From Acidobacteriota bacterium (GTDB lineage: Bacteria > Acidobacteriota > Vicinamibacteria > Vicinamibacterales > SCN-69-37), in NCBI GenBank assembly GCA_024640135.1, contig JAHEFO010000011.1, positions 1-36,102 of the forward strand: 36,102 nt of DNA. Direction: 5' to 3'. The translations under genes were made by a program, and so were the position numbers. Below, one piece after another: positions 1-36,102 of this stretch (its first letter is position 1; the number at the start of each line of letters is the position of its first letter). The notes under the pieces were generated by a model. The model was not told the DNA's origin and made no database searches. It was given only the letters and a program-made list of their open reading frames with translations.

Positions 1-1
1 G

Positions 2-898
2 GCCAGGCTGACTGACCATTTCGGCAGTGTTGACCCGTACCTCGATGTCTTTCGCACCGTGTTCCCTGAGGGTGCGGGTTATCGCCACGACCAACTCGAG
101 TTGCGCGACGAACTGGCGCCCGAGCAGAAGGCGGTTGAACCCACCAACGCCGATTCCCACCTGGCCTTCATGGGCGGCGGCCTCCGAGCCTGTGTGACCG
201 ACGATGCCCGACGGCAGGCGCCGGTGTACTTCGTTGACTTCGATGGAGTCTATCGAAACGTGCCGCGCAAGCGCGTCGCGCGCGTCGTTGGATTCAACCA
301 TGAAGAGGAAGTGGCCCGGACGAACATCCAGGTGCCGGTTTCCAGTCATCCGATCGACTCGGTGAACCTCCGCGAAACGCGTCTGGGGTTGTTCGATCAG
401 GTGGCCGAACTCATTCAGCAGCATGGCGTGACCAAGGGCCGGGTCCGGCTGGAGTTGTCCACCGGCGAGCAGTTTGCCAGTCTCACCGTGAATGAGTACG
501 AGACCCTGCTGATGAAGCACGATCTGGCGGAAGTGCTGAACAATCCACTCCGGTTTGCGGCCGAAAAAGTCCGGCACGCCTGGAAGGATCCGCGCGCCGT
601 CCCGGCCAAGGCCCGCGACTATGCACAATACGACCTCGTCCAGGCGATGAACCGGATGCTTGACGCGCTGGGCTTGCGGACCTCCCGGATTGAGCGGTTG
701 TTGGCGCGCAGCCTCGAGGCCCCGGCTTCCCGCTTCCTGCGTATGCGTCGCTCGGTGGACTTGATGGTGTCGGATGCCAAGCTCACCGGCCACGGTGAAC
801 TCGTGCAGGGACTCTATCAATCGCCGATTCTGGTTCAGTGGCGCCCCGCGCGCCGCGCAACACGCACGCTCGACGTCGCGCTCACCCGGTTCGAGTAG
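2..898 (+). CDS. YjbQ/UPF0047-like protein with a C-terminal extension (5' partial)
   Basis: The reading frame is open from base 2, so the gene starts outside the window; 298 residues are visible. The first ~80 residues contain a stretch (NADSHLAFMGGG, then YFVDFDGVYR and KRVARVVGF) that follows the layout of the C-terminal half of the YjbQ/UPF0047 family, whose members have weak thiamine-phosphate-synthase-like activity. The remaining ~200 residues are an extra region unlike a plain YjbQ protein (~135-140 aa): it is rich in Arg and Leu and ends with GLYQSPILVQW, and I do not recognise it. The similarity is weak and judged by eye, so the function is uncertain. It is followed after 43 bases by a thioesterase gene on the same strand. 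Confidence 0.45.
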   Translation, partial: ARLTDHFGSVDPYLDVFRTVFPEGAGYRHDQLELRDELAPEQKAVEPTNADSHLAFMGGGLRACVTDDARRQAPVYFVDFDGVYRNVPRKRVARVVGFNHEEEVARTNIQVPVSSHPIDSVNLRETRLGLFDQVAELIQQHGVTKGRVRLELSTGEQFASLTVNEYETLLMKHDLAEVLNNPLRFAAEKVRHAWKDPRAVPAKARDYAQYDLVQAMNRMLDALGLRTSRIERLLARSLEAPASRFLRMRRSVDLMVSDAKLTGHGELVQGLYQSPILVQWRPARRATRTLDVALTRFE

Positions 899-941
899 TC
901 ACACCTTCCGGCCCCCGGAAGGCATCGGTCCAGTTGATCCC

Positions 942-1364
942 ATGATTGCGCCCGAAAAAGAAGCCGCTATCCTTCGGCGAATTCGCCAGATTCCGATCTT
1001 TGCCACACTTCGGATGGATGCCGCTGTGTTTGAGGACGGCATCTGTGAGTTGACCGTGCCTAGACAGGCCATCTACGACGGCGTGTTCGAGTCTTTTCAT
1101 GGCGGCATCCTGATGACGATCGCGGATTCGGTCGCCTGTTTTGCGATCCTGACCCAGACCCCTCTGGATCAACTCATGACCACCACGGACATGAATATCC
1201 GCTTCCTGGCGCCCTGTCTGAGCGACGTGCGCGTCAAGGCCCGTGTGATCAAGGTGGGGCGGCTGATGTGCCCCGTCGCGGTCGACCTGTTCGATGCGGC
1301 CGGCAAGCTGGTGGCTGTCGCTCAGGTCAACTACATGCTGCTCGACAACATGCCCAGGCGGTAG
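942..1364 (+). CDS. PaaI-type hotdog-fold thioesterase
   Basis: A 140-residue single hotdog domain, the usual length for PaaI/YigI-like acyl-CoA thioesterases, which hydrolyse acyl- or aryl-CoA in the cytoplasm. The family motif is visible as HGG at residues 53-55 followed by the helix with ADS at 61-63, where the Asp is the expected catalytic acid. The strand MNIRFLAP and the C-terminal beta strands (VRVKARVIKVGR, LVAVAQVNYMLL) complete the fold. The frame is open further upstream, but that part overlaps the preceding gene and reads as non-coding, so the ATG at 942 is preferred; a weak purine stretch precedes it. The substrate cannot be told. It converges on argG with only 19 bases between, which hold a GGCCCGGGCC palindrome (1373-1382). 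Confidence 0.8.
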   Translation: MIAPEKEAAILRRIRQIPIFATLRMDAAVFEDGICELTVPRQAIYDGVFESFHGGILMTIADSVACFAILTQTPLDQLMTTTDMNIRFLAPCLSDVRVKARVIKVGRLMCPVAVDLFDAAGKLVAVAQVNYMLLDNMPRR

Positions 1365-1383
1365 TGTCCGGAGGCCCGGGCCG

Positions 1384-2826
<1,443 letters not shown>

Positions 2827-2861
2827 TTACGCTCGGCGTGTCTTTTTTGGGGGTATCGTTC

Positions 2862-3047
2862 ATGTCTGTCGAACCCGAGTCCATGTCCTCTTCCTCTTCC
2901 GAGGAACCCGACCCGAATGCGCCCGTGGAGTTCGAGCACCCGCGGGGCACCATGGCCATCGTCGTGATTTTCGGCGTCCTCTTTGGTGCGGGTTGGCTTG
3001 CGATGTACATCTTCAGATTCCTGGCACTGGGGGCGCCTCAACACTGA
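2862..3047 (+). CDS. Cytochrome c oxidase subunit IIa-like small membrane protein (ba3 type)
   Basis: A 61-residue protein with an acidic, Ser-rich N terminus, then EFEHPRGT and one hydrophobic helix (about residues 31-53). This is the plan of the CoxIIa/CbaD-like single-helix subunit of ba3-type oxidases, in which a PRGT-type turn precedes the membrane segment. Its position directly upstream of subunits II and I supports this. The ATG at 2862 is chosen because a GGGGG stretch lies ~7 bases upstream; an in-frame ATG at 2883 is a possible shorter start and a GTG at 2838 a longer one. The identity rests on size, helix and position rather than on catalytic residues. Confidence 0.7.
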   Translation: MSVEPESMSSSSSEEPDPNAPVEFEHPRGTMAIVVIFGVLFGAGWLAMYIFRFLALGAPQH

Positions 3048-3105
3048 TGGCCCGCCCCGCCCGCCTGAAGTCCGCCGCACAGTCCAGCAGGAAAGGCCGT
3101 TAGCC

Positions 3106-3585
3106 ATGAGTGTCAACGTTTACGAAAAGGTCTGGATGTGGGGCGCCGGTGGCCTCATTGTTCTTTTTGTGGCGGCCATCGGAATCACGGCCGTGACCCA
3201 GGCCGTGCAGCCGCCGAGCCACATCGAAACGATCGATCCGGCAACGCTCGCCGACCATCCGGAATTTGGCGACCCGCAGGTGCACACGACTGCTGACGGG
3301 AAGATCGTCGTGCCGGTTGTCGCGGAGATGTTCCAGTTTCGGCCTGATCCCATTGAGGTTCCCGCGCACACGCCGATCACGTTTCGGATCACCAGTGGAG
3401 ACGTCGTCCATGGGTTCGAGATTGTCGGCACGAATGCCAACGCCATGGCGATTCCGGGTTATGTGAGTCAATTCACCGTGTCCTTTCAGAAGGCCGGCGA
3501 CTACGACATTGTCTGCAACGAGTTCTGCGGCGTGATGCATCACATGATGGTGGGCACGATTACGGTCAAGGGAGAACATCCATGA
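3106..3585 (+). CDS. cbaB: Cytochrome c oxidase subunit II, ba3 type (CuA domain)
   Basis: Subunit II accepts electrons from a cytochrome c or a blue copper protein at the dinuclear CuA centre and passes them to subunit I. The protein has 159 residues: one N-terminal membrane helix (about 12-33) and a periplasmic cupredoxin domain. The CuA ligands are all present: H102 (in VVHGFEI), C137, E139 (backbone position), C141, H145 and M148, in the CNEFCGVMHHMM signature. The short length with one rather than two helices is typical of ba3/B-type oxidases. The ATG at 3106 has AGGAAAGG upstream; the open frame reaches further back but is not plausible there. The stop overlaps the subunit I start as ATGA (3582-3585). 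Confidence 0.92.
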   Translation: MSVNVYEKVWMWGAGGLIVLFVAAIGITAVTQAVQPPSHIETIDPATLADHPEFGDPQVHTTADGKIVVPVVAEMFQFRPDPIEVPAHTPITFRITSGDVVHGFEIVGTNANAMAIPGYVSQFTVSFQKAGDYDIVCNEFCGVMHHMMVGTITVKGEHP

Positions 3586-5222
3586 GTTCGCCTGCGGTCG
3601 GCATCGCCCGAACGGCTCCGGCGCGCCTGGCTGCCGCACACATTCTCGTGGCGGTGGCTGCGTTCGGCGTGGCGGCGATGATGGGTGTGCTGCAGGGACT
3701 TTCCATTGCCGACATCGAATTCCCGATGCGCGATGAGTCCATGTACTACATGTTCGTGACGGCGCATGGTGTCCTGATGGCGCTCGTCTTTACGACGTTC
3801 TTCATCATGGGATTGGGTTATGCCCTGTGCTACGCCCAGTTCGGGCGCATTGTGGGAATGAAGGCGGCGTGGTTCGCGTTCTGGCTCGCACTCGCCGGCA
3901 CGGTGGCCGCCGCGTACACAATCCTGACTGGCCAGAGCACGGTGCTCTACACGTTCTATCCGCCGATGCAGGCGCACCCGGCGTTCTACATCGGAGCGAC
4001 GCTGCTGGTGATCGGTTCCTGGATCTGGGGTGGCGTGACGATTGCCAGTTACCGCTCGTGGAAACGCGACAACCCTGGCTCGCCCGCGCCGATGGCGATG
4101 CACGGCATGCTGGCGACGATCATCGTCTGGTACCTCGCGACGGCTGGACTTGCGGCGGAAGTGCTGTTCATGTTGATCCCCTGGTCGCTGGGATGGGTGG
4201 CCACCATCGATCCCGTGGTCGCTCGAACGTTGTTCTGGTGGTTCGGGCACCCGTTGGTGTACTTCTGGCTGCTGCCCGCCTACGTGCTCTGGTACACGGT
4301 GATGCCGCGAATCGCCGGGGGACGGTTGTTCAGCGAGAAACTCGCTCGAATGGTCTTCATCCTGTTTGTCGTGTTGTCGACGCCGGTCGGGTTTCATCAC
4401 CAGTTTGCGGACCCCGGGATCAGCGCCAATTGGAAGTTCGTCCACACGATTACAACTTTTGCGATTCTGTTCCCCAGTTTTGTGACGGCCTTTACGGTCA
4501 TCGCGTCGCTGGAGGTGGCGGGGCGTCTCAAGGGCGCCACTGGACTCTTCAACTGGATCGGCACGCTGCCTTGGAGGGATCCGTTCTTCGCTGCCATGGC
4601 ACTGGCCATGCTCTCGTTTGCATTCGGGGGGTTCGGCGGCGCCATCAACGCGGCGTACGGCATGAACGCGATGGTGCACAACACCGCGTGGATCATGGGG
4701 CACTTCCACGTGACGCTGGGCACCACAGCCGCGTTGACGTTCATGGGGGCCACCTACTGGCTGATGCCGCGCCTCCTCGGGCGCGAGTTGAGACTGACGG
4801 CGCTTGCCCGCATCCAGCCGTGGTTGTGGTTCATCGGCATGGCCATCTTCAGCACCAGTTTCCACATCGCGGGCCTGCGCGGCTTGCCGCGCCGTGTCTA
4901 CAGCGCATCGCTCGCGGGTGACCAGGGTGCGGCGTGGTCCGGTTTGGCGACGCTGGGCGCGGTGGGAGGCGTCGTGTTGTTCGTCAGCGCGATGGCGTTT
5001 GTCGCGGTTGTCGTGGCGACGTGGACGTCTGGTCGAAAGGTTGAGGGACCGGCGTTCGAGTTTGCCGTCGCGCTCGAACCGGTGAACACGCCAGGCGTGT
5101 GGGACCGGCTCGGGATGTGGGCCGTGGTCGGTATCGTGCTCATCATCCTCGCGTATGGCTATCCGCTGGTGACCCTGATCATGACGCCGCGCTTCGGGTC
5201 GCCGCCATTTCAGCCGTTCTAG
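3582..5222 (+). CDS. cbaA: Cytochrome c oxidase subunit I, ba3 type
   Basis: Catalytic proton-pumping subunit that reduces O2 to water, 546 residues with many membrane helices. H62 (TAHGV) and H376 ligate the low-spin heme. H223 in FGHPLVYFWLLP is a CuB ligand and Y227, four residues later, is the cross-linked Tyr. H272 and H273 (GFHHQFADP) complete CuB, and H374 (MGHFHVTLG) binds the high-spin heme. The GFHHQFADPG stretch and H-x3-Y arrangement are those of Thermus ba3 (B-family) oxidases. B-family enzymes usually have high O2 affinity. The gene is translationally coupled to subunit II. No cytochrome c, heme-A synthase or Sco-type assembly gene is nearby, so those must lie elsewhere. Confidence 0.95.
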   Translation: MSSPAVGIARTAPARLAAAHILVAVAAFGVAAMMGVLQGLSIADIEFPMRDESMYYMFVTAHGVLMALVFTTFFIMGLGYALCYAQFGRIVGMKAAWFAFWLALAGTVAAAYTILTGQSTVLYTFYPPMQAHPAFYIGATLLVIGSWIWGGVTIASYRSWKRDNPGSPAPMAMHGMLATIIVWYLATAGLAAEVLFMLIPWSLGWVATIDPVVARTLFWWFGHPLVYFWLLPAYVLWYTVMPRIAGGRLFSEKLARMVFILFVVLSTPVGFHHQFADPGISANWKFVHTITTFAILFPSFVTAFTVIASLEVAGRLKGATGLFNWIGTLPWRDPFFAAMALAMLSFAFGGFGGAINAAYGMNAMVHNTAWIMGHFHVTLGTTAALTFMGATYWLMPRLLGRELRLTALARIQPWLWFIGMAIFSTSFHIAGLRGLPRRVYSASLAGDQGAAWSGLATLGAVGGVVLFVSAMAFVAVVVATWTSGRKVEGPAFEFAVALEPVNTPGVWDRLGMWAVVGIVLIILAYGYPLVTLIMTPRFGSPPFQPF

Positions 5223-5286
5223 TCCGCATTTCCTCATTTGAGGAGGTGTCCGCCTTCGTCCATGGGTCGGTGCTAGACTCCAAGTT

Positions 5287-5646
5287 ATGCGGGCCCATCA
5301 CAATGAACGTGAGTTGGCGGAGTTCATCCGGCACGGTGCCGAGAGGCGGCCCGATCAGGCGTTCGGCGAGTACTACACGGGCAAGACAGCATCCTGCGCG
5401 TTGGGCGCGGCATATGAGGCAATGTATCGCCTGCCCCCTGAGCCGGGAAAGACCCATCCGACACGCGATCTGGACTGGTTCTTCGACTGTCTCGACCGCG
5501 TGAAGCCGTGCCCGGCGGAAGGCTGCAAGAAGCGAATCTCGCTGGCGTCGATTCTGGTGCATCTGAACGACGACCATCGCTGGTCCCGCGAGGAAATCGC
5601 GGCGTGGCTCGAAACCGAGAACGGGACCTCAAGACCGACCACCTAG
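5287..5646 (+). CDS. Small protein with a Cys2-His2-like motif, unknown function
   Basis: 119 residues, no signal peptide or membrane segment. The C-terminal third holds CPAEGC (Cys-x4-Cys) and, after 15 residues, HLNDDH (His-x4-His), followed by a helix WSREEIAAWLE. The spacing could bind one zinc ion, although it is not the classical zinc-finger spacing. The N-terminal part (ELAEFIRHGAERRPDQAFGEY) looks helical. I do not recognise a named family. No Shine-Dalgarno is visible, but TAGACT (5274-5279) lies 7 bases before the ATG, which fits a leaderless transcript. It lies between the oxidase and the Ada gene, with no clear functional link to either. Confidence 0.7.
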   Translation: MRAHHNERELAEFIRHGAERRPDQAFGEYYTGKTASCALGAAYEAMYRLPPEPGKTHPTRDLDWFFDCLDRVKPCPAEGCKKRISLASILVHLNDDHRWSREEIAAWLETENGTSRPTT

Positions 5647-5711
5647 CCCGTCAGAATTGACTGTCGTTTTTTCGGTGGCGGTACATCCGCCTGCGCACCG
5701 ACAATGACGGC

Positions 5712-6842
5712 ATGGACGCAACCGAGTTCCCGTTACTTGAAGGCCTGCCGCTGCCGTCGCGCGACGAAATGGAGCGGGCGTTCCTTCGAGGCGACGCCTC
5801 TTATGACGGTGTCTTCTATACAGCCGTCAGGACGACCGGGATCTTCTGCCGTCCGTCGTGTTCCGCGAAGAAGCCCAAGGTCGACAATATTGAGTTCTTC
5901 GGCACGGCGAAAGCCGTGCTCTTCGCGGGCTATCGGGCCTGTTTGAAGTGCCGGCCGCTGGACGGCGGTGACGATCATCCGCCGTGGCTGGCCCCGTTGA
6001 TGACACGAATCGAGTCCGCGCCCGGTGACCGGATTCGCGAAGCGGACCTGAAGACGATGGGGATTGACCCTGCGCGCGTCCGCCGCTACTTCGCCAGCCG
6101 CTACGGCCTGACCTTCCAGGCGTACTGCCGGGCGAAGCGGTTGGCCCAGGCGCTGGATTCGATCAAGCACGGTCGCACAGTGGACGACGCGGTGTTCGAT
6201 GCCGGGTACCAGTCACACTCGGGATTCCGCGAGGCGTTCGCCAAGACATTCGGCACGACACCTGGCGATGCCGCTCAATCCGGCGCCGTACACCTGGGCT
6301 GGATCGATACCCCGCTCGGTCCGATGATCGCCGGTGCGTCTGACGAAGGCATCGTGCTCCTGGAATTCACTGACCGCCGCATGCTCGAGGCCCAGTTGGC
6401 GACGGTGCGCCGCCGGTTTGGAACTGCGCTGGTGCCGGCCGAACACGGGCACCTGACCAGGCTGCGCAGCGAATTGGAGGCGTATTTCGCCGGCACGTTG
6501 ACAACGTTCACCTGCCCGGTCATTGCTCCGGGAACGCCGTTCGAGGAGCGGGTGTGGGAGCAGTTGCTGCGGATTCCGTACGGAGAGACGCGGTCGTATC
6601 AGGACGTGGCGGTGGCGTTGGGGAACCGCGCAGCCGTGCGGGCTGTTGGACGGGCCAACGGTCTCAATCGAATCGCGATCGTGATTCCGTGTCACCGGGT
6701 CGTGAACAAGAGTGGAGAACTCGGGGGGTACGGCGGCGGATTGTGGCGGAAGCGACGCCTCCTGCACCTGGAGAAGTCCATGCGGCAGTCAGGAACGCTG
6801 CCGGACCAAGCTGGTCTAGGGCGTCGTCACCACCATGGCTGA
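5712..6842 (+). CDS. ada: Ada-type bifunctional methylated-DNA repair protein and activator
   Basis: A 376-residue protein with the full three-part Ada architecture. Residues ~20-90 form the zinc domain with C46, C50, C77 and C80; C46 corresponds to the Cys that takes methyl groups from phosphotriesters. Residues ~95-185 form an AraC-type helix-turn-helix. Residues ~195-355 form the O6-alkylguanine transferase with the active-site motif PCHRV (C327). The family repairs O6-methylguanine irreversibly and, once methylated at the N terminus, activates its own promoter. The C-terminal tail (RRHHHG) runs over the end of the opposite regulator gene by 27 bases. GACAAT (5699-5704) lies 7 bases upstream of the ATG and may be a -10 element; no Shine-Dalgarno is evident. 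No alkB or alkA gene is adjacent. Confidence 0.93.
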   Translation: MDATEFPLLEGLPLPSRDEMERAFLRGDASYDGVFYTAVRTTGIFCRPSCSAKKPKVDNIEFFGTAKAVLFAGYRACLKCRPLDGGDDHPPWLAPLMTRIESAPGDRIREADLKTMGIDPARVRRYFASRYGLTFQAYCRAKRLAQALDSIKHGRTVDDAVFDAGYQSHSGFREAFAKTFGTTPGDAAQSGAVHLGWIDTPLGPMIAGASDEGIVLLEFTDRRMLEAQLATVRRRFGTALVPAEHGHLTRLRSELEAYFAGTLTTFTCPVIAPGTPFEERVWEQLLRIPYGETRSYQDVAVALGNRAAVRAVGRANGLNRIAIVIPCHRVVNKSGELGGYGGGLWRKRRLLHLEKSMRQSGTLPDQAGLGRRHHHG

Positions 6843-7403
6843 ACTTGGAGTTGAGCCGAGCCGGCGATAGGCGTGCGGACGGCTGGAATCGAAGTACATC
6901 GCGTCACCCTCACCCAACTCGTGTTCCACATCCTCGTACGTGACGGCGACCTTGCCGCGCAGTACGAAGATGACCTCGGCGCCAGGGTGGGAGTGTGGCG
7001 GCACTTCTCCAACCTGCACAGGTTCGAATTCCACGAAGAACGCGCTCATGGCTCGTTCAGGAGCGGGGAAGTCCAGGCATTCGAACGAGTAGGAGGATGG
7101 CTGGCCATCCGGATGCTGGGGGAACCGAATCCTGTCCCCCTTGCGGACAACCGCGACGACGGGCTTGTTTCTGGCCTCGGCAAAGAAGTACTCGAGCCCA
7201 ACGCCGAACACGAGGGAGATGCGCAGAAGTGTCGGCAGGGTGGGAAACAGTTTCCCGCGCTCGACCTTTGACAACAACGCCGGAGACAGGCCTGTGTGTT
7301 TGCCCAACTCGACCAGGCCCATCTTCTTCTTCAGTCGAAGGACCCGTAGTTTTGGACCGATTCCGTAACGCTCCAAACCTTCCACCAGAACCTGGGACAG
7401 CAC
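6816..7403 (-). CDS. XRE-family regulator with C-terminal cupin domain
   Basis: A cytoplasmic transcription factor with two domains. Residues ~16-70 are a Cro/CI-type helix-turn-helix (LRVLRLKKKMGLVELGKHTG, then SPALLSKVERGKLFPTLPTLLRIS). Residues ~120-190 are a small beta-barrel cupin (PPHSHPGAEVIFVLRGK, then GDAMYFDSSRPHAYR) that usually binds a small effector. The frame opens at a TTG (7433) with no ribosome-binding site. The GTG at 7403 is preferred because AAAGGTG lies 5 bases upstream, giving 195 residues. Such regulators often control neighbouring genes; the divergent fasciclin gene is a candidate target, and a CGACA-TGT-TGTCG dyad (7441-7453) lies between them. The effector is unknown. 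Confidence 0.88.
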   Translation of the reverse strand: MLSQVLVEGLERYGIGPKLRVLRLKKKMGLVELGKHTGLSPALLSKVERGKLFPTLPTLLRISLVFGVGLEYFFAEARNKPVVAVVRKGDRIRFPQHPDGQPSSYSFECLDFPAPERAMSAFFVEFEPVQVGEVPPHSHPGAEVIFVLRGKVAVTYEDVEHELGEGDAMYFDSSRPHAYRRLGSTPSSAMVVTTP

Positions 7404-7440
7404 AAATTCACCTTTCGTTTTATCGACATTCAATAATTGC

Positions 7441-7475
7441 CGACATGTTGTCGTGAGAGTAAATCAACTTATATT
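7441..7475 (+). promoter_or_regulatory. Possible promoter with overlapping dyad between the XRE and fasciclin genes
   Basis: This is the AT-rich part of the divergent intergenic region. It holds the perfect dyad CGACA-TGT-TGTCG (7441-7453). TTGTCG (7448-7453) and TATATT (7470-7475), 16 bases apart, could be -35 and -10 boxes for the fasciclin gene, with the dyad as operator covering the -35. The hexamers match consensus only partly. Confidence 0.35.
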
Positions 7476-7581
7476 TCAATGCAACTATTACCCATGACTC
7501 AAACGTCTTTAACTTACGATGAAACGAAAGTTGGCTGCAAGGGGCGGTCCAACAACAAGCATCAGGAGTGAGAGACCAATC

Positions 7582-8082
7582 ATGAAGACACAGATCATTC
7601 GGTTCACGGTGGCCGCGTTTGCGGCCGTGGCATTGGTGGCGGGTTCGGCAGTCCAGGCGCAGCAGCCGAAGGACATTGTGGACACGGCCGTTTCGGCGGG
7701 CTCGTTCAAGACCCTGGCAGCGGCGCTCCAGGCGGCCGGCCTGGTGGAAACGTTGAAGGGTGCCGGGCCCTTCACGGTATTTGCTCCGACCGACGCGGCG
7801 TTTGCGAAGTTGCCGGCGGGCACGGTCGAGGATCTGCTCAAGCCCGAGAACAAGGCGAAGCTGATCTCGATTCTGACCTACCACGTGGTTCCCGGTTCCG
7901 TGATGGCCGCACAGGTTGTCACGATGGATGGCAAGGAGGCCAAGACGGTCAACGGTCAGTCGGTCAAGATCTCCGTCAATGAAGGCACCGTGATGGTGGA
8001 CGCGGCCAAGGTCGTTACGACGGACATCAAGGCGTCCAACGGCGTGATTCATGTCCTCGACTCGGTCATCCTGCCGAAGTAA
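7582..8082 (+). CDS. Exported fasciclin (FAS1) domain protein
   Basis: A 166-residue protein with a clear signal peptide (hydrophobic residues 6-22, likely cleavage after VQA26) and one FAS1 domain. The family's H1 motif is present as [17 protein letters not shown] and the H2 motif as [12 protein letters not shown]; a YHVVPG turn lies between them. FAS1 domains mediate adhesion and protein or sugar binding at the cell surface; no enzyme activity is expected. The ATG at 7582 is chosen because the signal peptide begins there and AGGAG lies ~13 bases upstream; an earlier in-frame ATG (7519) would hide the signal. A strong terminator follows, so it is probably a single-gene transcript. Confidence 0.92.
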
Positions 8083-8101
8083 CCAGGGCAGTGTGACTCC
8101 C

Positions 8102-8141
8102 GGGGCGGGTGAGGATCGGACCTCGCCCGCCCCGTTTCTTT
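8102..8141 (+). terminator. Rho-independent terminator after the fasciclin gene
   Basis: A 13-bp stem (8102-8114 with 8121-8133: GGGGCGGGTGAGG against CCTCGCCCGCCCC, one G:U pair) with a 6-base loop, followed by the T-rich tail GTTTCTTTGTT. It lies 20 bases after the fasciclin stop codon. Confidence 0.88.
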
Positions 8142-8172
8142 GTTCGCGGTATTATCGGCCCCGGGGGCTCAC

Positions 8173-8394
8173 GTGATATCGCGAATGTTCGTCATCATTC
8201 TGGCTTTGGGCGCGGCCGCGTACCGGTTCAGCACCGGTGGGACCCTTGAGGCAGTTGGCCTGCTGGGTCTCGCCTCTGGATTGTTATTCCTGCGAGTCGC
8301 CGATCGGCGTCCCCACCTGCGTCGGTACGCATATCTCAGTTTTCTGGTCACGGCAGTCGTGATCGGATACGTGATGTACCGGAACTTGCAGTGA
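8173..8394 (+). CDS. Small two-helix membrane protein, unknown function
   Basis: 73 residues with two hydrophobic segments (about residues 4-17 plus a short stretch near 29-42, and 53-68) separated by a basic loop, RVADRRPHLRRY. I do not recognise a family. The GTG start at 8173 has GGGGGC 3-8 bases upstream; an ATG four codons later (8185) is the alternative. The stop overlaps the GTG start of the following VOC gene (GTGA, 8391-8394), so the two are co-transcribed and probably translationally coupled. Confidence 0.6.
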   Translation: MISRMFVIILALGAAAYRFSTGGTLEAVGLLGLASGLLFLRVADRRPHLRRYAYLSFLVTAVVIGYVMYRNLQ

Positions 8395-8891
8395 CGGACC
8401 GACCACCGATAGACCCGGGCGTCACCATCGGGCATGTCCACCTCAAGGTGGCCGACCTGGACCGGGCGTTGGGGTTCTACTGTGGCGTCCTGGGTTTTGA
8501 TCTCGTCATGCGGTACGGCCCCGGTGCCGCGTTTGTCTCGGCAGGCGGCTATCACCATCGCATCGGTCTCAATACGTGGGAGAGCGAAGGGGGCCAGCCG
8601 CCGGCGCCAGGAACGACCGGCCTTTTCCACCTGGCCATTCTCTATCCGACGCGGCCGGCACTTGCCGATGCCCTCCGTCGCGTCCAGGCTGCCGGCATCG
8701 CGCTCGATGGCGCCGCCGATCATGGCGTGAGTGAGGCCCTGTATCTTCGCGATCCCGATCACAACGGCGTGGAGCTGTATTGGGATCGCCCCCGGGAACT
8801 GTGGCCCCGGGATCGTGACGGACACCTCACGATGTACACGCGCGCGCTGGACGTTGGCGGCCTATTGTCGGAGCGAGCACCCAGCACGTAG
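8391..8891 (+). CDS. VOC (glyoxalase/extradiol dioxygenase fold) protein
   Basis: 166 residues with the paired beta-alpha-beta-beta-beta modules of the vicinal oxygen chelate superfamily. Candidate metal ligands are H15 (GHVHLKVADLD), H80 (LFHLAIL) and E128 (NGVELYWD), and the YLRDPDHNGVELYWDRP block is typical. The sequence is closest in style to the N-terminal half of CatE-like catechol-2,3-dioxygenases, which contain two such halves; here only one is present. Family members include glyoxalases, dioxygenases and antibiotic-resistance proteins, so the substrate is open. The last four codons and the stop lie inside a heptamer tandem repeat (8876-8952), so the C terminus (APST) was apparently shaped by the repeat. 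Confidence 0.85.
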   Translation: MTDRPPIDPGVTIGHVHLKVADLDRALGFYCGVLGFDLVMRYGPGAAFVSAGGYHHRIGLNTWESEGGQPPAPGTTGLFHLAILYPTRPALADALRRVQAAGIALDGAADHGVSEALYLRDPDHNGVELYWDRPRELWPRDRDGHLTMYTRALDVGGLLSERAPST

Positions 8892-8952
8892 CACCCAGCA
8901 CTCAGCACTTAGCACCCAGCACTTAGCACCCAGCACCCAGCACCCAGCACCC
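8876..8952 (+). repeat. Heptamer tandem repeat, 11 units of AGCACCC and variants
   Basis: Eleven consecutive 7-base units: AGCACCC seven times, plus AGCACGT, AGCACTC and two AGCACTT. The first five bases AGCAC never change; only the last two vary. It begins inside the end of the VOC gene (stop at 8889-8891) and runs toward the promoter of the methionine operon. It resembles the heptanucleotide short tandem repeats known from cyanobacteria. Confidence 0.95.
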
Positions 8953-8966
8953 AATAGCACATCTAA

Positions 8967-9004
8967 ATCTATGTATTGACATTCATAGATGTCATATGTA
9001 TTCT
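8967..9004 (+). promoter_or_regulatory. Sigma-70-type promoter with dyad operator, methionine-branch operon
   Basis: TTGACA (8976-8981) and TATTCT (8999-9004) are separated by 17 bases, a good vegetative promoter 27 bases ahead of the riboswitch. An inverted repeat ATCTATG-N10-CATAGAT (8967-8990) straddles the -35 box, and a smaller one, GACAT-N6-ATGTC (8978-8993), is nested in it, suggesting a repressor site. A 6-bp hairpin (CTGCAC-AGT-GTGCAG, 9013-9027) begins near the predicted RNA 5' end. Confidence 0.7.
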
Positions 9005-9030
9005 CTCCAGGTCTGCACAGTGTGCAGGCC

Positions 9031-9129
9031 TTTATCGCGAGTGGTCGAGGGATCAGGCCCGACGACACCACAGCAACCAGGCGGCCATCGCCCAGGTGCT
9101 AATTCCTGCCCGAGACCGGGGAAGATAAA
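9031..9129 (+). ncRNA. SAM-I (S-box) riboswitch
   Basis: The leader matches the S-box aptamer in order. The P1 5' strand TTTATC (9031-9036) pairs exactly with GATAAA (9124-9129). Between them lie AGGGA (9048-9052), GGCCC, GCAACC (9073-9078), the GGTGCTAATTCC junction (9095-9106) and GAAGATAAA at the 3' end. SAM-I riboswitches bind S-adenosylmethionine and switch off methionine-synthesis genes. The downstream genes (homoserine dehydrogenase, aspartate kinase, cystathionine synthase/lyase) fit. Expression platform: a hairpin at 9136-9157 follows directly but lacks a U-tract. The identification rests on motif order; a covariance-model scan would settle it. Confidence 0.88.
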
Positions 9130-9135
9130 CACGAG

Positions 9136-9157
9136 GCTGATCGCGTTCGCGATCAGC
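9136..9157 (+). other. Hairpin directly 3' of the riboswitch
   Basis: GCTGATCGC-GTTC-GCGATCAGC, a perfect 9-bp stem with a 4-base loop, seven bases after the P1 stem. It is the obvious candidate for the expression platform. No run of T follows, so a classical intrinsic terminator is not supported. A second small hairpin, GAGGCG-GGA-CGCCTC (9227-9241), abuts the Shine-Dalgarno of the next gene. Confidence 0.6.
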
Positions 9158-9256
9158 AGTCACTCTCGTTCCCACGTCGTCTTGAGTCAGTCGCGCTGAA
9201 GCAGTGCCCGGTGTCGCGATCCGCATGAGGCGGGACGCCTCGGGGAGGGGGAACGT

Positions 9257-10525
9257 GTGTCTGGGATCGCAACGAACAGGGTTGGGGTGAGGGAACTGCG
9301 CATCGGTCTGCTGGGGTGCGGCATGGTCGGCCAGGCAGTGGTGCGGGCGCTCGAGGCATCGAGTGGCCGGCTTGCCGAAGCCGGCGTCGGCGGCAAGTGC
9401 GTCGTCGCGCTCGTGCGGGATCCCGATCGGCCGAGGGCGACATCCGGCGTGGCGCTGACCAGCGACCTGGAGACGTGGCATCAGCACGGCGTCGATGTCG
9501 TGGTCGAGGCGCTTGGAGGCGTGGAACCTGCTCGCACACTGATCGCGCGCGTGCTGTCTTCTGGAATCCCGGTGGTGACCGCGAACAAATCTCTGGTCGC
9601 CGCGCACGGATTGGAACTGCAGAGGTTGGCGGCGCAGCGTGGCACCGCACTCTACTTCGAGGCGTCAGTCCTGGCCGGAGTGCCCTGCGTGAACACACTG
9701 GCCCGACGGCCGCTCGCTTCCGGCCGCGGCCACTGGGCCGGCATCGTCAACGGCACATCACATTTCGTGTCTTCCCAGATGGCGCACGGCAGAGGTTTTG
9801 AAGACGCGCTGACAGAGGCCGTAGCGCGCGGCTACGCCGAGCCGGCGAGTGACGCGGATATCAGCGGCCGTGATGCGGCTGAGAAGCTGACCATTCTGCT
9901 GCACCTGGCTGGACATGGAGACGTCACCGTTGACGATTTCCCCAGGCGCGGTATCGGTGATCTGGAACCCTGGCACTTCGCGCTCGCCGGCCGCCTGGCC
10001 GGTGTCCTGAAGCCGGTGGTGATGGCTGACACAGCCGCAGGGGGCGGAGCGTGGGTGGGACCGGCGTTCGTAGGGCAGTCGCATCCGTTCGCACAGATCA
10101 CTGGCGTGACCAATATCCTCTCCGTGGGTCGGGGAGAGGCCACAGTCACATTTTCCGGACCAGGCGCCGGCCCCGATGTGACGGCCCTCACCGTGCTGGA
10201 CGATGTGGTGGAAGCAGCATCTGGGCGGGCTCCCTGCTCGTTACCGAGTCCGGAGGCGTCCGTTCCGGTAGCCAGACATCTGCGGACTCCCAAGGCCGGC
10301 GCGTGGTTTCTGGCGATTGATCGAGTCACTTCCTCGGCAGGCGAACTTGCAGAGTTCCTTTCTGGCAACCATCTGCCAGCCCTGGCGCTGGCCTGCGAGG
10401 ACCAGCGGTTCGGGGTCCTGACGGCGCCTGCTCGTCACTCGACGCTGCGGGCGGCCGTTGAAGCCATTGCCGCCAGCGGTGTCCGCGCAACCTGGTGGCC
10501 GGTGCTGGAGGTGCCCCGTGGCTGA
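9257..10525 (+). CDS. hom: Homoserine dehydrogenase
   Basis: Reduces aspartate-4-semialdehyde to homoserine with NAD(P)H, the branch point to methionine and threonine. At 422 residues it is the stand-alone form. The N-terminal Rossmann motif GLLGCGMVGQ is followed by VEALGG, VTANKSLVA, FEASVLAGVP, IVNGTSHF and the substrate-binding block GYAEPASDADISGRDAAEKL. The C-terminal ~100 residues are loosely ACT-like (HSTLRAAVEAIAASG near the end), so weak feedback control is possible. The GTG start has a strong GGGGAGGGGG six bases upstream. It is the first gene behind the SAM riboswitch and overlaps the next gene by 8 bases. Confidence 0.93.
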   Translation: MSGIATNRVGVRELRIGLLGCGMVGQAVVRALEASSGRLAEAGVGGKCVVALVRDPDRPRATSGVALTSDLETWHQHGVDVVVEALGGVEPARTLIARVLSSGIPVVTANKSLVAAHGLELQRLAAQRGTALYFEASVLAGVPCVNTLARRPLASGRGHWAGIVNGTSHFVSSQMAHGRGFEDALTEAVARGYAEPASDADISGRDAAEKLTILLHLAGHGDVTVDDFPRRGIGDLEPWHFALAGRLAGVLKPVVMADTAAGGGAWVGPAFVGQSHPFAQITGVTNILSVGRGEATVTFSGPGAGPDVTALTVLDDVVEAASGRAPCSLPSPEASVPVARHLRTPKAGAWFLAIDRVTSSAGELAEFLSGNHLPALALACEDQRFGVLTAPARHSTLRAAVEAIAASGVRATWWPVLEVPRG

Positions 10526-11243
10526 TATCGCCGTGCTGAAACTGGGCGGATCGGTGCTCAGCGGCGTGGGCTCTTACCAGCGGGCCGCCGCGTTCTTGCG
10601 CGACGAACTGGCCCGTACGCGGACGGGCATCGTCGCGGTCGTGTCTGCGCAGTTCGGCCACACCGAGCGCCTGTGGAGTGAAGCGTGTTCTCTGACAGAC
10701 GTTGTCGACGACGATGCGCGGGACTTGTTGTGGTCGACGGGCGAGGTGCGTTCGGTGGCGTTGCTGACGATGGCAGTTCGCGCGGCGGGTCTGACGGCGG
10801 TTGGGCTGAACGTCCACGAGACCGGTCTGCGCGTGGAGGCGCGGATGTGGACCGGCGCCGAAGGCCTGGTGTTGAATCCGCTGTCGCTGCGATCCGCGAT
10901 CGGCCGCCACGACGTGGTGGTGGTTCCCGGGTTTCTGGCCACGTGTCGACAACAACTGGTGACCCTTGGACGCGGCGGATCGGATTGGTCCGCGGTCGCA
11001 CTGGCCACGGCGCTCCGGGCCTCGCGATGCGAGCTAATCAAGGACGTGCCCGGGTATTTCACGGCCGATCCGCAGACCTCGCCTGATGCCATGTTGATCA
11101 ATGCACTCGACTACGTCACAGCTCTGGAAATGGCCGATGCCGGCTGTCCTCTCGTGCAGCGTCAGGCGATCGATGAGGCTCGTCGCGCTCACTTGCCGCT
11201 CATCGTTCGCAGTTTTGACAGCCTTGGGACCAGAGTGGCCTGA
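10518..11243 (+). CDS. Aspartate kinase-like protein lacking ACT domains
   Basis: 241 residues of amino-acid-kinase fold. The N-terminal ATP/phosphate loop KLGGSVL is near residue 8. The block GRGGSDWSAVALATAL, then the DVPGYFTADPQ stretch, and the C-terminal ALEMADAGCPLVQRQAIDEA are the aspartokinase signatures. Ordinary aspartokinases are 400-450 aa with two C-terminal ACT domains that bind lysine or threonine. This one ends where the kinase fold ends, so amino-acid feedback would be lost unless a partner supplies it. The GTG at 10518 is chosen because GGAGGTG lies 5 bases upstream; it overlaps hom by 8 bases. Role: first step toward homoserine, or a related phosphorylation; the substrate is inferred from family and context. 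Confidence 0.82.
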   Translation: MADIAVLKLGGSVLSGVGSYQRAAAFLRDELARTRTGIVAVVSAQFGHTERLWSEACSLTDVVDDDARDLLWSTGEVRSVALLTMAVRAAGLTAVGLNVHETGLRVEARMWTGAEGLVLNPLSLRSAIGRHDVVVVPGFLATCRQQLVTLGRGGSDWSAVALATALRASRCELIKDVPGYFTADPQTSPDAMLINALDYVTALEMADAGCPLVQRQAIDEARRAHLPLIVRSFDSLGTRVA

Positions 11244-11261
11244 CGCACAGGAACAGCAAGA

Positions 11262-11308
11262 AGACGCCGGGTGTCTCTTCACAATTCGCAAAGAGACACC
11301 CGGCGTCT
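11262..11308 (+). repeat. 18-bp perfect hairpin between the kinase and cystathionine genes
   Basis: AGACGCCGGGTGTCTCTT (11262-11279) and its exact reverse complement (11291-11308) are separated by 11 bases. The sequence GTCTCTTCACA also occurs as a direct repeat on the 3' side of each arm (11272-11282 and 11303-11313). It lies 19 bases after one stop codon and 18 before the next start. No T-tract follows, so it is not a standard terminator; it could be an RNA-stabilising stem, an attenuator, or a REP-like palindromic element. Confidence 0.9.
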
Positions 11309-11326
11309 CTTCACAGGGAGACACGT

Positions 11327-12502
11327 ATGGAGTTTGGAACACGCACGATTCATTCAGGGCAGCCGTCAGAGCCGAACACAGGAGCCATGGTGGCACCGAT
11401 CTTTCAGACCACCACGTATCAGCAGATCGGACCTGGAGAACACCGCGGGTTTGACTACACCCGTACTTCGAATCCGACCCGGCAGCGGCTGGAGGCTGTG
11501 CTGACGAATCTGGAGGGCGGCACACGCTGTGCCGTGTTCGGGTCAGGTCTGGCGGCAGAGAACGCCATCCTTCAGGCGCATCTGAAGCCCGGAGACACGA
11601 TCGTCGTGCCTGTTGATGTGTATGGCGGCACGTTCAGGCTGCTGCATCAGGTCTTTGAGCCGATGGGTGCCGTGGTGCGCCGGGTGGACTTCAGCGATCT
11701 GGCGGCATTGGAGCGGGCCGTGGACACGAAGCCGAAGATCGTCTGGCTCGAGTCGCCCACGAATCCGCGATTGCTGGTGTACGACATCGAGGCCGTGGCG
11801 CGCGTCGCCCATCGGGCTGGTGCGATTGTCGTCGTGGACAACACCTTCGCGACGCCGTACTTCCAGCAGCCCCTGTCGTTGGGAGCGGACCTGGTAATCC
11901 AGAGCGTCACCAAGTACCTGGCTGGGCACCTGGACGTCATTCAGGGGGCCGTCATCGCCAGGGAACCGGGGGTCTTCGAACCCGTCGGGTTTCTGCAGAA
12001 CGCCCTCGGTGGCGTGCCGAGTCCGTTTGATTGCTGGCTCACCTTGCGCGGCGTGAAGACACTGGAACTGCGCATGGAGCGCCACGCGCAGAACGCGGCG
12101 GCGATCGCCGACGCGCTCCTGCAGCATCCGAGAGTCAGGCGTGTGTACTACCCAGGATTGTCAGATCACCCGGGCCACGAGGTGGCCAGACGGCAGATGA
12201 GCGGCTTCGGCGGCATGGTGTCCTTCGAACTGGAGGGCACGGTTGAGGACGCGTCGGCGTTTGTGTCCTCGCTCACGTACTTCGCGCTGGGTGAGAGTCT
12301 GGGAGGTGTCCGGTCGCTGGTCTGCCTTCCATGCAAGATGACTCACGCATCGATTCCCGCTGAGACGCGCGCCGAGTTGGGATTATCCGACACTCTGATT
12401 CGCCTTTCGCCCGGGATCGAACACCCCAAAGACCTGGTCGGCGACTTGACCGCGAAGCTGGACGCCCTGGTCTCGGTGCCCGACTTGGCCGCGACCCGTT
12501 GA
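11327..12502 (+). CDS. metB: Cystathionine gamma-synthase / gamma-lyase family PLP enzyme
   Basis: 391 residues, the usual length of Cys/Met-metabolism PLP enzymes. The PLP lysine is K196 in QSVTKYLAGH, with D171 (VVDNTFATPYFQ) binding the pyridine nitrogen. Other family marks are YTRTSNPTR (residues 44-52), VFGSGLAAENA and the C-terminal ESLGGVRSL with THASIP. Sequence alone does not separate cystathionine gamma-synthase (methionine synthesis) from gamma-lyase (reverse transsulfuration) or O-acylhomoserine sulfhydrylase. Sitting behind a SAM riboswitch with homoserine dehydrogenase favours a synthetic, methionine-directed role. GGGAG lies 8 bases before the ATG, and the 18-bp hairpin is just upstream. 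Confidence 0.88.
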   Translation: MEFGTRTIHSGQPSEPNTGAMVAPIFQTTTYQQIGPGEHRGFDYTRTSNPTRQRLEAVLTNLEGGTRCAVFGSGLAAENAILQAHLKPGDTIVVPVDVYGGTFRLLHQVFEPMGAVVRRVDFSDLAALERAVDTKPKIVWLESPTNPRLLVYDIEAVARVAHRAGAIVVVDNTFATPYFQQPLSLGADLVIQSVTKYLAGHLDVIQGAVIAREPGVFEPVGFLQNALGGVPSPFDCWLTLRGVKTLELRMERHAQNAAAIADALLQHPRVRRVYYPGLSDHPGHEVARRQMSGFGGMVSFELEGTVEDASAFVSSLTYFALGESLGGVRSLVCLPCKMTHASIPAETRAELGLSDTLIRLSPGIEHPKDLVGDLTAKLDALVSVPDLAATR

Positions 12503-12535
12503 CCCGGAACTCCTGGACCTCTGGTCCCCCGTTCG

Positions 12536-12549
12536 GTGTCAAATGACAC
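12536..12549. promoter_or_regulatory. Short inverted repeat abutting the TPR lipoprotein start codon
   Basis: GTGTCA-AA-TGACAC has perfect 6-base arms and ends one base before the ATG at 12550. No Shine-Dalgarno is visible in front of that ATG, so the palindrome occupies the place where one would be expected. It may be an operator or simply chance. Confidence 0.4.
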
Positions 12550-14082
12550 ATGCGCATCTTCGGGGCGTTGCTGATTCTGGCCACCGTTGGGTGCGCGTCG
12601 GCGCCCATCAGGAAGGCCGATGCGGCCAGCCTTGCCGCCGCCGAGAGCCGCCTGCTCGACGGCTGCTACGTGTGCCTCCTGGAGGCCCGGGATGTCTTTG
12701 AGCGCGTGGCCGTGGGGAAGGCTCGCCCCTTGGTCATTGCCAGGTTGTTCGAGACGTACGTCCTGATTGGATTGCGCGAACGTGAACTGGCGCTTGACAG
12801 CTCCGAGGCCTTCTCGAAGGCGCGAGCGCTGGTGACGGAGTTGCCACCGTCTTACGCGGGGGCGCAGTACGTCGACCTTGCGGAACTGATGCCGCCTGAT
12901 TTTGCGGGGACCCCTCGCGCCGAATCGACCCAGCTGCGACGACGTGTTCCGGCGCAGGCCCGGTTGGCCGAGCTCAAAGCCGGGCTGGCCACTGGCGAGG
13001 CGAGTGAGCCGTTTCGTGCCTACCTGTCCGCCGGCGTGGACTGTCTCGCGTCATCAAGGAATCTTGTCACCATGGAGTCGCCGGCTTCGGAGGTGCCGGC
13101 AGGAACATCGCTGCTGGTGAAATATCGCAGGGCCACGTGTCCCATTGTCCGAGCGGCCGTCCTGGAAGAGCTGTTGACCGAAGTCCCCGCTTTTGTGGAG
13201 GCAGGTCTGTTCCTGGCACGGCAGGCATCGTTGAACATCACTGCGGCGTACGTGAAGAACAGGCGCTCATGGTTGTCGAATGCATATGCGACGTTCCCTC
13301 GCTCCGCGTCCGTCACCTATGCTCTGGGGGTCTTGAACCAGACCATCGGGGATTGCAGGGCGGCGATTCGGTTCTATGAGGACACGATCGCCCTCCAGGA
13401 ACGTCACGAAGATGCGGCGATGCAGCGAGTGATCTGCCTGGGGCATATCGGGCAATTCGTTCCCGCGATCGAAGGCGCGACACGCATCATCGATCGCGGC
13501 TCCTACAACCTGGCGGACGCGTTCTATTGGCGCGCCTGGAACCGGCATCGGCGTCGAGAGCTTGCCGAGGCTCGTGCCGATATCGACAAGGCCCGCTCGA
13601 TCTCGTTCAACGTACAGGTCCTCATATTGGGAGGCGGCATCAAGTACGACCAGGGCGACCTGGCGTTGGCCGAACTCGATCTGACTGAGGCGGTTCGGAT
13701 GGACCCGTCGCAGTGCATCGCGCAGTGGTATCTGGGCCTGGTCATGTTCAAGAAATCCGCCTGGCCAGAGACTGCGGCCCGGTTCGGCCAGGCGTCCGTC
13801 TGCTACGAGACGTCGGCGAACGAGAGCGTCAGCCGGCTTGAGGCCATGCGGGCGTCAGACCATGACGAAGATTTCAAGGCCACCCAGATCGCCGGATTCG
13901 AGGCGGTCATCAAGGAGGATCGCGACCAGCAATGGGCGGCGGTCTTCAACGCCGCGAACGCCTTCGCCTGGGCCGACCAGCGGGAGACCGCGCTCAAATG
14001 GCTCGATCGGATTCCCGCCGACGCCCTGGTGGCTCCCCAGGCGGACGAGCTTCGCAAGCTCATCGGAGGGAAGTTACAATAA
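12550..14082 (+). CDS. TPR-repeat lipoprotein, unknown function
   Basis: 510 residues. The N terminus MRIFGALLILATVGCAS is a lipoprotein signal, with Cys15 as probable lipidation site, although Thr at -3 makes the lipobox imperfect. The rest is helical. Helix pairs with TPR-like spacing are visible between residues ~255 and 430 (for example SVTYALGVLNQTIGDCRAAIRFYEDTI and CIAQWYLGLVMFKKSAWPETAARF). The N-terminal third contains a Cys pair (CYVC, near residue 38). TPR lipoproteins serve as protein-interaction scaffolds in the envelope; no partner is evident. It ends 6 bases before the cyclophilin gene, whose -10-like box lies inside its last codons. Confidence 0.75.
   Translation: MRIFGALLILATVGCASAPIRKADAASLAAAESRLLDGCYVCLLEARDVFERVAVGKARPLVIARLFETYVLIGLRERELALDSSEAFSKARALVTELPPSYAGAQYVDLAELMPPDFAGTPRAESTQLRRRVPAQARLAELKAGLATGEASEPFRAYLSAGVDCLASSRNLVTMESPASEVPAGTSLLVKYRRATCPIVRAAVLEELLTEVPAFVEAGLFLARQASLNITAAYVKNRRSWLSNAYATFPRSASVTYALGVLNQTIGDCRAAIRFYEDTIALQERHEDAAMQRVICLGHIGQFVPAIEGATRIIDRGSYNLADAFYWRAWNRHRRRELAEARADIDKARSISFNVQVLILGGGIKYDQGDLALAELDLTEAVRMDPSQCIAQWYLGLVMFKKSAWPETAARFGQASVCYETSANESVSRLEAMRASDHDEDFKATQIAGFEAVIKEDRDQQWAAVFNAANAFAWADQRETALKWLDRIPADALVAPQADELRKLIGGKLQ
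14075..14080 (+). promoter_or_regulatory. -10-like TACAAT just ahead of the cyclophilin start
   Basis: TACAAT lies eight bases before the ATG at 14089, inside the end of the TPR lipoprotein gene. A transcript from it would begin at or next to the start codon. A GGAGGG at 14066-14071 is too far from this ATG to serve it, although it is well placed for a 12-codon mini-ORF starting at 14082. Confidence 0.4.
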
Positions 14083-14088
14083 TGGACT

Positions 14089-14613
14089 ATGTTGAATCCC
14101 GGCCTGTACGCGAATTTTGAAACCACCCTCGGCAATTTCACCGTCGAGCTCTTCGAAGACAAGGTGCCCGCGACCGTCGGCATCTTTGCCGGACTTGTGC
14201 AGGGCACAAAGGAGTGGAAACACCCCAAGACCGGCGAGACCCACAAGGACAAGCCCTACTACGATGGCATCATCTTCCACCGTGTCATCGAAGGCTTCAT
14301 GATCCAGGGCGGCGATCCGCTGGGGATGGGTCACGGTGGCCCCGGTTTCCAGTTTGCTGACGAGTTCCACCCCGATCTGCGCCATGACCAGGCGGGCGTG
14401 CTCTCGATGGCCAATGCAGGCCCGAACACCAATGGCAGCCAGTTCTTCATCACGCTGGCCGCCACGCCGCATCTCGATCGCCGGCACTCGGTCTTTGGCA
14501 AGGTTGTGGAAGGTCTCGATGTCGTCCACGCGATCGGCCGCACCCAGACTGATGCTCAGGACCGGCCCCGAACGCCGGTTGCCATGAACAAGGTCACGAT
14601 TACCAGAATCTGA
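14089..14613 (+). CDS. Cyclophilin-type peptidyl-prolyl isomerase
   Basis: 174 residues, a single cyclophilin domain without a signal peptide, so probably cytoplasmic. It catalyses cis-trans isomerisation of X-Pro bonds during folding. The active-site blocks are present: [14 protein letters not shown] with the catalytic Arg, then [19 protein letters not shown] and [15 protein letters not shown]. The insertion [20 protein letters not shown] before FHR is typical of bacterial PpiB-like proteins of this group. No Shine-Dalgarno precedes the ATG at the usual distance, and TACAAT lies 8 bases upstream, so a leaderless mRNA is plausible. Confidence 0.93.
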
Positions 14614-14700
14614 GATCTGGAATCTCGAATCGTTTATCGCGACAGCGGTAATCGGGAATCAGTAATCGAAATCGGGGGAATCGCGGAATCCCGGAATCGG
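14607..14700 (+). repeat. Degenerate AATC-rich short repeat cluster
   Basis: The non-coding stretch between the cyclophilin and blaI genes contains about ten copies of AATC in the contexts GGAATC, GTAATC and GAAATC, spaced 7 to 9 bases with G-rich fillers (best at 14648-14699). It looks like a decayed tandem repeat, similar in scale to the heptamer array at 8876-8952 but of different sequence. Confidence 0.6.
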
Positions 14701-14703
14701 ACG

Positions 14704-14748
14704 ATCTACGAAGAATTTCGTTGACATCTACGAATAGGTTCGTAATCA
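14704..14748 (+). promoter_or_regulatory. blaI promoter with two tandem dyad operators
   Basis: Two copies of ACGAA-N4-TTCGT lie at 14708-14721 and 14730-14743 (the second extends to TACGAA-TAGG-TTCGTA). Their centres are 22 bp apart, two helical turns, and each is preceded by ATCT. TTGACA (14721-14726) and TAATCA (14743-14748), 16 bases apart, form the promoter, so the second dyad fills the spacer and edges into the -10. BlaI/MecI repressors bind such tandem dyads as dimers, so autoregulation is expected. The -10 ends 7 bases before the ATG, suggesting a leaderless mRNA. Confidence 0.78.
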
Positions 14749-14755
14749 TCCGGGT

Positions 14756-15142
14756 ATGGCACAACTCCGGGCGCGACCGACCGACGCGGAATTGGCGATC
14801 CTGCAAGTCTTGTGGGACCGCGGACCGTCCACGGTCCGGCAGGTCTTCGAGACACTCGCCGACGCGCGCGAGACCGGCTACACCACGACGCTGAAACTCA
14901 TGCAGATCATGGCCGAGAAGGGCCTGGTCACTCGCGACGAGTCTGCGCGCACCCATATCTACGCCGCCAGAAGTTCACGCAACAAGACCCAGCAGCGCCT
15001 GGTCAGCGATCTGCTCGACCGCGCCTTTGGTGGTTCAGCGGCCACGTTGGTGATGCAGGCGCTCAGTTCCCATCCAACTTCGCCCGAGGAACTCCGGGAC
15101 ATCGAACGGCTGATTGCCAACTTCCGGGAGAAGAAGCGATGA
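14756..15142 (+). CDS. BlaI/MecI/CopY-family repressor
   Basis: 128 residues, typical for the family. The N-terminal winged helix starts with LRARPTDAELAILQVLWDRGPSTVRQVFETL and continues through GYTTTLKLMQIMAEKGLV; the C-terminal helices (residues ~80-125) dimerise. In the family the repressor is inactivated when a paired M56 membrane protease triggers its cleavage. The usual cleavage region lies between DNA-binding and dimer domains; here that is near TQQRLVSDLLDRAF. Two dyads directly upstream suggest it represses its own operon. Its stop overlaps the M56 gene start as ATGA (15139-15142), so the pair is made in a coupled way. Confidence 0.9.
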   Translation: MAQLRARPTDAELAILQVLWDRGPSTVRQVFETLADARETGYTTTLKLMQIMAEKGLVTRDESARTHIYAARSSRNKTQQRLVSDLLDRAFGGSAATLVMQALSSHPTSPEELRDIERLIANFREKKR

Positions 15143-17067
15143 AGGACGCACTCGCTGTCGCGCTCGTACATTTCGTCTGGCAAGGCGCCGTGCTCGCCGC
15201 AGTGGGCTGGATCCTCATGCGCCTGTCGAACGTCCCTTCGGTTCGGTATGCGATTGGTGTGGCCACGATGATGGCCATGCTGGCCGCTCCGGTTTCGACA
15301 CTTGTCGTCCTTCAGTCAGCTCACCCGCTGGTCACCGCCAGCGTGGCGTCACCGCCGTTCGCGCCTGAGTCGAGGGGCATCGTTGGAAACAACGATGGTG
15401 CAGGGGCAGAGGCACGATCTGCCGACACTGCGGTGCAAGGCTTCTCGCTTCCCACGACATGGATCTTGAGCTTGTGGGTCCTCGGTGTTGGCGTGCTGTC
15501 TCTCCGCCTTGTCGGAGGCCTGGCGATGGCCCATCGTGTCGCCACCACGACGGTCGTCCCTGTTGGCGAAGACCTTCAGCGCCTGGCGTCGCAACTGGCG
15601 GCACGGCTCAAGATGAGGGGCGCGGTGCGGGTGTGTGAGTCCGCGTCCGTGGCTGTTCCGGTCATGATCGGCTGGCTGCGCCCGGTGGTCGTCCTGCCGC
15701 CCGCGGCATTGGCGGCGCTGCCGATGGCGCAACTCGAGGCTCTGCTCGCGCACGAATTCGCACACATTCGCCGGCACGACTACCTGGTGAATCTGCTTCA
15801 AACCGCGGTCGAGACAATCTGCTTCTACCACCCGGCGGTATGGTGGATTTCACGCCGGGTGCGTCTGGAGCGTGAGCATTGCTGCGACGACGTCGCCGTG
15901 AGCGTGTGCGACCGGCTGACCTACGTTACCGCGCTGTCGACGCTTGCGGCACTGACGACACCACGGCTCGCGATGGCGGCAACCGGTGGCTCACTTCGCG
16001 AACGTGTTCGCCGCCTCATCGAACCAACCACTCATTCCGTAACAGCCAAAGGAGGCTGGATGGCCATGTTACCGATTCTCCTTGTTGTGTCACTTGTCGC
16101 GCCACAGGCCTGGGGCACGCAATCCCCCGGCCAGGTCTCTACCAGCAGACCTGATGTCGTCGAGCCGGTGTCCGCTGCTGCGAAGGTCCGGATCACCGAG
16201 CCGAACGTCGCGGCTCAGAAGGCGAACCCCCTGCGAGTGACCGTGAAGCCGTCGGCCGATGCTGCGCAAGTCCGCGTCACCACGACGAACGTCACGGCTC
16301 CGAAGGCGAATCCTCTGCGAGTGACCGTGGTTCCAACGCAGGCCGCCGTTGGGCGCAAGGCCGTTCAGAGTCCGCTGCAGCCTGATGTGCTGAAGATGAG
16401 GCTGGCTCAGGTCGGCGTGGGAAGGCGGGTCCCTGAGGAAGAGGCCGCCCAGTCGGCTGAAGCGCGTCAACGGGCTGAGCGCGCAATCGCCCTGCAGAAG
16501 CTGGAGCTGGAGCAGCGGCGTCAGGCGATGGAGCTCGAGGCGGAGATGGTCACACTTGAGGCCCACCTTCGCCAGGAGGCCGCCGCCGTCGCCCGGCAAA
16601 AGGAGCTTGTCGAGCGCGGCCTGGCCACGGAGCAGACGCTCGCCGAGGCGGAAGCGCGGATTGCCGAGACCCAGCAGCGCCTTGAGGAGGCGAAGAGACG
16701 CGGAGAATCGGCCGAGCAGGGAATCGTACTGCGGCGCCGGGAGGCTGAACTCGAGCGCTCGCTGAGCAGTCGCCAGGCGGTAGTGCAAAGTGGAATGGCG
16801 GCCCGTTCGACTCCGGACATCGACTCGCCGGTGCAGCCGCAGGATCGGCTCACGATCGTCGTCGCTGGCGAGCCGGACTTGCCCACCAGCTTCACCGTGC
16901 GCGCGGACGGCTCGATTCGGTTCCCGTTCCTCGGCGTCATTCGGGTGCAGGGATCCACGGCGCGCCAGGTGCAGTCCGTCATCCAGAAACTGATTGTCGA
17001 CAAGGGGCTGGCGGCGAATCCGGTTGTCACAGTCTCCATCGGGCGCACGCTCAGACGCGTACGGTAG
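15139..17067 (+). CDS. M56 (BlaR1-type) membrane metallopeptidase fused to coiled coil and Wza-like polysaccharide-export domain
   Basis: 642 residues. Membrane segments lie at about 8-28, 37-58, 107-126 and 306-322. The zinc protease motif HEFAH is at 205-209, with E244/E246 (LEREHCCDD) as the distal acid, as in M56 proteases. After the last helix come two copies of a 20-residue repeat (350-369 and 378-397, sharing KANPLRVTV), a long charged coiled coil (~432-545), and residues ~567-633. The last part follows the Poly_export N-terminal domain of Wza-type outer-membrane polyskeletal exporters (QPQDRLTIVVAGEPDLP, FTVRADGSIRFPFLGVIRVQG, then ANPVVTVSI). Classical BlaR1 carries a penicillin-binding sensor there instead. 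The topology puts this part in the periplasm. I infer a protease that inactivates the coupled BlaI-type repressor in response to an envelope or polysaccharide signal. The start is fixed by the ATGA overlap. Confidence 0.85.
   Translation: MKDALAVALVHFVWQGAVLAAVGWILMRLSNVPSVRYAIGVATMMAMLAAPVSTLVVLQSAHPLVTASVASPPFAPESRGIVGNNDGAGAEARSADTAVQGFSLPTTWILSLWVLGVGVLSLRLVGGLAMAHRVATTTVVPVGEDLQRLASQLAARLKMRGAVRVCESASVAVPVMIGWLRPVVVLPPAALAALPMAQLEALLAHEFAHIRRHDYLVNLLQTAVETICFYHPAVWWISRRVRLEREHCCDDVAVSVCDRLTYVTALSTLAALTTPRLAMAATGGSLRERVRRLIEPTTHSVTAKGGWMAMLPILLVVSLVAPQAWGTQSPGQVSTSRPDVVEPVSAAAKVRITEPNVAAQKANPLRVTVKPSADAAQVRVTTTNVTAPKANPLRVTVVPTQAAVGRKAVQSPLQPDVLKMRLAQVGVGRRVPEEEAAQSAEARQRAERAIALQKLELEQRRQAMELEAEMVTLEAHLRQEAAAVARQKELVERGLATEQTLAEAEARIAETQQRLEEAKRRGESAEQGIVLRRREAELERSLSSRQAVVQSGMAARSTPDIDSPVQPQDRLTIVVAGEPDLPTSFTVRADGSIRFPFLGVIRVQGSTARQVQSVIQKLIVDKGLAANPVVTVSIGRTLRRVR
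16186..16329 (+). repeat. Tandem 20-codon repeat inside the M56 fusion gene
   Basis: Two copies (16186-16245 and 16270-16329) encode VRITEPNV-AAQ-KANPLRVTV and VRVTTTNV-TAP-KANPLRVTV, 28 codons apart start to start. They form the link between the last membrane helix and the coiled coil. The high DNA identity points to a recent internal duplication. Confidence 0.8.
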
Positions 17068-17139
17068 GCCCCTCACGAAAAACAACCATCCGATCACGAC
17101 TCTCTGCCGTCTAAGAGTTATGGTGGTCGGAGAGTTGAG

Positions 17140-19038
17140 ATGATCAGGAAGTTCTTCGTCTCGGGCGTTGTGGCAGTGGTTGCGTCGGTCACGGTGTGGG
17201 GGCAGGTGCCATCGACGCAGCAGGGGCGTGACAGTCAGGCCCAGGCTCAGGTCCCCGCCACGGCCCTCATCATGGGGACTGTCGTCACCGGCGGCACCGG
17301 TCAGCCCGCCGATGGCGTTCGACTGACATTGTCCGGATCCGAACTGCGTGGCTCACGTTCAACGCTGTCAGACGACAGTGGCAATTTCGTGTTCCTGGGC
17401 TTGCCGCCCGGAACCTATACGCTCCGCGCGGCCAAGGCAGGGTATGTCAGCGCCACCTTCGGTCAGAAGTCGCCGGGGCGTCCGGGAACACCGATCGTGC
17501 TCGCTGTGGGGCAGCAACTCAAGAATGTTTCAATGGCGCTGCCGAAGGGCGGCGTCATCTCAGGCATCATCTACGACGAGAAGAATCGCCCGGCGGTCAG
17601 GACGTCGGTGCGAGTGATGAAGTGGTCGATGCAGTCGGGTGAGCGAGTGCTGACCTCGGCCGGCACGGCCACCACGGACGATCGTGGAATGTATCGCGTC
17701 TTTGACCTGTCACCCGGTGACTACCTTGTCAGCGCTGCCGCCCGGAACAATTCCAGCACGGTCATCAACCTCTCGGACCTGGAGCACCTGGAGCAGATGG
17801 AACAACTGGCTTCGCTCGGCGTGAGCGGCAACGTGTCCGTCGCCCAATTCGAGACCCAACTCGAGACGTTGACCCGGGATTTGTCGAAGCCAAGTGGGCC
17901 GGCGGTTCCCGTCTCGGGTTACGCACCGGTCTATTACCCCGGCACTCCGGAGCCGGATACGGCCCAGTTTGTCAAGGTGGGCGTGAGCCAGGAACAACTG
18001 GGCATCGACTTCCAGCTTCAACGGGTGCCGCTCACCGTCGTCACGGGCCAGGTCATTGTGCCCGACGGTGTGACAGTCAACAGCGTGCAGGTGCGTCTGC
18101 GCAATCAGACAGTGTCAGCGCCGGGCACTCAGACGTTTTCTGCCCGCCCTGACCGGAATGGCCTGTTCAGGTTTGCCTCGGTACCTCCCGGGCAATATCT
18201 GCTGTCGGCCACCGTGAGCGCGCCGGCGTCACGTCTGCCAGGGGCGGTCGTCTTTCCCCAGGCGACCCCGTCCATGCAGGTGGCTCAGGAGAGGATGGTG
18301 GTGATGACTTCATCCTCCTCCAGTGGCCGTCCGCGCCTGTGGGCCAGGGCGGATGTTTCGATAGGTGGGGGCTACTCGCCGAACCTGACGCTTTCCCTGC
18401 AGGAAGGGATGACCGTCAGCGGCAGCATGACATTCAACGGTGCCGCGCCGCTGCCGCCGCGACTCGATCAGGTGCGCCTGACGCTGTCGCCTCATGGGAA
18501 CGCGATGAAGGCGCTCGGCTTGAGCTCTGTCAGCGTGAACGCCGATGCGAGCGGTCGCTTCGTTTTCAGGGGGGTCGTGCCAGGCCAGTATCGAATGCGT
18601 GCGTCCCGCGCGACTGGCTGGACCCTGAGCAGTGTCATGGCCGATGGTCGCGATGCTCTGGATTTCTGGATCGATCTCAGGCCCGGTGAGGATCTGTCGA
18701 ATGTCAGTCTTGTATTCGGCGACAAGACCACAAGACTCAACGGTGTCCTGCAGAATCCAGTTGGAGAGCCGACCGCAGACTACACGGTGGTCGTCTTTCC
18801 CGTAGACAATCGATACTGGGTGCCGTTGGCTCGCCGCGTGCGTTCCGTACGCCCGTCGACGGATGGTACGTTTTCGTTCACTGGGCTTCCGGCAGGCGAG
18901 TATCGCCTGGCCGCCGTCACCGACATGGAATCAGGTGCGTGGTTCGACCCGGCGCTGCTGCAACAACTGCAACTGGCGTCAGTCCCGGTACGTGTGATCG
19001 ACGGCCAGCCCGTCGTTCAGGATCTGCGCGTGCGCTAG
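17140..19038 (+). CDS. Secreted carboxypeptidase-regulatory-like multidomain protein
   Basis: 632 residues with a signal peptide (hydrophobic 6-20, likely cut after WGQ-type site near 21-22) and four or five beta-sandwich domains of the CarboxypepD_reg/Ig-like type. The family hallmark 'G x f x f x g l P p G x Y' recurs: NFVFLGLPPGTYTLRA (~86-101), MYRVFDLSPGDYLVSA, LFRFASVPPGQYLLSA, RFVFRGVVPGQYRMRA and TFSFTGLPAGEYRLAA. There is no TonB plug or beta-barrel, and no peptidase domain. Such proteins are abundant in acidobacteria and are thought to bind sugars or proteins at the surface; the role here is unknown. GGAGAG precedes the ATG. It lies 72 bases after the M56 gene, so it may be a target of the same BlaI switch. 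Its stop shares the CTAG with the convergent gene. Confidence 0.85.
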   Translation: MIRKFFVSGVVAVVASVTVWGQVPSTQQGRDSQAQAQVPATALIMGTVVTGGTGQPADGVRLTLSGSELRGSRSTLSDDSGNFVFLGLPPGTYTLRAAKAGYVSATFGQKSPGRPGTPIVLAVGQQLKNVSMALPKGGVISGIIYDEKNRPAVRTSVRVMKWSMQSGERVLTSAGTATTDDRGMYRVFDLSPGDYLVSAAARNNSSTVINLSDLEHLEQMEQLASLGVSGNVSVAQFETQLETLTRDLSKPSGPAVPVSGYAPVYYPGTPEPDTAQFVKVGVSQEQLGIDFQLQRVPLTVVTGQVIVPDGVTVNSVQVRLRNQTVSAPGTQTFSARPDRNGLFRFASVPPGQYLLSATVSAPASRLPGAVVFPQATPSMQVAQERMVVMTSSSSSGRPRLWARADVSIGGGYSPNLTLSLQEGMTVSGSMTFNGAAPLPPRLDQVRLTLSPHGNAMKALGLSSVSVNADASGRFVFRGVVPGQYRMRASRATGWTLSSVMADGRDALDFWIDLRPGEDLSNVSLVFGDKTTRLNGVLQNPVGEPTADYTVVVFPVDNRYWVPLARRVRSVRPSTDGTFSFTGLPAGEYRLAAVTDMESGAWFDPALLQQLQLASVPVRVIDGQPVVQDLRVR

Positions 19039-19742
19039 CGGCCCGGAAGGTCGATCAGCGTCGGCGGCCTCGCCAGCCGGTAGTCGTCGTTGACGACGGC
19101 CACGTTGTGGATGATGACACCCTCGTACTCGTACCGGCCGTGGCCCCCGTGCATGTGGCCGCAGATAACCAGCCGCGGCCTGATGCGCCGGATCGCCGCC
19201 AGGAGTTCCTCGCTCCCCACATGTTCGATCGCCCCAGAGTCGACATGGTCGAAGCGATCACCATAACCATAGGGCGGCTGATGGGACACGAGGATGTCAA
19301 TGTCGTCCGGGATCGCGGCGTACGCCTTCGCCAGTTCGTCAGGCGGCTTCATGAATGCCCAATGACCGAATTCGAGCGACCAGGGCGAGCCCCAGACTGA
19401 GACCGAGCCTCCAGGCATGCCCGGAGCTGGTACCCGCGCGGCAGCGTCCACGAGAATCTGGAGCCCGCCGGGGGAGGCCGCCGTGGAGGTACCGCTCTCC
19501 GCCGGGTAGGCCTGCCCGCACCAGTCGTGATTGCCCCATGTGAGGATCTTGTGCGCGGCGGGCGCGCCGGCCAGCCATGGCCTGGCGCGTTCGTCGAACC
19601 AGGCCATCTGCCGGTCGGGATGATGCTCCGCAAAGGAGTTCCCAATCCGGTCAGGGCAAACGTCTCCAGCGACGAGCAGGAGATCGCACGGCGGAATCTC
19701 CGGCAGGTAGCCGTGTTGGTCGCTCAGCGCAACAATTCTCAT
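19035..19742 (-). CDS. Metallophosphoesterase (calcineurin-like)
   Basis: 235 residues with the dinuclear metallophosphatase motifs in order: D8-x-H10 (SDQHG), G26-D27 (AGDVCPD), G70-N-H-D73 (WGNHDW), SHQPPYG, and GHMHGGHG near residue 193. The overall plan (short, with GHWAFMKPP and a late NVAVVNDDYR) resembles the MPPED1/MPPED2-type class III cyclic-nucleotide phosphodiesterase group, but the substrate is not known. The ATG at 19742 is preferred to a TTG four codons upstream. It follows the amidase gene on the same strand after 64 unremarkable bases and may share its transcript. Its stop codon and that of the convergent gene overlap in CTAG. Confidence 0.87.
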   Translation of the reverse strand: MRIVALSDQHGYLPEIPPCDLLLVAGDVCPDRIGNSFAEHHPDRQMAWFDERARPWLAGAPAAHKILTWGNHDWCGQAYPAESGTSTAASPGGLQILVDAAARVPAPGMPGGSVSVWGSPWSLEFGHWAFMKPPDELAKAYAAIPDDIDILVSHQPPYGYGDRFDHVDSGAIEHVGSEELLAAIRRIRPRLVICGHMHGGHGRYEYEGVIIHNVAVVNDDYRLARPPTLIDLPGR

Positions 19743-19806
19743 GGCTGTCCGCAATACGTGTCACGTGTTCCGGCGGAGCCGCGCCGATTCTCCAGTGGGC
19801 CGACGC

Positions 19807-21564
19807 CTACCCGCCGGCCGGCAATGTCGGGTGCCGGTCCTTCCACTCCGTGGCTTGTTCGTACGCGTGGGCGATGCGGCAAATCGTGGCTTCCTCGTAC
19901 AGGCGCCCGGTTACCATCAGCGGCTGGGGCAGGTTGTTGGCGAACCCGCACTTGAGAGCGATTGCGGGGTGGCCCGTCAGGTTCGTGGCGCCCAGGCCGG
20001 CACTGTTCGAGGAAATGAATGCGTCGTACTGGCCCATGAACGCATCCCATTCACGCATCAGCAGTGTGCGAATGCGCTGAGCACGAATGTACTCAACGGC
20101 TGGGACAAAACGGGCGGAACGGAAGGTGGCGCCCCAACTGCTGTTGCTGGCGGTCATCAGGTCAGTGCCCCGAGACCGTGTCAGGTCATCAAACGCGGCT
20201 GCGGCCTCCACGCTCAGCACGAAGCTCAACGCGTTTTCCGGAAAATCCGGCAAGTCCACGGGTTCGAGTTTGGCTCCCAGTGTCTGAAGCGTCGCCATTG
20301 CATCGCTCAGATTCTTGAGGCGCTCAGCGGCGACCGCCTGCTGTTGACCTGCGTTCGCGCCGCCACGCCCGCCGCCGCGGCCACCCCGGCCGGCCGGCGC
20401 AGGCTCGAAGTCGCGGCGCACATACCCGATGCGATAACCGGACAGCGGCGCGTTCGGATTCCACGTGAACGCCGCGTCGGCAGTGCTCTCGTCGCGACCG
20501 TCCGGCCCGTAAATGGCATTCAGCACGAGTACGCAGTCTTCCACGCTGCGGCACATCGGCCCGATTTTGTCCATCGTCCACGACAGCTCCATCGCGCCGT
20601 AGCGGCTGACCCTGCCGTACGTGGGGCGAAGGCCTACGACGCCGTTGACGGAAGTCGGCGAGATGATGGAGCCGCGCGTTTCAGTGCCGATGGAGAAGCC
20701 GACACATCCTGCCGCTGTCGCGGAGCCGGGCCCGGCCGACGAACCACTGGAGCCAGCCTCAGGATTCCACGGATTGCGTGTGCGGCCTCCAAACCACCGG
20801 TCGCCCTGTGCCAGCGCGCCCATCGTGAGTTTCGCGACGAGGACGGCGCCCGCATCACGCAAACGCTCAACTACCGTGGCATCGTAATCCGGGACCTGGT
20901 CGATATAGGGCTCAGCGCCCCATGTGGTGGCGATGCCTTTGGTGGCCAGGAGGTCCTTCGCGCCCCAGGGGATGCCGTGCAGCGGGCCCTTGTACCTGCC
21001 CGCCGCGATGGCCTTGTCCGCCTCCGCCGCCTGCTGAAGGGCGAGATCCTCAGTGAGCGTCACAACGAACAGCAGCGTCGGCTGGTATCGCTTGAGCCTG
21101 GCCAGATACATCTGGGTCAGTTCAGTTGAGGTGACGAGCTTGCGTTCGATCAACGCCGCGAGTTTGGTGACCGGCCAGAACGCCACGTCCTCGAGGTTCG
21201 CCGGGCGCACGATCGACCTGGCCGCCGGTTTGGCGTACCGCTGGACCCTGCCAGGCGTGGCGGGGCCTTTGGGCTTTTCTCCAGGCAGATATGGCCTGAA
21301 GGTGAGCGCGACTTCGGTGTCGTGCGGAATCTCGATCTGTCGCAACTGCTGATAGGTCGAGAGGTTTGAGTTGAGACTGCGGGCGATGGCCTCTTCTTCA
21401 TCGGTGTGAAAGTCGAGGCCCGCGATAGCCTCCGCGCAATCCACGGTTTGGCCAGAAACCGGCCCAGCCGCACCCCGCTGCGCGAAGGTCTTCGTGGCCA
21501 TGGCACCGGCGACAGCCACAGGAACCGCCTTCAAGAATGTGCGTCGACTCTTTGTTTCGCTCAT
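19807..21564 (-). CDS. Tat-exported amidase-signature hydrolase
   Basis: 585 residues. The N terminus carries a twin-arginine signal (SRRTFLK, residues 6-12, then a hydrophobic stretch and AGAMATKTFAQ), so the folded protein is exported. The amidase-signature triad is visible as K203 (GAKDL), cis-Ser S275 (GSSGSSAG) and nucleophile S299 (TETRGSI; most relatives have DIGGSI). Family members cleave amides such as Glu-tRNA(Gln), fatty-acid amides or peptide amides; a Tat-exported stand-alone copy is not GatA. A Gly/Arg run (GRGGRGGGRGG, DNA 20357-20402) sits in a loop of the C-terminal half. The ATG at 21564 is chosen for its GGGAG ribosome-binding site; it lies 22 bases after the stop of the upstream gene. 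Confidence 0.9.
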   Translation of the reverse strand: MSETKSRRTFLKAVPVAVAGAMATKTFAQRGAAGPVSGQTVDCAEAIAGLDFHTDEEEAIARSLNSNLSTYQQLRQIEIPHDTEVALTFRPYLPGEKPKGPATPGRVQRYAKPAARSIVRPANLEDVAFWPVTKLAALIERKLVTSTELTQMYLARLKRYQPTLLFVVTLTEDLALQQAAEADKAIAAGRYKGPLHGIPWGAKDLLATKGIATTWGAEPYIDQVPDYDATVVERLRDAGAVLVAKLTMGALAQGDRWFGGRTRNPWNPEAGSSGSSAGPGSATAAGCVGFSIGTETRGSIISPTSVNGVVGLRPTYGRVSRYGAMELSWTMDKIGPMCRSVEDCVLVLNAIYGPDGRDESTADAAFTWNPNAPLSGYRIGYVRRDFEPAPAGRGGRGGGRGGANAGQQQAVAAERLKNLSDAMATLQTLGAKLEPVDLPDFPENALSFVLSVEAAAAFDDLTRSRGTDLMTASNSSWGATFRSARFVPAVEYIRAQRIRTLLMREWDAFMGQYDAFISSNSAGLGATNLTGHPAIALKCGFANNLPQPLMVTGRLYEEATICRIAHAYEQATEWKDRHPTLPAGG

Positions 21565-21586
21565 ATCGCTCCCGTTTCGCCTGTGT

Positions 21587-22576
21587 CTATTTCTTTTCCT
21601 TGAAGTTGGCTGGAATGGCGACATCGGCCTCCGAAGCGGTTGTCTCGAGAGACAGGGTTTCGCTCGTTGCCGTGTACAAGAGGCTCCGCTTCTCCGGCGC
21701 GCCTCGATTGCCCATCATCCGGCGGGCGAGCGCACCGCTGAGTCCACCGCCACTCTTCGGAGCCTCTGGCGCCTGGCTCATTGCTGCCTCGCTCTTCACC
21801 GTCTCCGTTCTCTGCACGCTGAGAAGCGGCGTGCCATCCAGCTTCTTCATTTCCTCGGTTGCGCGAGTCATCAGCTTCTGGAGGCTCGGATACATCGCGG
21901 CCATGCTCATGAACTGCTGTCCCATGGCGGCCAGGGAGTCCCCGTATACGGCCATGAAGAACTTCTGGTCGAATTGCGCCACCTCGTCCAGGGCTGCGAT
22001 GCGAGGGCCCAGCCAGATCTCATTGGTGATGACCATGCCGCCGCTCTCATCAAGCGTCTGGCCCTTCACGTGAGCCGCGATCGTGATGACCATCTCTCTG
22101 GCCGGCTGGCCGGCGATCTCCTTGGTCTTGCCGGTCTCCTGCACATCAAACGAAATTTCGATTTCTTTTCCGCCCTCATTGAGCTCGTCGCGGTTCTCAG
22201 TCGGCATGTCCTTGGCCGCCTCTTCCGCATCGGCTTGCACCTTCTGCAACTGTTCGCGCAGTTGCGCGAACGTCATGACCCGGTATTCTTTCTTCTTGTA
22301 GTCGATGTCGTAGATCTTCTCTTCGGCCAGATCGATGATTTGTCCGGTCTTGTCGTTGACCGTGGCTTTCCGGTCGCCCTTTACGGTCACGGTGGACGTC
22401 AGGCCATCTTTGCCCGCCGCGCCTCCCGCCATTCCGGCAATCCGGCCAAGAAAGCCCTCGAACTTCAAGACGGTCTTCTCGCGCATCCTGACGTCGGCGT
22501 GAAGAGTGGGGACCAGCGCTGCGGCCGCAAACAGGCCCAGCACGGCCATCGCGATGGTTAGCTTCTTTCGTAACAT
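21587..22576 (-). CDS. Exported protein of unknown function
   Basis: 329 residues with a signal peptide (hydrophobic residues 7-22, likely cut after LHA). The mature part begins with beta-strand stretches (VRMREKTVLKFEG, TVTVKGDRKATVNDKTGQIIDLAEEKIYDIDYKKKEYRVMTF) that resemble LolA/DUF4412-type lipoprotein-carrier-like folds, then a helical section with many Met and Gln. This likeness is only of style, and I do not recognise a named family. A strong GGGAGGAC lies 5-12 bases before the ATG. It is the first gene of the minus-strand cluster with the amidase and phosphoesterase, and it is divergent from the RidA operon, with only 43 bases between the two start codons. Confidence 0.75.
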   Translation of the reverse strand: MLRKKLTIAMAVLGLFAAAALVPTLHADVRMREKTVLKFEGFLGRIAGMAGGAAGKDGLTSTVTVKGDRKATVNDKTGQIIDLAEEKIYDIDYKKKEYRVMTFAQLREQLQKVQADAEEAAKDMPTENRDELNEGGKEIEISFDVQETGKTKEIAGQPAREMVITIAAHVKGQTLDESGGMVITNEIWLGPRIAALDEVAQFDQKFFMAVYGDSLAAMGQQFMSMAAMYPSLQKLMTRATEEMKKLDGTPLLSVQRTETVKSEAAMSQAPEAPKSGGGLSGALARRMMGNRGAPEKRSLLYTATSETLSLETTASEADVAIPANFKEKK

Positions 22577-22582
22577 GTCAGT

Positions 22583-22623
22583 CCTCCCAAGGAGGCTATT
22601 CTATGGCAGCGTGGAGCGAATGA
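22583..22623 (+). promoter_or_regulatory. Shared Shine-Dalgarno palindrome and 6-codon leader ORF
   Basis: CCTCC-CAA-GGAGG (22583-22595) is a perfect dyad that supplies the ribosome-binding sites of both divergent genes. On the plus strand AAGGAGG is spaced ideally for an ATG at 22603, which opens a 6-codon ORF (MAAWSE) ending in TGA at 22621-22623. That stop overlaps the triple-RidA start as ATGA. No promoter fits in the 26 bases between the outer starts, so promoters must lie inside the opposite genes. Confidence 0.6.
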
Positions 22624-23798
22624 GACATCTGGTGGCGGTGATCGCGGGCCTGGCTCTCTTCGCGGGTGAGGGGGGACTGCCGATGGACCAGCGACGAGAG
22701 ATCACGGCCGGGACGCCTGCCCTGGGGCCCGTGAGCCCTGCAGTCGTGGCTGGGGGGCTCATCTACGTCTCCGGGATTATCGGGACCGGCGTCGATGGAA
22801 AGCTGGTGGGCTCAGACGTCGCCTCGCAGACCAGGCGAATTCTCGACCGCCTGGGCGAGGTCCTCGAGGCTGCCGGGTCTTCGCTGGCGCATGCGGTGAG
22901 TGTGTCCGTGTTCTTGCAGGATCCAGCCGATTTTGAAGCCCTGAACACCACGTATCGTGAGTATTTCCAGGACAGTCCCCCGACACGGACCACCGTGGTG
23001 GCTGACCTTCTGGACGGCGCCCTGGTCCAAATCTCGGCGATTGCCGTGCCGATTGGTGCCACGCGCGAAGTGCTGCATCCGGCGGGGTGGATGAAGTCGC
23101 CGCGACCCTATTCCTATATTGTCCGGACAGATGACCTGGTCTTCTTATCAGGCCTCGTCTCTCGGCGTGGCTCAGACGACACTCTTGTGCCGGGCTCGGT
23201 TGGCGTCCAGACGACGACAATCCTCAGGAATGCCGCCACGTTGCTCAGGACCGCCGGAGTCAGCCTCGGAGATGTGGTGCAGTCGCGCGTGTTTGTCACT
23301 GACGACGTGGTGTTCGATACGATGAACAACACCTATCGGACCTTCTTCCCCGAGGCCCCTCCCGCGCGCGCAACCAGCGTCGCTCGCCTGATGGGGCACG
23401 ACTATTTCGTGGAGATCACACTGGTGGCCACACGGGGCGACAAAGAAGTCATCGGTCCGGTCGTCTCGCCGACGCTGCCGCTCTCCTCCGCAGTGCGCGC
23501 CGGAAACCGTGTGTTCCTGTCCGGCGTCACGGGCAACACCGATGCCAATATGCGCGATTCTGCCGCGCAGACCCGTGAGGTCATGACCAGGATCGGCCGG
23601 ACCCTGACATCAGCAGGCATGTCGTTCGCCGACGTGGTTGACAGCACGGTCTACCTGACGGATCTGACGCGAATGGCGGCCGTCAACGACGTCTACCGTG
23701 AATTCTTCCCAAGTGCTCCGCCCGCCAGGGCGACGGTCGGGACCAGATTGGTCAGCCGGAATGCCACCGTCGAGATCCTCATGACCGCCGTGCGCTGA
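22620..23798 (+). CDS. Exported protein with three tandem RidA (YjgF) domains
   Basis: 392 residues: a hydrophobic signal-like N terminus (MRHLVAVIAGLALFAGEGGL), then three RidA-like domains of ~120 residues. Each contains a 'V..G..i.vSG..' opening (GGLIYVSGIIGT, TDDLVFLSGLVSR, GNRVFLSGVTGN), a helix with QTR/QTTTILRNA, a 'V.V.D...f...N..Y..fFP..PPaRtt' block and a final beta strand. Single RidA proteins form trimers of ~130 aa and deaminate reactive enamines; here one chain could form a pseudo-trimer. The key Arg of RidA is replaced or retained in different copies (PPTRTTV, PPARATS, PPARATV), so which site is active is unclear. The ATG at 22620 has GGAG six bases upstream. It is followed by a MATE gene with a one-base overlap (TGATG). 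Confidence 0.85.
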   Translation: MRHLVAVIAGLALFAGEGGLPMDQRREITAGTPALGPVSPAVVAGGLIYVSGIIGTGVDGKLVGSDVASQTRRILDRLGEVLEAAGSSLAHAVSVSVFLQDPADFEALNTTYREYFQDSPPTRTTVVADLLDGALVQISAIAVPIGATREVLHPAGWMKSPRPYSYIVRTDDLVFLSGLVSRRGSDDTLVPGSVGVQTTTILRNAATLLRTAGVSLGDVVQSRVFVTDDVVFDTMNNTYRTFFPEAPPARATSVARLMGHDYFVEITLVATRGDKEVIGPVVSPTLPLSSAVRAGNRVFLSGVTGNTDANMRDSAAQTREVMTRIGRTLTSAGMSFADVVDSTVYLTDLTRMAAVNDVYREFFPSAPPARATVGTRLVSRNATVEILMTAVR

Positions 23799-25159
23799 TG
23801 TTTGTCCCCTTGTCCGAGGCCTCTCTCACCGAAGTTCGATCGATGACGAAGTTGGCGGTGCCGGTGGTGCTGGCCGAAATGGGCTGGTTTGCCATGAGCA
23901 TCGTGGACACCGTCATGGTGGGCCCGCTCGGTCCCTCGGCGATTGGCGCCGTCGGCACCGGCGGCATCCTGTTCATGACACTGATGGTCTTCGGGTTCGG
24001 CACCCTCCTGGCGCTCGATACCTTTGTCTCGCAGAGCTTCGGAGCAGGCCGGCTGGACGAATGCCATCGCTGGCTGTTTGCCGGACTGCAACTGGCCTTG
24101 ATTCTGTCCGTGGTCGTCATGAGTGCGGCCGCGGCGGGGGTGCTGCTGCTGCCGCAATTCGGGTTTCATCCGGACCTGCTCGGCCCGCTCACCACCTACA
24201 CAGAACGCCTGGTCTGGTCGGCGCCGCCCCTGCTGGCCTACGTCGTCTTTCGCCGCTACCTGCAGGCGATGAACGTGGTGCGGCCGGTGATGCTGGCCTT
24301 GATCGCGGCCAACCTGATGAATGCGCTCGTCAACTGGTCATTGATCTACGGCAATCTCGGCCTGCCCGCGATGGGCGTCACCGGTGCAGCGTACGCGACC
24401 GTCGTGTCGCGGTTGGTGCTGGCCGCCAGCCTGTTGGGCATCATTCTCTACAATGAGCGGGGGCGCCCGTCTGGCCTGCACGATGTCGCGTTCCGATGGG
24501 AGTGGGAGCGGGTCTGGAGGATCTTCCGCCTGGGCTGGCCGGCCGCGCTGCAGATTACGCTGGAGGTCGGTGTGTTTGCGGCCGCCTCGGCCCTGGCGGG
24601 CCGCATCGGGCCGCTGGCGTCGGCAGCCAACCAGGTGGTGCTCAACATTGCCGGATTCATCTTCATGGTGCCTTTCGGATTGGGGTCGGCCGCCGCGGTT
24701 CGTGTCGGACAAGCGGTTGGACGCCAGGATCGGCAGGGGATGCGTCGCGCCGGATGGGCCGCGCTCGGTCTGGCTTCGGTGGTCATGGCCGGATCGGCGA
24801 TTCTGTTCTTCACTATCCCGGCCACACTGATACGCATCTACTCCACGGATGCGGCCGTGATCGAGGTTGGTATCGTGTTGCTGTTCATCTGTTCGGTCTT
24901 CCAGTTGTTTGACGGCCTGCAGGCGGTGGCGACCGGGGCTCTGCGTGGACTGGGCGATACCCGCACGGCGATGGTGTTGAATCTTGTGGGTCATTGGTTG
25001 ATCGGGCTACCCATTGGCTTCCTGCTGTGTTTCAATCGCGGGTGGGGCGTGGCGGGACTGTGGACAGGGCTGTCGATTGGACTCATCCTGATCGGGTCGG
25101 CGCTCCTGCTGGTGTGGTCGGTCAAGAGCCGCGCGACGGTATTCGTGGAGGTCTCATGA
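23798..25159 (+). CDS. MATE-family efflux transporter
   Basis: 453 residues with about 12 hydrophobic helices, the usual size for NorM/DinF-type MATE transporters. They exchange Na+ or H+ for cationic drugs or metabolites across the inner membrane. Marks include the TM1 stretch AVPVVLAEMGWFAMSIVDTVMVGPLGPSA, the TM2/3 region LDTFVSQSFGAG, and in the second half AANQVVLNIAGFIFMVPFGLGSAAAVRVGQAVGR, a typical repeat of the first half. The substrate cannot be read from sequence. The ATG overlaps the RidA stop by one base and its own stop overlaps the peptidase start by four (ATGA), so it is part of a tightly coupled four-gene operon. Confidence 0.92.
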   Translation: MFVPLSEASLTEVRSMTKLAVPVVLAEMGWFAMSIVDTVMVGPLGPSAIGAVGTGGILFMTLMVFGFGTLLALDTFVSQSFGAGRLDECHRWLFAGLQLALILSVVVMSAAAAGVLLLPQFGFHPDLLGPLTTYTERLVWSAPPLLAYVVFRRYLQAMNVVRPVMLALIAANLMNALVNWSLIYGNLGLPAMGVTGAAYATVVSRLVLAASLLGIILYNERGRPSGLHDVAFRWEWERVWRIFRLGWPAALQITLEVGVFAAASALAGRIGPLASAANQVVLNIAGFIFMVPFGLGSAAAVRVGQAVGRQDRQGMRRAGWAALGLASVVMAGSAILFFTIPATLIRIYSTDAAVIEVGIVLLFICSVFQLFDGLQAVATGALRGLGDTRTAMVLNLVGHWLIGLPIGFLLCFNRGWGVAGLWTGLSIGLILIGSALLLVWSVKSRATVFVEVS

Positions 25160-26958
25160 AACAACTGGTATGGAGCCCACTGTTTGCTCTCTTCGTGTCG
25201 GCCGCAGCTTGTGGCAGTCCGGCGCCAACCACCGCCGATGCCGACGCGTTCCTGGAGGAAATGAACGACACGATGCTGACGCTGGGTATCGAAGGGGCCC
25301 AGGCGGGTTGGGTGTATTCGACCTACATTACCGACGATACCGAGGCGTTGAACGCGCGCGCGAACCAGAAGTACATCGAAGCGATTGCGAAATACGCAAA
25401 GGACGCCGTCAAGTTCGACAACGCAGCCGTGTCAGCCGACGCTCGGCGTCAGCTCGACCTGCTGAAGCTGGCGCTGGTCCTGGTGACGCCGGAAGATCCG
25501 GCTGAGGCGGCGGAATTGACGCAGATCGCCGCGCGTCTTGAAGGGACCTACGGGAAGGGAAAGTGGTGCGCTGACCCTGCAAGACCCGCGGACTGCCTGG
25601 ACATCGAGCAGATCACGGAGATTATGGCGACGTCGCGTGATGAGGCGCGCCTCCGCCAGGTGTGGGAAGGCTGGCAGACGGTTTCCGTGCCGATGCGGAC
25701 CGACTACGCACGGTTCGTGGTCCTGGGCAACCAGGGCGCGCGCGACCTCGGGTTCGCCGATACCGGCGCCATGTGGCGGCTGAAGTACGACATGCCCGCC
25801 GACGAGTTCACGGCTGAACTCGATCGGCTGTGGGAGCAGGTGAGGCCGCTGTATGACTCCCTCCACGCCTACGTGCGGATGAAGTTGCGGGACAAGTACG
25901 GCGACGTCGTGCCCGCCGACGGACCGATTCCCGCGCATCTGCTCGGCAATATCTGGGCGCAGGACTGGTCGAATGTGTATTCACTGGTTTCACCGGGAAG
26001 GGCGGATGCGGGTTACTCGCTGACCGACATTCTGACTGGCCGCAGGACCTCGGCGGTGGACATGGTCAAGATGGGCGAGCGGTTCTATTCGTCGTTGGGC
26101 CTTGAGCCGCTGCCCGAGACGTTCTGGGCGCGCTCGATGTTGACCAAACCGCAGGACCGTGACGTGGTGTGCCATGCCAGTGCCTGGGACATCGACTACG
26201 CCGAAGACGTCCGGATCAAGATGTGTATCGACGCCACCGAGGAAGACTTCTCGACGATTCATCACGAACTGGGACACAACTACTATCAACGCGCCTACAT
26301 GGGACTTCCGACGATCTATCGTGACAGCGCCAACGACGGGTTCCACGAGGCCATCGGCGACACGATTGCCCTGTCGATCACGCCTGAATACCTCGTCCAG
26401 ATTGGGCTGCTCGACAAGGCGCCCGACGCGTCACGCGATCTCGGATTGCTGATGGCCCGGGCACTTGAAAAAGTGGCGTTCCTGCCGTTTGGCCTGCTGG
26501 TGGATCAGTGGCGGTGGCAGGTCTTCTCCGGTGAAATCACCCCGGCGGACTACAACAAGGCCTGGTGGGACCTGCGCCTCAAATACCAGGGCGTGGCGTC
26601 CTCGACGCCACGTGGCGAAGAGTTCTTCGATCCTGGCGCGAAGTATCATGTGCCCGGCAACACGCCGTATACGAGATATTTTCTGGCGGCGATTCTCCAA
26701 TTTCAGTTCCATCGAGAACTGTCGAAGACGGCCGGGTGCCAGTTGCCGCTGCATCGATGCTCAATCTATGGAAACACGGACGCGGGCAAGCGGCTGGACG
26801 CCATGCTGCAGATGGGGCTGTCCAAGCCGTGGCCCGATGCGCTCGAGGCGCTGACCGGCTCGCGTCAAATGGACGCGACAGCCATTGTTGACTACTTCGC
26901 ACCGCTGAAGACCTGGCTCGACGAACAACTGAAGGACACACCGGTAGGATGGAAATGA
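25156..26958 (+). CDS. M2-family peptidyl-dipeptidase (ACE-like) lipoprotein
   Basis: 600 residues. The signal ends in VSAAAC with Cys19 as likely lipidation site, so the enzyme is anchored at the envelope and faces the periplasm or surface. The gluzincin zinc site is intact: H370-E371-x-x-H374 in IHHELGHNYYQ, and E398 in GFHEAIGD. Other ACE-family blocks are FWARSMLTKP, VCHASAWD, and YFLAAILQFQFHREL. The family removes C-terminal dipeptides from peptides. The length equals one ACE catalytic domain. GGAGG precedes the ATG and the gene overlaps both neighbours as ATGA. Confidence 0.94.
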   Translation: MKQLVWSPLFALFVSAAACGSPAPTTADADAFLEEMNDTMLTLGIEGAQAGWVYSTYITDDTEALNARANQKYIEAIAKYAKDAVKFDNAAVSADARRQLDLLKLALVLVTPEDPAEAAELTQIAARLEGTYGKGKWCADPARPADCLDIEQITEIMATSRDEARLRQVWEGWQTVSVPMRTDYARFVVLGNQGARDLGFADTGAMWRLKYDMPADEFTAELDRLWEQVRPLYDSLHAYVRMKLRDKYGDVVPADGPIPAHLLGNIWAQDWSNVYSLVSPGRADAGYSLTDILTGRRTSAVDMVKMGERFYSSLGLEPLPETFWARSMLTKPQDRDVVCHASAWDIDYAEDVRIKMCIDATEEDFSTIHHELGHNYYQRAYMGLPTIYRDSANDGFHEAIGDTIALSITPEYLVQIGLLDKAPDASRDLGLLMARALEKVAFLPFGLLVDQWRWQVFSGEITPADYNKAWWDLRLKYQGVASSTPRGEEFFDPGAKYHVPGNTPYTRYFLAAILQFQFHRELSKTAGCQLPLHRCSIYGNTDAGKRLDAMLQMGLSKPWPDALEALTGSRQMDATAIVDYFAPLKTWLDEQLKDTPVGWK

Positions 26959-27488
26959 CGACACTGGACGAATTGCGATACCCGACAGGCAAGTGGGAAA
27001 AGCTTGTGGATGTGGACGCCTCTGGACGCGCCCGGATGATCGAGCGGGTTGCCGGGGTGCCGGCGGCGCTGAAGGTCGCCGTTGCAGGGCTGAACGATGA
27101 ACAGCTTGATACGCCGTATCGTCAGGAGGGCTGGAGCACACGCCAGATCGTGCATCACCTGGCCGACAGCCACATGAATGCGTTCATCCGCTTCAAGCTC
27201 GGCATGACCGAAGACAATCCAACCATTCGGGCCTACGACGAAAGGACCTGGGCCACGACGGTTGACGCGCGGCTGGCGCCTGTTGGACTGTCCCTGTCGA
27301 TCATCGAGGGCGTGCACGCACGCTGGGTGCGCCTGCTGGACTCGTTCGACGAGGCCGCGTTCGGGCGCATGATCGTGCATCCTGAAAGCGGTCCAATGAG
27401 CCTCGGAGATCTCCTCCAGCTCTACGCGTGGCACGGCCGGCACCACACGGTGCAAGTCACGCGTTTGCGCGAACGCAGGGGCTGGTAG
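26955..27488 (+). CDS. DinB/YfiT-like (BstA-type) putative metal-dependent transferase
   Basis: 177 residues, a four-helix bundle of the DinB superfamily. It is closest in style to YfiT/BstA: the N terminus has YPTGKW, followed by the helix with GWSTRQIVHHLADSHMNAFIR and the C-terminal LLQLYAWHGRHHTVQVTRLRE. The three His metal ligands are expected from HHLADSH and WHGRHH. BstA in Firmicutes transfers bacillithiol to electrophiles; other thiols or hydrolase reactions are possible here. An ATG six bases upstream exists, but the ATG at 26955 forms an exact ATGA overlap with the peptidase stop and has AGG at the better distance. It is the last gene of the operon; it converges on the S9 gene 8 bases away. 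Confidence 0.85.
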   Translation: MTTLDELRYPTGKWEKLVDVDASGRARMIERVAGVPAALKVAVAGLNDEQLDTPYRQEGWSTRQIVHHLADSHMNAFIRFKLGMTEDNPTIRAYDERTWATTVDARLAPVGLSLSIIEGVHARWVRLLDSFDEAAFGRMIVHPESGPMSLGDLLQLYAWHGRHHTVQVTRLRERRGW

Positions 27489-27496
27489 CGGATCCG

Positions 27497-30355
27497 CTAG
27501 CGGCTGCTCCGTGACGCCGCCGGGACTCCTTCGGTGATCCAGTCCGGCGCGGGTTCGCCCTTCAGATAGTGCGCGAACCAGGCTCCGATTCGCCGGTGGT
27601 AGTCGACTTGATTCTTCTCGACACGCAGGCCGTGGTCCTCGTTGTTGTAGACGAGCATCACCACGTTCTTCTTTGCCCGCCTTGCGATGTTGTAGAGCTC
27701 CACGGACTGGTGCCAGAAGACTGTTCCGTCGTTGTCCCCCGTTTCCAGCAACAAGGGGGTCGTCATGGTCGGGATGCCAAACACGGCTGAATTGCGGATG
27801 TAGGCCTGCAGGTCTTCATAGACCGGAACGACCATTCGTTGCTGGCCGGTCTCGATGTGGTCTGTTTCGGCGATGCCGGAGCTCCAGTGATGGTTGCCGT
27901 AGTTGCTGATGAGATTCGAGATTCCAGCGCCTGAGACGGCGGCCGCGAAAATCTTCGAATGCGTGGCCAGATACATGGCGTCGAAGCCACCCCACGAATG
28001 ACCCATGACGCCGATCTTCGCGGCGTCCACGACGCCCATGTCCACGACCTTCTTGACTGCCGCCGTCACGCATTCCACCACCGAGACGCCGGGCTCGCGC
28101 GGCTGAAAGACGATGTCGGGCTGGAAGTAGAAGTAGCCTTGCTGCGTCAGTGCCGTCCCGTTGTAGTAGTCCCGTTCGGAAGGCGGCGTGAAGCGGTGCA
28201 GGCCGTCCGACAGTTCCTCATAGAGATACACCACCATCGGGTACTTTTTGCCGGGCTCATAATTCGCCGGATAGTAGAGGGATCCCTGCAGCGTCATCTT
28301 TGACGCGCCCTTTGGCTGCACGGTGTACTCGACCAGCTCGGTGTGGCCCCATGCGTACTTCGACAAGAAGGGATTCGTGGCCGTTGCCTGCGTCGCGGAT
28401 GTCAGGCCTGGGCCTCCGACGAACACGTCCGGCGAGTCGTCCGAGCCCTGCACCGTGTAGGCATACACCTCCGCATCTTCGGCTCTCGCCAGGCCGCTCA
28501 CGCTCTTGTCGAGCCAGACCAGCCGTGTGACTCCGGTTGACGCGAGCCGGCCGTACCCCGACTGCTTGCTCCGCACCCCGAACAGGTTCAGGTAGCCGTC
28601 GTCCAGATTCAGGCTGTCTTCGTCGGGATCGAGACGCTGATACCGGTGGCGCACCTGGTCTGGCGCGCCGTTGGTCAGGCGCGTTCCGCCCGATCCGTCG
28701 GGGGAGACCCGCCACAAGTCGAACTGGTCGTACAAGACGACGTCAGCGTCGTTGGCGGTCCAGCCGGCGATGCCGAACATGGGGCGTTCCGCGGCGGTGC
28801 TGTCTGATGCCAGATCGGTGAAGGAGGTCTTTATCGCCCGCGTGATGTTGGTGATGGATTTGCTTGCAAGGTTGATCGTCCAGTAATGCCCACCCTGGTT
28901 ATAGATGACGTATTTCCCGCCGGTGCTGATTGACGGACGGCCCGTCACACCGGTGCTGAGTGGGGTTCGCTCTGCCGTCGACATGTCGGTGAGCAGCAGA
29001 TCCGCGGCTCCGCGCCCGATTGAACGCTCCATCAGGTACGGTGTGAATTCCGAGACCAGAGCCTTCCGCGTGCCGGGAATGGGTGTGACCTGCTCGTCAT
29101 ACGATTTGCCGAGGACGACCAGGGAGCCCTCGGTGATGTGCCACACAGCCGGCAGGGAGCGGCGCGCATCCGCGCTGACCCTCAGTTTCTGAGCCGACAT
29201 GACTGTGGTGTCGTTCCAGTGCCAAACGTCGACATCCGCGGCTTCCGGTTCGCCGGCGCCACGACCGCCGCGGCCCCCGCGAGCACCCGCCGGCGGTGAC
29301 GTGGGCGCTGGAGCCCAGTCCGCCACGCCCAGCAGGATTGTGGCGTCATCTCCTCCAGGCCCGGCTGGACCCTGCAGCCACGACGGCCGCCTGAATGTCA
29401 CCAGCCTTTGCGTCTCCGGCAGCGCTCCTGCCGTCGGATCCAGTTGGAGGGCGCGCTCGTTGGCTTGCCCGACTGACATCCAGGCCAGGGCCACCTGTGT
29501 GGGGCCATCACGCGCGTCGTCGACCTTCGATCGAAGGGCGACCAGATCGCCAGAATCCTCGCGCCAGACCAGGGAAGAGTAGTCGGCGGCCGACGCATCC
29601 AGCACGCGAAGCACAGACGTTGCCGGGTTGAACAGGTGGATGCCGTTGCCGACCTGTCCATCAGCGCTGATAGTCATCGCGAGCAGCCTGCCGGTCTCCG
29701 ACGCCTGCCAGGTGTAGTCGCTCACGTTGCCGAATGTGGTGGACGTGCCGGACGCCAGAACGCGTACGATCAATGTGGTGCCAATCGATGCTGCCGGAGC
29801 GCCGCCGCCCCCGCGACCTCCCCGGCCCCCGCGTCCCGCTGCCGGTGGCTCGGCTGCGCTCGCGGCGGCTGGCGCCGGCCCGTACCGTTTCATCGCGATG
29901 GATTGGCCGGTGGCATCAAACGCGAACGATTCAACGCCCTCGAACACGGTCTCGACGTTCGTGGCCAGATCGAGCAAGCCCAGTTTCCGCTGGATTGGTT
30001 GTCGTGCGGTGCGCAGCCGTTCCTGTTCCTCTTCGGACTGGCCGATGGCATAGGCCAGCCACTTGGAGTCGGCGCTGAAGACGGCCTGCGTTCCGAACGG
30101 CACGACGTGCGGTGTTGCCGACGACGCCGGGATCGACGCGACCCGAAGCTCATTGTCGCCGCCAACGCGACTGATGCCATGAGCCAGCCATCTTCCGTCT
30201 GGCGAGAGTCCGCCTCGCGCACTGCCCGGCGACAGACGCTCAAATTGTCCATAGTCGGCTGGTGTCACCGTGGGCTTGTCCTGGGCACTCGGCGCAACAG
30301 ACCAGCCAACAAAGAATGATGTGAATGAGAGAACAAGAGCCGCGGTTCGGTGCAT
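27497..30355 (-). CDS. Exported S9 prolyl-oligopeptidase-type serine peptidase
   Basis: 952 residues: a signal peptide (residues ~5-24, AQ cleavage), a long N-terminal beta-propeller-like region, and a C-terminal alpha/beta-hydrolase domain. The catalytic triad reads S787 (GHSWGGFDA), D876 (GDNDGTV) and H908 (EDHGL). The layout resembles the dipeptidyl-peptidase/acylaminoacyl-peptidase branch, so it probably degrades peptides in the periplasm. Two Gly/Arg-rich linkers (GRGGRGGRGGGG near residue 170, DNA about 29802-29845; and RGGRGGRGAGEPEA, about 29251-29300) interrupt the propeller. The ATG at 30355 is preferred because it starts the signal peptide and GAGGAG lies upstream; a longer open frame would run into ispG. 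ispG is 73 bases upstream on the same strand. Confidence 0.93.
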   Translation of the reverse strand: MHRTAALVLSFTSFFVGWSVAPSAQDKPTVTPADYGQFERLSPGSARGGLSPDGRWLAHGISRVGGDNELRVASIPASSATPHVVPFGTQAVFSADSKWLAYAIGQSEEEQERLRTARQPIQRKLGLLDLATNVETVFEGVESFAFDATGQSIAMKRYGPAPAAASAAEPPAAGRGGRGGRGGGGAPAASIGTTLIVRVLASGTSTTFGNVSDYTWQASETGRLLAMTISADGQVGNGIHLFNPATSVLRVLDASAADYSSLVWREDSGDLVALRSKVDDARDGPTQVALAWMSVGQANERALQLDPTAGALPETQRLVTFRRPSWLQGPAGPGGDDATILLGVADWAPAPTSPPAGARGGRGGRGAGEPEAADVDVWHWNDTTVMSAQKLRVSADARRSLPAVWHITEGSLVVLGKSYDEQVTPIPGTRKALVSEFTPYLMERSIGRGAADLLLTDMSTAERTPLSTGVTGRPSISTGGKYVIYNQGGHYWTINLASKSITNITRAIKTSFTDLASDSTAAERPMFGIAGWTANDADVVLYDQFDLWRVSPDGSGGTRLTNGAPDQVRHRYQRLDPDEDSLNLDDGYLNLFGVRSKQSGYGRLASTGVTRLVWLDKSVSGLARAEDAEVYAYTVQGSDDSPDVFVGGPGLTSATQATATNPFLSKYAWGHTELVEYTVQPKGASKMTLQGSLYYPANYEPGKKYPMVVYLYEELSDGLHRFTPPSERDYYNGTALTQQGYFYFQPDIVFQPREPGVSVVECVTAAVKKVVDMGVVDAAKIGVMGHSWGGFDAMYLATHSKIFAAAVSGAGISNLISNYGNHHWSSGIAETDHIETGQQRMVVPVYEDLQAYIRNSAVFGIPTMTTPLLLETGDNDGTVFWHQSVELYNIARRAKKNVVMLVYNNEDHGLRVEKNQVDYHRRIGAWFAHYLKGEPAPDWITEGVPAASRSSR

Positions 30356-30428
30356 GGTTTCTCCTCGCAAGTGGCAGGGCCATTCTAGCAGCCACGGGCA
30401 GACCTCGGCCGTGCCACCAGGTCTGCGG

Positions 30429-31658
30429 TCAGACGGTGGGATACTTTCGCGCGACGTAGTCGTCCACCAGCGCTCGGAACGCCACTGCCAGCTCGCCATA
30501 CGTGCCTCGTAGCGAGGTGACATGCTCCCCGTCGATGTAGATCGGGCAATTCGGTGACTCGCCCGTACCTGGCAGTGAAATGCCGATGTTGGCTGCCTTG
30601 GACTCGCCAGGGCCGTTGACGATGCAGCCCATGACCGCCACGGTCATTTTTTCCACGCCCGGGTGGCGCGTCTTCCAGACCGGCATCATCTCTCGCACAT
30701 ACCCCTGAATCCGTTCGGCGAGCTCCTGGAAGGTTGTCGAGGTCGTCCGGCCGCAGCCCGGGCACGCGGTAATGGCGGGCGAGAAGGACCGCAAGCCGAG
30801 GGCCTGAAGGATCTCACACGCTGCGTAGACCTCGTCGCGGCGATCGCCGTCTGGCCGGGGGGTCAGGGAGACGCGAATCGTGTCGCCGATTCCCTCCGTC
30901 AAGAGCACCCCCAGTGCCGCCGCAGACCAGGCGATGCCCTTGATTCCCATCCCGGCCTCGGTCAGTCCCAGGTGCAGCGGCTGGTGTGTTCGCTGCGCGA
31001 GGTCCCGGTACACATTAATCAGATCGCGCGGCCGCGAGACCTTGCACGAAATGATGATCTGATCCGTACGCAGGCCGCAGTCGAGGGCCAGTTCCGTCGA
31101 TTGCAGGGCGGAAAGGACCATGCACTCGCTCACAATCTCCTCGGAGGACTTGCCCAGGCTGCGGTCGGTGTTTTCCTGCATCTTGGCCATCACGAGGTCC
31201 TGGTTCAGCGAGCCTCCATTCACGCCAATACGAACAGGCTTTTGGTGGTCCACCGCGACCTGGCAAATCGTCGAGAACTGTTCGTCCCTCCGGCGACCGG
31301 TGCCAACATTGCCGGGGTTGATCCGATACTTGTCCAGTGCGGCTGCCGCACCAGGGTGCCGGGTCAGCAACTGGTGCCCGTTGTAGTGGAAGTCCCCGAT
31401 CAGGGGCGCGGTGCAGCCCGCATCGAGCATGCGCTGCTTGATTTCCGGCACGGCGGCCGCGGCCTCCGGTGTATTGACCGTAATCCGTACCATCTCCGAC
31501 CCGGCATCAGCCAGTTCGACACACTGCCGCGCGGTCCCGGCGGCGTCACTGGTATCGGTCATTGTCATGCTCTGGACCACCACGGGCGCGCCGCCGCCGA
31601 CCTGGACGGAGCCCACCCGGACGCCAAATGTCTTGTGAAGCCGCAGAGGAATGGCCAT
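30429..31658 (-). CDS. ispG: 4-hydroxy-3-methylbut-2-enyl diphosphate synthase
   Basis: 409 residues, the normal length of single-module bacterial IspG. It reduces the cyclic diphosphate MEcPP to HMBPP in the MEP isoprenoid pathway with a [4Fe-4S] cluster. The TIM-barrel start has [19 protein letters not shown]. The cluster Cys residues are CPGC (two) and the third in [10 protein letters not shown]; the Glu of NGPGE is the fourth ligand. Other family blocks are [10 protein letters not shown] and GVNGGSLNQ. The start is uncertain: the ATG at 31658 matches family length, another lies at 31670, and neither has a clear Shine-Dalgarno. A hairpin with 8-bp arms (30398-30426) follows the stop. Confidence 0.95.
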
Positions 31659-31756
31659 AGATGCGATCATACGACGGCCGACCCGCCGTCGCCGGAGTCT
31701 CAATAGGGTGAAGCGCTCGGGAGACCGGGCCGATAGGCCGTCAGGGAGCAGTGAGA

Positions 31757-32614
31757 ATGCGCAAGATGAAGATTGTGGTCGTGGGGATGATGGTGATGGG
31801 CATGGCTGCAGCGTCGCTGGCTCAGGAAGTAACGGAGGCCGATCTCGCCAGGTTGGACAAGGTGGCTGCTGAGGTGGCCCAACACGCGGCCATCCTCAAG
31901 GCTTCGGACGCCACGCTGGCCGTTGAGGTCGAGAAATCGCTCGGTCTCCTGAAGGAGGAGGTTGTGTACCTCCGAGTTCGGCTGCGCAAGGAGGGTACGG
32001 TCTCGCGTACGGAGTACACCGACGTGCGTGACCGGATGGAGACCCTGCGTATCAAGGCCATTGGGCAGAAGGTCACGGCACAGCCGGTGCTGGTTGACGA
32101 CCCGACTGAGGTTGCGCGCGTCTGGACCGTTCCCGTCGGTACCGAGCTCGACGTTCGCCTGCAGACTGCACTGAACTCCGGGATCGCGAAGGTCGAACAG
32201 CGCTTTGAGGCCACGACCGTCCTGGACCTGAAGGTGGAGGGCGACGTCGCGTTGCCGGCTGGCGCTGTCGTCCGCGGGTTTGTGGGATCAGTGCGTCCGG
32301 CGGGTCGTGTGGAACGACGAGGAAGCCTGACGCTGGCTTTTGACGAGCTTCTGGGTCCGAGCGGGCCCACACGACTCCGGGCGTCGGTCACGCACGCTCT
32401 TGACGGCAAGAGAAGCGAGGATTTGAGCCGTATCGGCACAGGCGCAATGGTAGGCGCGGTTCTCGGCGGTCTGCTGGGAGGCGGCAAGGGGTTGCTGGTT
32501 GGTGTGTTGGTCGGGGGCGGTGGCACCATCGCCGCGACGGATGGCACGGATGTGGACCTTCCCATTGGCACAGTCCTGCGCCTGCGCATCGATTCGCCGC
32601 TGGAGATTCGATAG
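31757..32614 (+). CDS. Exported glycine-zipper protein with TrbI/VirB10-like beta region
   Basis: 285 residues with a signal peptide ([20 protein letters not shown], likely cut after LA-Q). Residues ~25-100 are a charged helical region. Residues ~120-200 ([46 protein letters not shown]) have the style of the beta-barrel core of TrbI/VirB10-like proteins. A glycine zipper follows ([21 protein letters not shown], ~230-250), and it ends with a second short copy of the barrel motif, [15 protein letters not shown]. No conjugation genes are near, so a secretion role is not implied. The ATG at 31757 has AGGGAG 8 bases upstream; the GTG six bases earlier is too close to it. Confidence 0.7.
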
Positions 32615-32703
32615 ATTCCACGCGTGACACCTGTCGCCGAACGCGACAAGCGCATTCGCGGCGAAAGAGTGTCTGACTTCCCCCCCGTGCGCCAATTCCG
32701 CGC

Positions 32704-32709
32704 TACAAT
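32704..32709 (+). promoter_or_regulatory. -10-like TACAAT just ahead of the dipeptidase start
   Basis: TACAAT lies seven bases before the ATG at 32717; no Shine-Dalgarno is present at the usual distance. No convincing -35 was found. This fits a leaderless transcript beginning at the ATG. Confidence 0.4.
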
Positions 32710-32716
32710 CCTGGGC

Positions 32717-34171
32717 ATGTCCCACCGCCTGATTACCGCCACCCTCGTCGCCTCGGGCATCGCCATCATTGCCACGATCGCACCCGTGGGGGCGCAATCA
32801 CCGGCCCTCGTGGCGAAGGCTCGCGCCATCCACGAGCGGGTGATTACGCTCGATACGCACGATGACATCAGCGCGAACAACTTCCGCGATGACTGCAACT
32901 ACACGATGCGTCTGACGACGCAGGTCAACCTGCCGAAGATGAAGGAGGGCGGGCTGGATGTCTCGTTCATGGTGGTCTACGTTGGACAGGGGCCTCTGAC
33001 CGAGGAGGGCTTCGAGAACGCGTACCGTCAGGACGTGGAGAAGTTCGATGCCGTGCATCGGTTGACGGAAGAGATCGCGCCGAACGAGATCGAGTTGGCA
33101 CTGACGCCGGCCGACGTGGTGCGCATCGCAAAGTCCGGCAAGAAGGTGGCCGTCATCGCCGTCGAGAACGGCTATGGGATTGGCACCGACCTGGAGCGGG
33201 TGAAGGAGTTCTGGACTCGTGGCGGGCGCTACATGTCTCTGGCGCACAACGGCAACAGCCAGTTGGCCGATTCGAACAGCACGGAAGCTGCCAATGGAGG
33301 CATTCACGGAGGGCTCAGCCCGCTCGGGAAGGAAGTGATTGCCGAGATGAACAAGTGGGGGATGATGGTTGATATCTCCCATCCCTCCAAGCAGGCGAAC
33401 CTGCAGGCGATTGCCCTGTCGAAAGCGCCCGTGATCGCTTCACACTCCGCCGTGCGCGCCCTGGCGGACCATACGCGGAATCTGGATGATGAGTTACTGC
33501 TGGCCCTCAAGGAGAACGGCGGCGTCATGCAGACCGTGGCCTTTGCCAGTTACGTAAAGGTGGACGACGCGGCGGCTGACCGCCGGGCGGCAATGACGGC
33601 ACTTAACGATGAGTTCGGTATCGGCGCGGCAGCCGGGCGTGGCGGTGGCGGTCGGGCGGCTGGTGCTGGTGCAGCCGGTGCCGCCGCAGGGCGCGGGGCG
33701 CGTGCCGGTGGTGGCGGCGGCCAGGCCGCTGGGCCTCGGCCGTGTTCTGTCGAAGACCCGAGTGGTGAGGCCCCACAGGCCGCCCGAGGCGGAGGCGGCG
33801 GTCGTGGAGGGGGGAATCAGGCTGCACTCGACGCGCTGACCCCGGCCCGCCGCGCGGACTACGACGCAAAGTTGGCGGCGATCGAGGCGAAGTATCCTGT
33901 GCCGGACCGGGCAACGGTGGCGGACTTCGTCAATCACATCGACTATGCCGTGAAGCTGATCGGGATCGATCACGTGGGCATTTCGTCTGACTTTGATGGC
34001 GGCGGTGGCGTCGTTGGCTGGAACAGTGCGGCCGAGAGCTTCAATGTGACGCTCGAACTGGTAAAGCGCGGGTACACAGAAGAGCAGATTGGGAAGTTGT
34101 GGAGCGGCAATCTGCTGCGCGTCTGGGCCGAAGTCGAACAGGTGGCAAAACAACTGCAGGCGGGCGGGTAA
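32717..34171 (+). CDS. Exported M19 membrane dipeptidase (renal-dipeptidase family)
   Basis: 484 residues with a signal peptide (~1-26, APVGA-Q). The dinuclear zinc ligands are H48 and D50 (DTHDD), the bridging E150 (AVENGYG), H222 (ISHPS) and H243 (ASHSA), with D425 (SSDFDG) as the last acidic residue. The family hydrolyses dipeptides, including D-amino-acid-containing ones. A Gly/Ala/Arg-rich insertion occupies residues ~301-367 (AAAGRGGGGRAAGAG and following) between two core strands, longer than usual for the family. The start at 32717 is set by the signal peptide; the open frame upstream has no signal. It converges on the sigma-54 activator gene with 7 bases between. Confidence 0.93.
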   Translation: MSHRLITATLVASGIAIIATIAPVGAQSPALVAKARAIHERVITLDTHDDISANNFRDDCNYTMRLTTQVNLPKMKEGGLDVSFMVVYVGQGPLTEEGFENAYRQDVEKFDAVHRLTEEIAPNEIELALTPADVVRIAKSGKKVAVIAVENGYGIGTDLERVKEFWTRGGRYMSLAHNGNSQLADSNSTEAANGGIHGGLSPLGKEVIAEMNKWGMMVDISHPSKQANLQAIALSKAPVIASHSAVRALADHTRNLDDELLLALKENGGVMQTVAFASYVKVDDAAADRRAAMTALNDEFGIGAAAGRGGGGRAAGAGAAGAAAGRGARAGGGGGQAAGPRPCSVEDPSGEAPQAARGGGGGRGGGNQAALDALTPARRADYDAKLAAIEAKYPVPDRATVADFVNHIDYAVKLIGIDHVGISSDFDGGGGVVGWNSAAESFNVTLELVKRGYTEEQIGKLWSGNLLRVWAEVEQVAKQLQAGG

Positions 34172-34178
34172 CGCTCCT

Positions 34179-36102
34179 TTATTCCACGCCCAGCTTCTTT
34201 CGCTTCAGGAACAGACCCTTCCTCGAGATTCCGAGCAGTCTTGCCGCGTCGGACACTCGACCATGGGTTTGCTCGAGTGCCCGCTCAACAAAGGCCCGTT
34301 CAATCTCTCCGATCGCGCTGTCCAGCGGCTGATCAAGCCGCACGGTGATGGCCGGCCCCGCCGGTCGTTGATGCTGAGCGGGGCGCTTTGTGAGCCAACC
34401 CTGGGCGATTTCCGGCGAGAGATCCCGCACGGAAAGGGTCGCGCCGTCGTCGGCGAGCGCCACGACGCGGCGGATCTCGTTGGCGAGTTGCCTGATGTTG
34501 CCTGGCCACTCGTGCAACAACAGCGCGGCGATGAAGTCGTCCGCCACGCTCAGGCGCTGCCGATCCGTTTCGTCGCACGCTTTGCGGACGAAGACGGCCG
34601 CGAGCGCAGGAATCTCGTCCTTTCGCTCACGAAGCGGTGGGAGCCGGAGCGTGGCGACTTTCAGGCGATAGAGGAGGTCGCTTCTGAAGCGGCCCTGACT
34701 GACGAGTGACTCCAGGGGAGCGTTGGTGGCCGCCACGATTCGCACGTGGGTATGGGTTGGTCTGGCCTCACCGACGGGATGGATCTCGCCGGACTCCAGA
34801 AACCGGAGCAGTTTCGGTTGGACAGCCGGATCGAGGTCGCCGATTTCATCCAGAAAGAGCGTGCCGCGTTCCGCGGCGCGAAAGACACCCCCGGATGCTT
34901 CGGACGCGCCGGTAAAGGCGCCCCGGCGATGACCGAACAACTGACTCTCCACCAGGTCCCTCGGGATGGCGGACGCGTTGAATGGTACAAAGGGGCCCCG
35001 AGACCACTTGCTGTGGGCGTGTATCAGTCGAGCAACGATCTCTTTTCCGCTGCCCGTCTCTCCGGTGATCAACACCGGCAGGTTGCTCGCGGCCAGCTTC
35101 ATGGCGATGCGAAGCAGTTCCTGCATCGGCGGCGACCAGAAGACCGAGTCGCCTCCGCTCGGCAGGGATACTTGCGGCCAGAGCAGTTCCTCGTCCTCCC
35201 GTCGCGCATCGCCATTCCGTCCCACGGCCGCCCTGGCGATCTCAACGAGATTCCGGACGAGTGAGACTTCCTCCAGCGTCTGAACATCACGAAAGCACAG
35301 AACCACTCGGCGGTCGGCGTCCGCCAGGACGATCTGGTGCGTGCCGTCGCCCTGTGTTTCCCACACCACAGAAGCCGGGGCAGCGCCGTCCGGGAGCGGG
35401 TCGCTCGACAGATCCAGGCGTGTCCGGAGCGGGGTATTGGACACAACAGCCGCCAGGCGTTGCGCCATCACGTCGATTGAATGACTGGCACTGAGTAGTG
35501 TCGAGATGTCGGCCAGGATGAGATTCGTGTCTTCGGTGTCGTTCCCGCTACGCCGATCCGCGAGGTGTTCTTGGACGCTGGCGGGTCCCGGGAGGGATTC
35601 GCGCTCCGTTGTCACCGCCCACTCCTGGAAGTGATGGGAGATCGCCCGGCAGGCACGGAGGGAGCGGTCGAAGTGTCGCGCGCCCCGCGCGGTTTCTCCG
35701 CGCAGCGTCAGACAGGCGCCCGTGGCGGCCTCCACTGTGATGAGCGGATCCACCGCGCCCTTCGGGCACAGTCGCAGTGCGGCCAGGAGCGTCGTGTCGG
35801 CGGCGTCATGTTGCCCCAGGTAGGCCAGGGCCCTGGCCTTGGCACTGAGAAGCGATGCATGCCAGACACGCAATTGTCGTCGCTCCAACTCCGCGTGTGC
35901 GGCATCGGCGATCTGAATGATTCCGTTCCAGTCCTGAATGTGGCTCAGGTAGAGGCACCTGGTGATTTGGTGCGCGAGGTCGTACCAGGATCGCGCTGGC
36001 ACGTGGTGGCTGCGAATAAGCGTCTCAGCCTCGTTGAGGTGCTCGACACACTCGCCAAGGTCACCTTCGTACAGCGCTACATTGGCAAGGCTATCCGCGA
36101 GG
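34179..36102 (-). CDS. Sigma-54-dependent activator with N-terminal TPR-like region (5' partial)
   Basis: The frame is open to the window edge, so the start lies outside; 640 residues are visible. The N-terminal ~300 residues are helical with TPR-like pairs (for example LRVWHASLLSAKARALAYLGQHDAADTTLLAAL and the edge stretch LANVALYEGDLGECVEHLNEAETLI); no response-receiver domain is seen. The AAA+ domain has Walker A GETGSGKE (DNA about 35043-35066), GAFTGA (34905-34922), which contacts sigma-54, Walker B GTLFLDEIGDL, and the arginine-finger region. The C terminus is a Fis-type helix-turn-helix ending with DAARLLGISRKGLFLKRKK. A GTG at 36002 is a possible start, but the continuing TPR-like frame makes a longer protein more likely. 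Its target promoters are unknown. Confidence 0.93.
   Translation of the reverse strand, partial: LADSLANVALYEGDLGECVEHLNEAETLIRSHHVPARSWYDLAHQITRCLYLSHIQDWNGIIQIADAAHAELERRQLRVWHASLLSAKARALAYLGQHDAADTTLLAALRLCPKGAVDPLITVEAATGACLTLRGETARGARHFDRSLRACRAISHHFQEWAVTTERESLPGPASVQEHLADRRSGNDTEDTNLILADISTLLSASHSIDVMAQRLAAVVSNTPLRTRLDLSSDPLPDGAAPASVVWETQGDGTHQIVLADADRRVVLCFRDVQTLEEVSLVRNLVEIARAAVGRNGDARREDEELLWPQVSLPSGGDSVFWSPPMQELLRIAMKLAASNLPVLITGETGSGKEIVARLIHAHSKWSRGPFVPFNASAIPRDLVESQLFGHRRGAFTGASEASGGVFRAAERGTLFLDEIGDLDPAVQPKLLRFLESGEIHPVGEARPTHTHVRIVAATNAPLESLVSQGRFRSDLLYRLKVATLRLPPLRERKDEIPALAAVFVRKACDETDRQRLSVADDFIAALLLHEWPGNIRQLANEIRRVVALADDGATLSVRDLSPEIAQGWLTKRPAQHQRPAGPAITVRLDQPLDSAIGEIERAFVERALEQTHGRVSDAARLLGISRKGLFLKRKKLGVE

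Follow-up and report, generated by a model that had tools for sequence, protein, structure and literature searches.

A BlaR1-type M56 receptor-protease of an Acidobacteriota genome with a helical hairpin and a polysaccharide-export domain in the sensor position

A soil Acidobacteriota genome encodes, as the second gene of a BlaI-M56 operon, a BlaR1-type membrane protease that carries a helical hairpin and a polysaccharide-export domain where BlaR1 has its penicillin sensor, and this replacement of the penicillin-sensing part suggests a switch that responds to the cell envelope rather than to antibiotics. The gene lies in a stretch of 36,102 nucleotides (the window), to which coordinates refer unless another locus is named. 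Sequence comparison and structure models together define the architecture of the protein, its operon, a paired operator in front of it and the replacement of tails in place among relatives. No publication describing a fusion of M56 to Poly_export turned up in the literature searched, which included few subscription journals.

The M56 protein and its tail

The open reading frame runs uninterrupted from the ATG at 15139 to the stop at 17067, and its parts are as follows.

15139..17067, + strand: M56 receptor-protease with Poly_export tail, 642 residues (single open reading frame; Pfam M56 and Poly_export above cut-off)
15142..15225, + strand: membrane helix 1, residues 2-29 (AlphaFold model and sequence)
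15235..15321, + strand: membrane helix 2, residues 33-61 (AlphaFold model and sequence)
15238..15963, + strand: Peptidase_M56 domain, residues 34-275 (Pfam)
15454..15549, + strand: membrane helix 3, residues 106-137 (AlphaFold model and sequence)
15751..15765, + strand: HEFAH zinc motif, residues 205-209 (conservation across 40 sequences)
15868..15891, + strand: EREHCCDD, residues 244-251 (conservation across 40 sequences)
16054..16113, + strand: membrane helix 4, residues 306-325 (AlphaFold model and sequence)
16186..16254, + strand: linker repeat copy 1, residues 350-372 (sequence)
16270..16338, + strand: linker repeat copy 2, residues 378-400 (sequence)
16432..16803, + strand: antiparallel alpha-hairpin, residues 432-555 (AlphaFold models)
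16594..16629, + strand: hairpin tip RQKELVERGLAT, residues 486-497 (fits RxxxLxxxxxxS/T)
16831..17040, + strand: Poly_export domain (Wza domain 1, or D1, type), residues 565-634 (Pfam, fold comparison)

A frame error joining two genes is excluded, given the single open frame, because codon-position GC is coding-like through all four parts, from M56 to D1, and because two relatives from independent assemblies (L005 and L006, 41% and 37% identical) share the same order and architecture end to end; we regard the architecture as certain. The Peptidase_M56 match is strong (E 4.5e-26, 92.1 bits against a curated cut-off of 31), and the two zinc motifs picked out from the bare sequence hold up: in an alignment of the protein with 39 relatives most of their columns are invariant or nearly so, H205, E206, A208, H209, R245, E246, C249 and D250 being invariant in all 40 sequences. 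The HExxH-plus-downstream-Glu signature of Peptidase_M56 is thereby present as H205-E-F-A-H209 and a conserved E246, which by analogy with the family is likely to be the third zinc ligand.

The top Foldseek matches are cryo-EM structures of Staphylococcus aureus BlaR1 (8exq and 8exp, E about 6e-7, at low identity and with poor whole-chain superposition), with Wza next, and the BlaR1 model NF000326 covers no more than residues 106-262, scoring 80 bits where its cut-off is 400. Neither Pfam nor NF000326 finds a transpeptidase or penicillin-binding domain anywhere in the 642 residues, and a phmmer search of the PDB with the whole protein returned no match. With a Poly_export tail and no penicillin-binding domain, a reading as beta-lactam sensor is ruled out: the protein is a member of Peptidase_M56 and is neither a beta-lactam receptor nor an outer-membrane polysaccharide export (OPX) protein. 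The earlier note had proposed a signal-transducing M56 protease of the BlaR1 type with a Wza-like domain rather than a beta-lactam sensor, and both Pfam and Foldseek support this.

The four membrane segments it had listed recur in the AlphaFold model (mean pLDDT 78, rising above 90 over the hairpin, the greater part of M56 and a large share of D1), the protease sitting between helices 3 and 4. Everything C-terminal of helix 4 is predicted to be periplasmic on the pattern of BlaR1 topology, and the BlaR1 sensor occupies the same position as the tail described here (PMC9834060). With BlaR1/MecR1 of S. aureus and Bacillus licheniformis the protein would thus share four membrane helices, a cytoplasmic M56 site of the form HExxH...E and a periplasmic C-terminal domain, whereas the slot filled there by a penicillin-binding domain is filled here by a repeat linker, the hairpin and Poly_export. 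The linker (residues 329-430) is modelled as disordered and contains the duplication noticed from the sequence, a tandem repeat whose copies are identical at 16 of 23 residues and 55 of 69 bases.

What follows the linker had been described as a coiled coil of about 110 residues; the region is indeed helical, but it is better described as an antiparallel hairpin of two helices, 432-492 and 498-555, modelled with pLDDT mostly above 90. It matches the hairpins of the fusion proteins LipC, EmrA, HlyD and MacA at Z 9-10, matches which by themselves prove little because unrelated helical pairs reach similar Z. A profile of three tails searched against the PDB reached MacA weakly (E 0.05), and the match to the NCBIfam family RND_mfp is weak as well (E 0.046). 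The turn fits RxxxLxxxxxxS/T, the TolC-docking RLS/RLT motif of membrane-fusion proteins (PMC3391258), both in the window (RQKELVERGLAT) and in L005 (RVKQLVQVGLES); in L006 a Q replaces the L of the motif. Shuffled versions of the window hairpin have the motif at that position in 0.8% of cases, a figure to be read in the light of its having been sought after the sequence was seen, and because of this post hoc search the putative docking tip is suggestive and a lead only. With the adaptors MacA, AcrA and HlyD the protein may share a long antiparallel periplasmic alpha-hairpin and, in two of three full-length relatives, the tip motif; the sequence likeness is weak, the window protein is without lipoyl or beta-barrel domains (no Pfam match, no such strands in the AlphaFold model), and no efflux genes lie beside its gene.

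The Poly_export assignment of the C-terminal stretch proved correct, at E 1.2e-16 and 61 bits against a Pfam cut-off of 28 for the whole protein and E 1.9e-17 for the tail searched alone. AlphaFold places a small alpha/beta domain at 570-635, and comparison of the tail modelled alone with known folds, which the earlier note had suggested, bears out the likeness to Wza D1: Z 12.6 with WzaB (1.3 A over 73 residues), a class-3 export protein in the sense of PMC9603273, and Z 11.7 with Wza 84-169 (1.4 A over 74 residues, 31% identity). The D1 fold is thus shared with OPX proteins, from which the window domain differs in being fused to an inner-membrane protease and in having no SLBB, lipoprotein signal or outer-membrane helix. 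By Pfam the window protein ends after D1 with no SLBB, whereas the relatives in genomes G008 and G004 do have SLBB, in the same Poly_export-SLBB order as class-3 OPX proteins. Only one other Poly_export protein was found in the genome, an 861-residue frame with many SLBB-like repeats on contig C82, whose neighbours, judged from sequence to be Wzz-like, sugar-transferase and epimerase-like genes, mark the genome's canonical export locus.

The operon and its paired operator

The M56 gene is preceded by a BlaI-family repressor gene, the stop of which overlaps the M56 start as ATGA, and is followed by a gene for an exported protein (CReg).

14708..14721, no strand: operator dyad 1, ACGAAGAATTTCGT (pattern search)
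14721..14749, + strand: promoter-like site TTGACA-17-AATCAT, between and over the dyads (promoter scan)
14730..14743, no strand: operator dyad 2, ACGAATAGGTTCGT (pattern search)
14756..15142, + strand: blaI-family repressor, 128 residues (Pfam Penicillinase_R, E 4.5e-26)
17140..19038, + strand: exported protein with CarboxypepD_reg repeats, CReg (Pfam; 72-bp gap without terminator)

CReg has a signal-like start and five CarboxypepD_reg stretches; its gene, kept beside blaI-M56 in G004, is probably co-transcribed with them, judging from the gap. No polysaccharide gene and no beta-lactamase or PBP gene is present in the operon. As in the BlaR1/MecR1-BlaI/MecI systems, a repressor gene of the Penicillinase_R family adjoins the receptor gene and repressor dyads lie at the pair's own promoter. 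The promoter-like site matches at 10 of 12 positions (the scan returned 2 sites against 0.8 expected), and the two ACGAA-N4-TTCGT dyads flank its TTGACA and extend to the -10. In the related CopR-CopY family the operator is TACANNTGTA (PMC7253601), as against ACGAA-N4-TTCGT here. A separate feature of the region is that the gap between the upstream PPIase gene and blaI (14590-14705) is rich in imperfect GGAATC/AATCG-like words.

The dyads form a paired operator, ACGAA-N4-TTCGT-N8-ACGAA-N4-TTCGT. L005 and L006 have it upstream of blaI with an unchanged 8-base gap, and it recurs with that spacing at M56-bearing loci from Acidobacteriota, Planctomycetota and Verrucomicrobiota; in these relatives, too, it surrounds a TTGACA promoter. 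A scan of ten genomes for paired sites, with one mismatch allowed, gave a single hit in each of nine, located at the blaI promoter, and practically none elsewhere; the exception is G011, whose contig breaks off where blaI starts. The target of BlaI is therefore most likely, in the main, the operon that encodes it. A wider regulon defined by the exact operator was considered and rejected, as the genome's three remaining exact matches, all of them single sites, fall inside coding frames. Single sites with one mismatch are commoner than in the reversed control (21 against 3 on one strand) and may point to a wider regulon, and one paired site with three mismatches lies on contig C38. Elsewhere, at L052 (895-930) and L141 (1062-1097), paired dyads are flanked as GACGAA...TTCGTC and not as TACGAA...TTCGTA, perhaps reflecting another repressor specificity. 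The window genome itself (G000) also contains a second BlaI-M56 pair (contig C142, 22965-24109; L156, L003), in which the M56 protein has 349 residues and no sensor tail.

Exchange of tails at one locus

Loci identical to that of the window (L058 and L102/G084) suggest that its genome belongs to the order Vicinamibacterales. In the family to which the window genome belongs the gene order is PPIase-[blaI-M56-(CReg)]-amidase, and the M56 tail varies. It is hairpin plus D1 in the window; a linker, Poly_export and two SLBB domains in G004, of the same genus; a coil, two Poly_export and two SLBB domains in G008, where it matches the EpsE model over nearly its full length (118 bits, below the cut-off of 263); and two TonB_C domains in G011, likewise flanked by blaI and the amidase gene. 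In a quick tree the M56 core of G011 is the nearest relative of that of G008 (support 99), and the M56 proteins of G011, G012 and G007 combine the same core with one or two TonB_C domains, unlike the hairpin and D1 of the window. In the G004 operon (L150, 1482-5465) the M56 gene is interrupted by an in-frame TAG and by changes of frame, and the CReg gene by an in-frame TGA, so that the operon consists either of broken pseudogenes or of misassembled sequence. The module is missing altogether from G001 and G006, where PPIase adjoins amidase, while G005 retains only the CReg gene and G003 only a remnant of it (loci L213 to L216), a series that reads as stepwise loss within one genus. Since tails vary and the module is lost at one and the same locus, these comparisons define a single chromosomal slot in which the sensor tail has been exchanged in place.

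Among 396 genomes of the phylum the hairpin-D1 tail was found in the window genome and that of L005 (G458) only, a count that is a lower bound since few candidates were scored per genome; the genome of L006 (G062) is a third carrier. All M56 sequences with Poly_export belong to a single clade that has 11 members (SH-aLRT 94, quick tree). Across 90 sampled M56 tails, a sample biased to near relatives, 77 Pfam families are represented, among them TonB_C (6), CarboxypepD_reg (5), Poly_export (4) and Secretin (3). The earlier suggestion of an undescribed system is therefore too strong: this is a sensor swap within the BlaR1/MecR1 family, and one of many M56 tail types. Other tails observed on the way include a planctomycete one with Secretin and Secretin_N, a further case of export-machine parts joined to M56 (L054, 7015-8784), and a single open frame in G020 that joins M56, a NicO nickel-transport-like region, CarboxypepD_reg and a TonB-receptor Plug (L111, 1216-3675). 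A verrucomicrobial tail (L075, 1061-1699) resembles the periplasmic part of Wzz/Wzc co-polymerases, too weakly to be called one (no Pfam or NCBIfam match; Wzc E 0.6), and the same holds for the G008 coil (EpsF E 0.031).

What the switch may read

BlaR1 cuts BlaI directly, and ligand binding shifts its outer sensor toward the membrane (PMC9834060). By analogy, BlaI here would repress its own promoter from the two dyads, and the M56 protein would be an inner-membrane protein with a zinc site facing the cytoplasm and, on the periplasmic side, a flexible repeat linker, a fusion-protein-type alpha-hairpin and a Wza-D1-type domain at the hairpin's foot. This hairpin-D1 unit, taking the place of the BlaR1 sensor, would be the input: on gaining or losing an envelope partner it would alter the protease, which would then cut BlaI and derepress the operon, yielding more receptor and more exported CReg protein. 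Wza D1 faces the inner-membrane co-polymerase, which makes a polysaccharide-export assembly the natural guess for the partner; a TolC-type channel, prompted by the hairpin tip, comes second. That blaI and the M56 gene form a switch is likely, and the fuller reading, a one-protein transmembrane switch of the BlaR1 type whose swapped sensor reads an envelope partner and whose cleavage of BlaI derepresses the operon, has in our judgement about an even chance of being right. The proposed signal, polysaccharide export or envelope state, is inferred only, as is the physiological output, and several findings count against this reading: the operon has no polysaccharide gene, the canonical export locus lying on C82; D1 stands alone with neither SLBB nor an outer-membrane part; the hairpin resembles fusion proteins only weakly in sequence, and L006 departs from the tip motif; and several congeners have lost the module or have it in decayed form. 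Nor is the tail tied to one ligand, given the TonB_C domains of G011 at the same locus.

Given that the paired operator has almost no second copy, the switch would chiefly turn out the fusion protein and CReg themselves, and the tail might for that reason act as an effector as well. Taken further, the tail would be the cargo: the operon would make an inner-membrane-anchored export part, OPX-like or adaptor-like, with M56 and BlaI merely setting its dose and the signal arriving elsewhere. One such signal could be a cytoplasmic peptidoglycan fragment, which B. licheniformis BlaI is reported to bind (PMC3305447). The operator, found essentially only before this operon, makes the fusion protein the chief controlled product and fits this scheme, as does the nearly complete EpsE-like export protein borne by the M56 protein of G008, but export by D1 with neither SLBB nor a membrane pore is improbable and BlaR1 has a sensor at the very same position (PMC9834060); we consider the scheme unlikely.

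The great variety of tails in the slot, with D1/SLBB alternating with TonB_C at one locus, might instead mean that hairpin and D1 are an assembly device which oligomerises or spaces the receptor, the real input being membrane or peptidoglycan stress felt through the membrane part and the loop at 62-105. D1 builds rings in Wza, in keeping with such a role, yet three distant relatives conserve residues of both hairpin and D1, and we think this decidedly improbable. Least credible, and very improbable indeed, is a relic, a chance fusion decaying without signalling function: the congeners G001, G003, G004, G005 and G006 either lack the module or have only a remnant or a broken copy of it, but in the window the catalytic motifs, repressor, promoter and both dyads are all intact, and the architecture is kept, at about 41% identity, in a family that is more remote within the phylum.

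To return to the envelope-reading switch, it is tempting to generalise it to a receptor-protease that docks on an envelope exporter through borrowed parts, a ring domain and an adaptor hairpin, and converts the exporter's state of assembly, sensed across the inner membrane, into cleavage of the repressor, the exchange of OPX, SLBB and TonB_C domains then being a general way of changing the input; this we offer tentatively, as a possibility somewhat on the doubtful side. Beta-lactam sensing is, to our knowledge, almost the only role in which BlaR1 has been described. The comparisons made here extend the use of its protease/repressor core to export-machine and TonB domains in the sensor slot, and since close relatives have exchanged the content of that slot while its chromosomal position stayed fixed, it becomes possible to test directly how BlaR1-type receptors gain new signals.
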